This document shows positions 1 through 41,954 of a stretch of 41,954 nt of DNA, piece by piece (position 1 is the stretch's first letter; each line of letters opens with the position of its first letter). The DNA lies in contig JABDHI010000021.1 in the NCBI GenBank assembly GCA_013285655.1, positions 1 to 41,954 on the forward strand, read 5' to 3'. Origin of the DNA: Bacteroidota bacterium (GTDB lineage Bacteria > Bacteroidota > Bacteroidia > JABEUT01). A program made the translations under genes and the position numbers. The notes beneath the pieces were generated by a model. It saw only the letters and a list, made by a program, of their open reading frames with translations, had not been told where the DNA came from and made no database searches.

Positions 1-148
1 AATAAATGTGGTTGATGATCAGTTCCGTACCCCTACCCTTGCTGAAGATCTGGCAGAAGGATGTGTATTGGCAGCAATGAAAGGCGCAACAGGTATTTAT
101 CATATTTCGGGCAAGGATTTTATGGATATTTTACGGAAAGAGATGTAA
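1..148 (+). CDS. SDR / RmlD-like sugar-nucleotide reductase, C-terminal end (partial)
   Basis: Only the last 48 codons are present, read from base 2, with the stop at 146-148. The segment VVDDQFRTPTLAEDLA followed by GIYHISGKD is typical of the C-terminal substrate-binding part of NAD(P)-dependent epimerase/reductases of the RmlD (dTDP-4-dehydrorhamnose reductase-like) group, in which the R-T-P-T region lines the sugar-nucleotide pocket. The Rossmann half lies outside the window, so the exact substrate cannot be given. It converges on the minus-strand PspC-like gene with only 17 bp between them. Confidence 0.7.
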   Translation, partial: INVVDDQFRTPTLAEDLAEGCVLAAMKGATGIYHISGKDFMDILRKEM

Positions 149-165
149 TTGAAGGCCTTTCTGTT

Positions 166-408
166 TTACAGATCCCAGAGGTGGCGGCGCTTGTATTTAT
201 TGCGAGAGAAGATTCTTTTATTCTCAAGTAAAAAGGCAAGTATAAAATAGATGATAATAGGAGAGCCAAACGTAAAAAAAGAAAGATAAATAAAATACAT
301 ACGTATGGTTGTGCTTCTTATACCCAGCTTATTGCCCAGCCATGCACACACACCAAAAGCTTGTTGCTCGAACCAACCTATGATATCTAATATTATTCCT
401 AAAAACAT
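166..408 (-). CDS. PspC-domain small membrane protein
   Basis: About 80 residues. The sequence FGVCAWLGNKLGI followed by an R-hydrophobic stretch and SFFTFGSP matches the PspC domain of short Bacteroidota proteins: an amphipathic/membrane segment, a short polar loop, then a second membrane segment (about residues 33-60) and a basic tail. PspC proteins are linked to envelope stress; no partner such as PspA is near. I chose the ATG at 408 over a TTG at 429 because a good -7 promoter box (427-434) overlaps the TTG, which would put that codon upstream of the transcript start. It is monocistronic as far as visible. Confidence 0.75.
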   Translation of the reverse strand: MFLGIILDIIGWFEQQAFGVCAWLGNKLGIRSTTIRMYFIYLSFFTFGSPIIIYFILAFLLENKRIFSRNKYKRRHLWDL

Positions 409-426
409 TGGCAGATTGTTATTTAC

Positions 427-458
427 CAAAGATACTAAAAATAGTTAATTACCCCAAA
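427..458 (-). promoter_or_regulatory. Bacteroidota promoter of the PspC-like gene
   Basis: On the minus strand a -33 element TTTG (458-455) is followed after exactly 20 bp by TATCTTTG (434-427), a full match to the Bacteroidota -7 consensus TAnnTTTG. The -33 element lies inside the arm of the neighbouring inverted repeat. Confidence 0.6.
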
Positions 459-573
459 CCCCTAAAGGGGCTATGAAGAATGGATGTCATGTTGAGCCTG
501 TCGAAACATATTCCGTTGACACTTCGACAAGCTCAGTGTGACGAACATTAAAGTCTCTTTAGGGGTTTAGGGT
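451..573. repeat. Nested inverted repeat (REP-like intergenic element)
   Basis: The outer arms are 451-469 (ACCCCAAACCCCTAAAGGG) and 555-573, inverted with about two mismatches. The inner arms are 486-505 (GTCATGTTGAGCCTGTCGAA) and 523-542, inverted with about four mismatches. The inner CTTCGACAAGCTCAGTGTGAC type of sequence is common between genes in Bacteroidota genomes. A relative of the outer arm recurs at 9526-9640. Confidence 0.7.
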
Positions 574-592
574 CGAAGCTAAAACAAGAAGG

Positions 593-1870
593 TTACTTCT
601 TTTTCAATAACTCATGCCCTATGGCGCACTGTATGCATTTGCGTTTATCGCAATACTCTTTCTTTAATTGTAAAAGGGCTTGGGTTTCGTACGCATCTGC
701 TGCATTTATTTTTAATGAGGCCCATTTGGTAATAACGCTGTTGCTTTCAGCTTTCAGGCTGTGTAAAAGTTCAAGGGCCTTATCGCAAGCTTCTTCGTTG
801 CCGGTATTTTTGCCATAGGTAAATAGTAAAGGCACTATGGCATTTATCAGTAGCATCTCTGTCATGGGCTTACCCATTATTCCACTTGTTTTGCGTGGCG
901 ACTCTTTATCAAAACTATAATGTGTGTGCCAGTATTCGCTCGGGCTTACAGAAAGTAATTTCGCCACATCATCCACTTTCTCGGCTTCCATAATTAATCG
1001 AAACAGTCTGCCATGCTTGGTGAGTATTGCTGCCAACTGGGCCAACCTAAAGGTAGGGAAGTGAGGCGGACGAATACGCATGAATTTCCATTCTGCTTTG
1101 GTAATGGGGGTAAGGCCGTATTTGTGTTTTAAGTAACTGTATTCTTTCTGCAGTTTTTGAGCGTACTCATCTTTAAACTTACCTTCTAATAATCCTGCTT
1201 GCCCTAATAGCAAAGCCTCTATTTCGAAAACATTCGGGCGGTGCTTAGCCAGTATTTTATAGGGTAGTGCGCTGCCCAATCTTTCAAAAGGTTCAGTGTT
1301 GATAGGGTTACCCAGGTTTCGTAACAGGGTTTGATAGAATGTCTCTTCCCAATCGTTAATGCTTTTCTTAAGCTTGGTATCAATAACCGAAGTCTTTCGT
1401 TCCAGCCTTTCTGCAACAAGTCTATCCATCCAACTTACCCGTGTCAATTCATTTACCTTGTGTATTTCATCTTCGCAAGGTATGCGCTTGGCAGAATTTC
1501 TAAACTCTTCGTAATGGGCATGTATGCTATGTGGTACAATGTTTTTTAGTTCGAGCGCATGTAAGGCAAAGCCGCCCGGTATAGTTATATTGGCATCGTT
1601 GTTCCAAACTACGTGTAGTATAACGTTCTTGTATGCATCATCAAACTGGTGCTTGTGCGCATTCCAGTCCGATGCATTAATATGTACCTCTACATTGCCT
1701 GCCCAAAGTGTATTGTCGATTTTAAGTTTAGCGCTAAAAAAATCAGGCCCTGAATCGTGGTTGTGTAAACCGGTTTGAATAATCTCAATCGGCTTGCCTT
1801 CCGTGGTCTTTAACTTCGAACGGTCAAGCAGTGCATGCTTCCAGATGTAATGTAGAAACTCCTCGGTCAC
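593..1870 (-). CDS. DUF2851 family protein
   Basis: 425 residues, full length for DUF2851, a Bacteroidota family of unknown biochemical role. The N-terminal block (GLHNHDSGPDFFSAKLKI, then WAGNVEVHINASDW) is the family hallmark. The C-terminus has a Cys/His cluster (C407, C412, C415, H419) that could bind a metal. The start is GTG at 1870, 3 bp after the ZIP transporter stop, and the N-terminus fits the family, so GTG is accepted. It is probably the last gene of a three-gene unit (methyltransferase, ZIP, DUF2851). No function can be assigned. Confidence 0.85.
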   Translation of the reverse strand: MTEEFLHYIWKHALLDRSKLKTTEGKPIEIIQTGLHNHDSGPDFFSAKLKIDNTLWAGNVEVHINASDWNAHKHQFDDAYKNVILHVVWNNDANITIPGGFALHALELKNIVPHSIHAHYEEFRNSAKRIPCEDEIHKVNELTRVSWMDRLVAERLERKTSVIDTKLKKSINDWEETFYQTLLRNLGNPINTEPFERLGSALPYKILAKHRPNVFEIEALLLGQAGLLEGKFKDEYAQKLQKEYSYLKHKYGLTPITKAEWKFMRIRPPHFPTFRLAQLAAILTKHGRLFRLIMEAEKVDDVAKLLSVSPSEYWHTHYSFDKESPRKTSGIMGKPMTEMLLINAIVPLLFTYGKNTGNEEACDKALELLHSLKAESNSVITKWASLKINAADAYETQALLQLKKEYCDKRKCIQCAIGHELLKKK

Positions 1871-1873
1871 CTA

Positions 1874-2593
1874 TCACAAAATGATATAAATGGTTAATAA
1901 TGCCCCGAACAATACGGTAATAAATTTAAGCAGATTGAAACGGTGGTCCTCACTGCTTTCGAAAAGTATGGTGGTAGATATGTGTAACAAAATACCTGTT
2001 ACCAAACCTGTAGCTACATTAAGCATAAACTGTCCGCCCGATACAGTAGTTAAAAAAGCGGTGTGCGCACCAAGATACATACCCAATGGCGACATGCATG
2101 CAAATATGGCTAATGGAATAAGGCGTTTTATTTTCTCTTCGTATATCTCGGTAAGCACTACCATTAAGGCAATGGCAATAGGTATATGGTGCAATAGTAT
2201 GCCAATGTAAAGCCCATTATCAATAAGCGTATTTGAGTTAGCCGGATGATAACTTACGGCCATACCTTCTAACAATGAGTGTATGCAAAGGCTTATAAGC
2301 ATCATTAACACAAACGACTTTCCCTCGCCATGGTGTGTATGGCCATGCTCAATACCGTGCGAAAAAAATTCTAAAACTATTTGTAAAAAGAAACCAACCA
2401 AAATATAAATGCCGGCAGTTTTGCCCATGCTGCTGTATACTTCGGGTATAAGATCAAGCACAGCAATAGAGAAGAGCAATGAACCTGTAAATGCGAGTAA
2501 AAGCTTAAGTACATTCTTGGGTATGGTTACCAGCGATACTGTGTACCCGCTCGAAAATACAGCGGCAAATAATATAAAGTAGAGTAGCAGCAT
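1874..2593 (-). CDS. ZIP family divalent metal transporter
   Basis: 239 residues, almost entirely hydrophobic with about eight predicted membrane helices. The metal path motifs are visible: HSLLEG (H105, E109) in the fourth helix and HHIPIA (H135, H136, P138) in the fifth, plus the His-rich cytoplasmic loop SHGIEHGHTHHGEGK at about 78-92. ZIP proteins move zinc, iron or manganese into the cytoplasm. The ATG overlaps the methyltransferase stop (TAATG), so the two are translationally coupled. The exact metal cannot be told from sequence. Confidence 0.9.
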   Translation of the reverse strand: MLLLYFILFAAVFSSGYTVSLVTIPKNVLKLLLAFTGSLLFSIAVLDLIPEVYSSMGKTAGIYILVGFFLQIVLEFFSHGIEHGHTHHGEGKSFVLMMLISLCIHSLLEGMAVSYHPANSNTLIDNGLYIGILLHHIPIAIALMVVLTEIYEEKIKRLIPLAIFACMSPLGMYLGAHTAFLTTVSGGQFMLNVATGLVTGILLHISTTILFESSEDHRFNLLKFITVLFGALLTIYIIL

Positions 2594-3336
2594 TATTTCT
2601 TTTTACTTATCAGTATAAAACGATCGGATGTTGCAGGTGTAAAAGTACTAAGGTTATAGTCACCAAAAGTTTTTACGGCTTCAAATCCTTGTTTTTCTAA
2701 TAATACCGAAAGCGTTTCGGGGGTGAACATATATACCTTCTCCTGGTAGGTAAAGTGCTGATTTCCATCAGCTACTTCTATATTCTTTATCAGGAAATTA
2801 TCCTGTACACTTCGTCTCACTACAAACTGTATACCGTCCACTTCTTTTTCTTCGAATTGCGACAGGTTATGGGTGGCTTTTTCGATGTTTACAAAGTCGA
2901 GGACAAAAACACCGTTTGGTTTTAGTGAATTATAAATATTGGTTATTACTGCCTGGTTTTCGCGTTCGTTATCGAAATAACCGAAGCTGGTAAACAGGTT
3001 AAATACATAATCGTAATAATTGACCATGAAAGGCTTGCGCATATCATGTATATAGAATTCCAGGTTACGGCGGGCAGATGTTTCAGCCGAGTGAATATTC
3101 TTATCAGATATATCAATGCCGGTAACATTATAGCCCATTTTACCCAGCGATATAGCATGGCGGCCCTTGCCACAAGCCAAATCGAGCATAAAGCTATGCG
3201 GAGCAGGATTTAAAAACTTAACCAGGTTATGTATAAAGGTGTCAGCCTCAGTTTGATCGCGGTCTTTATATAAAATATCGTAGTAGCGCGAATTGAACCA
3301 ACATGTAAACCACTCTTTTGTAATTCCCTCAGCCAT
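2593..3336 (-). CDS. Class I SAM-dependent methyltransferase
   Basis: 247 residues. Motif I, LDLACGKGRHAISLG (51-65), is followed by the acidic end of strand 2 (GIDIS, 73-77), and an FTSFGYF segment follows motif IV. This is the Methyltransf_11/25 fold with an extra C-terminal strand region. The substrate is unknown. It heads the minus-strand unit with the ZIP transporter and DUF2851. A TAACTTTG box lies 17 bp upstream of its ATG. Confidence 0.85.
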   Translation of the reverse strand: MAEGITKEWFTCWFNSRYYDILYKDRDQTEADTFIHNLVKFLNPAPHSFMLDLACGKGRHAISLGKMGYNVTGIDISDKNIHSAETSARRNLEFYIHDMRKPFMVNYYDYVFNLFTSFGYFDNERENQAVITNIYNSLKPNGVFVLDFVNIEKATHNLSQFEEKEVDGIQFVVRRSVQDNFLIKNIEVADGNQHFTYQEKVYMFTPETLSVLLEKQGFEAVKTFGDYNLSTFTPATSDRFILISKKK

Positions 3337-3352
3337 AATTGTGTTTTCACCG

Positions 3353-3360
3353 CAAAGTTA
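3353..3360 (-). promoter_or_regulatory. -7 box (TAACTTTG) of the methyltransferase-ZIP-DUF2851 unit
   Basis: This is a perfect TAnnTTTG on the minus strand, 16 bp from the ATG at 3336. No clear TTG -33 element sits at the usual distance. Confidence 0.4.
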
Positions 3361-3412
3361 ACAAAACAAGGCAGTGGGCTATTAAAGTAGTTTTTGTAAA
3401 TTTGACAATACC

Positions 3413-4540
3413 ATGAAGCCACTTCTAATTATAATTCTTTTCTTTTTCTCTCTTACTGTCTTTGGGCAGAATGATACTTTAGGTTTTACCAATAAGGCGG
3501 AAGCCAAGAATTTAATGGTGGATGGTAAGAAGGAAGGGAGGTGGGTGGAGTATTGTGATAGTTCATGGCGCATCACCACAAGTACCGATGCTCCTTATTA
3601 TAGACTTAATATTTATAAGAATGGAATGAGATTAGGCAAAGGTGGAGATTATTATAAAAGTGGAAAACTCCAACAAGAATATCATTATAGTAATGGTAAA
3701 AGAGAAGGGGATACCAAATGGTATTATGAAGATGGTCAATTAAACGAAATAGGGACCTATTTGTATGACAGCTTAAACGGCGATGATAAAGTTTATTATG
3801 AAAATGGGAAATTGAAAAAAACGCTTACGTTTAGAAATGGTAGGGAGAATGGGCTTACAACCGCTTATTTTAAAAATGGAAGAATAGACTGGCAGGCAAA
3901 GTATATTGATGGTAAGAGAAATGATATTGCTAAAAGATATTTTGAAAATGGTAAAATATGGATTGAAGAGCCTGATAGTAATGGCAAAAAAAATGGTATT
4001 AACGTAGAATATTATAAGAGTGGAAAAATTCATTATGAAATACCTTATCAAAATGATCGTCTAAATGGAGTTGCGAAAGAGTATTATAAGAATGGTGGAA
4101 TTCATTATGAAATACCTTTTGTTAATAATAGAATAAATGGAGTTGTTAATTGTTATTATAAAAATGGACGAAGGCAAATTGAGGCGCCATTCATTGACAG
4201 TGTCTTAGATGGTGCAATAAAAATATACTATAAGAGTGGAGTGTTGAAAGTAGAAATCCCATACGTGAAGGGTAAACTAACAGGAACAGCGAAGGGTTAT
4301 TTTAAAAGTGGCATATTATGGGGCGAAACATCATTAGTTGATAGCGCAATGAATGGTCCGACGAGGGTTTATTATGAAAGCGGTAAGTTATTAAGGGTAA
4401 CATCTTACGCAAATGGGAAGAAAAACGGAATAACGAAAGAATATTACGAAAGTGGAAATGTCAAGTCACAGATAACTTATTCCAACGATAAAATTGTTGA
4501 TGTAAAACGTTTCGATGAAAATGGTAACGAAATAAAATAA
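3413..4540 (+). CDS. YwqK-like MORN-variant repeat protein, exported
   Basis: 375 residues. Residues 1-18 form a signal peptide ending in VFGQ. The rest is about thirteen repeats of 23-24 residues of the type YYxSGKL.xE..Y.nGkrNG, the MORN-repeat variant seen in Bacteroidota proteins annotated as YwqK-family antitoxins. That label is inherited by similarity; nothing nearby looks like a toxin, and with a signal peptide the product should be periplasmic or surface exposed. A TAAATTTG box at 3397-3404 leaves almost no leader before the ATG. The gene converges on the peroxidase gene with 1 bp between stops. Confidence 0.8.
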   Translation: MKPLLIIILFFFSLTVFGQNDTLGFTNKAEAKNLMVDGKKEGRWVEYCDSSWRITTSTDAPYYRLNIYKNGMRLGKGGDYYKSGKLQQEYHYSNGKREGDTKWYYEDGQLNEIGTYLYDSLNGDDKVYYENGKLKKTLTFRNGRENGLTTAYFKNGRIDWQAKYIDGKRNDIAKRYFENGKIWIEEPDSNGKKNGINVEYYKSGKIHYEIPYQNDRLNGVAKEYYKNGGIHYEIPFVNNRINGVVNCYYKNGRRQIEAPFIDSVLDGAIKIYYKSGVLKVEIPYVKGKLTGTAKGYFKSGILWGETSLVDSAMNGPTRVYYESGKLLRVTSYANGKKNGITKEYYESGNVKSQITYSNDKIVDVKRFDENGNEIK

Positions 4541-4541
4541 C

Positions 4542-5594
4542 TCAATACCTCACCATATTTGGGTCAGCAAACCTTCGGTCGTATAAAAAGGTTTTATCGG
4601 TAAGGGTTTTCAAAAAAGCAATAATATCAGTTTTGTCTTGCTCGGTAAGCAATATGCCATTTACTAAAATAGGATCAACACCCGATTCTTTAGTAAAGGT
4701 TTGGGTGTAATGGTCCAGCACCTGTTTTAAATTCCTAAATCGCCCATCGTGCATATAAGGGTAGGTCATTTCTATATTCCTAAGGCTTGGCACACGGAAT
4801 TTCATAAAGTCTCTTTTATCGCCCGTAATTTTTATGCGGCCAGAATCTTTAAAGGTGCTGTCGTAGGCAATGCCGGCATTTCGGTAGGTATTATCTGTAA
4901 ATAAGGGCTCGCGGTGGCATTGGGCGCATTTATCTCTAAAGAGTTGCAGTCCGTGTAATTCTGTTTTACTCAAGGTGTCTTCGTGCCGCATGTATTTATC
5001 GTAGCGGGAATTATCAGAGACCATTAGGCCAGTAAATTGTGTTAAGGCTCGCAAGAGTCTTTGCGAGGTAATAACGGAATCTCCAAAGGCTGCTTTAAAC
5101 ATAGCAGGATAAACCCTGCTGCGTTGTAATTTCATTATAACATCCTTTAAATCTTCATTCATCTCTACCGGGTTGGTGATGGGCGATATAGGTTGAACTT
5201 CTAAATTGTTTACACCGCCATCCCACATAAATTCTTTTTCCCAAATAAGGTTTTGTAGGGGCGGTACATTGCGTTTGCCTAACAATCCATTTATACCATG
5301 GCTTACCGGATGATCGAAATGTGCAAATGCAGCAATGCGCTGGTGGCAAAAACCACAACTTATGGAACTGTCTTTTGAAAGCACAGGATCGAAGAATAAT
5401 TTCCGGCCCAATGTAAAGCCTTCTGGGGTAGGGATGTTGTTCTTAAAATCGTAAAGTGGTTTCGGAAAATCTTTGGGGAAGTCCAGTTTCACATCCTCTT
5501 TGGTAATGGTCCAGTATTTATCATCGCCAATAAATGCCAATGAAGCAATAATAAACAATACAGCTAAGGATATGTATAAGTATTTGCCGCGCAT
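4542..5594 (-). CDS. Di-heme cytochrome-c peroxidase / MauG-MbnH-like enzyme
   Basis: 350 residues with an N-terminal signal anchor (about 5-22). Two c-type haem sites are visible: CGFCH (C80, C83, H84) and CAQCH (C223, C226, H227), in the spacing of the bacterial di-heme peroxidase (CcpA/MauG) family. YMHDGRF near residue 285 is the usual family segment near the C-terminal haem. Such enzymes reduce H2O2 or oxidise a partner protein. The partner here is probably the MbnP-family gene whose stop is 1 bp upstream of this start, as in the MbnH-MbnP pair. Which axial ligand serves the second haem cannot be decided by eye. Confidence 0.9.
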   Translation of the reverse strand: MRGKYLYISLAVLFIIASLAFIGDDKYWTITKEDVKLDFPKDFPKPLYDFKNNIPTPEGFTLGRKLFFDPVLSKDSSISCGFCHQRIAAFAHFDHPVSHGINGLLGKRNVPPLQNLIWEKEFMWDGGVNNLEVQPISPITNPVEMNEDLKDVIMKLQRSRVYPAMFKAAFGDSVITSQRLLRALTQFTGLMVSDNSRYDKYMRHEDTLSKTELHGLQLFRDKCAQCHREPLFTDNTYRNAGIAYDSTFKDSGRIKITGDKRDFMKFRVPSLRNIEMTYPYMHDGRFRNLKQVLDHYTQTFTKESGVDPILVNGILLTEQDKTDIIAFLKTLTDKTFLYDRRFADPNMVRY

Positions 5595-5595
5595 A

Positions 5596-6330
5596 TTATT
5601 CTTTTATGCTGAACATGTCTGCGTAATTATTGGCAATAGTAATGGAGTTATGAAAATCAGTAACCGATGATAGCTTTGAAAAGTCAATCGCGGTAGGAGT
5701 TTTAAATAATTCTGCCGCATCTGCTTTAATAGTAACATACCCGTAACCGTCATCAGCAATAGTAAGTGCTTTGGTGAATTTTAATGTAACAGTACGAATA
5801 CAATTGTAGGGTGCCTTATAGCCACCAATATGAAATTCCAGCAAATTGCCCGGCGACTTACTTACCGGTGATTTGCCTTCCATCTTCACGAATATATATC
5901 CTGTGTTCCATACCCAGTACATGGCATTAATCGGGTCGAGCGCGCCAGTTTGTGCTCCACTGCAATTGCCGGCACTATCAACCCCAATTGTAAAAGTGAT
6001 AGAGGTATAGAATCCCGAAGGGATATAATCAATGCCTATTTTTTTAGAAGTAGGTTCTTCTTCGTTTACTAAGTACGTATCATGAAACGGAAATACCTTG
6101 CCTTCGCTGTTCGTTAAGCTAATGTTGCTTATATAGTATTTGAATTTGGTAATCGTAAAAGGTTGTCCTAATTCATTTTTGTAAGTAATACTATCTAATA
6201 CCAACGGCTTGTTACCTACCACATTCTCAAAGTTAATAGTGAGCACGGGTGCGTTAGGTACAGTAAACGACATAGCAGCCACCAGGGCTGCTATGCTGAA
6301 TAAAATGGGTAATACTCTTTTGTGTATCAT
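5596..6330 (-). CDS. MbnP-family periplasmic protein (copper-binding partner of a MauG-like enzyme)
   Basis: 244 residues from the ATG at 6330. An upstream TTG (6351) would place seven residues before a good signal peptide, so ATG is preferred. The family is recognised by the block LDPINAMYWVWNTGYIFVK with Trp139 and Trp141, by LEFHIGGYKAPYNCIR, and by two cysteines (C123, C177) likely to form a disulfide. Characterised MbnP proteins bind copper after a partner di-heme enzyme turns a tryptophan into kynurenine; the adjacent di-heme gene makes that plausible here. Which Trp would be modified is not known from this sequence. Confidence 0.75.
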   Translation of the reverse strand: MIHKRVLPILFSIAALVAAMSFTVPNAPVLTINFENVVGNKPLVLDSITYKNELGQPFTITKFKYYISNISLTNSEGKVFPFHDTYLVNEEEPTSKKIGIDYIPSGFYTSITFTIGVDSAGNCSGAQTGALDPINAMYWVWNTGYIFVKMEGKSPVSKSPGNLLEFHIGGYKAPYNCIRTVTLKFTKALTIADDGYGYVTIKADAAELFKTPTAIDFSKLSSVTDFHNSITIANNYADMFSIKE

Positions 6331-6434
6331 AAATTGCCAATGCCTTAACAATATTCAAGTATAAGCGGTTTTTAAGTTATAAAGATAATAATCTGCTTTG
6401 ATTAATAGCGCCATATTCCAAGCCTGTTGGGCTC

Positions 6435-8114
6435 TTAGTGGATTAGCTTAAGGGTGAAGTTTTGTTGAGAGGATTTTATAGCGAGAATGTAAATGCCTTG
6501 TGATAAAGACTTATCTATTACTAATGAGACCTGACTATTCCCAATTAAATGGACATTACTGAATTTAGCAACCGATCTTCCTGTTATATCCATTAGTTCT
6601 ATACTTGAGTTTAATAGATCTTGACTTGTCTCAATAAGTAATTCGCTGGTAATAGGATTAACAACTTTTATGGTTGTGTTCGAAACAGAATTGAGTTCGT
6701 TAATTCCGGTAACAACCATTTTACAACTATAAGGCAATGGGCTTACTTCAATTGGCCGTCCTGATGTGAGCGTCTGCCCGGTGAAACCTAAATAGGAAGG
6801 TTCGTAAAGCATGCATCTGAAAACCGAATTGGTTAAAGGTTTTGTTCCCTGAGTTGCTCTCCCCGTTAATGAAACTGGGTTTATATAACGCCAAACAATT
6901 TTTTTAGCGGCGTTTATTTCGAAAAATATACCAGAATCACCTTCACAGACCATAATGTCTCCATTTGATAATGATTGTGCACCCGAAATGTTCTGAGAAT
7001 AAAAATTCGTGGACGGAGTGCTTTCATATGTCCAATAAGACGAATCAGGTAAATAGGATTGCCCTGCTGTATAAGAATAAGCACCTGAAGAATTAACCGG
7101 CGGCGCAAATATTTCTACCTGCGAATAGTTCCCTCCAGTAGGTCGGCCCAGGCCGTTATTAAAAACCATAATATTGCCGGCACCGTTAAGTCCACTATCT
7201 ATCCAATGAGGATTATGGTCTCCATAAAGTACTTGATTAGCAGAAGTTCCTGCATCGTATGCCGCAGGGTTTCCCCATCTGTATAAAAAGTCACCACCTT
7301 TTCCATATTTACCTCCGCTATGCGATGCAGCCTGTGCTGTACTTGTGCTGTGATCAATGACCCATACTTCACTCAAGTTATGAGAGTTTAGTATTATCTG
7401 GTCGAACGATGCATTATAATCAATGGCATTACAATGTAACCAGTCAGAAACATTTGCGAGGTTAAAAGCTGAACCGGTATAATTCAGATTTAATAATTCT
7501 GGGTGTTGGGCAACAACTCCATAATTTGCTTTGGTCGCATCATAATCCTGTATTAAATGATCCCATGCGTGCCACTCCCAAACAATATTTCCTCCACTAG
7601 AACCGGTAGGCTGAATTTCAATTAATTTTTCCGACCATAAAGAAACTGTGTCAAGATAGGCAGGGTTACGGCCTGCTGCTAAAGCTTGTGTCAGCGTTTT
7701 TAATTCCCATGCATGTACAAGAATATTTCCATTAGGTAATTCAATTATATCATGGTGTTGACAATCAGTATCTGACGAAAGAGTATATGTCCAGATTAAA
7801 TTACCGTTCCAATCGTACTTATTAATGAGGCCACCATTTCCATCAGAATTAAAAACTTTATTATGATTGGCACCCGGACGAAGCAAGCTTCCGTCTGTAC
7901 TTAAGGATGCATATAGTGCCGGATGCTGTTTACTTGCCCAAGTATGAACAAGATATCCGCATTTATCTATCAGGTAAGTGGTATCTGATGAAATAGGAGC
8001 GAAAAGAACATAGCCTGCAAGATTTCCTGTATCATTTACACAAAGCCCTACAGTTTGGGCTTTACTATATTTTACAAGTATAGTTAGGCTAATGTATAAC
8101 AGAAGGTTCTTCAT
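6435..8114 (-). CDS. Arylsulfotransferase (ASST)-like protein with T9SS sorting domain
   Basis: 559 residues: signal peptide 1-19, then a beta-propeller-like body. Features of the arylsulfotransferase family include HDIIELPNGNILVHAWE, the WEWHAWDHL segment, DWLHCNAIDYN, NSHNLSEVWVIDHST and GDHNPHWI, which hold the histidines expected around the active site. ASSTs move sulfate between phenolic compounds. The last 85 or so residues (after GINELN) form a type A T9SS C-terminal domain ending ILAIKSSQQNFTLKLIH, so the protein is probably secreted through the outer membrane and anchored. Enzyme activity is inferred; many environmental relatives are uncharacterised. Confidence 0.8.
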   Translation of the reverse strand: MKNLLLYISLTILVKYSKAQTVGLCVNDTGNLAGYVLFAPISSDTTYLIDKCGYLVHTWASKQHPALYASLSTDGSLLRPGANHNKVFNSDGNGGLINKYDWNGNLIWTYTLSSDTDCQHHDIIELPNGNILVHAWELKTLTQALAAGRNPAYLDTVSLWSEKLIEIQPTGSSGGNIVWEWHAWDHLIQDYDATKANYGVVAQHPELLNLNYTGSAFNLANVSDWLHCNAIDYNASFDQIILNSHNLSEVWVIDHSTSTAQAASHSGGKYGKGGDFLYRWGNPAAYDAGTSANQVLYGDHNPHWIDSGLNGAGNIMVFNNGLGRPTGGNYSQVEIFAPPVNSSGAYSYTAGQSYLPDSSYWTYESTPSTNFYSQNISGAQSLSNGDIMVCEGDSGIFFEINAAKKIVWRYINPVSLTGRATQGTKPLTNSVFRCMLYEPSYLGFTGQTLTSGRPIEVSPLPYSCKMVVTGINELNSVSNTTIKVVNPITSELLIETSQDLLNSSIELMDITGRSVAKFSNVHLIGNSQVSLVIDKSLSQGIYILAIKSSQQNFTLKLIH

Positions 8115-8205
8115 GTCGGTGATAACAATTATGCAACGTAGTGAGAGGACAATTTAATTCCCTGCCGAAAAACAATAAGAAGATCGAGTTAATGCAATTT
8201 GTCAA

Positions 8206-9444
8206 TCAATTCACTTTAACAATCTTTTGTACCGCATGAGTGTTCTCCGTTTGTAAATTTAAAAAATAAACTCCCGCCGGGTAGCCGCTCAGGTTAAGTG
8301 CATAGCTCATGCTTGGGTGCCAGTTAACAAAGCTTTGCATCTTTTGCCCTTGTGAATTATACAATACAGCAGTAATGTTATTGTCGCTGCTCGGGTCAAT
8401 ATATATGTAAGTATAATCTTGGGTTGGGTTAGGTTCAATTGTACTGGTAATGTTTTTTGTTACTTCATTAATACCAGTTGGGGTATATACCACTGTGCCA
8501 CCCGGAGGTGTAACGTGTCCTCCACCAGGGCCTGTATTGCCTGATGCAATTTTACCATAGTAAGTATAACCCAATACATAAGGGTAAACCGGTGTTTGTT
8601 TAGCATCAATAGTTACAAAGTATGCGTATGTACCGCTTGGATATTCAGGCGTTACACAAAATCTGCCATTATGTGAATCCAGGTCACCTGAGCTCGCTAT
8701 GTAAGAATAATCTTCCAGAAAATCGCCAATAGGGTAGGTAGAACTAACTGCGGGGCCTTGCTTAGCTACTGTACATACAGTACCATTAGGCAGGGTATCG
8801 CGGTTAACCATTTTACGTAATTGGTAAGATGGTGTCATACGTTTAATAGCACTTGATGAATTGGTTGGGTTTGAATAACCATAGGCGCCATAAATAGGAT
8901 AACCATCAAATGCATAACCAATAATTGGCGAGTGGGTAGTGCTGTCTTTATCGTTATACAAGCAGGTTGGGTTAACGTGGTGGTGGTAGCAACCACTTTG
9001 GTCGGGGTGGCCAAGGCAATTGTCGAAGCTCACACCCTCAAAGTAATATGCATTGCGGTGCCATGTTCCATCATTGTTATAGGTCATAGCATCACTCGCA
9101 TTATATGCCGCTACTCCATTGCTCCATACCGCCATTTGCCCAAGGCCTACAGAATCAGCAGTGCCGGTATTTTGCACCGGGTTACGCGGAATTTTGAAAA
9201 CAAAATTCTGGTTCTTAGGTATGTTAGGGTTGCCTGTCCATGGCCCGATGCTATAACCCGGTATACATGTACAACTTATATATACATAGTTGCTGTCGAA
9301 CTGATCGACCTGTACATTACTTTCTATACCGGCATAGCCTGTGGCACCAGTGGTATTAACTATCCATGAACTGATTACGGGTATTTGTGCAAACGCTGTT
9401 TGCATTCCGGCAGCGAGGATAATAGTGGCAATTAATTTTTTCAT
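8206..9444 (-). CDS. YHYH-domain exported protein with T9SS sorting domain
   Basis: 412 residues: signal peptide 1-19 (ends TAFAQ). The YHYH domain covers about 100-300, with CLGHPDQSGCYHHHVNP (His at 154-156) followed by IIGYAFDGYPIYGAYGY. A type A T9SS domain starts at about 330 (GINEVTKN) and ends AVQKIVKVN. The biochemical role of YHYH proteins is unknown; the His- and Cys-rich core suggests metal binding. It lies upstream of the sulfotransferase, MbnP and peroxidase genes, all exported, on the same strand, but with gaps of 84-104 bp, so one operon is not certain. Confidence 0.8.
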   Translation of the reverse strand: MKKLIATIILAAGMQTAFAQIPVISSWIVNTTGATGYAGIESNVQVDQFDSNYVYISCTCIPGYSIGPWTGNPNIPKNQNFVFKIPRNPVQNTGTADSVGLGQMAVWSNGVAAYNASDAMTYNNDGTWHRNAYYFEGVSFDNCLGHPDQSGCYHHHVNPTCLYNDKDSTTHSPIIGYAFDGYPIYGAYGYSNPTNSSSAIKRMTPSYQLRKMVNRDTLPNGTVCTVAKQGPAVSSTYPIGDFLEDYSYIASSGDLDSHNGRFCVTPEYPSGTYAYFVTIDAKQTPVYPYVLGYTYYGKIASGNTGPGGGHVTPPGGTVVYTPTGINEVTKNITSTIEPNPTQDYTYIYIDPSSDNNITAVLYNSQGQKMQSFVNWHPSMSYALNLSGYPAGVYFLNLQTENTHAVQKIVKVN

Positions 9445-9525
9445 TTGTTTTTGGTTTATATCTATTTGGATGCTGAAGATTTTAAAAACTTGCGGTTGAT
9501 TTTATTATTAATTGCTTTACGTTTT

Positions 9526-9640
9526 ACCCCAAACCCCTAAAGGGGCTTTGAATGAGCGGTCAATGTCTTTTACTTCGGACTTCATTATTCAATATTCGTT
9601 ATTCAGTATTTGTTTTTTTAGCCCCTTTAGGGGCAGGGGT
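9526..9640. repeat. Second copy of the CCCCTAAAGGGG inverted repeat
   Basis: The arms are 9526-9547 (ACCCCAAACCCCTAAAGGGG) and 9620-9640, inverted. Each arm itself contains the palindrome CCCCTAAAGGGG. The arm sequence is nearly that of 451-469. It lies just past the 3' end of the Spy-like gene and may end its transcript. Confidence 0.65.
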
Positions 9641-9645
9641 GAGTG

Positions 9646-10119
9646 TTAACGACGGGGTGGCGGAGGCCCTCCCATCATTCTCAATGCATCTTGTATTACT
9701 TCGTCGAAATGTTTTTGCTGTTCCGGTGTTAGTATAGTGCGCAGTTTGCTAAAATGATAAAAAGTAGCCATTTCAATTTGTTCCTGTGTATGTGCTATTG
9801 AATCGGCGATGCGTTTTACCGCAAATGAGTCAATAGGAGCTTGGTTCATCATATTAAAGAATTGTTCACGCAAACGGTGCCCGTGTTCTTGTATGTCTTC
9901 AACTGCATGATGATGTTCATCGCGCAATACTTCATATTGCTTTACCTGTGCATCATCTAACTTTAGTTCGTGACTTAAGTAACCAAACACATCCGATCCA
10001 TTTGGTCCGCCCGGTGGTCTGCCTCGGTGGCGACTATCAAGCCATAAATATGACATGATACCCAAATTCATAAGGAGTAAAACAATAAGGCCTACTTTTA
10101 AAAAACGTGTATTCTGCAT
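9646..10119 (-). CDS. Spy/CpxP-like periplasmic heavy-metal sensor protein
   Basis: 157 residues. A membrane anchor (about 6-25) leads into a Pro/Arg-rich spacer (HRGRPPGGPNG) and a long helical periplasmic domain with His-rich DEHHHAV and a C-terminal LTPEQQKHFDEV, the LTxxQ-like motif of Spy/CpxP and CnrX-type sensors. The tail is GGPPPPRR. These proteins bind metals or misfolded proteins in the periplasm. It is the last gene of the barrel, sigma, anti-sigma-like operon, 5 bp after the preceding gene, which suggests control of the ECF sigma factor. Confidence 0.75.
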   Translation of the reverse strand: MQNTRFLKVGLIVLLLMNLGIMSYLWLDSRHRGRPPGGPNGSDVFGYLSHELKLDDAQVKQYEVLRDEHHHAVEDIQEHGHRLREQFFNMMNQAPIDSFAVKRIADSIAHTQEQIEMATFYHFSKLRTILTPEQQKHFDEVIQDALRMMGGPPPPRR

Positions 10120-10124
10120 GTGGC

Positions 10125-10409
10125 TTAAAAGTTATTTAAGTACGAAAAATATTCAGTGCTTACCGGGTTACTGCTTACCTGTTCTTTAGTTGATCTGGTA
10201 TAGTGCAACAAGCTAAACACATTAAGGCCAACTAACACGGCAACAAACGCAATTGCCAATCGAACAGTAGCTGGTTTAAATACGCGCCCCTCTGTCCGGC
10301 CTTGCATGCGATGCATTACTTTGTCAAACAGGAAAGGGTTAGCCTTGGCACTATTAATGCCATCGATGCTTTCCAGTGTCTCTTTTACTAAGGATTCTTT
10401 TGGTTCCAT
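10125..10409 (-). CDS. Small single-pass membrane protein, probable anti-sigma factor
   Basis: 94 residues with one membrane helix (about 48-66), a cytoplasmic N-terminal half (SLVKETLESIDGINSAKANPFLF, then VMHRM) and a short periplasmic tail. No named domain is recognised. Its place between an ECF sigma gene and a Spy-like sensor mirrors the order of CnrY-type anti-sigma factors, and the F-L-F-D-K-V N-terminal segment is seen in many Bacteroidota genes at this position. The anti-sigma role is inferred from context. Confidence 0.6.
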   Translation of the reverse strand: MEPKESLVKETLESIDGINSAKANPFLFDKVMHRMQGRTEGRVFKPATVRLAIAFVAVLVGLNVFSLLHYTRSTKEQVSSNPVSTEYFSYLNNF

Positions 10410-10445
10410 ACTTTTTAGATGCTGTGGGTTTTAAAAACTTGCGGG

Positions 10446-11024
10446 TTACTTTTCATTTTTATTGTAATAATCTGCCAATAGCTTTTGCAGGTTTTGCTTC
10501 GCACGGAACAGTAATGATTCAACCGATGATACGGATGTTTTCATTACTTCAGCAACTTCATCATAACTAAGGCCTTCAACTTTATTAAGTATGTAAGCCG
10601 TCTTTTGATTTTCTGCCAGTTGATCTATAGCTGCAAACAATATTGCCGATCGTTCTTTGTTTTCCAACTGCACTCCCGGGTGATAAAAGTGCGGCATATC
10701 GGTTTCCGGTAAAACACTTTCCATACCAAAGAGGCTTTGCACTATGGCAAAACGTTTTTTGCGTTTTTTCTTCCGTAAAAATTCTAATGCTTTTATTACT
10801 GTTATCCTATATATCCAGGTCGATAGTTTTGATTCTCCTTTAAAGTTGTGAATGGAGCGAAATACTTCTATAAATACTTCCTGGGTAATATCTTCAGCAT
10901 CCTCGGTGTTTTGTAAAATACTAATGGAGGTGTTAAACACCTTATCAGCAAATTGCTTTACCAGGTCATTGTAGGCTGATGAATTTCCTTCGCGTAATTG
11001 TTGTATAAGTAATTCTTCGCCCAA
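10446..11024 (-). CDS. ECF-type RNA polymerase sigma factor
   Basis: 192 residues. Region 2 is clear (ADKVFNTSISILQNTEDAED, ITQEVFIEVFRSIHNF, LSTWIYRITVIKALEFLRK), as is region 4 (AENQKTAYILNKVEGLSYDE, VAEVMKTSVSSVESLLFRAK). The start is a TTG at 11024, the only start codon that gives the usual short N-terminus, 10 bp after the stop of the barrel gene. It probably responds to an envelope signal through the two small membrane genes downstream. Confidence 0.9.
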   Translation of the reverse strand: MGEELLIQQLREGNSSAYNDLVKQFADKVFNTSISILQNTEDAEDITQEVFIEVFRSIHNFKGESKLSTWIYRITVIKALEFLRKKKRKKRFAIVQSLFGMESVLPETDMPHFYHPGVQLENKERSAILFAAIDQLAENQKTAYILNKVEGLSYDEVAEVMKTSVSSVESLLFRAKQNLQKLLADYYNKNEK

Positions 11025-11034
11025 ATTAAAAACT

Positions 11035-11736
11035 TTATTGTACAGCTGGTGGTGCTACCGGACCGGCATTGTCGCTGGTAGCGCCTCCGCCAAAGGTAAG
11101 GCCAAGTCTCAACTCAAACGCCATATTATTACCATCGTTCCACGAATTGAAGTAGGGGTAAAAGCCGTTAGTAGGGCTGGCGTTATGTTTAATAGCAGTA
11201 ATGAACGTGTTGCTGTAACGAAGATCGAAGAAAAAGTTAGGAGTAAAATTGTAGTAAAAACCGACGAAAGCATTTGCTTCGAAAGTATTTAGTTCACTAC
11301 TTATATCATAACTTATGGTTTTAACTTCATACGATTGGTAAATAAGTGTACCATAAGTAAGGCCGGCTAACACGCCATATTTATCGCTCACTTTATGGTT
11401 AATGCTAAGGTGTATAGGGTGACGCACTGAAAGCGATATGTCGATATAATTTAAGCGGAACAAGTAAAAATTATTGTTGTTGGTAGTATCAGGTGGTATT
11501 TGGCTGCCACGTTGTACATACGAAATTTCGAGTTGCATTTTAGTTGTATTACTAATATGCGTACTTACCAAGCCGCCTAAAATAAGTCCGCCCTTACGGA
11601 AGGTAGGTATCTCGGTTCCGTTGAATCCCTGCACATCGGTAATGGCAAGGCCGGCTATGGCGCCTACCTTAAACTGTTGGGCACTGGTAACGGTAACCAG
11701 TAGCGTAGCAGAAAAAATTAGTAATATACGTTTCAT
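11035..11736 (-). CDS. PorT-like outer-membrane beta-barrel protein
   Basis: 233 residues: signal peptide 1-19 (VTSAQ), then alternating strands with aromatic ends (KVGAIAGLAITDV, KMQLEISYVQRGSQ, FRLNYIDISLSV, FFFDLRYSNTFI, MAFELRLGLTFGGG). The pattern matches the outer_membrane_beta-barrel/PorT family of Bacteroidota. It is first in the operon with the ECF sigma factor. Its tail is Ala/Pro-rich (PVAPPAVQ). Confidence 0.75.
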   Translation of the reverse strand: MKRILLIFSATLLVTVTSAQQFKVGAIAGLAITDVQGFNGTEIPTFRKGGLILGGLVSTHISNTTKMQLEISYVQRGSQIPPDTTNNNNFYLFRLNYIDISLSVRHPIHLSINHKVSDKYGVLAGLTYGTLIYQSYEVKTISYDISSELNTFEANAFVGFYYNFTPNFFFDLRYSNTFITAIKHNASPTNGFYPYFNSWNDGNNMAFELRLGLTFGGGATSDNAGPVAPPAVQ

Positions 11737-11755
11737 ACACGTTGGGGTGTTTATG

Positions 11756-11763
11756 CAAAGTTA
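11756..11763 (-). promoter_or_regulatory. -7 box (TAACTTTG) of the barrel-sigma-Spy operon
   Basis: TAACTTTG on the minus strand, 19 bp from the ATG at 11736, with a TTG about 16 bp upstream, slightly short of the usual spacing. A vegetative-type promoter suggests the operon has basal expression. Confidence 0.45.
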
Positions 11764-11852
11764 AACGATTAATGGCAGGCAATAATTGCGCTTACTACAT
11801 CGTTTTATTAAAATGTTAAGAAAAATGTTGATAACCTATTAAACCTTCCGGG

Positions 11853-11883
11853 TTGGTTTTAGTCTTAAAATAAACTACATTTG
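11853..11883 (+). promoter_or_regulatory. Promoter upstream of the 33-residue ORF
   Basis: TTG (11853-11855), 20 bp, then TACATTTG (11876-11883): a good Bacteroidota -33/-7 pair. It gives a leader of about 20 nt before the ATG at 11911. Confidence 0.5.
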
Positions 11884-11910
11884 TCGTATCTTATTGACCA
11901 TCCATCTAGA

Positions 11911-12012
11911 ATGAAGACCAAACAAATAATAGGACTATTCGTGTATGTCGCACTGCTATTAGGCTATACGTGTTACCTGGTTATTGAGGCAATAGAAGCT
12001 ATGCAGCAGTAA
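11911..12012 (+). CDS. 33-residue single-helix membrane mini-protein
   Basis: ATG 11911 to TAA 12010-12012. The product has a basic start (MKTKQ), one hydrophobic helix of about 20 residues (IIGLFVYVALLLGYTCYLVI) and an acidic end (EAIEAMQQ). A well-formed promoter lies just upstream and uppP begins 41 bp downstream. No family is recognised. It could also be untranslated leader; the positive-inside topology and the promoter favour a real peptide. Confidence 0.4.
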   Translation: MKTKQIIGLFVYVALLLGYTCYLVIEAIEAMQQ

Positions 12013-12022
12013 GGCCTTTTGT

Positions 12023-12030
12023 TAGCTTTG
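12023..12030 (+). promoter_or_regulatory. -7 box (TAGCTTTG) of uppP
   Basis: A TAnnTTTG match 23 bp before the uppP ATG. No clear -33 element, so read-through from the promoter at 11853 may also serve uppP. Confidence 0.35.
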
Positions 12031-12053
12031 CCACGAATAACTAAAAACACTGT

Positions 12054-12863
12054 ATGTCTATAATTCAGGCTATTATTCTGGGCATTATTGAAGGTATAAC
12101 CGAATTTCTTCCCATCTCATCTACGGGCCACATGGTCATAGCATCCTCATTCATGGGTATTGCCGAAGATCCGTTTACCAAACTATTTACCGTAGCCATA
12201 CAGCTAGGGGCTATATTGGCCGTTGTTGCCCTTTACTGGAAACGCTTTTTACAGAGTTTCAATTTCTATACCAAATTGTTAGTTGCTTTTTTGCCAGCCG
12301 GCCTTATTGGCTTGGCTTGCAATAAATTAATCGACAGGATGCTGGGATTCCCTATGGTAGTGGGTATTAGCCTGTTTGTAGGTGGTATAATATTGCTTTT
12401 TGTAGATAAATGGTTCGAAAAAACAGAGAACGGTCCTAACAGGGAAGTAAATTATGCAGAAGCATTAAAGATCGGTTTCTTTCAGGTTATATCAATGATT
12501 CCCGGTATATCGCGTTCGGCAGTCACCATTATAGGTGGTTTGGCACAAAAACTTAACCGTAAAAATGCGGTAGAATTTTCTTTCTTTTTAGCAGTGCCAA
12601 CCATGTTTGCTGCAACCGGTTACAAGCTTTTTGAATATTGGCACAAGTTTAAAAAGGGCGAAGGCCCCGGCCTTAATATGCATGATGCCAAATTGTTGCT
12701 TTTAGGCAATGCTATTGCCTTTGTGGTTGCGTTAATAGCAATCCGCACTTTTATTGCTTTTTTAACAAAGCATGGCTTTAAAGCTTTTGGTTATTACCGT
12801 ATACTGGCGGGCTTGCTGGTTATAATACTGGTAATAGCTAAGTTCCACATTTCCATGGTGTAA
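12054..12863 (+). CDS. uppP: Undecaprenyl-diphosphate phosphatase
   Basis: 269 residues, full length, with about eight membrane helices. Both catalytic signatures are present: EGITEFLPISSTGH (13-26), which holds the active-site Glu and Ser, and PGISRS (150-155), which holds the catalytic Arg. The enzyme removes a phosphate from undecaprenyl pyrophosphate to recycle the lipid carrier for peptidoglycan and other cell-wall glycans; overexpression gives bacitracin resistance in characterised relatives. Confidence 0.97.
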   Translation: MSIIQAIILGIIEGITEFLPISSTGHMVIASSFMGIAEDPFTKLFTVAIQLGAILAVVALYWKRFLQSFNFYTKLLVAFLPAGLIGLACNKLIDRMLGFPMVVGISLFVGGIILLFVDKWFEKTENGPNREVNYAEALKIGFFQVISMIPGISRSAVTIIGGLAQKLNRKNAVEFSFFLAVPTMFAATGYKLFEYWHKFKKGEGPGLNMHDAKLLLLGNAIAFVVALIAIRTFIAFLTKHGFKAFGYYRILAGLLVIILVIAKFHISMV

Positions 12864-13000
12864 TCATTGCAAGTTGGCTGTCTCAATCTAAACCTAAATC
12901 AATACTTAAATCGGTTTAGGTCAAAACACTGATTCACAGGCGGTATATTTCAGTATACCTATAATTTATTCTGTTTCAACAAAAAAAAGAGCTCTAATAA

Positions 13001-13032
13001 TTTGGAAATGGGGCGGTTATCGCCTATATTTA
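13001..13032 (+). promoter_or_regulatory. Promoter of the 641-residue T9SS gene
   Basis: TTTG (13001-13004), 20 bp, TATATTTA (13025-13032; last base differs from consensus), 22 bp before the ATG. Two small hairpins precede it: CTAAACC/GGTTTAG (12888-12919) and GGTATA/TATACC (12942-12959); neither has a T-run, so they are not clear terminators. Confidence 0.5.
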
Positions 13033-13054
13033 CTTAAAATAATATCCCTTTACT

Positions 13055-14980
13055 ATGAAAAAAATACTTTTAATGGGCATAGGAGTGATTGCAACATCAG
13101 TCCTTTTTGCTCAAACCGAAGTGCACAATGCTAACGGATCACACTACAAACAGTGTGTAAGGTTTGCAGAAACTGAGCCACTTTGGAAAATAGCCCAGGA
13201 AAATCCGGGTTATGAACATTTTGCCAGCCCAAAATTATCCAGCGATGATGATTCTCACACAAGGCCAGGCCAAGCAAGTATAGACCCTAGTGCAGCTGTT
13301 CCTGACGGAGCCTTGCAAAAGGAAGCGGGTACTGTAGCTAACAATGGCCCTACTTTAGCCTTCGACGGCGCTAAAGGACAAGGTTACGTGCCACTTGACC
13401 CAAATGGGATGATCGGTTCGAACTACTATGTTCAAACTATCAATTCTACCTATGCTGTATGGAACAAGAACGGAACTGCTAAATTAGCTGAAACAGACTT
13501 TAAAAAACTGTTTGGCTCATTTACAAGCGATGACGGTGATCCTGTAACTATGTATGATAAATTTGCTGACCGTTGGGTAATTACCGAGTTTCAGGCAGGT
13601 AAGAACAGTAATATCGACACTATGATGTTTGCTGTTTCTCAAACCAACGATCCTACAGGTAAATTCTATTTGTATTATTTCTGTTACGATGCTACTGAAA
13701 CATCTGACTATCCTAAATATAGTATTTGGGCAGATGGTTACTACCAAACCTGTAATTGTTCACCAAACGACTACGTTGTGGTGTATGATAGAACAAGTAT
13801 GCTTGCCGGTGTAAAAACTGCAGGGTATATTGCAATCCCTTATACCAATAGCCCTTTTAATAATAATTGTGGTGGTGGTTTTTATTGTCCGCAAACATTA
13901 GATGCCGATGGTACACTTCCTCCATATGGTTCACCTTGTTATTTGTTCGACTTTCAGGATCCTAACTGGGGTAGCAGTTGCGCAACAACTAATGCAATAA
14001 GAGCTTTTAAAGTATCGGTTAACTGGACTTCGAAGACGGGTTCTGTTACTCTGGCGCAAACACTTACCACTACTGCTTTTAATTCAACATTCCCAGCAGA
14101 TGCCAGTAACTATCGCCACGATATTGACCAACCCGGTAAAGCTAATTATGCCAGTCTTGACGTGAGTGATGGTTTTTTTGCTTACCGTATTCCATATATG
14201 AGGTGGACAAACTATAATGCTGCAGTAATGTGCAATGTGGTAAATATTGGTACCAACCCTACCTCAAAAAGTACTATGGCTGGTGTAAGATGGTATGAGT
14301 TACGCCAGGATACTACAACAAAAAATTGGAGCGTTTACCAACAAGGTACATATGCACCCAGTGATAACATTAGCAGATGGGATCCAGCAATTGCAATGGA
14401 CCAAAACGGTAGTATTGCACTTCAATATACAGTAAGTGATCCTGTTTCAGTTTACCCGGGGTTACGCTATACTGGCCGCACATCATGCGATCCATTAGGT
14501 ACCATGACATTGGCTGAAGGAGTTGCTGCTACAGGGAATGCTGTTGCAAATACATCACAACGTTGGGGTGATTATTCACACCTTTCAGTAGATCCTACTG
14601 ATGGTATTACCTTCTGGGGTACAAGCATGTATGCTAATAGCAGTGTATCAGGTAGCGCCATTATAAGCAGAATTTACAATTTTCAAATACCTAAGTGTAT
14701 AACTACCGGTATTGAAAATGTAGGTCTTCCGCAAGTTGAATTAACAGCTTACCAATCGGGTAGTATGCTTAATGTAAAAGCTATCAAGCTTCCTGATAAC
14801 AAAAGCGTAGCTGTTGAGCTATTTAATATTGAAGGTAAGCGTATTGCTGTTGAAAATATGACTCCGGGTTCAGATGTAGTTGAAACAAGTTTCAATGTTT
14901 CTGCACTTGCTAAAGGCATATATTTTGTGAGAATAGGTAACGACGAATACCAACGTGTGGTAAAGGTTCCTATTAACTAA
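13055..14980 (+). CDS. Secreted T9SS type A sorting-domain protein of unknown function
   Basis: 641 residues: signal peptide 1-20 (SVLFAQ), a long Asp/Asn/Tyr-rich body, and a T9SS type A domain from about 560 (ELTAYQSGSMLNVKA) ending YQRVVKVPIN. The body contains propeller-like lines such as YDKFADRWVITEF, MFAVSQTNDPTG and WGDYSHLSVDPTDG, which resemble secreted Bacteroidota proteins of unknown role that carry repeated Tyr/Trp-Asp blades. Six or more cysteines (CNCS, CGGGFYC) suggest disulfides. The gene has its own promoter and a strong terminator. Confidence 0.75.
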   Translation: MKKILLMGIGVIATSVLFAQTEVHNANGSHYKQCVRFAETEPLWKIAQENPGYEHFASPKLSSDDDSHTRPGQASIDPSAAVPDGALQKEAGTVANNGPTLAFDGAKGQGYVPLDPNGMIGSNYYVQTINSTYAVWNKNGTAKLAETDFKKLFGSFTSDDGDPVTMYDKFADRWVITEFQAGKNSNIDTMMFAVSQTNDPTGKFYLYYFCYDATETSDYPKYSIWADGYYQTCNCSPNDYVVVYDRTSMLAGVKTAGYIAIPYTNSPFNNNCGGGFYCPQTLDADGTLPPYGSPCYLFDFQDPNWGSSCATTNAIRAFKVSVNWTSKTGSVTLAQTLTTTAFNSTFPADASNYRHDIDQPGKANYASLDVSDGFFAYRIPYMRWTNYNAAVMCNVVNIGTNPTSKSTMAGVRWYELRQDTTTKNWSVYQQGTYAPSDNISRWDPAIAMDQNGSIALQYTVSDPVSVYPGLRYTGRTSCDPLGTMTLAEGVAATGNAVANTSQRWGDYSHLSVDPTDGITFWGTSMYANSSVSGSAIISRIYNFQIPKCITTGIENVGLPQVELTAYQSGSMLNVKAIKLPDNKSVAVELFNIEGKRIAVENMTPGSDVVETSFNVSALAKGIYFVRIGNDEYQRVVKVPIN

Positions 14981-15001
14981 ACGAAAGAAATTGTTGTTTT
15001 T

Positions 15002-15031
15002 AAAAAGGCCCGCAGTATTGCGGGCCTTTTT
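15002..15031. terminator. Bidirectional rho-independent terminator
   Basis: Stem GGCCCGCA (15007-15014) / TGCGGGCC (15019-15026), loop GTAT, flanked by A5 on the left and T5 on the right, so it can stop transcription from both strands. It lies between the T9SS gene (+) and the phosphatase gene (-). Confidence 0.9.
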
Positions 15032-15036
15032 ATTTG

Positions 15037-15372
15037 TTATCCGCAATATTCATCCATATATGGCCCTGCGGTTTCCTTTATTCTGTCTATCAGTTCGGGC
15101 GCCATTAATTGGTACTTATCAGCTATGTTAAGGATTATGATATCCTTTTCCAAAGTCTCCAAAGGAAATCGTTCCACTAACCTTTCTTTGTTCTCTTTTT
15201 CCATTGCAAATATTACATCGGCCCACAAAACCAATTTTGCACTAAGATGAATACGGGCATTAGCCTCTGTACCTGCTGATTTAACAACAGTGTTAAGTCG
15301 GCCTTTGTAAATGGTTTCGGCCGTAGGGCTGCGCGATTCGTTGAGGCTGCATATAAATAGTACGTTTGGCAT
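15037..15372 (-). CDS. Low-molecular-weight protein tyrosine phosphatase-like protein (COG4551 type)
   Basis: 111 residues. The P-loop CSLNESRS (C8, R14, S15) has the CX5R(S/T) spacing of cysteine phosphatases, followed by PTAE as in the LMW-PTP fold. The protein is shorter than classic LMW-PTPs (about 150) and matches the short predicted phosphatase family COG4551. A D-P general-acid loop near the C-terminus of classic enzymes is not evident. It follows the methyltransferase gene by 5 bp, so the two are probably cotranscribed. Confidence 0.8.
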   Translation of the reverse strand: MPNVLFICSLNESRSPTAETIYKGRLNTVVKSAGTEANARIHLSAKLVLWADVIFAMEKENKERLVERFPLETLEKDIIILNIADKYQLMAPELIDRIKETAGPYMDEYCG

Positions 15373-15377
15373 AAGGC

Positions 15378-16010
15378 TTATTTTTCAAGCCAAATATAAG
15401 CACGTTTGCTTGGGTGCTCCACATCGGGGTAAGGATATCTTTCAATTGCGTCAATAATTCTAAATCCGCATTCCTTAACAAGTTTTAAAATATTCTCTGT
15501 TTCGAAAAAATAAAAATCAATATTTACCTGAGCCTCCATAAAGGTGTCGAGATGTATCGTTTCATTACCAATGTGAAATGAAAACAGAAATTGCCCGCCA
15601 TCTTTCAGTACTCTTTTTATCTCACTAAAGGTTTTTTTTAATTCAACCTCGGTAAAATGGACAATTGAATAAAATGCAACTGCCGAACCAAAAGTGCTGT
15701 CTGTATATGAGAGATCAAGCATATCCGCCACTTCAAACTGAATGTTGGGATTAAGTTGCCTGGCCTTTTCAATCATCCCTACCGATATATCTGTGCCAAT
15801 ATTATTTGTAATGCCGGCTTCGTATAAATAGTTGGTTGTTTGGCCGGGGCCGCAACCTAAGTCAATCATCTTGCCTTTGTCTTTATTCTCTTTAGCAAAC
15901 TGACTTAGTATAAGCCGGTCGAAAGGTTTCTGGTCAAGTTCGTTGAATAAATTCAAAGCATAGCTATCAGCCGTTTTGTTATAACAATCTATTACCTGCT
16001 CTCGTTGCAT
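15378..16010 (-). CDS. Class I SAM-dependent methyltransferase
   Basis: 210 residues. Motif I is MIDLGCGPGQTTNYL at about 48-62; GTDIS marks strand 2, FEVADMLDL strand 3, and the motif IV/post-motif region is AVAFYSIVHF. It resembles the UbiE/Methyltransf_25 group, but the substrate is unknown. Cotranscribed with the phosphatase downstream and 15 bp after the glycosyltransferase stop. Confidence 0.85.
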   Translation of the reverse strand: MQREQVIDCYNKTADSYALNLFNELDQKPFDRLILSQFAKENKDKGKMIDLGCGPGQTTNYLYEAGITNNIGTDISVGMIEKARQLNPNIQFEVADMLDLSYTDSTFGSAVAFYSIVHFTEVELKKTFSEIKRVLKDGGQFLFSFHIGNETIHLDTFMEAQVNIDFYFFETENILKLVKECGFRIIDAIERYPYPDVEHPSKRAYIWLEK

Positions 16011-16025
16011 GCTTTGCCCGCTGAA

Positions 16026-17507
16026 TTAATTTACTCTTGTAAACTTAAATATACGCCAAATGTTCGAGCGTTCTTCCCAGTTATTAAAGTCATGTTTCAT
16101 TATCCAGTCAGGGTAAACGGTATATGCCATATCTATAGTGTAGCCCTTTATAGTGTCGAAATAACTTCGGCTGTTTCTGCCAATATAAAAAGCTGTTTTA
16201 GGTCTGTTGACTTCGAGGTATGTCTTTATTTTAGAAGCGCTATCCGCTAACACCGGTATAAGGTTGCCGTTGGTATAAAACCCTACATCTAAATGATAAA
16301 AGGCATTCTCGTAATCTGCCGGGTTATATAATGCCGGAGTGTTTTTTTCTTCAGCATTATAATAAAGGTATTTCATATAATTAATAGTAATGCATGCCGG
16401 TATTATGCTGCGATATATAAGCATTGGTATGCCTACTATTAACATGAGTGCGTAAACGTATTTGTGTATCTTTTGATAAACCGGTTGTGTTAAAAGATAA
16501 TCGAGTCCAAGTGCTACTACATAAGTAAATGCAAAAGCCATCGAGAATAAAAACCTAAGTTCTTTATGGCCAATTGCAAAGTGAATCAACAGGAATGCCA
16601 GTATGCTCCATACCAAAGGATTGCGCAGGTTTTTAATAAACCCAGCAAAAAAGAATACTAATAGTATTATGCTTATTGGTGGCATGCCCTTCATAACGAA
16701 TTCAGAAAAATAGAACCACCACGGGTCAACACCAAATTCCGCTGATTTGTGTTTAATAATGTTAGCTACAAAATAGTTGACAGGACTTAAAACCCAAGCA
16801 TGGTAATACCAATGGTCTATTATAATGTTTATGCCAATTGCTGCCCCGGCAACCAAGCCAAGTACTAAAAAATACTTGATCGGTGTTTTGTTTACGAATA
16901 ATAGCCAAGCTAAAAAGCCTGCAATAGCAAAAGCCATTTGTATGCGGATAAAAAATGCGATGCCGAACAACAAACCAGCCAAGAGATAACTTATCATTGG
17001 GCTACTTGCTTTTTCTTTGCTGCGCATTATCAAATAAAAGCCCCACAAAAACATAAGCCCCGCCACATTTTCGGGCGTGAATCGTACACTTATATAGGGT
17101 ACGTACCACAACAACACACTTAGCAATACAAATGCCTTTTTTGCAATCTCCGTTTTTAGTTTCGGCAACAAGAACAAGCACAGCCTACAGGTAACAAACC
17201 AATAAGCAATGCCAATAATAAGGCGTAGAATAAACGTGAGTGCATAAGGGCTATATGCTCCGCATGCTAATAAAACTCTTGCAATAGAGTAAGTGAACAA
17301 GGGTAAAAGGGTAGAGCGCATACGCTCATAATATTCCCATGGCATATATTTGGCGGGGAAGCGCCCCATTTTAAAATTGCAGAATTCAAGTATCTGATAA
17401 TACTCATCAGCTTGATTATGACCAAGACTAAACCAGGCACAGAGTAGAGTAACTACAAGGCCAATTATAAAATATGCTGAATATTTTGACGCGAATATCT
17501 GTCTCAC
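16026..17507 (-). CDS. GT22-type (Alg9/PIG-B-like) membrane mannosyltransferase
   Basis: 493 residues, about ten membrane helices. Two features point to family GT22: the acidic first outer loop HNQADEYYQ (30-38, catalytic D34/E35) and HKELRF (314-319), the conserved HKExRF stretch of eukaryotic Alg9/PIG-B and bacterial relatives. Such enzymes transfer a sugar, usually mannose, from a polyprenyl-phosphate donor on the outer face of the membrane. The acceptor is unknown. First gene of the minus-strand unit with the methyltransferase and phosphatase. Confidence 0.75.
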   Translation of the reverse strand: MRQIFASKYSAYFIIGLVVTLLCAWFSLGHNQADEYYQILEFCNFKMGRFPAKYMPWEYYERMRSTLLPLFTYSIARVLLACGAYSPYALTFILRLIIGIAYWFVTCRLCLFLLPKLKTEIAKKAFVLLSVLLWYVPYISVRFTPENVAGLMFLWGFYLIMRSKEKASSPMISYLLAGLLFGIAFFIRIQMAFAIAGFLAWLLFVNKTPIKYFLVLGLVAGAAIGINIIIDHWYYHAWVLSPVNYFVANIIKHKSAEFGVDPWWFYFSEFVMKGMPPISIILLVFFFAGFIKNLRNPLVWSILAFLLIHFAIGHKELRFLFSMAFAFTYVVALGLDYLLTQPVYQKIHKYVYALMLIVGIPMLIYRSIIPACITINYMKYLYYNAEEKNTPALYNPADYENAFYHLDVGFYTNGNLIPVLADSASKIKTYLEVNRPKTAFYIGRNSRSYFDTIKGYTIDMAYTVYPDWIMKHDFNNWEERSNIWRIFKFTRVN

Positions 17508-17566
17508 TAAGCAACTTGGAGATTATGCTGCAAATATAGCGGGAAACGTCTTTGTAATGAGATAGC

Positions 17567-20500
17567 TTAATGGAACACTCTATTTGTAACCACTCCACCC
17601 GGTAATTGTACCCTAATGATATAAACACTATTGGTTTTAGGTAGTGGTATGTTTACTTGGCCATCCAATATGTCGGTTGTAATATCCTGCATTACTCTTT
17701 CGCCTAGCGTATTGTACACTGAAATAATAACGTGTTCATTTTCGGGTAACGAAAAATTAGCTTGAGCCCCCAGAGAGTTACTATAGACAGCAACTAAACC
17801 TGAGAGAGAGGATGTGTTAGTAGCCATTTTTACAGCGCAGTCTTCGCCCGGATGAAGCCATTTAAAGTGTAATATAAATTGGGTAGTTCCGGGTGTAAGT
17901 ACTTTATAGGTATAAACAGTACCTTCTTCTATTTGTGTTAAAATGCCCAACTTCAAGTCTTCCAGTTGCACGCAATTATAACTAGTAAGATTGGCAACGC
18001 CATTAAATGTTAAAGCATAAGTGCCTGGTAAGCTATCGCCTGCAAATAAGGTTATGTTTTGCTCAGAGTCTTGTTTTGCAGGAAGCATGTTCCAGCTCAA
18101 TTTTTCTTTATCCGAACTCATGGTATAAAGCTCAGGTGCACCAAGGGTTAAGCTTTTTGTGTAGTGCACATCTTCACCAGCATGAAAATTTGGTGTGGTG
18201 CCGCTTTTAAATTGCAATACACTGTGGCCCGAATACATATTCTCGCTGCCCGTTAAAGTAATTTGTAATATATCTTTCTCGACAAATACCGGCCTTATTA
18301 AAGGAGCATCGGTAGTTGACTTTTGAGCTTCAGTAAAAGTAAGCGTCCCAGCACGAGATGCGGCTACTAAAAAGCCCTGGTGTGCCGGAATGATATTAGG
18401 ATTAGCAGCTAAGCGCCCGCCCGAACCTGTCGTTCCATTTGAGGTTTCCCAGTTGCCGGTTGTTTCGTCAAATATGCTGAAAGTGCTGCCAATGTATGTT
18501 GAATTTGTTGTGTGAAATAAGGTCCACGTAAGCGGACAGTCATAAGGATTGCCGATTAAATTACTGCCCTTATTATTATCAGTAATGGCGTATGTTACGT
18601 TATGGAAATTGGGAACACCATGTGTGGCAAAAGTAAATGGAGACAAACTTGTAAGTGAATTACCCATCCATAAATAAATACCCTTGCCTGGGGTTAGCGC
18701 TGTTGATGTTGAAGTAACCGGAACATACGTATCTGTAGTTTCGTTAATGATATATACCGAGTTATATCCTCCTGCAACACCATATGGCCCGCCAACACCG
18801 CTCATGTAAAAACCTGCATCGTAAGCCCAGTCGCGAAGGGTTGAGGCTTGCGATGGTGAAGCTAGTGCCTGGTAATTTGCAGAAGTACCCGAAATGTAAC
18901 GTTGCATAATAAATGGTGCGCCAATAGTAGCTGCTGCTGCTACAAGCGCAATACGGGCAGTAAGCGTTGAATTCGATATCATAGTTAACGAATCGGGCCC
19001 GTTCAGCGCACCGCTATTAACTGTTAATGCATTTTGTAACGATTCGTTGCTGTTAAGGGTAATGGTGCTACCCGATAATGTAGCATTGTAGAAAGATATT
19101 TTTGAAGTGCCGCTTATACTTTGTGTGCTTGCCCCGTTAAAAGTAACCGTGCCTTTTTCTGCGTTGAAGGTTGCATTATTTGTAAAGTTGCCACCAACCG
19201 TAAGGGTATAATTGCTTGATGATACATCAAGAGTACCACTGCTTAATAATAAGTTATTGGTTACTATTTCGGCGGCCGCCAGGGTTATTGCAGTTCCGCT
19301 TATGGTTAGCTTATAAAATGATGTGCTTACGCTGCCACCAATGGTACCAGTTCCATTCATAGTAACGGTGCCGTTGCGTGCTGTAAATGCCTTATTGTTG
19401 GTAAAGCTGCCCCCAACAGTTAATCCATAATTAAATGCAGACACATCAAGTGTGCCGTTACTTAGCAATAAATTGTTGCTCACCGTTTCTGCAATGCCAA
19501 GTGTAACTGTAACCCCTGTACTTGGGTTGCAAGTAAGGTTATAAAAACTGCTGGTTTTAGTTCCTCCTATGGTTTGTGCGCCTGCACCATTCATAACAAC
19601 CGTGCCATTATCGCCGGTAAATGTGGAATTGTTTGTAAAATTACCCGCCACGTTTAAAGTATAACTTCCTGCACCACCATCAAAAGTACCAGAGGTTATA
19701 AGCAGGTTGTTTGTTACGTTTTCGTTGTGAGCCAATATTACGTTGTATCCGCTTATTGTAAGTGCATAGAATGATGTTGTTGCCGTACCGCCTAGCACTT
19801 GTGTAATAGAAGATGCGTTGTTAAATAAAGCAGTTGTTGTGTTCGGTGTAAAAGTTGCATCGTTAATAAAATCTCCGGCAATATTGAACGCACCCGTGCC
19901 CGTATATGATATAATACCTTTGTTGAGCATATTACCTGATATGGTCAAAGTGCCCGTAGTAAGTGAAACGGTAGCCCCGCTCTTATTGTCGACACTATCA
20001 GTAACCAAGAGTTGACCAACGGCAGTATTGTTAATTATTCCACTGTTTATTACATTTTGCTTGGCGGTAAAAATGCCTGTAGTATAGGTTATTTCTCCAT
20101 CGGTATTAACTAATACATTACCTGTAACAGTAATAGCACTTGTAGCTGTACTTAATGTAACAAGCCTGGCAGTAATAGCATTGCCTAGGGTTAAATTACC
20201 TGCTACAGATAAAGTACCAATGGCGGATAAGGTTTTAGTAACCGCAGTTCCCCCGGTGTAAATATTTAAATTACCATAAGTTGGAGTAATAGGAATTACC
20301 TGTGCAGCATTCGCCTGAAAAATTACCGTGCTTGTATTCGCGAGACTTATATTAGCTGCTGTATAGGTAGATGGAAAGGTTACTGCAGTAGTGGATGATT
20401 TTAACCCGAGCACCAATGTAGTGTTGGCTCCCATAACCATTTTACCAACTACATTACCCGTTATATTATAGGTTTGGCAGTTCATTACTCCTGCCCAGAT

Positions 20501-21829
20501 GTGTAACTTATTTTTTGCGGTAATACCGTTCTGCATAAAAACCGTATCGGTAGAGTGGGTAAGGTTAATGTTTAGCGAATCGAACGTAGTGGCTGTTGTT
20601 CCACCCAATGTACTGGTTGAAGAAGGGTTGTTTTGGAACCAAACAGCTCCGCCGTTATTGCTAAAGGTACCGTTGTTAGTAAATGCGGTGCCTATTATCA
20701 ACGGGCTGGTGGCGGAATTACTGAGTGTGCCGGTAATGGTTAGTGTTCCTTGTATGGTTTCTGTTTGGCTAAGGGTAAGTGTTTGTCCAAAAGATATTGT
20801 GGCATTGAATAGTGTGCTTGCAAATGTGCCTCCGAGAGTTTTAGATCCACTAAAAGTTACCGTTCCGCCACGGCCATTGAAAGCTGTTGTACTTGCGTTG
20901 TTGGTAAATGCTCCACCTGTGGTTGCGTTAAATGTTATGCCATAATTACTTGTTGAAACATCAAGCGTACCTGTTTTTAGTAATAATGTTGCTGATACTG
21001 TTATAGCAATGCCTAATTGTACTGTGCTGCCCGATGTGTTGATGGTTAGGTTATTAAACACTGTAGCCGAAGGGCCCGAAATGGTTTGTGTAGCGCTTCC
21101 ATTAAAAAGAACTGTTCCTGTTCCTTCGGTAAATACGCCATTATTAGTAAAGTTGCCTCCCACAGTAAGTATACCCGTAGTAAAAGTTAAGGTACCTATA
21201 ATATCTACATTTCCGGTAACGGTTAAGTTGCCACTGCATGCCAGCGTAGCACTGGTCACCGTAAGATTACCCTGTAATGTTTCATTTGAACTTAGCGTTA
21301 CTGTCTTAAAATTGCCCGCACTAATAGAAAGATCATTAAAGGTGATCGTTCCGGTTACGGTGGAATTCGTACTGATGTCAATATTGCAAAGGCTTGATGA
21401 ATTGGGCGACATATTCATGGTGCCGCTATTGCTTATATTACCCTGAGAATTTATGGTATGGGTAGCCGATAACGTAGTTTTTGGTTCAAAGGTTGCACCT
21501 GCGCTTACCGTAATAGCATTAGTTACTGTAAGTGTTACAGCCCCCGTATTGCCTATAAGTAGAGTGCCAGAAGTACCACCACCTACGGTTAATGCCTTTA
21601 TTGTAGTAGTAACATCAAGTGTTACAGTTGTTCCGTTTGATATAGTTACGTTTGACGAAGTGGTCGGAACCGCGCCCGTTGACCAGGTGCTTGGCGAACT
21701 CCATAACCCCGTACGGATAGAAGAAATAGCAGCACCATTTACATTGATTGTAAATAAAATGCCACAAACAATTAACAAGCATTTAAATAATGCCTGATAT
21801 AACCGTTTATGATATATGGGGAATATCAT
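17567..21829 (-). CDS. Giant secreted repeat protein (adhesin-like) with T9SS sorting domain
   Basis: 1420 residues. An N-terminal signal segment (about 15-33, ending VNGA) is followed by GLWSSPSTWSTGAVPT and then about 950 residues of beta-helix-like repeats of 60-80 residues built on GNFTNNATF, GTVTFNGA, QTIGG, SFYNLTISG and NNLLLSSGTLDVS. From about 980 there is a non-repeat module (MQRYISGT, then RDWAYDAGFYMSG, NLIGNPYDCPLTW) and a type A T9SS domain at the end (VYNTLGERVMQ). Thr/Ser/Asn-rich and almost free of Cys. Such proteins usually act at the surface in adhesion or gliding; no enzymatic domain is seen. Confidence 0.8.
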   Translation of the reverse strand: MIFPIYHKRLYQALFKCLLIVCGILFTINVNGAAISSIRTGLWSSPSTWSTGAVPTTSSNVTISNGTTVTLDVTTTIKALTVGGGTSGTLLIGNTGAVTLTVTNAITVSAGATFEPKTTLSATHTINSQGNISNSGTMNMSPNSSSLCNIDISTNSTVTGTITFNDLSISAGNFKTVTLSSNETLQGNLTVTSATLACSGNLTVTGNVDIIGTLTFTTGILTVGGNFTNNGVFTEGTGTVLFNGSATQTISGPSATVFNNLTINTSGSTVQLGIAITVSATLLLKTGTLDVSTSNYGITFNATTGGAFTNNASTTAFNGRGGTVTFSGSKTLGGTFASTLFNATISFGQTLTLSQTETIQGTLTITGTLSNSATSPLIIGTAFTNNGTFSNNGGAVWFQNNPSSTSTLGGTTATTFDSLNINLTHSTDTVFMQNGITAKNKLHIWAGVMNCQTYNITGNVVGKMVMGANTTLVLGLKSSTTAVTFPSTYTAANISLANTSTVIFQANAAQVIPITPTYGNLNIYTGGTAVTKTLSAIGTLSVAGNLTLGNAITARLVTLSTATSAITVTGNVLVNTDGEITYTTGIFTAKQNVINSGIINNTAVGQLLVTDSVDNKSGATVSLTTGTLTISGNMLNKGIISYTGTGAFNIAGDFINDATFTPNTTTALFNNASSITQVLGGTATTSFYALTISGYNVILAHNENVTNNLLITSGTFDGGAGSYTLNVAGNFTNNSTFTGDNGTVVMNGAGAQTIGGTKTSSFYNLTCNPSTGVTVTLGIAETVSNNLLLSNGTLDVSAFNYGLTVGGSFTNNKAFTARNGTVTMNGTGTIGGSVSTSFYKLTISGTAITLAAAEIVTNNLLLSSGTLDVSSSNYTLTVGGNFTNNATFNAEKGTVTFNGASTQSISGTSKISFYNATLSGSTITLNSNESLQNALTVNSGALNGPDSLTMISNSTLTARIALVAAAATIGAPFIMQRYISGTSANYQALASPSQASTLRDWAYDAGFYMSGVGGPYGVAGGYNSVYIINETTDTYVPVTSTSTALTPGKGIYLWMGNSLTSLSPFTFATHGVPNFHNVTYAITDNNKGSNLIGNPYDCPLTWTLFHTTNSTYIGSTFSIFDETTGNWETSNGTTGSGGRLAANPNIIPAHQGFLVAASRAGTLTFTEAQKSTTDAPLIRPVFVEKDILQITLTGSENMYSGHSVLQFKSGTTPNFHAGEDVHYTKSLTLGAPELYTMSSDKEKLSWNMLPAKQDSEQNITLFAGDSLPGTYALTFNGVANLTSYNCVQLEDLKLGILTQIEEGTVYTYKVLTPGTTQFILHFKWLHPGEDCAVKMATNTSSLSGLVAVYSNSLGAQANFSLPENEHVIISVYNTLGERVMQDITTDILDGQVNIPLPKTNSVYIIRVQLPGGVVTNRVFH

Positions 21830-22242
21830 TAGTTCAAATCAGATGAAAAAATTAAAATATCGCTTTAAAAACTAGCTTCTTTGCAATTCAAATTTAAGTT
21901 AAGAAACCCTGTGATTTTTACTATTATAGACTAAGCCCTCCTTAAGTGCCACTGGTGTCTGGCTTTCTAAGATTAAGGAAAAACGCTTGGAATTGATGTA
22001 TGGTAAGAATGAGAAGCTAACAGTAACAGAATCAATTTGTTTTTTTTGAATAGTGGGTTAATTGCTCTGTGCAGAATTTTTTACACTAAATTTCGTGAAA
22101 GGTTAAAAATTGGGTATTGAATTGTTTTAACATACAAGGCGACATATTTTCGCGAAATGAAAAGGCCGCATTAATAACAGGGAGGAGTTTCAATATTACC
22201 TAAAATGAAATTGAAACATAACTTAAGTTCTAGGGTATTTAC
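21830..22242. other. Intergenic region between divergent T9SS genes
   Basis: About 400 bp, AT-rich, no gene seen. A TAAATTTG -7 box on the minus strand (21896-21889) lies 60 bp before the giant repeat gene. Otherwise only a weak inverted repeat AAGCC/GGCTT around 21933-21965 was noticed. Confidence 0.5.
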
Positions 22243-22250
22243 TACCTTTG
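22243..22250 (+). promoter_or_regulatory. -7 box (TACCTTTG) deciding the start of the next gene
   Basis: A full TAnnTTTG match ending 5 bp before the ATG at 22256. It lies downstream of another in-frame ATG (22205), so if it is used the transcript starts at or just before 22256 and is essentially leaderless. Confidence 0.4.
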
Positions 22251-22255
22251 TAAGT

Positions 22256-23101
22256 ATGTCACCACGTCACCTTATTTTATTTATTGCTGCATTGTTTTTT
22301 TATAAGTGCTCCGACGCACAGTTTGTATTGGCAGGGCAGCATACCCCGAATGATTATTATGTATTGAAAGATACTGTTATTTATGTATACTATGGTGGTT
22401 CTGCTAGCTATCCTATTGATGTTAACGGAGATGGAGTAGTAGATTGCATTATTAATATCAGTTTATCTTTTGGGTCACACCAATGGGAGTATGACTATGA
22501 TATTCTTCCTCAAAATTTCGGTCAAATTGCCTGGTTTGCTGCAGATACATGTTTTTATGATAGCACAATAGCTAATGTTTCAAGTCTTGCAAAAAACTTT
22601 CCAAAGAATGATTCCATAAATCAAACAGCTGTATGGAAAAACTCGGAACTTGTTCTGTTATATTCGAGAAATGGGTTTGTTGGCCCATCTTGTTCTACGA
22701 ACGAATTTAACTTTCCGGATACAGGCTTTGTGGGTATAAGGGTTTTAACAGGAAAAGATACCGTATATGGTTGGATAAGAATTACCTGGGCAGACTCAGT
22801 TTTACCGATGCTTAAAGTAACAGATTATGCATGCAATTTACCTCTCGCGGAGTTGCAAAATTTGGCAGTGTATCCAAACCCATCAAATGGGCTTTTTACA
22901 TTCCGAGCTTCCTGGTTAACACCTCAAACATCTGTAAAAGTGTATAACATGCTCGGGCAAATGGTTTACTATTCTCAGTTATCGGTTACAAATTCTGCAT
23001 ACACCATAAATTTAAGTGGCGAGGCTGCTGGTCTGTATTTCTATAAAGTTATTTCCGGAGCCGGAGGTATAATTGCTCATGGGAAGCTTATCGTACGGTG
23101 A
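22256..23101 (+). CDS. Secreted T9SS type A sorting-domain protein of unknown function
   Basis: 281 residues from ATG 22256. An in-frame ATG at 22205 would add 17 residues with no signal-peptide character; the chosen start gives a signal peptide ending KCSDAQ. The middle has Asp/Gly loops (DVNGDGVVDCI, calcium-binding-like) and the segment TGFVGIRVLTGKDTVYGWIR often found in exported Bacteroidota proteins. The T9SS type A domain spans about 205-281 (LAVYPNPSNGLFTF to KLIVR). Followed by a terminator; last host gene before the phage junction. Confidence 0.75.
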   Translation: MSPRHLILFIAALFFYKCSDAQFVLAGQHTPNDYYVLKDTVIYVYYGGSASYPIDVNGDGVVDCIINISLSFGSHQWEYDYDILPQNFGQIAWFAADTCFYDSTIANVSSLAKNFPKNDSINQTAVWKNSELVLLYSRNGFVGPSCSTNEFNFPDTGFVGIRVLTGKDTVYGWIRITWADSVLPMLKVTDYACNLPLAELQNLAVYPNPSNGLFTFRASWLTPQTSVKVYNMLGQMVYYSQLSVTNSAYTINLSGEAAGLYFYKVISGAGGIIAHGKLIVR

Positions 23102-23126
23102 AAAGTAAATTAACCAAGCTGAAAAT

Positions 23127-23157
23127 AAAAAAGGCTGCTAGTTATAGCAGCCTTTTT
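23127..23157. terminator. Bidirectional rho-independent terminator
   Basis: Stem GGCTGCTA (23133-23140) / TAGCAGCC (23145-23152), loop GTTA, A-run before and T5 after. It ends the T9SS gene (+) and, before integration, would have terminated the tRNA-Lys transcript (-). Confidence 0.9.
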
Positions 23158-23167
23158 ATTTTTTAGT

Positions 23168-23213
23168 GACCCCGGTGAGGATCGAACTCACGACCCAAAG
23201 ATTAAGAGTCTTT
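23168..23213 (-). other. Prophage attachment site: 3' part of tRNA-Lys(CTT)
   Basis: Read on the minus strand, this stretch gives an anticodon stem AAAGA/TCTTT (23213-23209 / 23201-23197), loop CTCTTAA with anticodon CTT, variable GGGTC, T arm GTGAG-TTCGATC-CTCAC and the acceptor 3' strand CGGGGTC. The D arm and 5' acceptor strand are absent: no complement to CGGGGTC follows up to the integrase. This fits an att core left on the host side after a tRNA-targeting integrase inserted the phage; an intact tRNA-Lys should lie at the other prophage end, outside the window. Confidence 0.8.
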
Positions 23214-23363
23214 CAAAGGTAGGACGGATGTTGCCCTATTAAAGGCCTCTATAATGCTGTGGTATTGGCTTTGGTGGCTGTTTTTGGAGTGGTCTGTATT
23301 TCACGCAATTTCATCGTATTTACCAATTTTTACTTACTTTGTGTTACAAATTACGTTACAAAT

Positions 23364-24572
23364 ATGCATCACAAAAAAGCCACGGCGGATCTTATCCTGT
23401 ATGATTTCTATAGCCCCAAAAAGAACGATAAGTACCCTGTAAAGATAAGAATTACCTTCAATCGGGCAAGGCGCTATTATGGTACTGGTATAGATCTGTC
23501 TGCAGAGGAATGGTCCCAAGTATTCTCTTCCAAGCCCGGTAATCTGTCTTCCATCAGGGATGAACTTGTAGAAATGCAAACCAAGGCCAGGAATACCATT
23601 ACCGGTATGCCGGTATTTAACTGGGCCGTATTCGTAGATAAGTTTTACGGAAAGGGTACTGATAATACATTGGCTGGCCTCTTGAAGCAATACGAGGACG
23701 AACTGAAGATGAAAGGCAACATTGGTAACATGAAAGTAACCCACACTTCCCGACTGAGTCTGGAAGAATTTGGAGAAGTAAAACTAAACGATATCAGCCC
23801 TGAGTTATTGAACAGGTATGAAAAGTGGATGTTGGGTAATGGCAAGAAACTGACTACCGTGGGAGTATACCTGCGCAGCTGGCGGACTGTCATAAACATA
23901 GCAATTGAGAAAGGCCTGATCAAACGTGAGCAATATCCCTTTGGTAAAAGAAAGTATATCATACCTAAAGGCTCTCGCCGGAATGAACGTATGCTGATCA
24001 GTAAACAGGAATTAACGAAAATTGAAAAGCATAAAACTGATAATGCTTTCCTTCAGCGCGATATAGCATTCTTACTGTTCAGCTATTATGGGTTTGGGGT
24101 TAACTACCGCGATATACTATTCTTACGCAATAGAGAGATTCAGGATGATGTTATAATAAAGATCCGTACCAAAACCAGCAACTCAACCCGGAGTGATCCC
24201 AGGCCGCTTGTAATACCTCTTAACGCTAAAATGAAAGCTATTATCAAACAGTTTGGTTCTGGAGATAAAGGGCCGGATGATCTGGTATTTCCTATTTGTA
24301 AAGGAATAAATGACCCTGAGAGGCTGCATACGTTATGTACCAACTTTATATCGGATGCCGATAAGCGCCTGAAGAAGCTTGGGATCGAACTTGGCATAAA
24401 GGCCTCATTAACTACCTATGTGGTACGGCATAGTTTCGCAACCAGGTTAGTGCCTATAATTGGTAAGGAAATGGCCAGTGAACTATTGGGGCACCGCGAT
24501 AAAAGAACCATTGAGAATTATTGGACCGGCCACAATAAAGAGGCCTTGAGGAAGATACAAAAGAAGCTTTAA
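23364..24572 (+). CDS. Phage tyrosine recombinase (integrase)
   Basis: 402 residues from the ATG at 23364; an open frame 105 bp further upstream has no family character. An N-terminal arm-binding domain (LYDFYSPKKNDKYPVKIRIT) and a SAM-like core-binding domain (about 110-210) precede the catalytic domain: FGVNYRDILFLR holds the first Arg, VVRHSFAT the second (R355), LLGHRD His377, and ENYW the nucleophile Tyr386. The layout is that of Bacteroidota phage and transposon integrases. It lies 150 bp from the tRNA att core, as expected for the enzyme that acts there, and its 3' end overlaps the convergent small secreted gene by 4 bp. Confidence 0.93.
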   Translation: MHHKKATADLILYDFYSPKKNDKYPVKIRITFNRARRYYGTGIDLSAEEWSQVFSSKPGNLSSIRDELVEMQTKARNTITGMPVFNWAVFVDKFYGKGTDNTLAGLLKQYEDELKMKGNIGNMKVTHTSRLSLEEFGEVKLNDISPELLNRYEKWMLGNGKKLTTVGVYLRSWRTVINIAIEKGLIKREQYPFGKRKYIIPKGSRRNERMLISKQELTKIEKHKTDNAFLQRDIAFLLFSYYGFGVNYRDILFLRNREIQDDVIIKIRTKTSNSTRSDPRPLVIPLNAKMKAIIKQFGSGDKGPDDLVFPICKGINDPERLHTLCTNFISDADKRLKKLGIELGIKASLTTYVVRHSFATRLVPIIGKEMASELLGHRDKRTIENYWTGHNKEALRKIQKKL

Positions 24573-24865
24573 CGCTTTCTTCTCCTAAGAAGATAAACAC
24601 ATCCGCCACCATCAGTACTATAACGGGTTACCACATCCCATCCTTGGGTTCCTAATTTTGCAATAGGCTCTATTTCATATTTCCATTTACCTTCAAGTCC
24701 TTCATAAGAATTACCATCTCCTTTTGATAAACGAACATAATAATCCCCAGCCCCAAATGCACTTCTTGGAGTTAACCCCACAGAACAGTATTCAACAGTA
24801 TCAGCCTTTTGAGCTATACAATTAAAAGAGGTGGAAATTGCTAAAATTAATAGTAGTTTTTTCAT
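24569..24865 (-). CDS. Small secreted prophage protein (possible moron)
   Basis: 98 residues: a signal peptide (about 1-18, ending CIAQ) followed by a compact domain with KLGTQGWDVVTRY and a C-terminal CVYLLRRRK strand, a pattern like that of DUF4177-type small domains. A TATATTTG -7 box 14 bp upstream, inside the 3' end of the repressor gene, would let it be expressed in the lysogen. Genes at this site often alter the host (lysogenic conversion or superinfection exclusion), but no function is shown here. Confidence 0.6.
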   Translation of the reverse strand: MKKLLLILAISTSFNCIAQKADTVEYCSVGLTPRSAFGAGDYYVRLSKGDGNSYEGLEGKWKYEIEPIAKLGTQGWDVVTRYSTDGGGCVYLLRRRKR

Positions 24866-24879
24866 GGTATAATTTTACT

Positions 24880-24887
24880 CAAATATA
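24880..24887 (-). promoter_or_regulatory. -7 box (TATATTTG) of the small secreted gene
   Basis: A full TAnnTTTG match on the minus strand ending 14 bp before the ATG at 24865, just beyond the repressor stop. No clear -33 element. Confidence 0.4.
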
Positions 24888-25535
24888 TTAAAAGTTATCA
24901 ATTCTTATGGTTCCCCTTACTCTATAAAGCTTAACGACTTTTTTCTGGTCCACTTCCATAATACCATAAGCTTTGTTATCACTTCTGAGATGCCATGTGT
25001 TTTTTATTTTATGTTTATCTATTCTCTTCAGCCAAAGACTTTCATTAGTTACAATTACATAAGCTTGGCCATATTCCACGTCTTTTGCATAATCGAATAT
25101 TTCCTTCAGAACAATTATATCACCTCGTTTATAGGTGGGATACATGCTGTCACCCATAACTCCAATACAGGCCGTTGCATTTCTAAGTGCAGGTAGGTCA
25201 ACCCAATCAATTATATATTCAGGATTAGACTCTGAAAAGAGCATCATATTGCCGGCCATAGCATCAACGTCGTAAAGTGGTAATTTGTGGGCGGCAAGTA
25301 TAGCGTTATTTTTTGCAACAGCTATATGATTTAGGTCATGTTTTTTGTTAACATCTTCTAATGCATCTAGATCTATTCCAATTATTTTCAATCGGGCCTT
25401 ATTAATAGTTCTCAGTTTTTCTTCTTTATACCAACGAATAATTGTGGCCTCAGCAACATTAAGTAATGCTGCTATTTCATTAAGCCCTCTTTCATCTTTC
25501 TGTATAAGTATATGTAGTTTTTGACCTTCGTGCAT
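24888..25535 (-). CDS. CI/LexA-like phage repressor (S24 peptidase)
   Basis: 215 residues. An N-terminal HTH (about 16-41, LNEIAALLNVAEATIIRWYK) is followed by an S24 autopeptidase domain: cleavage-site-like Ala94-Gly95 (DAMAGN), catalytic Ser130 in GDSMYP and catalytic Lys170 in SLWLKRI. RecA-stimulated self-cleavage would link prophage induction to the SOS response. It is transcribed leftward, away from the Cro-like gene; the shared intergenic region carries the operator repeats. Confidence 0.9.
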   Translation of the reverse strand: MHEGQKLHILIQKDERGLNEIAALLNVAEATIIRWYKEEKLRTINKARLKIIGIDLDALEDVNKKHDLNHIAVAKNNAILAAHKLPLYDVDAMAGNMMLFSESNPEYIIDWVDLPALRNATACIGVMGDSMYPTYKRGDIIVLKEIFDYAKDVEYGQAYVIVTNESLWLKRIDKHKIKNTWHLRSDNKAYGIMEVDQKKVVKLYRVRGTIRIDNF

Positions 25536-25536
25536 T

Positions 25537-25623
25537 ATGTTAATTATGTATAGTAATAAATGACATGTTAATAACTTTATTTGTTAAAAATGTTAATTAT
25601 GTTATTAATGTTAATTATGTTTG
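25537..25623. promoter_or_regulatory. Operator region with repeated ATGTTAATTATGT boxes
   Basis: Perfect 13-bp copies of ATGTTAATTATGT at 25537-25549, 25590-25602 and 25608-25620, plus an imperfect one starting at 25565. The last two are 18 bp apart. The final copy overlaps the rightward -7 box TATGTTTG (25616-25623). The first copy begins 2 bp before the repressor start, so the repressor may also control itself. These are the probable binding sites for the repressor and the Cro-like protein. Confidence 0.75.
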
Positions 25624-25655
25624 CATCGTCTTTACAATACAAACATATAAAAAAT

Positions 25656-25880
25656 ATGAAACAAAAGGAAACACTAACCCCCGAAGAGCGCGAGATGCTG
25701 ATAGGCAATTCGGAGGCTAAGTTGGAAATAGCTAAAGACTTAGATGTGAGCATAAATACGGTATACACATGGGCACTATACCATACTCATCGAGTTAAGA
25801 GCAAGCCAGCTGCTATGCGAATAGTAGATAAGTATATGGCGATTGAAAAACAAAAACAACTCGAAAAACAATCTGCCTAA
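25656..25880 (+). CDS. Small Cro-like HTH protein
   Basis: 74 residues from ATG 25656. The frame is open further upstream, but that part overlaps the operator repeats and the -7 box, so the downstream ATG is taken. KLEIAKDLDVSINTVYTWAL (about 22-41) is a helix-turn-helix, and the tail is Lys/Gln-rich. First rightward gene after the operator, the usual place for Cro. Its stop overlaps the next start (TAATG). Confidence 0.75.
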   Translation: MKQKETLTPEEREMLIGNSEAKLEIAKDLDVSINTVYTWALYHTHRVKSKPAAMRIVDKYMAIEKQKQLEKQSA

Positions 25881-26230
25881 TGGAACCTGTCATTACCATA
25901 TCAGCGCATAAAGAGATACTACAGGAGAGCTTGGCGACCGCTTTACAGGAAGCACGCCGGCTCTTTTATAGCCCTCGCATAGAAGCCCCTGTTGGTATTG
26001 AAGAAGTATCTAAGCATACTGGCCTTGAAGTAAACACCATATATAACCTTATAAGCAAAGGCGATATACCTTCTTATAAGAAAGGCCGGCGCCAGTTCTT
26101 CTTAAGCGAAATAAACGAATGGATAAAAAGCGGCAATTGCAAATCAACCAAGGCTATCCGAAAAGCTAATGCAGATACTAAGTTAAAAGAACACCACACC
26201 CGTTACAGCAAACAATCAAAACAACTATAA
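25880..26230 (+). CDS. Excisionase-like HTH (MerR-type) protein
   Basis: 116 residues. The domain EVSKHTGLEVNTIYNLIS, then GDIPSYKKGRRQFF and EINEWIKSG (about 42-88), is a winged HTH_17/excisionase type: helix, turn, helix, then a beta-wing with Lys/Arg. Position next to the Cro-like gene and the presence of an integrase suggest directionality control of excision, though other DNA-binding roles are possible. It abuts the first DGR target with no gap. Confidence 0.75.
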   Translation: MEPVITISAHKEILQESLATALQEARRLFYSPRIEAPVGIEEVSKHTGLEVNTIYNLISKGDIPSYKKGRRQFFLSEINEWIKSGNCKSTKAIRKANADTKLKEHHTRYSKQSKQL

Positions 26231-26602
26231 ATGAAAATCACAGATCAAATCAAATCGTTTGAAGATGCTTGCAAAATGCATCCGCCAACACCTGAGCAAC
26301 AAAAAGCGTTGGACTCAGGTTATGAGCCAGCCATTACTACAACTCAATTGGACATTATCGCTAAAGCTTTAAAAACCAATCCCGATACAGGCGAAGTTTC
26401 AAAGCTGGATTTGAAATCAGGCAAGGCAAGGTGGTTCCCTGTGTTTAATGTTATGAACGGCTTCTCGTTCTTCCGCTCGTTCGGCTCCGATACGGGTACG
26501 TCTGTCGGCTCTCGCCACGAATTTGAGACCGAAGAACTGTCTGACTATTTCGGAACTCAATTCTTAGAAATACACAAAGCGCACAAAACCATCCAACAAT
26601 AA
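26231..26602 (+). CDS. DGR target protein A
   Basis: 123 residues, no signal peptide. The N-terminal half (SFEDACKMHPPTPEQQKALDSG) is shared with target B (AALKMYPPTAEQQMVLDSG). WFPVF at about 69-73 precedes the variable segment, residues 77-95, FSFFRSFGSDTGTSVGSRH, and the C-terminus EELSDYFGTQFLEI is again shared. Bases 26458-26516 form variable repeat VR-A. From memory, proteins ending in a GFxF...VGSR block followed by SDYxGxQF are common hypothetical proteins of Bacteroidota phages and mobile elements. The biochemical role is unknown; the diversified surface suggests ligand or protein recognition inside the cell. Confidence 0.85.
   Translation: MKITDQIKSFEDACKMHPPTPEQQKALDSGYEPAITTTQLDIIAKALKTNPDTGEVSKLDLKSGKARWFPVFNVMNGFSFFRSFGSDTGTSVGSRHEFETEELSDYFGTQFLEIHKAHKTIQQ
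26458..26516 (+). repeat. DGR variable repeat VR-A
   Basis: 59 bp aligned without gaps to the template repeat at 34891-34949. By eye there are 17 differences and all are at template adenines. The 33-base hypervariable core is 26471-26503; the flanks CGGCTTCTCGTTC and GTCGGCTCTCGCC are identical in all three variable repeats. Confidence 0.93.
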
Positions 26603-26608
26603 CGCACC

Positions 26609-26977
26609 ATGAAGAATAAAGAAATGACCATCGAGGCTGCATTGAAGATGTACCCTCCTACTGCAGAGCAACAAATGGTACTGGATTCAGGCCATAAGCC
26701 TTCCGTTTCCGGAGTGCTTATAGAACTATTTGCAAGGGCCATGAATACTGACCCTGAAACAAAGGAAGAATGGAAAGCTGATTGGGCCAAGAAGAGTCAA
26801 CGAAAATGGATGCCAGTGTTCTATATGGATGACAACAACGGCTTCTCGTTCGACTTCTCGGACTGCTACGTTACGTCTTCGTCTGTCGGCTCTCGCCATT
26901 GCTTTGAGGATGAAGCATCATCTGATTATGCAGCCAAGGCCATTCTGGACACCTGGAAAGATTTTATAATTCAATAA
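26609..26977 (+). CDS. DGR target protein B
   Basis: 122 residues, 6 bp after target A and clearly its paralogue. TIEAALKMYPPTAEQQ at 6-21 is the shared N-terminal element; WMPVF precedes the variable segment (FSFDFSDCYVTSSSVGSRH, from about residue 79), and the tail ASSDYAAKAILDTWKDF matches that of A and C. Bases 26839-26897 are variable repeat VR-B. No membrane segment or export signal. The tandem arrangement means one early transcript makes two independently diversified versions of the same protein type. Confidence 0.85.
   Translation: MKNKEMTIEAALKMYPPTAEQQMVLDSGHKPSVSGVLIELFARAMNTDPETKEEWKADWAKKSQRKWMPVFYMDDNNGFSFDFSDCYVTSSSVGSRHCFEDEASSDYAAKAILDTWKDFIIQ
26839..26897 (+). repeat. DGR variable repeat VR-B
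   Basis: 59 bp, ungapped match to the template repeat. By eye 16 differences, all at template adenines. Hypervariable core 26852-26884. Confidence 0.93.
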
Positions 26978-26988
26978 CACAACACATC

Positions 26989-27153
26989 ATGAATCTGGAA
27001 ACCATCAGCCTCAATGGGCTCAGAACACTTCTCGCAGCGACACCACCGAACCTTACGGACAAAATCAGATCCATCAAAGCTGAAATAGAAAGACGCGAAT
27101 CAGCAATGCGGTGGAAGCTGGCCAACGAGAAAGCACTCACTATACTGAATTAA
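26989..27153 (+). CDS. Small phage protein, 54 residues
   Basis: ATG 26989 to TAA 27151-27153. It follows target B by 11 bp. The product is helical and charged after a hydrophobic start (NGLRTLLAATPPNLTDKIRS, then KAEIERRE). No family is recognised; spacing and codon use fit a real gene of the early operon. Confidence 0.5.
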   Translation: MNLETISLNGLRTLLAATPPNLTDKIRSIKAEIERRESAMRWKLANEKALTILN

Positions 27154-27159
27154 CAATAC

Positions 27160-27225
27160 AGGGGCGGTTATTCTGCAGCAATGCGGAGGGCTCGTTGAGT
27201 GGTGCGGGCTTCATGAGCCGCCCCT
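27160..27225 (+). ncRNA. Possible structured RNA or attenuator between genes
   Basis: Perfect 8-bp inverted arms AGGGGCGG (27160-27167) and CCGCCCCT (27218-27225) enclose 50 nt that can form a competing hairpin, GGCTTCATGAGCC (27207-27219), sharing bases with the right arm. GC content is much higher than the surroundings. A short pyrimidine run (TTTCTT) follows. It could be a terminator, an attenuator before the ATPase gene, or a processing site. Confidence 0.4.
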
Positions 27226-27249
27226 TTCTTCACTCACAAACAAAACACA

Positions 27250-28509
27250 ATGAAAATAGAAACAGTCAACATTAAGAAGTTCAAGGTCCTTGAAAACTTT
27301 GAGCAAGAACTAGCCGGTAACAATATACTACTGCTTGGCGATAACGGAGTTGGCAAGAGCAGCTTTATAGAGGCTATTGAGATAGCGCTAGGCAAAAGCA
27401 ATTACACCCTACCTGGTGTGAATGGTAAATGGAGTGTAGTATCTACCAAGGATGGTAAGAAATATACCTTCCATGTAGAAGTAAAAGAAGGCAAGCCGGT
27501 TGTTACTATAGAAGGTCCTGATGGTTTAAAGGATAAGCGCAAGGGCACCCTATCTAATCTTATAGGGGCTGTTGATTTCGATATTAACGAGTTTGTTAAT
27601 CTCTCAAAGACTGAAGCTGGAAGAAAGAAGCAGCTTGAAATATTCAAGAACACTTTTTTAGATGCTGAGACAGTAGCAGAAATAGAGCGAATGAACGCCC
27701 ATGTAAAGTCTCAGTTCGAAGAACGAGCTGAGGTCAATAAGGATGTTAAGGCACTTGAAGTAAAAGAAAAGTCCCACCCACTTACCAATCAAATAGACCT
27801 GAGCAAGTATGCACCGGTTGACACCAAAGAAGTATATGCACAGGTACTAAAGATACAGGACCGAAATAACAAAATAAAGGAAGTTGAAACCCGCGATAAG
27901 GAACGGTCCATACGCATAGCGCAAAGAATGAAGGAGATCGAAGAGCTTGAAAAAAAGCAATACCAACTTCGAGAGCTGCAACAAGAAGAAATGACCCAGC
28001 ATTCAGCTGCGCTCGAGTTCTTGAACAAGAACCCTCAATCGGATATATCAGACTTCGAAAAGAAGCTTAATGACGCTACAGAAATAAACAAGCTTCATGA
28101 ACAGGCTCAAGAGCTTATTAAAATAAGAGTAGATCTGGAATGCGCAAAAGAAGAAGCCGGAGAAATGACAGTGGCTTTAGAATTACAGCGCCAGGCTATT
28201 GCAGATAAGATCAGAGAAATGAAGACACCTATCGACGGCTTATCCTTCGATGAAGAGAACCTGTTATACAAAGGCGTTATAGTATCACCAGATACATTAT
28301 CCACCTCCGAAGTGATGGAACTGGGGGTGCGTTTGAAAATGGCTGAGAACCCTGAGCTGGGAGTATTATTCCTGCAGCACGGAGAGAGCCTTGGCGAACA
28401 ACGATTTAAAGACATCATGGATCTGGCCAAGAAAGCAGGATGGCAGGTAATTATGGAACAAGTAGAAAGAGGCAACAAGAACTTAAAGCTTCAAATAATA
28501 GCAGAATAA
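27250..28509 (+). CDS. RecF/SMC-like phage ATPase
   Basis: 419 residues. Walker A is GDNGVGKSS (30-38) inside the typical RecF/SbcC N-terminus (FKVLENFEQELAGNNILLLG). Residues about 135-330 are a Glu/Lys-rich coiled coil (AEVNKDVKALEVKEKSHP, then RIAQRMKEIEELEKK). The C-terminal lobe has SFDEENLLYKG and a Walker B-like strand LGVLFLQHGESLGEQR, in which the usual acidic pair is not obvious. Such proteins act in phage recombination or DNA repair, often beside an SSB and nuclease as here. Confidence 0.75.
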   Translation: MKIETVNIKKFKVLENFEQELAGNNILLLGDNGVGKSSFIEAIEIALGKSNYTLPGVNGKWSVVSTKDGKKYTFHVEVKEGKPVVTIEGPDGLKDKRKGTLSNLIGAVDFDINEFVNLSKTEAGRKKQLEIFKNTFLDAETVAEIERMNAHVKSQFEERAEVNKDVKALEVKEKSHPLTNQIDLSKYAPVDTKEVYAQVLKIQDRNNKIKEVETRDKERSIRIAQRMKEIEELEKKQYQLRELQQEEMTQHSAALEFLNKNPQSDISDFEKKLNDATEINKLHEQAQELIKIRVDLECAKEEAGEMTVALELQRQAIADKIREMKTPIDGLSFDEENLLYKGVIVSPDTLSTSEVMELGVRLKMAENPELGVLFLQHGESLGEQRFKDIMDLAKKAGWQVIMEQVERGNKNLKLQIIAE

Positions 28510-28534
28510 ATAATCACAATTAAAACAACACACA

Positions 28535-29236
28535 ATGAGCATCACAGCGAACGCATCACAGAAACCACGAATCTTAACCCCAGCCGGAACATTTATTGCC
28601 CGCTGCTACCAAATATGGGATATGGGTACCCAGGAAGAAACGGATTTTAAAACCGGTGCAAAAAAGATGTACCACAAGATCAGGTTGGTATTTGAATTAC
28701 CGACTAAGACACACACCTTCGATGAGGCTAAAGGTCCTCAGCCGTTCAGTATAGGGATAGATTATAACCTATTCATGAATGAACAGGCCAACCTTAGAAA
28801 GACAATACAGGATTGGACCGGCCACAAAATGACCGATAAGGAAGCCAACGAGTTCGATATGCTCAGCTTGCTTGGTAAGCCATGCACCCTGACCGTTGGC
28901 CATAAGACTGCTAAGAGCACTGGTAATGAATATGCTTTTATTGCAGCTATAACACCACCTATGGATGGGGTTACCATACCACCTCCACACAATGAGAATT
29001 TTGAATTTGATTTTAACGAGCATTTCGAAAATTTCGATAGGCTTCCAAAATGGTTTCAGGATAAGATAGCGGCAACCATAGAATATGCTAATGCTAAGAA
29101 CCCTGCAAAACAAACGGTAAATATGGATGCAGAAAGAAAAGCATGGAAGAAAATGGAAGAGGATGAGAAGGCCAAAAAGAATCTTATCCCACACGTTCCA
29201 TTACCAGGTGAAGATTTGAATGATCTACCATTTTAA
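28535..29236 (+). CDS. Probable phage single-stranded-DNA-binding-like protein
   Basis: 233 residues. The N-terminal part (AGTFIARCYQIWDMGTQEET, then MYHKIRLVFELP) looks like a beta-barrel domain, and the C-terminus is acidic and ends DLNDLPF, resembling the D-D-x-P-F protein-interaction tail of bacterial SSB. A charged linker (KAWKKMEEDEKAKKN) precedes it. Many Bacteroidota phages carry a protein of this type after a RecF-like ATPase. The SSB function is inferred from tail and context; no classical OB signature was recognised. Confidence 0.55.
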   Translation: MSITANASQKPRILTPAGTFIARCYQIWDMGTQEETDFKTGAKKMYHKIRLVFELPTKTHTFDEAKGPQPFSIGIDYNLFMNEQANLRKTIQDWTGHKMTDKEANEFDMLSLLGKPCTLTVGHKTAKSTGNEYAFIAAITPPMDGVTIPPPHNENFEFDFNEHFENFDRLPKWFQDKIAATIEYANAKNPAKQTVNMDAERKAWKKMEEDEKAKKNLIPHVPLPGEDLNDLPF

Positions 29237-29334
29237 GAAACGAAGGTTGATACACGAATACTCCTAAATGGTACCAAGAAAAGTATCGATGTGGCAGCTC
29301 GGAGAGACGGCATTTTTTTTAAATCAATTACACC

Positions 29335-29628
29335 ATGAAACAAATAGCACAAACCAATTACTTGAAGCAAATAGGTCCTGACGACTTTATTCCGGCACTT
29401 GCCACGATGGAAGTGAATGAAACCACAACCGTAGGTGAGATCATGCGCCAGTTGCCTCAGGAAAACGAAATAAGAATACTTCATGTTCAGACCTTACCTG
29501 AAGTAAAGAAGGATAAACACATTACCGATATGCTATGTGCACAATGCGGAGTATATACACGAATGCCCGGTGCTGACTTCTGTAGTGATAAATGTAAAAA
29601 CGAAGCCTATGACTATCTACCATTCTAA
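29335..29628 (+). CDS. Small zinc-ribbon phage protein
   Basis: 97 residues. The C-terminal third has CAQC (Cys69/72) and CSDKC (Cys85/89), a four-cysteine zinc site, and ends YDYLPF. The N-terminal two thirds (GPDDFIPALATMEVNETTTV) shows no known domain. It may be a DNA- or protein-binding adaptor. The 98-bp gap before it (29237-29334) contains no recognisable gene or hairpin. Confidence 0.6.
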   Translation: MKQIAQTNYLKQIGPDDFIPALATMEVNETTTVGEIMRQLPQENEIRILHVQTLPEVKKDKHITDMLCAQCGVYTRMPGADFCSDKCKNEAYDYLPF

Positions 29629-29761
29629 CCCAAAACCATCAGCTGATGGTGAAGAATCACTTTCAGAGCAAATGGAGCATAATGAAAACTGGTTCCAGGA
29701 AGAGCAGGATATGGCCCGCGAAATGAATGACAACGAACTATTTATTTACGAAGAGCGATGA
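29609..29761 (+). CDS. Small acidic phage protein, 50 residues
   Basis: Starts at ATG 29609, overlapping the zinc-ribbon gene by 20 bp; the frame is open further upstream but that part only shadows the zinc-ribbon gene. The sequence is Glu/Met/Asn-rich (SLSEQMEHNENWFQEEQDMA) without any known motif. It ends in an ATGA overlap with the next mini-gene. Confidence 0.5.
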   Translation: MTIYHSNPKPSADGEESLSEQMEHNENWFQEEQDMAREMNDNELFIYEER

Positions 29762-29847
29762 AAGACATATTTACGGACCCTCAGCTGATATGCTACAGCC
29801 TTGTGATAGGCACATTATTATCAGTCTATGTTCATGCCAAGTATTAA
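29758..29847 (+). CDS. 29-residue single-helix membrane peptide
   Basis: ATG overlaps the previous stop (ATGA). MKDIFTDPQ is followed by one hydrophobic helix (LICYSLVIGTLLSVYVHA). No family. Translational coupling suggests it is real, but its size leaves doubt. Confidence 0.4.
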   Translation: MKDIFTDPQLICYSLVIGTLLSVYVHAKY

Positions 29848-29876
29848 GATTATAAAGCTAAACGGAATCGCTCCAA

Positions 29877-30152
29877 ATGGAGAAAATATTTAAACAAAGA
29901 ATAATGATAGACACACTCGAGCAACACTTAAAATGGCTTCATAAGGCCTTTTCCGAATACAAGCAGCAAGCTGTTGTAATCCTTACGGATACTAAAATAA
30001 TACCTGAGGCGGGTATGGATACTAAAATGGATGGCGCACGACCAACCGAACGTTATATGAGATGGTGTAACAGGTTCCGGGCTGAGATCAGAGAAACGGA
30101 AGGAAGGATTCAAAATTTAAAGCGATTGGAACTGATACAAATGCACGGATAA
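29877..30152 (+). CDS. Phage protein of unknown function, 91 residues
   Basis: A charged helical protein: DTLEQHLKWLHKAFSEYKQQ near the N-terminus and RFRAEIRETEGRIQNLKRLE at the C-terminus, with GARPTERYMRWCNRF between them. No family recognised. A start at the second Met (29904) is also possible. It is 3 bp from the replication-protein gene. Confidence 0.6.
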   Translation: MEKIFKQRIMIDTLEQHLKWLHKAFSEYKQQAVVILTDTKIIPEAGMDTKMDGARPTERYMRWCNRFRAEIRETEGRIQNLKRLELIQMHG

Positions 30153-30155
30153 GAT

Positions 30156-30839
30156 ATGATAGATTCTATAAAAATATACCGCAGTTTCCATGAGGCAATC
30201 AACCAGCTCGAAACGAAGGAAGCAAAGAGCGATATGTGGGATGCGATAATGGAGTACGTTTTTAACAACAAAATAACACCGTTTACAGGCATCAGTAACA
30301 TCGTTTGGACGCTCATAAAACCAAACTTAGACTCAAGCATGAAGAGTTACAATGAAGGTAAAAGTGGTGGTTATAAAGGGAAAGGAGTTAAAAAGCCACG
30401 TAATAAAAATACCCCCTCAAATACCCCCCTATTTAAAAATGAATACCCCCCTATTTTAAAAACAAATACCCCCTCAAATAGCAATAATGATAATAATAGT
30501 AATAATGATATAGATAATAATACTGATAAAGATAAGAAAAGGGATAAGGATGATATTGGGGCTACGCCCATCGTAAAAGTTTTCGTTCCTCCAACCCTTA
30601 TCGAAGTGGAAAATGAAATGATAGCTAAAGGCCTGACGAAACATGAAGCTAAGAATCAAGCAGAAATATTTATGGCTCATTTCGAGAACCGAGATTGGAA
30701 ATTCAAGGGTGGCCGAAAGATGAAAAGCTGGAAACTATCAATCGTTACCTGGTTGGGTAATTACAAAGAAAACAGACCACTAAGCACTACACAAACTTCA
30801 GAATTAGAACAATGGAGAGCACGACACACACAAGCCTAA
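30156..30839 (+). CDS. DUF6291-like phage replication protein
   Basis: 227 residues. The N-terminal domain (SIKIYRSFHEAINQLETKE, then MWDAIMEYVFNNK and LIKPNLDSSMKSYNEGKSGG) matches the DUF6291 type found in phage replication initiators. A low-complexity linker follows (Asn/Asp/Lys-rich, about 85-130), encoded by DNA with repeated ATACCCCC units. The C-terminal domain (EAKNQAEIFMAHFENRDWKF to KLSIVTWLGNY) resembles the DNA-binding C-terminus of DnaD-like or loader proteins. Role: probably origin binding or helicase loading. Overlaps the next gene by 28 bp. Confidence 0.7.
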   Translation: MIDSIKIYRSFHEAINQLETKEAKSDMWDAIMEYVFNNKITPFTGISNIVWTLIKPNLDSSMKSYNEGKSGGYKGKGVKKPRNKNTPSNTPLFKNEYPPILKTNTPSNSNNDNNSNNDIDNNTDKDKKRDKDDIGATPIVKVFVPPTLIEVENEMIAKGLTKHEAKNQAEIFMAHFENRDWKFKGGRKMKSWKLSIVTWLGNYKENRPLSTTQTSELEQWRARHTQA

Positions 30840-31507
30840 CGGTAGCTGATATAACACGCTTATCAGTAGCTCCTAAAGAGCTTTTGATAGAAGAGATTTT
30901 TAAATGCATGGCCATACTTAATCTGGTTAGGCCACCAGATGATAACCGTACAAATATCTTATGCTTTACGCTCAAGAAATATTTTAAAATGCTTTATGTA
31001 TCGGACCTCGGCAATGCTTGTGAATTATATGCCATAGGAAGTTATGGCAAGGATGCTAAAGAACTGAAAGCGTCCATGTCAATACAATTCATGTCAGGCG
31101 TATTAAAGCTTTATATGGCTCGCTTCCCGGATAAGTGGACCGAAGCTAAAAAAAGTAAATACGATAAGGTAATTGAATCTACAGATGAGCAGTGGTATAA
31201 TGGTCTTATACATTGCCTGGAAGGTACTGTTATGCCTTCCACAAAATTAGAATATCCAAACCACCAAACATCCGAACCTATGATACCATTTACATGGGAC
31301 TGGAATGCTGTATATAGGCATTTGTTAGTAATTAATAAGGCAGATAAAGGCGCTAGTGATGATATGGCTCGAAAAAGAAACGTGATGCTTTGGATAGACC
31401 TTACATATCCTCATACACCTCATCAAAGATTCAGATTAGGTGGTGGTAATATAATAGATATAAGTGATTTGCAAAAATCAGTTCCTAAACAATTAAACTC
31501 AAAATAA
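30812..31507 (+). CDS. Phage protein of unknown function beside the replication gene
   Basis: 231 residues, soluble, no recognised domain. An all-helical N-terminal half (ELLIEEIFKCMAILNLVRP, then TLKKYFKMLYVSDLGN) and a C-terminal half with TWDWNAVYRHL and LGGGNIIDISDL. It overlaps the DUF6291-like gene by 28 bp, which points to a shared role in replication initiation, perhaps helicase loading; this is a guess from position. Confidence 0.6.
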   Translation: MESTTHTSLTVADITRLSVAPKELLIEEIFKCMAILNLVRPPDDNRTNILCFTLKKYFKMLYVSDLGNACELYAIGSYGKDAKELKASMSIQFMSGVLKLYMARFPDKWTEAKKSKYDKVIESTDEQWYNGLIHCLEGTVMPSTKLEYPNHQTSEPMIPFTWDWNAVYRHLLVINKADKGASDDMARKRNVMLWIDLTYPHTPHQRFRLGGGNIIDISDLQKSVPKQLNSK

Positions 31508-31508
31508 A

Positions 31509-32084
31509 ATGTTTTTATTCCTCGACACAGAAACAACAGGCCTTCCTAAAAAATGGTCCGACAATCCAAAAGAATGGCCCAGGATCATACAACTTGCCTG
31601 GCGCTTACATGATACTTCAGGCAAATTGTTGTTCAAAGCTTCAAGCCTCATTAAGCCCGATGGCTGGGTGGTACCTAATGAGAAGTTTTGGATAGATGCC
31701 GGACTTACTCAAGAGCGAAATGAAAAGGAAGGTGTTGCTATTGATTTGGTGCTTAACGAATTCATCTATCTACGCAAGCAATACAAATACCTGGTTGGCC
31801 ATAATATCAATTTCGACCGCAAGATCTTGCGTGGTGAGATCATGCGCCTTGGTAATACGGATGAGTTTACCAACGAATATTTATGCACCATGATGAAAGG
31901 CACCAAGCATTGCGCCATACCTCAGGTAGGTAGGGGTGGTTTAAAATGGCCAACTCTTTCAGAATTACACATGAAGTTATTTGGTACTGAAGCTCAAGAA
32001 ATGCACGATGCCGGTAATGACCTTGAGATAACAGCCAAATGCTTCTTCGAAATGCTTCGCTTAGGTATAATAACATTAAACTGA
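31509..32084 (+). CDS. DnaQ-like 3'-5' exonuclease (DEDDh)
   Basis: 191 residues. All three exonuclease motifs are visible: Exo I DTETTG (D6, E8), Exo II VGHNINFDRKIL, and Exo III MHDAGNDLE with the histidine of the DEDDh subfamily. Stand-alone proteins of this size are proofreading subunits or phage repair/recycling exonucleases. It begins 1 bp after the preceding stop. Confidence 0.9.
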   Translation: MFLFLDTETTGLPKKWSDNPKEWPRIIQLAWRLHDTSGKLLFKASSLIKPDGWVVPNEKFWIDAGLTQERNEKEGVAIDLVLNEFIYLRKQYKYLVGHNINFDRKILRGEIMRLGNTDEFTNEYLCTMMKGTKHCAIPQVGRGGLKWPTLSELHMKLFGTEAQEMHDAGNDLEITAKCFFEMLRLGIITLN

Positions 32085-32088
32085 CACT

Positions 32089-32250
32089 ATGGCAAAGGAG
32101 AAGAGGGATCGTAAAAGCTACAGACCTGCAGCACTGGCCTTTCAAAAGAGGTTGTATTACATACCCGGTTATCAGGGAAGCGAACAAGAACAAAAGGATC
32201 TACAAACATTAAAAATAAAATCAATCAAACACAATGAAAAACACAACTAA
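32089..32250 (+). CDS. Small basic phage protein, 53 residues
   Basis: Starts at ATG 32089 and overlaps the start of the ParB-like gene by 17 bp. Basic N-terminus (MAKEKRDRKSYRPAALAFQK) and a Glu/Lys/Gln-rich end. No family. A DNA-binding accessory role is possible from its charge. Confidence 0.5.
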   Translation: MAKEKRDRKSYRPAALAFQKRLYYIPGYQGSEQEQKDLQTLKIKSIKHNEKHN

Positions 32251-33901
32251 TTTTAAAATGGTGAAGCTTGCCGACATTGTCATTGGCAATACTAACCCCC
32301 GAACAGAATTTGATAAAAGCGCTATTAACGAGTTGGCGAAGTCAATATCTGTGCATGGTGTTATACAGAACATCACGCTCCGTGAAGGCAAGAAAAAAGG
32401 ATACGAGCTTGTATGTGGAGAGCGCCGATACCGTGCAAGCTTAATTGCTAATCTTACTGAGATTCCTGCAGTAATAAGAGAGCTGACTGATGATCAGGTA
32501 TTCGAATTGCAAATAACTGAAAATCTTCAAAGAAAAGACATATCACCAATAGAAGAAGCGATGGCATTTAATGCTATCCAAAAGAAGAAGGGTTTGGACA
32601 TAAAGCAGATAAGTGTAAAATTTGGTAAGTCTGAAAAATATATAGCTACCAGACTGAAGCTTATAAATCTCATTCCTAAATTTCAAGAAGCATTATTCAA
32701 GGGGTATATTAATTTACAGGAAGCATTGCAAGTGGTTCTTCTCTGCAAGGAGGACCAAGAAGCGCTCTATGAGGAAGCTTCTGATAATTCTTTAGGGGAT
32801 GGTAAAATGGAGATTACCGATTACGATATAAATCAATTTCTCCGGGTATTAAAAGAAGCCCCGTTTGATACCAAGGATCCGAAACTCATAAAGACAATTG
32901 GTGCATGTGCGGGATGTCAATTTAACACTGCTAACAACGGATTGTTATTTACCGATTCCGGGAAGGAAGCGAAATGCATGAACGGCAAATGCTATGAAGA
33001 TAAGTCTGCAGCTGCATTTAATGTTCGGTTAAAAGAAGCATTAGAGGATCCGGCTATTGAATTTTTACAACAGGCATACATGACTGTTGCAGAGAAGAGT
33101 GTACAAGATCTTGTAAAGGGACATAAGGTATACACTTCTTACACATTTGACTACAGCAAGGGTGGTAAGAGCCCTGCCTATCCTACCAGGGCTTTTGTCT
33201 TGGAGGGTTCCGGTAAGGGAAGTTTTGTATATGGCCGTATTAAAAAAATGGATAACGGAAATACAGGTAACACATCAACTGCAGCAGCGTTCAAAGAAGC
33301 CACTACTAAGGGTAAGGTAAGTGCAAAACAAATAAATGATGAGATAGCCAGGTTAAAGGGTAAGGAGAAGCGCAGTATAGAGCTGGATTCTGAAAAAGTG
33401 GCATTGCAAGTTTATGAAGCGTTGGCGATCAATGATAAATTCAAAAACAGCCAAGAACCTTTAAGCCATACAGAACTTGTAGCGGCGGTCCAATTAGTAT
33501 GGGAAGAAGGACTTGGTTTTGATAAGGACGGATACTACAAAGCGGCTGGGCTTCCATTCAAAGGAAGATTTGTAGATGCATTGAAGTTTTGCGAAGCACT
33601 TATTGGATTAAGTAAAGAAAAGTTAATGACAGTATTGGCTATCACCATCCGACATGCAATAATTGAGAAATTCAACTATATGGCTGGGTATACTGTTAAA
33701 TCAGCCCATGTACTTAACGTAGAAGCCTTGTTAACCCAATATGATAATGCAAAGGTGCAAAGCATTAAAGCTGAGATTAAAACTAAAGCTTCAGAAAGAG
33801 CTGAGAAGATGCAAAAGACAATAGCCAAGCTTTCTGAAATGAAATCCCCCCCCCCAAAAAAAAATAAAGAGCCTCACAAACAATTAACAATAAACATTTA
33901 A
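32234..33901 (+). CDS. ParB/Spo0J-like protein, phage type
   Basis: 555 residues. The ParB N-terminal domain (10-100) has GERRYRA (62-68) and TENLQRKDISPIEEA (95-109), followed by an HTH (DIKQISVKFGKSEKYIATRL, about 116-135). In the middle there is a Cys-rich patch (GACAGCQFN, then KCMNGKC, about 222-258) that could bind zinc, and a helical C-terminus. No ParA gene is adjacent, so in this integrated phage it may regulate transcription or use its CTP-dependent clamp for DNA handling. Its 3' end holds a C10A9 homopolymer run. Confidence 0.85.
   Translation: MKNTTNFKMVKLADIVIGNTNPRTEFDKSAINELAKSISVHGVIQNITLREGKKKGYELVCGERRYRASLIANLTEIPAVIRELTDDQVFELQITENLQRKDISPIEEAMAFNAIQKKKGLDIKQISVKFGKSEKYIATRLKLINLIPKFQEALFKGYINLQEALQVVLLCKEDQEALYEEASDNSLGDGKMEITDYDINQFLRVLKEAPFDTKDPKLIKTIGACAGCQFNTANNGLLFTDSGKEAKCMNGKCYEDKSAAAFNVRLKEALEDPAIEFLQQAYMTVAEKSVQDLVKGHKVYTSYTFDYSKGGKSPAYPTRAFVLEGSGKGSFVYGRIKKMDNGNTGNTSTAAAFKEATTKGKVSAKQINDEIARLKGKEKRSIELDSEKVALQVYEALAINDKFKNSQEPLSHTELVAAVQLVWEEGLGFDKDGYYKAAGLPFKGRFVDALKFCEALIGLSKEKLMTVLAITIRHAIIEKFNYMAGYTVKSAHVLNVEALLTQYDNAKVQSIKAEIKTKASERAEKMQKTIAKLSEMKSPPPKKNKEPHKQLTINI
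33846..33864 (+). repeat. C10A9 homopolymer run in the ParB-like gene
   Basis: Ten C then nine A, encoding SPPPKKN about 17 residues from the end of the ParB-like protein. A slip here would only change the short basic tail. Confidence 0.8.
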
Positions 33902-33913
33902 CTCAAATCAATT

Positions 33914-34353
33914 ATGAAACTAAAAACATTCAACGCAGAGACTTGCCCTCCTGCTACACGTTCAGGGCAAAAGACAATTCGGTTTGCTGTTGCCGGGCAA
34001 ATAACCTTAAGCAAGGCCATAGTTAAAGAGCTGGGCCTTAAAATAGGCGACACGATATCATTCCACCAGGATGAGGAAGAAGAAATGAACTGGTTCATAT
34101 CAGTTAAAACAGATGATGGTTTTAAGCTTCGCCAATATAAAGATGCTGATTCATTATTGTGTAACAATTCAGCTATTTCTAAAAACATCATGGATGCCTG
34201 TTTTGATGTGACAGATGGCTACCCATCAAGCGTAGCGTTTAAAGTGTTGCTGGATAACCCTGAGAAGTTGGGGGGGGGGCAAAGTATTACCCGCTTATCT
34301 CCATTGCGCAACGAGTGGAGGAGACGGAAGAGGAAGAAGAGAACAACGATTAA
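33914..34353 (+). CDS. AbrB-like phage protein, apparently frameshifted at a G10 run
   Basis: The first 118 residues are in frame from ATG 33914: AGQITLSKAIVKELGLKIGD is a swapped-hairpin AbrB-like strand pattern, followed by WFISVKTDDGFKLRQYKD. The run G10 at 34270-34279 then intervenes. In the present frame the rest becomes very basic (NEWRRRKRKKRTT) and reads through into target C as one 313-residue ORF to 34855. With one G more (or two fewer) it reads KYYPLISIAQRVEETEEEEE and stops at 34353, 13 bp before the next ATG, a far more natural end. Either a phase-variable switch, a mutation or a sequencing error; the fusion is less likely. Confidence 0.65.
34270..34279 (+). repeat. G10 tract (possible phase-variation site)
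   Basis: Ten consecutive G in AT-leaning DNA, inside the AbrB-like gene and just before DGR target C. Changing the tract length decides whether the AbrB-like protein ends normally or is fused to the target. Confidence 0.75.
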
Positions 34354-34366
34354 TTCTAAACTAACA

Positions 34367-34855
34367 ATGGAAAACAAAACGATATCAATAGAAGCCTTGG
34401 TTAAGCTTTATACCATAGGTGACAAGAATACAAAAGCAGAATTGGTAAAGCAGTTCGGGAAAGAAACTTTCATATCCCCGGTTGGTATGCCAACAACCTG
34501 GGAGGAACTTGCTGAGGCTGTAAGTATGCATCCTATTAATTCACTACCATTTGCAAATCCAAAAGACAATAGGGAAATATCGGTAAATGCTGATTTTGTA
34601 TTGGATGTATTGAGCGAGTATATTAATAAAGACGAGACAGGCAAGATTTGGAAACCTAATCGCAAAAACAGTAAAGAGGATAAATGGTTTCCGGTATTCC
34701 AGGGCAACCCGGGAGACGGCTTCTCGTTCAACGACTCGCACTACTACCATTCCGCTTCGATTGTCGGCTCTCGCCATGAATACAGGGATAAGGCAAGGTC
34801 AGATCATGCCGGTAAATACTTCCTGAAGTATTACGAACAACGATCAACCATTTAA
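34367..34855 (+). CDS. DGR target protein C
   Basis: 162 residues from ATG 34367, the only Met that gives an N-terminus like target B (ISIEALVKLYTIGD versus TIEAALKMYPPTAE). It has an extra middle segment (TTWEELAEAVSMHPINSLPF) compared with A and B, then KWFPVF, the variable segment FSFNDSHYYHSASIVGSRH and the shared tail ARSDHAGKYFLKYYE. Bases 34717-34775 are variable repeat VR-C. It lies directly before the template repeat and RT, the usual place of a DGR target. No export signal. Confidence 0.8.
   Translation: MENKTISIEALVKLYTIGDKNTKAELVKQFGKETFISPVGMPTTWEELAEAVSMHPINSLPFANPKDNREISVNADFVLDVLSEYINKDETGKIWKPNRKNSKEDKWFPVFQGNPGDGFSFNDSHYYHSASIVGSRHEYRDKARSDHAGKYFLKYYEQRSTI
34717..34775 (+). 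repeat. DGR variable repeat VR-C
   Basis: 59 bp, ungapped match to the template repeat: 12 differences at template adenines and one at a G (G to C at 34753). Hypervariable core 34730-34762. It is closer to the template than VR-A and VR-B are. Confidence 0.92.
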
Positions 34856-34890
34856 TATGATAAGGTGGTGCATCAACCGAGGTGACTATT

Positions 34891-34949
34891 CAGCTTCTCG
34901 TTCAACAACTCGAACAACTACAATACGAATACGAATGTCAGCTCTCACC
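34891..34949 (+). repeat. DGR template repeat (TR)
   Basis: 59 bp with 20 adenines, 17 of them in the 33-base core 34904-34936. Read in the target frame it encodes FNNSNNYNTNTNVSS, i.e. AAC/AAT/TAC/ACG/AGC codons whose adenines can be randomised without making stop codons from AAY. It lies 111 bp before the RT gene on the same strand. The following bases (34950-35009) still align with the targets' 3' ends but include an in-frame TGA (34955-34957). The flanks differ from those of the variable repeats by A/G at 34892, 34940 and 34947. Confidence 0.93.
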
Positions 34950-35060
34950 TATGCTGAGAACAATATGAAGATGCAGACCGTGCCAACAAGGCAAAACAAG
35001 ATTTAAAATAAAGAGGCATTGGTACCGGGAAGGGAAGATGATCTCTAACGCAAAGGCAAA

Positions 35061-36113
35061 ATGAAACGAAAAGGAAACCTATACGAACAGATATACAGCA
35101 TGAGCAACCTCAGACTGGCTTACAAGAAAGCCAGGAAGGGAAAGCGCAATCAATACGGTGTGAGGGTGTTTGCTCGCGATATCGAGGGTAACCTGCTAAA
35201 GCTTCATTATGCACTAAAGAACAAAACATACAAAACCCCTCCTTATACCGGTTTTAAAATATTCGACCCAAAGGAGCGCGATATACTCAGATTGCCATTT
35301 CCGGATCGGGTAGTGCATCATGCCATAATGAATATTATGGAGTCCATCTTTGTTTCAACTTTTACAGCCGATACATATAGCTGCATTAAGAAGAGAGGCA
35401 TACATGCAGCATCGAAAGCAGTACGAAGAGCCTTAAGAGATGAGGCAAATACAAAATACTGTCTAAAACTCGATATAAAGAAGTTCTATCAGAACATAGA
35501 TCATGGCATTCTTAAGCAACTTTTACGTAAAAAGATAAAGGATAAGGATCTGTTATGGCTACTGGATGAAATTATCGATAGCGCTGAAGGAGTACCGATC
35601 GGTAATTACTTAAGTCAATATTTCGCTAATTTTTATCTCAGCTATTTCGATCATTACATTAAAGAGGTCCTCAGGGTAAGGTATTATTTCCGTTATGCTG
35701 ATGATATGGTATTCCTGGCATCCAACAAGCCTCATTTGCATTGGATATTATCTGATATGCGCAGGTATCTTTCAGATGAATTGAAGTTAACCTTAAAAGC
35801 AAACTACCAGGTATTCCCGGTTGCAGCCAGAGGAATAGATTTTGTCGGGTATGTGCACTTCACATATACACACGTTTTATTACGGCCAAGTATCAAAAGG
35901 AGATTTGCCAGGATGCTGGTTATTAATCCTAACCCTCAGTCGATAGCATCTTATATGGGATGGTTATCACATTGCAATAGTAACAACTTAACAAACAAAT
36001 TATTACATAATGGAGCATATAGTAAAAATAGGAACAAAAGTGTACATAGGAATAGATCCGGGAGTAAACACCGGTATGGCCCAAGTAGCGCACGGAGTAT
36101 TATTCCGGTGTGA
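35061..36113 (+). CDS. DGR reverse transcriptase
   Basis: 350 residues. RT domains in order: DPKERDILRLPFPDRVVHHA (RT1-2), LKLDIKKFY with catalytic D138, GVPIGNYLSQ (177-186) and the active-site YADD (212-215). The I-G-x-x-x-S-Q form in motif 4 separates DGR RTs from retrons and group II intron RTs (Q-G-x-x-x-S-P). No maturase or endonuclease domain. It copies the TR transcript with errors at adenines; the cDNA replaces variable repeats in targets. The last 35 or so residues overlap the RuvC-like gene in another frame, so the natural end may be only partly conserved. No avd accessory gene was found. Confidence 0.93.
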   Translation: MKRKGNLYEQIYSMSNLRLAYKKARKGKRNQYGVRVFARDIEGNLLKLHYALKNKTYKTPPYTGFKIFDPKERDILRLPFPDRVVHHAIMNIMESIFVSTFTADTYSCIKKRGIHAASKAVRRALRDEANTKYCLKLDIKKFYQNIDHGILKQLLRKKIKDKDLLWLLDEIIDSAEGVPIGNYLSQYFANFYLSYFDHYIKEVLRVRYYFRYADDMVFLASNKPHLHWILSDMRRYLSDELKLTLKANYQVFPVAARGIDFVGYVHFTYTHVLLRPSIKRRFARMLVINPNPQSIASYMGWLSHCNSNNLTNKLLHNGAYSKNRNKSVHRNRSGSKHRYGPSSARSIIPV

Positions 36114-36450
36114 GACGACAGCAATACATAAGGCTATGGATTGTATACGTAACCTGAAGCAAAGCCTTGTATCACCAACCTTGGAAGTGATCATTGAAGA
36201 TGCACGTACCCGGGGAGGGTCAAGTATAAAAGCCCAAGGAGCTGGCAGCATAAAAAGAGATTGCGGTATATGGGAAGCATTCCTGAAAGATTTGGGAATA
36301 GAATATCGCTTTACCAGGCTAAGTAAAAAAAGCATTACCAAAAAGGATCCTACCTGGCTGAAGCTTCAGACCGGATGGTCCGACAGAACGAGTCAACATG
36401 CCCGTGATGCAGCATGTCTGTTATTACCATACATAAACACTAAACAATAG
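36010..36450 (+). CDS. RuvC-like Holliday-junction resolvase (phage)
   Basis: 146 residues. The RNase-H-like fold starts YIGIDPGVNTGMA (D16 catalytic), continues with EVIIEDARTRGG (second acidic residue) and ends with HARDAACLLLPY (last acidic residue), matching phage RuvC-like nucleases such as those that trim packaging substrates. Its first 104 bp lie inside the RT gene in a different frame. It may process branched DNA before the terminase, whose genes follow. Confidence 0.8.
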   Translation: MEHIVKIGTKVYIGIDPGVNTGMAQVAHGVLFRCETTAIHKAMDCIRNLKQSLVSPTLEVIIEDARTRGGSSIKAQGAGSIKRDCGIWEAFLKDLGIEYRFTRLSKKSITKKDPTWLKLQTGWSDRTSQHARDAACLLLPYINTKQ

Positions 36451-36454
36451 AGCT

Positions 36455-36631
36455 ATGCTATACGAATACAGTCCTGTTGGCTTTATCATAAATGATAGGA
36501 AGAAGCTAACTAAGGACAAAAGCCAAACAGCCCGAAGAAAACAAACCGGTAAGTCAATGACTGAACTGGATGAGAAGTTTCGGGCATTAGAAAGAGAAAA
36601 ATTAACCGTTATACCCAAACCTTTAATATGA
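36455..36631 (+). CDS. Small basic phage protein, 58 residues
   Basis: ATG 36455, 4 bp after the RuvC-like stop; its TGA overlaps the next ATG (ATGA). Lys/Arg-rich (NDRKKLTKDKSQTARRKQTG) with a helical end. No family recognised. Confidence 0.5.
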   Translation: MLYEYSPVGFIINDRKKLTKDKSQTARRKQTGKSMTELDEKFRALEREKLTVIPKPLI

Positions 36632-36843
36632 GAGGACCAAAGAAACAATCAAAACGTTTAGTGATAATAGCCGATGGCAGCGAACGCCAAGGTTATGTCG
36701 ATAGCAATGAAGTGGCCATACAAGGTAAATTTATGGTGCACCTAACCGATAAAGACTGGAACCCATTGCTTTATCCTGATAAAAAGCATAAAATTGTACT
36801 GAAGGAGTCAAACGAACTTGAACATAAAGGATTTCAAGACTAA
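36628..36843 (+). CDS. Phage protein of unknown function, 71 residues
   Basis: A small predicted beta-rich protein (KRLVIIADGSERQGYVDSNE, then GKFMVHLTDKDWNPLLY). Coupled to the gene before it by an ATGA overlap. No family recognised. Confidence 0.5.
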   Translation: MRGPKKQSKRLVIIADGSERQGYVDSNEVAIQGKFMVHLTDKDWNPLLYPDKKHKIVLKESNELEHKGFQD

Positions 36844-36852
36844 ATTTGCATT

Positions 36853-37188
36853 ATGAAAGAAGAAACATTAAAAGCTCTTGGGGCTTCATTATCGAAAAAG
36901 ACGATCGGGTTAACCACTATCCCAATTTATGAACTTAAACGCGGTCCGAATAAGGAATGCGAAGTGTATATTACTCAGGCAAGTAACAATCCTGATAATC
37001 CGAAAGAATACATAGAAAAAGAATTATGGGCTTTATACTTTATTATGGGTGATGCCCGATACAAAGCAGTCATAAGCAATCAGGTTATAAACGATGCTAA
37101 TTTTATAGAAAAGGGTATTCAGGAAGGAATGGACAAAATGAACCAAGCATTGTGGAAAGAAGCTCAGGAAATAGCTAAAAACAACTAA
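36853..37188 (+). CDS. Phage protein of unknown function, 111 residues
   Basis: Soluble, mixed alpha/beta (TTIPIYELKRGPNKECEVYI, then ELWALYFIMGDARYKAVISN) with a helical, Met/Gln-rich end. Just before the ATG is TAAATTTG (36841-36848), a possible internal promoter. No family recognised. Confidence 0.5.
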   Translation: MKEETLKALGASLSKKTIGLTTIPIYELKRGPNKECEVYITQASNNPDNPKEYIEKELWALYFIMGDARYKAVISNQVINDANFIEKGIQEGMDKMNQALWKEAQEIAKNN

Positions 37189-37189
37189 T

Positions 37190-37651
37190 ATGGAAGCAAA
37201 CGAATTAAGAATAGGCAATTACATTTGCCGCCAGTCTGAAGATGATGGTGAAGTAGTAGACACTTTTGAACCAGAACAAATTATTGGTGTAGGACCAGCC
37301 TACTATGGGGAAGGATACGTTGCATATTTTGCCGTTAAAGAAGGTCAATCACATGCTGAAAACTTACGGCTATTTAATCCTGTTAAAATTACACCAGAAT
37401 GGCTAATAAAGCTTGGGTTTAATATTACATGGTCTGGTCAAGGAGATGGAACTACCTTAGCAATTGAGGGCAAGGCATTTAATATACACACTCACGATGC
37501 AAGCAAGGGTTATGTATTTGCGAGGGAATATAGTCGTGATGGTAATACTAAATGGAACCATATCGGATATCCATCTACAAGGCTTATATATATTCATCAA
37601 CTACAAAACCTATACTTCGCTTTAACTGGCGAGGAGTTAGTATTAAAATGA
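37190..37651 (+). CDS. Conserved Bacteroidota phage protein of unknown function
   Basis: 153 residues. The ends are of a type I know from many Bacteroidota phages and mobile elements: NELRIGNYI at the start, ITPEWLIKLGF in the middle and YIHQLQNLYFALTGEEL at the end. Function unknown. Starts 1 bp after the previous stop and is followed after 1 bp by the terminase small-subunit candidate. Confidence 0.7.
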   Translation: MEANELRIGNYICRQSEDDGEVVDTFEPEQIIGVGPAYYGEGYVAYFAVKEGQSHAENLRLFNPVKITPEWLIKLGFNITWSGQGDGTTLAIEGKAFNIHTHDASKGYVFAREYSRDGNTKWNHIGYPSTRLIYIHQLQNLYFALTGEELVLK

Positions 37652-37652
37652 T

Positions 37653-38108
37653 ATGGTTAAGAGAACGACAGATAAACGACTCAAGAATCTTCACCCTGAA
37701 CGAGGTAAAAAGTTCAGCAAGACCAATCAACCATCCAAAGAACAAAAGTCTTTAGGCTGGCAAAGGAAGAAGGCTTTAAAAGAGCTTTTAAACCTATGCA
37801 TATCAGGCTCTGATGATACTAGTAAAAATGCCCGTAGTAGTTTAGCCAAGATTATAGGATGCAAACCTGCTGACTTAAAGACAATGACATTTGAAGAGGT
37901 TATCGACCTCAAGCAGATACAACGAGCTATGAAGAGCGGCCTTGATTGGGAACGCATCAAGAAAACTGTTTATGGCCAACGCCACCAGATAGAAGCGGAT
38001 ATGAGAATCCAAGCCCCGGACCTTTCACATCTTTCATTTGAACAATTAAAAGAATTGGCAAAGGATGAAGATAAAGAAGATAGCACGGGCGGAGATAGCA
38101 AGGCGTAG
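37653..38108 (+). CDS. Probable terminase small subunit
   Basis: 151 residues, basic N-terminus (KTNQPSKEQKSLGWQRKKAL), helical middle with ARSSLAKIIGCKPADLKTMT, FEEVIDLKQIQRAM and DWERIKKTVYGQ, and an acidic C-terminus (LAKDEDKEDSTGG). Size, helical DNA-binding character and a 44-bp overlap with the terminase large-subunit gene point to TerS, which recognises the packaging site. The call rests mostly on context. Confidence 0.65.
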   Translation: MVKRTTDKRLKNLHPERGKKFSKTNQPSKEQKSLGWQRKKALKELLNLCISGSDDTSKNARSSLAKIIGCKPADLKTMTFEEVIDLKQIQRAMKSGLDWERIKKTVYGQRHQIEADMRIQAPDLSHLSFEQLKELAKDEDKEDSTGGDSKA

Positions 38109-39561
38109 CTTCTGGGACTATTGTAAGTATATGGCTCCCGATTACTATCGGGAAGAAAGGCATTACCTTAAAAATGTTTGTCAGGTCCTTCAGGCATTAT
38201 ACCAAGGGCGAATAGTTAAAGATTCGCTTGATGCCGAATGGGTCGTATTGCCATTAGGAGAAAAGCCGATTGCTGGCCAGCTGATATGCAAGAAACTAAT
38301 GTTGAACATGCCACCTCAGCATGGTAAGACCCGAACACTTGTATTATTCAACAGCTGGATATTCGGCCAGAACCATTTAGAAAAGGTTATTACTGGCTCG
38401 TATAACGATACGGTTGCCTCAGATTTTAGTCGTTATACCAGGGACCGTATTTCAGAGCGGCCGGTTAATGATGAGGAAATGGTTTACTCCGATATATTCC
38501 CCGGTACCAGAATCAAACAAGGTAATGCCGGTTTTGAAAAATGGGCATTAGAAGGATCACACTTCAGTTACCTTGGTACCGGTGTGGGTGGTTCTGTTAC
38601 ATCCAAAGGTGCAAGTGTGCTTATTATCGATGATCCAGTAAAGAGCGCTGAAGATGCATTGAACATAAATAATTTGGACCGTATTTGGTTGTGGTATACA
38701 TCCACCTTCTTATCGCGTGTAAGCGCTGATCAGGGAGAGCCAATAGAAATAATTTGCATGACGCGATGGTCCAAGCTTGATATATGTGGCCGGATAGAAG
38801 ATACTGCAGAGATAAAAGAATGGTACCGAATATGCATGAAGGCTTACGATGAAGTAACGGACACCATGCTTTGCGATAGCATGCTAAGCAAGAAGCGTTT
38901 TAATGATCTCAGGCTAAAGATGCATCCGGTAATATTCAATGCCAACTATCAACAGCAAGCTATGGAGTTGGAAGGTCGATTATTTAAGACCGGTGACCTG
39001 AAGCGTTTTAAAATGTCTGATATTGATCGTGAACTTAACAAGGATAAGGAATGGCTCAAGCAAGATCCTGCAGTATTGGCTTATACCGACGTGGCTGATG
39101 AGGGTGATGATTATTTGGCAATGCCTATATCTAAGATATGGCCACAACGAGTGTACATTACTGAAGTAATATTTACCCAGGATAATATTGATATAACCAT
39201 GCCAATGGTTGTAGAGGCAATGAAACGTAACCTGGTTAAGTACAATCGTGTCGAAAGTAATAGCCAAGGAGCTGGCTTTATCCGTGATCTGAGGAAAGAG
39301 GTTGGTGTGGCCAAGGTATTGAAAGTTAACAATACAGCTCAAAAACATACACGCATTTTGCTTGAGTATGGATTCATTAAAGAGTATTGTTACTTCTTGG
39401 ACCCATCAGAATATCTCCCTGGGTCACCATACGATAAGTTTATGAATCAGCTTCAGAGCTACATGAAGGATGGTAGCAGTAAACAGCATGATGATGCGCC
39501 TGATAGCATGTCGGGTTTATCTAAGTTCATACAAGGATTCTTGCCACATCTGTTTACATAA
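38065..39561 (+). CDS. Terminase large subunit
   Basis: 498 residues. ATPase: Walker A MPPQHGKTRT (82-91), with the catalytic Lys in GKT, and Walker B ASVLIIDDP (about 188-196). A nuclease domain follows with LAYTDVADEGDDYLAMPI (metal-binding Asp) and DDAPDSMSGL near the C-terminus (late acidic residues). It packages DNA into the procapsid and cuts concatemers. The start overlaps the small subunit gene, as is usual. Confidence 0.93.
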   Translation: MKIKKIARAEIARRSFWDYCKYMAPDYYREERHYLKNVCQVLQALYQGRIVKDSLDAEWVVLPLGEKPIAGQLICKKLMLNMPPQHGKTRTLVLFNSWIFGQNHLEKVITGSYNDTVASDFSRYTRDRISERPVNDEEMVYSDIFPGTRIKQGNAGFEKWALEGSHFSYLGTGVGGSVTSKGASVLIIDDPVKSAEDALNINNLDRIWLWYTSTFLSRVSADQGEPIEIICMTRWSKLDICGRIEDTAEIKEWYRICMKAYDEVTDTMLCDSMLSKKRFNDLRLKMHPVIFNANYQQQAMELEGRLFKTGDLKRFKMSDIDRELNKDKEWLKQDPAVLAYTDVADEGDDYLAMPISKIWPQRVYITEVIFTQDNIDITMPMVVEAMKRNLVKYNRVESNSQGAGFIRDLRKEVGVAKVLKVNNTAQKHTRILLEYGFIKEYCYFLDPSEYLPGSPYDKFMNQLQSYMKDGSSKQHDDAPDSMSGLSKFIQGFLPHLFT

Positions 39562-39591
39562 AACGCCTATTATAATATAAATAATATTACA

Positions 39592-39599
39592 TATATTTG
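39592..39599 (+). promoter_or_regulatory. -7 box (TATATTTG) of the small-gene cluster after terminase
   Basis: A full TAnnTTTG match 5 bp before the ATG at 39605, in a very AT-rich gap after the terminase. It implies an almost leaderless transcript for the next six small genes. Confidence 0.45.
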
Positions 39600-39604
39600 T
39601 CAAA

Positions 39605-39826
39605 ATGTGTATTAATTGCAATCAACCGGCAAAAGTCAGCTTTACCCAATGGGAAGTATGTGGTGTTTGTAGAGAGAATAACAAGGATTTTAACACACAT
39701 GCATGTACCTGGTGCGAGGATTGTCAGGAGTTTATATGTCAGGCGCATTGGGATAACTGGCCAGCACGAGCTGAAGCATGGGCAAGAAAAACAGGAACAT
39801 GGATATTAACCAAACTTCATATATGA
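39605..39826 (+). CDS. Small zinc-finger phage protein, 73 residues
   Basis: Four CxxC pairs or near-pairs: CINC at the start, CGVC, CTWCEDC and CQAHW, enough for two zinc sites in a B-box or double-ribbon-like arrangement. Trp-rich C-terminus (WDNWPARAEAWARKTG). Possible nucleic-acid or protein adaptor; no named family. Confidence 0.6.
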   Translation: MCINCNQPAKVSFTQWEVCGVCRENNKDFNTHACTWCEDCQEFICQAHWDNWPARAEAWARKTGTWILTKLHI

Positions 39827-40008
39827 CATCTGACGAAAATAACATGTTCTATATCAATGCTTTCAATCAATGGGTGGCAGATAAGAAAATACCACCTCTT
39901 GCGAACCAACATAGCTTATGGCTTTACAATGGTAAGAAATACACATCAACAGAAATATATCAAGTATTTATGGAAGAAATGGGTAATAATTTAAAACTAC
40001 CAGGATGA
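39823..40008 (+). CDS. Phage protein of unknown function, 61 residues
   Basis: I use ATG 39823, which overlaps the previous stop (ATGA); an earlier Met (39778) would overlap the zinc-finger gene by 49 bp. FYINAFNQWVADKKIPP and WLYNGKKYTSTEIYQVFME suggest a compact fold. No family recognised. Confidence 0.5.
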   Translation: MTSDENNMFYINAFNQWVADKKIPPLANQHSLWLYNGKKYTSTEIYQVFMEEMGNNLKLPG

Positions 40009-40166
40009 AACTAATAACTCTAACAGAACGTTTGCGCTGGACCCAACAAATGGATAACCTGCGCAAAAGACATATCGCTACAGCTTCAATAGAAGGTAAG
40101 CTACAGTATAAGCCTAAAAAGCAATCATTATTTAATCGCCTTAAAAACTTATTACCATGGCAGTAG
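40005..40166 (+). CDS. Small basic phage protein, 53 residues
   Basis: ATG 40005 overlaps the previous stop (ATGA). Arg/Lys/Gln-rich (LTERLRWTQQMDNLRKRHIA). No family. Ends inside the next gene's first codons (overlap 10 bp). Confidence 0.5.
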   Translation: MKLITLTERLRWTQQMDNLRKRHIATASIEGKLQYKPKKQSLFNRLKNLLPWQ

Positions 40167-40441
40167 AATACGATTACATTGAAACCATTACCGATTTCCG
40201 CAAAACAGAGCATGGCCAAGCCGGTATACTGGAAACCGAAAAGGCCAAGAAGAAGCTTAACGATCTGGCTAAAGAAGGATGGCGTGTGCATACCATGTTT
40301 CAGGATAACCGCGGGACCTGCTTGATGGTCCGTGAGGTAATAGAAGAAAAGCTTAATCCTGAAATGGAAGTACTGAAGGCGAAGCTTATATTATTGGAAG
40401 AGAAAATGAATCAGCCAAAACGCAAATGGTGGCAGTTATGA
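40157..40441 (+). CDS. DUF4177-like small phage protein
   Basis: 94 residues. The core EYDYIETITDF, then KLNDLAKEGWRVHTMF and GTCLMVRE is the beta-alpha-beta pattern with L-N-x-L-x-x-x-G-W-x-V that marks DUF4177-type domains; a coiled-coil tail follows (ELNPEMEVLKAKLILLEEKM region). Function unknown. The small secreted protein at 24569-24865 has a similar core. Confidence 0.6.
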   Translation: MAVEYDYIETITDFRKTEHGQAGILETEKAKKKLNDLAKEGWRVHTMFQDNRGTCLMVREVIEEKLNPEMEVLKAKLILLEEKMNQPKRKWWQL

Positions 40442-40581
40442 TGAATAAACTATTGACATTTTGCGGATGGTTATCATTTATCGAAAGTAAACCAGCATCA
40501 GGATACAGACATAACAGCGAAGGCAATATGTGGAGGATAGAATGCATGCGCCAATCTAACAACGCTAGAATGCTATTATAA
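40438..40581 (+). CDS. Phage protein of unknown function, 47 residues
   Basis: ATG overlaps the previous stop (ATGA). Hydrophobic N-terminus (MMNKLLTFCGWLSFI), then a polar Asn/Arg-rich rest. No family. Confidence 0.4.
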   Translation: MMNKLLTFCGWLSFIESKPASGYRHNSEGNMWRIECMRQSNNARMLL

Positions 40582-40760
40582 TGGCAGAGATCGTCAGCTT
40601 AGAGATACTGTTCTGGAACCGCCAGACTGAAATCATAACCAACAGGCTTATAAAGCTACAATGGAAGCGTATTTACTTCGGATGGCGCAATCCGGTATTC
40701 GTTACTGAAATGAATAAGCTCATCAATAAAATGTTATTACTAAGTAATCAACTGAACTAA
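40581..40760 (+). CDS. Phage protein of unknown function, 59 residues
   Basis: Starts in a TAATG overlap with the gene before. Trp/Arg-rich (WNRQTEIITNRLIKLQWKRI) with a Leu/Asn end. No family. Last of the run of short coupled genes before the portal. Confidence 0.45.
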   Translation: MAEIVSLEILFWNRQTEIITNRLIKLQWKRIYFGWRNPVFVTEMNKLINKMLLLSNQLN

Positions 40761-40776
40761 TAAACAAATAATTTAC

Positions 40777-40784
40777 TATTTTTG
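40777..40784 (+). promoter_or_regulatory. -7 box (TATTTTTG) of the portal gene
   Basis: A full TAnnTTTG match 35 bp before the portal ATG; -33 element not clear. It may start the late (structural) transcript. Confidence 0.4.
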
Positions 40785-40819
40785 TGATTGAAAGATTGCC
40801 CCTTTCATAAATATAAAGC

Positions 40820-41954
40820 ATGGAAGGGGAACGCAGAATATGGGGATATGGTTCAGCATTCAGCCAGATATGGCGTGAGAACCTTACGGAATCAGTACCG
40901 TTTTATCCACTTTGGTTTAATCAATTCCTCAACAGAAAGCTTCCGGTAATAATCGATACTAACAACCTGATGCTGGTTGTTAAGTCTATCCCAATACTTG
41001 AAAGCGTTATTGCCAAGAAAGCTTGCATGTTCAAGAATGCCAAATTCTTCATGTATAAGGTCGATAAGAACGGCGAACCGGATCTAACCAAGCCAATATA
41101 CAAGCATCCAACATTGGACCTCTTAAAACGCCCTAATTGCCTTCAGACCAAGGCAGACTTCTTGGCGCAATGGTCCTTCTTCAGGTCTGTTTACTCAACT
41201 AACCTTACATACAAGAATAAGCCCACGACCGTATCAGCTCCAAAGATAATGTGGAACCTGCCAATGGGTGAGATGAAAATAATACCTACCGGCAAGCTAT
41301 TCCAGCAAACGGCCATCGAAGACATTATTGAGTATTACGAGCATATCAATAACCAGTTCCCGAACGCATCGCCTAAGTTCTATAAGCCAGGAGAAATAAT
41401 ATTATCGGTTGACGGTCCTATGGATCAGTACTATTTCGGTACATCGAAACTGCTAATAAACAAAACGATTATTAGCAACATTCAAATGGCTATGAATACC
41501 CGTAACGTGTTGTTGCAGGACCGCGGCGCTATGGGTATATTATCTTCAGCCGGTGGTGATGATGCTGGAGGATTGCCATTGGATCCTGAAGAACGTAAAT
41601 TGATTGAAGAAGATTATCACAGGCGTTATGGCCTTCGTGAAGATCAGGGCAAAATATTAATTACCAATGCGGCCCTAAAATGGCAGGCTATGAGTTATCC
41701 TACCAAGGATCTCATGCTCTTCGAAGAAGTGGAGGACGACTTCTGCCATATCATTACCATGTTAGGCCTCCTTCGTGATATCTTCCCTAACAGTGCCGTA
41801 TCTCGTTCAAGCACACCTATCGGTGGTGATGGTAAAGGCAAGATTGAAGAAGCTGAAAAGATATGTTACAACACTACACTTCAGGGCGAGATTGACATAT
41901 TTTGTGAGGGCATCAATGAAGATAAAGATTTCAGGCACGAAGAGCAAGCCGTTG
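40820..41954 (+). CDS. Phage portal protein (partial, runs off the window)
   Basis: 378 codons visible from ATG 40820, no stop. Segments typical of portal proteins are SVPFYPLWFNQFLN and LMLVVKSIPILESVIAKKA at the start, NLPMGEMKIIPTGKLFQQ, GPMDQYYFGTSKLLI (crown/stem region) and LLRDIFPNSAVSRSSTP near the end. The portal forms the dodecameric ring through which DNA enters the head. Position after the terminase supports the call. Confidence 0.8.
   Translation, partial: MEGERRIWGYGSAFSQIWRENLTESVPFYPLWFNQFLNRKLPVIIDTNNLMLVVKSIPILESVIAKKACMFKNAKFFMYKVDKNGEPDLTKPIYKHPTLDLLKRPNCLQTKADFLAQWSFFRSVYSTNLTYKNKPTTVSAPKIMWNLPMGEMKIIPTGKLFQQTAIEDIIEYYEHINNQFPNASPKFYKPGEIILSVDGPMDQYYFGTSKLLINKTIISNIQMAMNTRNVLLQDRGAMGILSSAGGDDAGGLPLDPEERKLIEEDYHRRYGLREDQGKILITNAALKWQAMSYPTKDLMLFEEVEDDFCHIITMLGLLRDIFPNSAVSRSSTPIGGDGKGKIEEAEKICYNTTLQGEIDIFCEGINEDKDFRHEEQAV

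Follow-up and report, generated by a model that had tools for sequence, protein, structure and literature searches.

A prophage diversity-generating retroelement with three small, probably non-structural targets belongs to a class found across Bacteroidota phages

The prophage in the window analysed here (41,954 nucleotides, the whole of contig JABDHI010000021.1 from a Bacteroidota bacterium) almost certainly carries a diversity-generating retroelement (DGR) that acts on three small paralogous proteins, and these targets are very probably non-structural. In a DGR, the RNA of a template repeat (TR) is copied by a reverse transcriptase (RT) with random bases opposite the template adenines, and the cDNA replaces a variable repeat (VR) in the target gene. 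Phage DGRs are usually viewed as tail-tropism devices. An earlier note had claimed a DGR hitting three genes of a Bacteroidota prophage, and this is borne out by the adenine-specific differences, by an RT of the DGR type, and by VRs that lie in open reading frames. What the targets are had been left unasked, and the point of interest is that they do not appear to be tail proteins. The element belongs to a large, coherent and active class of DGRs in unrelated temperate phages, in which the targets are small and encoded in the early region, and the VRs are internal.

The TR (34891..34949; all features are on the forward strand unless stated otherwise) is AAY-rich, and the 59 nt considered here read SFSFNNSNNYNTNTNVSSH in the frame of the VRs. 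It aligns without gaps to VR1 (26458..26516), VR2 (26839..26897) and VR3 (34717..34775), with 17, 16 and 13 differences, respectively. Template adenines account for 45 of these 46 differences, including all of those in VR1 and VR2 and 12 in VR3; the sole non-adenine change is a G to C in VR3, at TR position 37. Given that 20 of the 59 TR positions are A, the binomial probability of at least 45 of 46 differences falling at adenines is 2e-20 under a random-position model. The counts in the earlier note were exact on recount, as was its placing of the TR 111 bp ahead of the RT gene. No TR copies beyond these four were found in the whole window by a scan with adenines left free, or in the 2.69-Mb assembly by a scan allowing up to 3 mismatches. 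The assembly is only 68.7% complete and the window is a whole contig ending inside the portal gene; further targets can therefore not be excluded. A chance or assembly repeat is ruled out by the binomial probability, the whole-genome scan and the conservation of the class. By eye, the sequence 3' of the TR (34950-35010) resembles a decayed copy of the region encoding the targets' C-terminal helix, as if the TR descended from a duplicated target.

The extent of rewriting is smaller than the raw counts imply. TR positions 2, 50 and 57 are G in VR1, VR2 and VR3 alike, so that nine of the 45 adenine differences are fixed A-to-G changes at three edge columns. A position-wise count anchored on the TR was made across relatives, covering 85 VRs from 39 loci. 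The TR adenines at positions -55, -48, 0 and +7 of this count are G in the VR in 46/49, 54/54, 84/85 and 85/85 cases, respectively; the last three correspond to positions 2, 50 and 57 of the window TR, while -55 lies outside the 59 nt. Between the fixed edges there is a randomised core of about 44 nt, where 831 of 840 differences are at TR adenines and the bases at the best-sampled first codon positions are near even. Because the edge columns are fixed as A in the TR and G in the VR across relatives, while the 44 nt between them are randomised, the nine edge differences are probably not products of hypermutation. The core itself contains 14, 13 and 10 differences in VR1, VR2 and VR3. Through this core, each target could take on about 1e10 protein variants. 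The 3' fixed pair (0 and +7) falls in codons for a conserved GSR motif, and from sequence alone we infer that it marks a boundary akin to IMH/IMH* but lying within the gene, the function of which has not been shown; alternatively, Gly and Arg may be under strict selection. In the window targets the sequence 3' of the VR is coding, unlike that of most DGR targets.

The RT gene (35061..36113) encodes a protein of 350 aa that matches RVT_1 (4e-16) and phrog_1423 (4e-123) and is open and intact in every aligned motif. The two motifs named in the earlier note were both located in the alignment, IGNYLSQ at residues 180-186 and YADD at residues 212-215 (alignment numbering). A profile of the RT and its relatives has its best solved-structure match, at 236 bits, to 8ub7, which we take to be the BPP-1 DGR RT (the record says just 'Reverse transcriptase'); the corresponding scores are 102 bits for a group II intron RT and 27 for retrons. 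A maximum-likelihood tree separates two group II RTs from all other rows, which group with 8ub7 with support 100/100. No retron rows were included in this tree. The RT is therefore placed with the presumed BPP-1 enzyme and not with group II introns; a retron or group II RT is ruled out by the profile scores for both, and by the tree for group II only. An anti-phage DRT was also considered and rejected, since the NCBIfam and PADLOC matches represent generic RT similarity, far under the curated cut-offs where such exist, and the PADLOC matches are scattered over many RT types. At its C-terminus the RT is extended by a basic segment of about 25-30 aa, which is absent from most relatives and is encoded in the overlap (36010-36113) with the following gene, which is Holliday-junction-resolvase-like (36010..36450; phrog_1770, 7e-25).

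The element had been described as complete, which needs qualifying on two counts. No Avd gene was found, but this is a weak test: the bAvd model gave no match in 23 genomes or records, and no control matched either. PF05635 was met only on other contigs of the host, and an Rfam search over the prophage returned nothing. No RT relatives were found in genomes of the same genus, so that population variation of this prophage could not be followed, and no near-identical relative of the prophage itself was found; the activity of this copy could thus not be measured.

The three targets are small paralogous proteins. Target 1 (26231..26602) has 123 aa, with the VR at residues 76-95 followed by a conserved C-terminal helix. 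Target 2 (26609..26977) has 122 aa, and target 3 (34367..34855) has 162 aa with a longer N-terminus; as assembled, the latter shares one continuous frame with the gene before it (ORF 33914-34855). All three VRs thus lie in a single protein family and are internal, being followed by about 25-30 residues. The function of the family could not be assigned: Pfam, NCBIfam, PADLOC, and PDB sequence and fold searches gave no family match, and PHROGs gave only weak matches to unnamed families. Neither a tail-protein or other structural match (Pfam, PHROGs) nor a DNA-binding or antirepressor domain (Pfam, PHROGs, NCBIfam) was found. Given the lack of a structural match and the early-region location, the targets do not qualify as phage tail-fibre targets of a DGR, although their presence in or absence from the virion has not been shown. 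They are probably cytoplasmic, a localisation inferred from the absence of an obvious signal peptide, which was read from the sequence and not computed.

In the predicted structure of target 1 (pLDDT 88, pTM 0.79; pLDDT about 75 in the VR part), a helical N-terminal part is followed by a hairpin, where the VR lies, and then by a C-terminal helix. It matches no fold in the PDB (best E 2.6) and, in BFVD, only uncharacterised phage proteins with marginal E-values. The model of target 3 is moderate (pLDDT 76), too weak to help, and also lacks a PDB match. A C-type lectin fold was not detected in the targets by Pfam, NCBIfam, PDB sequence or fold searches. When the small family is compared with tail targets at the profile level, just 24 columns align, at the VR end, and there is no tail scaffold beyond the VR. 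Our reading is that the hairpin is shared with tail targets, while the scaffold is either a different one or has been much reduced; this is inferred from models and profiles, and a divergent C-type lectin is not excluded.

The position of the targets within the prophage supplies further context. A tyrosine integrase (23259..24572) marks the left prophage end, and an S24/CI-like repressor on the reverse strand (24888..25535; PF00717, 6e-14) marks the immunity region. Targets 1 and 2 come directly after this repressor and an HTH gene. Further on, a ParB-like gene is followed by target 3, the TR and the RT, and then by the terminase and the portal protein (40820..41953, cut by the contig end), the structural genes beginning past the DGR. 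The targets therefore lie in the early/replication region, near repressor and replication genes and apart from tail genes. No defence-related gene directly adjoining the targets was identified in the window, and an AAA protein (27250-28509) matches defence ATPases only weakly and in part.

The same arrangement is found widely in Bacteroidota phages. Close RT relatives in IMG/VR have two VRs in the same small family, whereas in more distant ones the VR is at the C-terminus of a large tail protein. Viral contigs were searched with a single family member; the alignment of the whole family is short of conserved stretches. When each phage record was scanned with its own TR, 27 records of 32-75 kb (six from a first round, 35-58 kb, and 21 further ones, 32-75 kb) were found to have 2-3 VRs each, always in small ORFs (at most about 220 aa) and never in a tail gene. 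G014, a shorter record, has only one VR. A tape-measure-like match is present in at least nine of the 27 records (six above the family cut-off), so that tail modules were in view there. A query with one small target returned 71 loci, near-identical contigs being counted separately; an adenine-specific repeat pair is present in 56 and a DGR-type RT motif in 61. More than 500 relatives of the RT were found in Bacteroidota genomes (with a few in Ignavibacteria). Among the best 80 of these loci, 65 have small targets, nine have tail targets and six have no VR in range, and none has both kinds within range; the 65 small-target loci hold 145 repeat pairs, a few of which overlap or are redundant.

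Target type is strongly clustered on the RT tree, with 4 changes of label compared to 19.5 expected, and the small-target RTs do not form a single clade. In a mixed group (G010, G011, G017 and BI-TP1), a single TR serves both a tail protein and a small protein encoded at a distance. Outside the cassette, the phage genomes of the class are mostly unrelated to the window, which indicates a modular cassette. In Mu-like prophages, marked by Portal_Mu and a MuB-like ATPase, the cassette is preceded on its own strand by the MuB-like gene in all 16 loci where that gene was found, and is followed in 19/19 by the portal gene, which is on the opposite strand and convergent with it. By this order, the Mu-like cassette belongs with the early genes and is separate from the structural operon; early expression is inferred from the same order. 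An S24 repressor was detected in 8/30 records, and in several relatives it is encoded on the opposite strand, a few kb upstream of the cassette.

That the class is active can be seen in relatives, though not for the copy in the window. L109 and L111 differ at 1 position outside the repeats in a shared 9.7 kb, and at 9 and 11 positions inside their two VRs. L103 and L104 differ at 2 positions outside the repeats over 12 kb and at 6 within a single VR, while the pairs L137/L139 and L009/L010 have 37 and 22 outside, and 11 and 9 in the VR, respectively. In all four pairs, every VR difference is at a TR adenine and the TR is unchanged. It is because near-identical phages differ in this way, with the TR fixed, that the class is called active. 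The exceptions among small-target pairs are one non-adenine difference (L008/L031) and one TR difference (L100 versus two neighbours). In near-identical contigs, the paralogous targets vary independently of each other.

Several known systems share part of this design. The BPP-1 DGR (mtd / bRT / Avd) has the same RT family, a TR directly before the RT, changes only at adenines, and fixed TR/VR differences at the 3' edge (IMH/IMH*). Its target is a tail-tip C-type lectin with a C-terminal VR, in contrast to the three small early proteins with internal VRs seen here, and neither its Avd nor a C-type lectin was detected in the window. The closest precedent is the second DGR target of Quimbyvirus, which is non-structural and lies amid defence-related genes (Benler et al. 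2021, PMC8008677). Both Quimbyvirus targets have been called C-type lectins (PMC8008677), a label that was not reproduced for the small family in the present searches; Quimbyvirus also diversifies a structural protein, whereas all known targets in the window belong to the small family. In BI-TP1, gp84 is a family member with a VR that matches the phage's own TR, and it lies among methyltransferases and a tRNA ligase, which fits the description of the Quimbyvirus target (PMC8008677); the BI-TP1 RT is split over three frames. Since BI-TP1 has a VR-bearing family member in a similar neighbourhood, the small family extends the Quimbyvirus observation.

DGRs with multiple VRs are common, at 28.6% (Yan 2019, PMC6642488; also Schillinger 2012, PMC3521204), and likewise use one TR for 2-4 paralogous targets, some of them remote (PMC3521204, PMC6642488). 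The examples are mostly bacterial, with 0/24 in the 2012 table from Bacteroidetes proper (PMC3521204), and the annotated targets are of the FGE-sulfatase or DUF1566 types (PMC3521204, PMC6642488). The Hankyphage and Bacuni phage DGRs (PMC12135933, PMC8143477) also occur in temperate or isolated Bacteroides phages, but their targets are tail fibre or fimbrial-tip-like and an Avd gene is present. Tentaclins (PMC10743442) are targets of a two-target phage DGR in which the VR is not C-terminal; at 569-579 aa, with N-terminal C-type lectin and Ig domains, they are unrelated in size and domains to the window targets. Viral DGR targets are mostly tail proteins with VRs at their C-termini on C-type lectins (Roux et al. 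2021, PMC8144416). Phage DGRs with only small targets were not found described as a class in the open-access literature (subscription papers, preprints and supplementary tables were not covered), and large DGR surveys very probably already include these sequences, unnamed.

A role inside the cell can be proposed from this arrangement. The RT would copy the TR RNA with random bases opposite adenines (the chemistry is inferred, the adenine pattern observed), and the cDNA would be swapped in for the core of about 44 nt in each VR of the three paralogues. Each target, produced early after infection or upon induction, would then act as a scaffold that displays a randomised hairpin and binds a fast-changing intracellular partner, either a defence protein of the host or part of a competing phage. 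With two or three paralogues, one phage could carry several binders at once. That the targets are hypervariable cytoplasmic binders in phage-host or phage-phage conflict is a best guess, to which we give slightly less than an even chance; it rests on the gene neighbourhood and the need for rapid variation, and no partner, phenotype or localisation is known. It is tempting to speculate that phages across the Bacteroidota share a class of DGRs devoted to diversifying early-expressed, intracellular, non-structural binders in 2-3 paralogues on a scaffold other than a C-type lectin, serving as a self-randomising counter-defence or inter-phage weapon, but this must be regarded as possible and doubtful. 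Should host defences or rival phages prove to be the partners, DGRs would give phages an adaptive arm in their intracellular conflicts. Some hosts of the class can be cultured (Pedobacter, Flavobacterium), which makes it directly testable.

Receptor binding is the best-known role of phage DGRs, and the small proteins might instead be hypervariable receptor binders carried on the virion, as adhesins or tail accessories, with genes that happen to lie apart from those of the tail. A virion role is not excluded, because the TR of G010, G011, G017 and BI-TP1 also serves a tail protein, and the last 24 VR columns align with tail VRs. Such a role is nonetheless unlikely considering the early-region position in unrelated phage types, the opposite strands of targets and portal in every Mu-like locus scored (19/19), the size of the products (122-162 aa, without a tail-protein match), and the lack of a tail scaffold beyond the VR in the profile comparison. 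Similarly, the position of targets 1 and 2 directly after the repressor and HTH genes, together with the S24 repressor a few kb upstream in several relatives, would suit proteins acting in lysis-lysogeny or superinfection immunity, for example antirepressors or binders that track the variable repressors of other phages. This has no more than a minor chance of being right, as no DNA-binding or antirepressor domain was matched and some cassettes have no repressor detected nearby.

The window copy could also be a decaying relic of true DGR ancestry without present activity: VR3 has a non-adenine change, target 3 is fused in frame via a G10 tract, and there is no near-identical relative in which activity could be tested. 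This is improbable in view of the RT, which is open and intact in all aligned motifs, the open frames of all three VRs, the absence of non-adenine changes from VR1 and VR2, and the activity of relatives in the class.

Two further observations concern individual phage records. In L028, L037 and L164, which are crAss-like or large phage records, the RT frames contain several stops under table 11 (five TAG in cr60_1), consistent with TAG recoding. L042 (Dulem virus 41) encodes a small-family protein and has no RT match in the record, which suggests that the small family can exist without a DGR of its own.

The G10 tract (34270..34279) lies in the gene before target 3, and its length decides whether that gene reaches its own end or runs on into target 3. 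As assembled, the tract sets gene 33914 in frame with target 3; the other frame gives a natural-looking acidic tail that ends immediately before the target 3 ATG. This frame fusion may reflect either phase variation or an assembly error. Only four G10/C10 tracts occur in the 2.69-Mb genome, and two of them are here, at 34270-34279 and 33846-33855, about 420 bp apart. Homologues of gene 33914, which has an AbrB/MazE-like N-terminus, also have G tracts, a G11 at 11741-11751 in L006, where the frame is broken, and a G8 at 8524-8531 in L244; these tracts hint at a contingency-type gene. In L044 (BI-TP1), five G/C tracts of 8-10 lie within about 9 kb of phage genes (212-9529).
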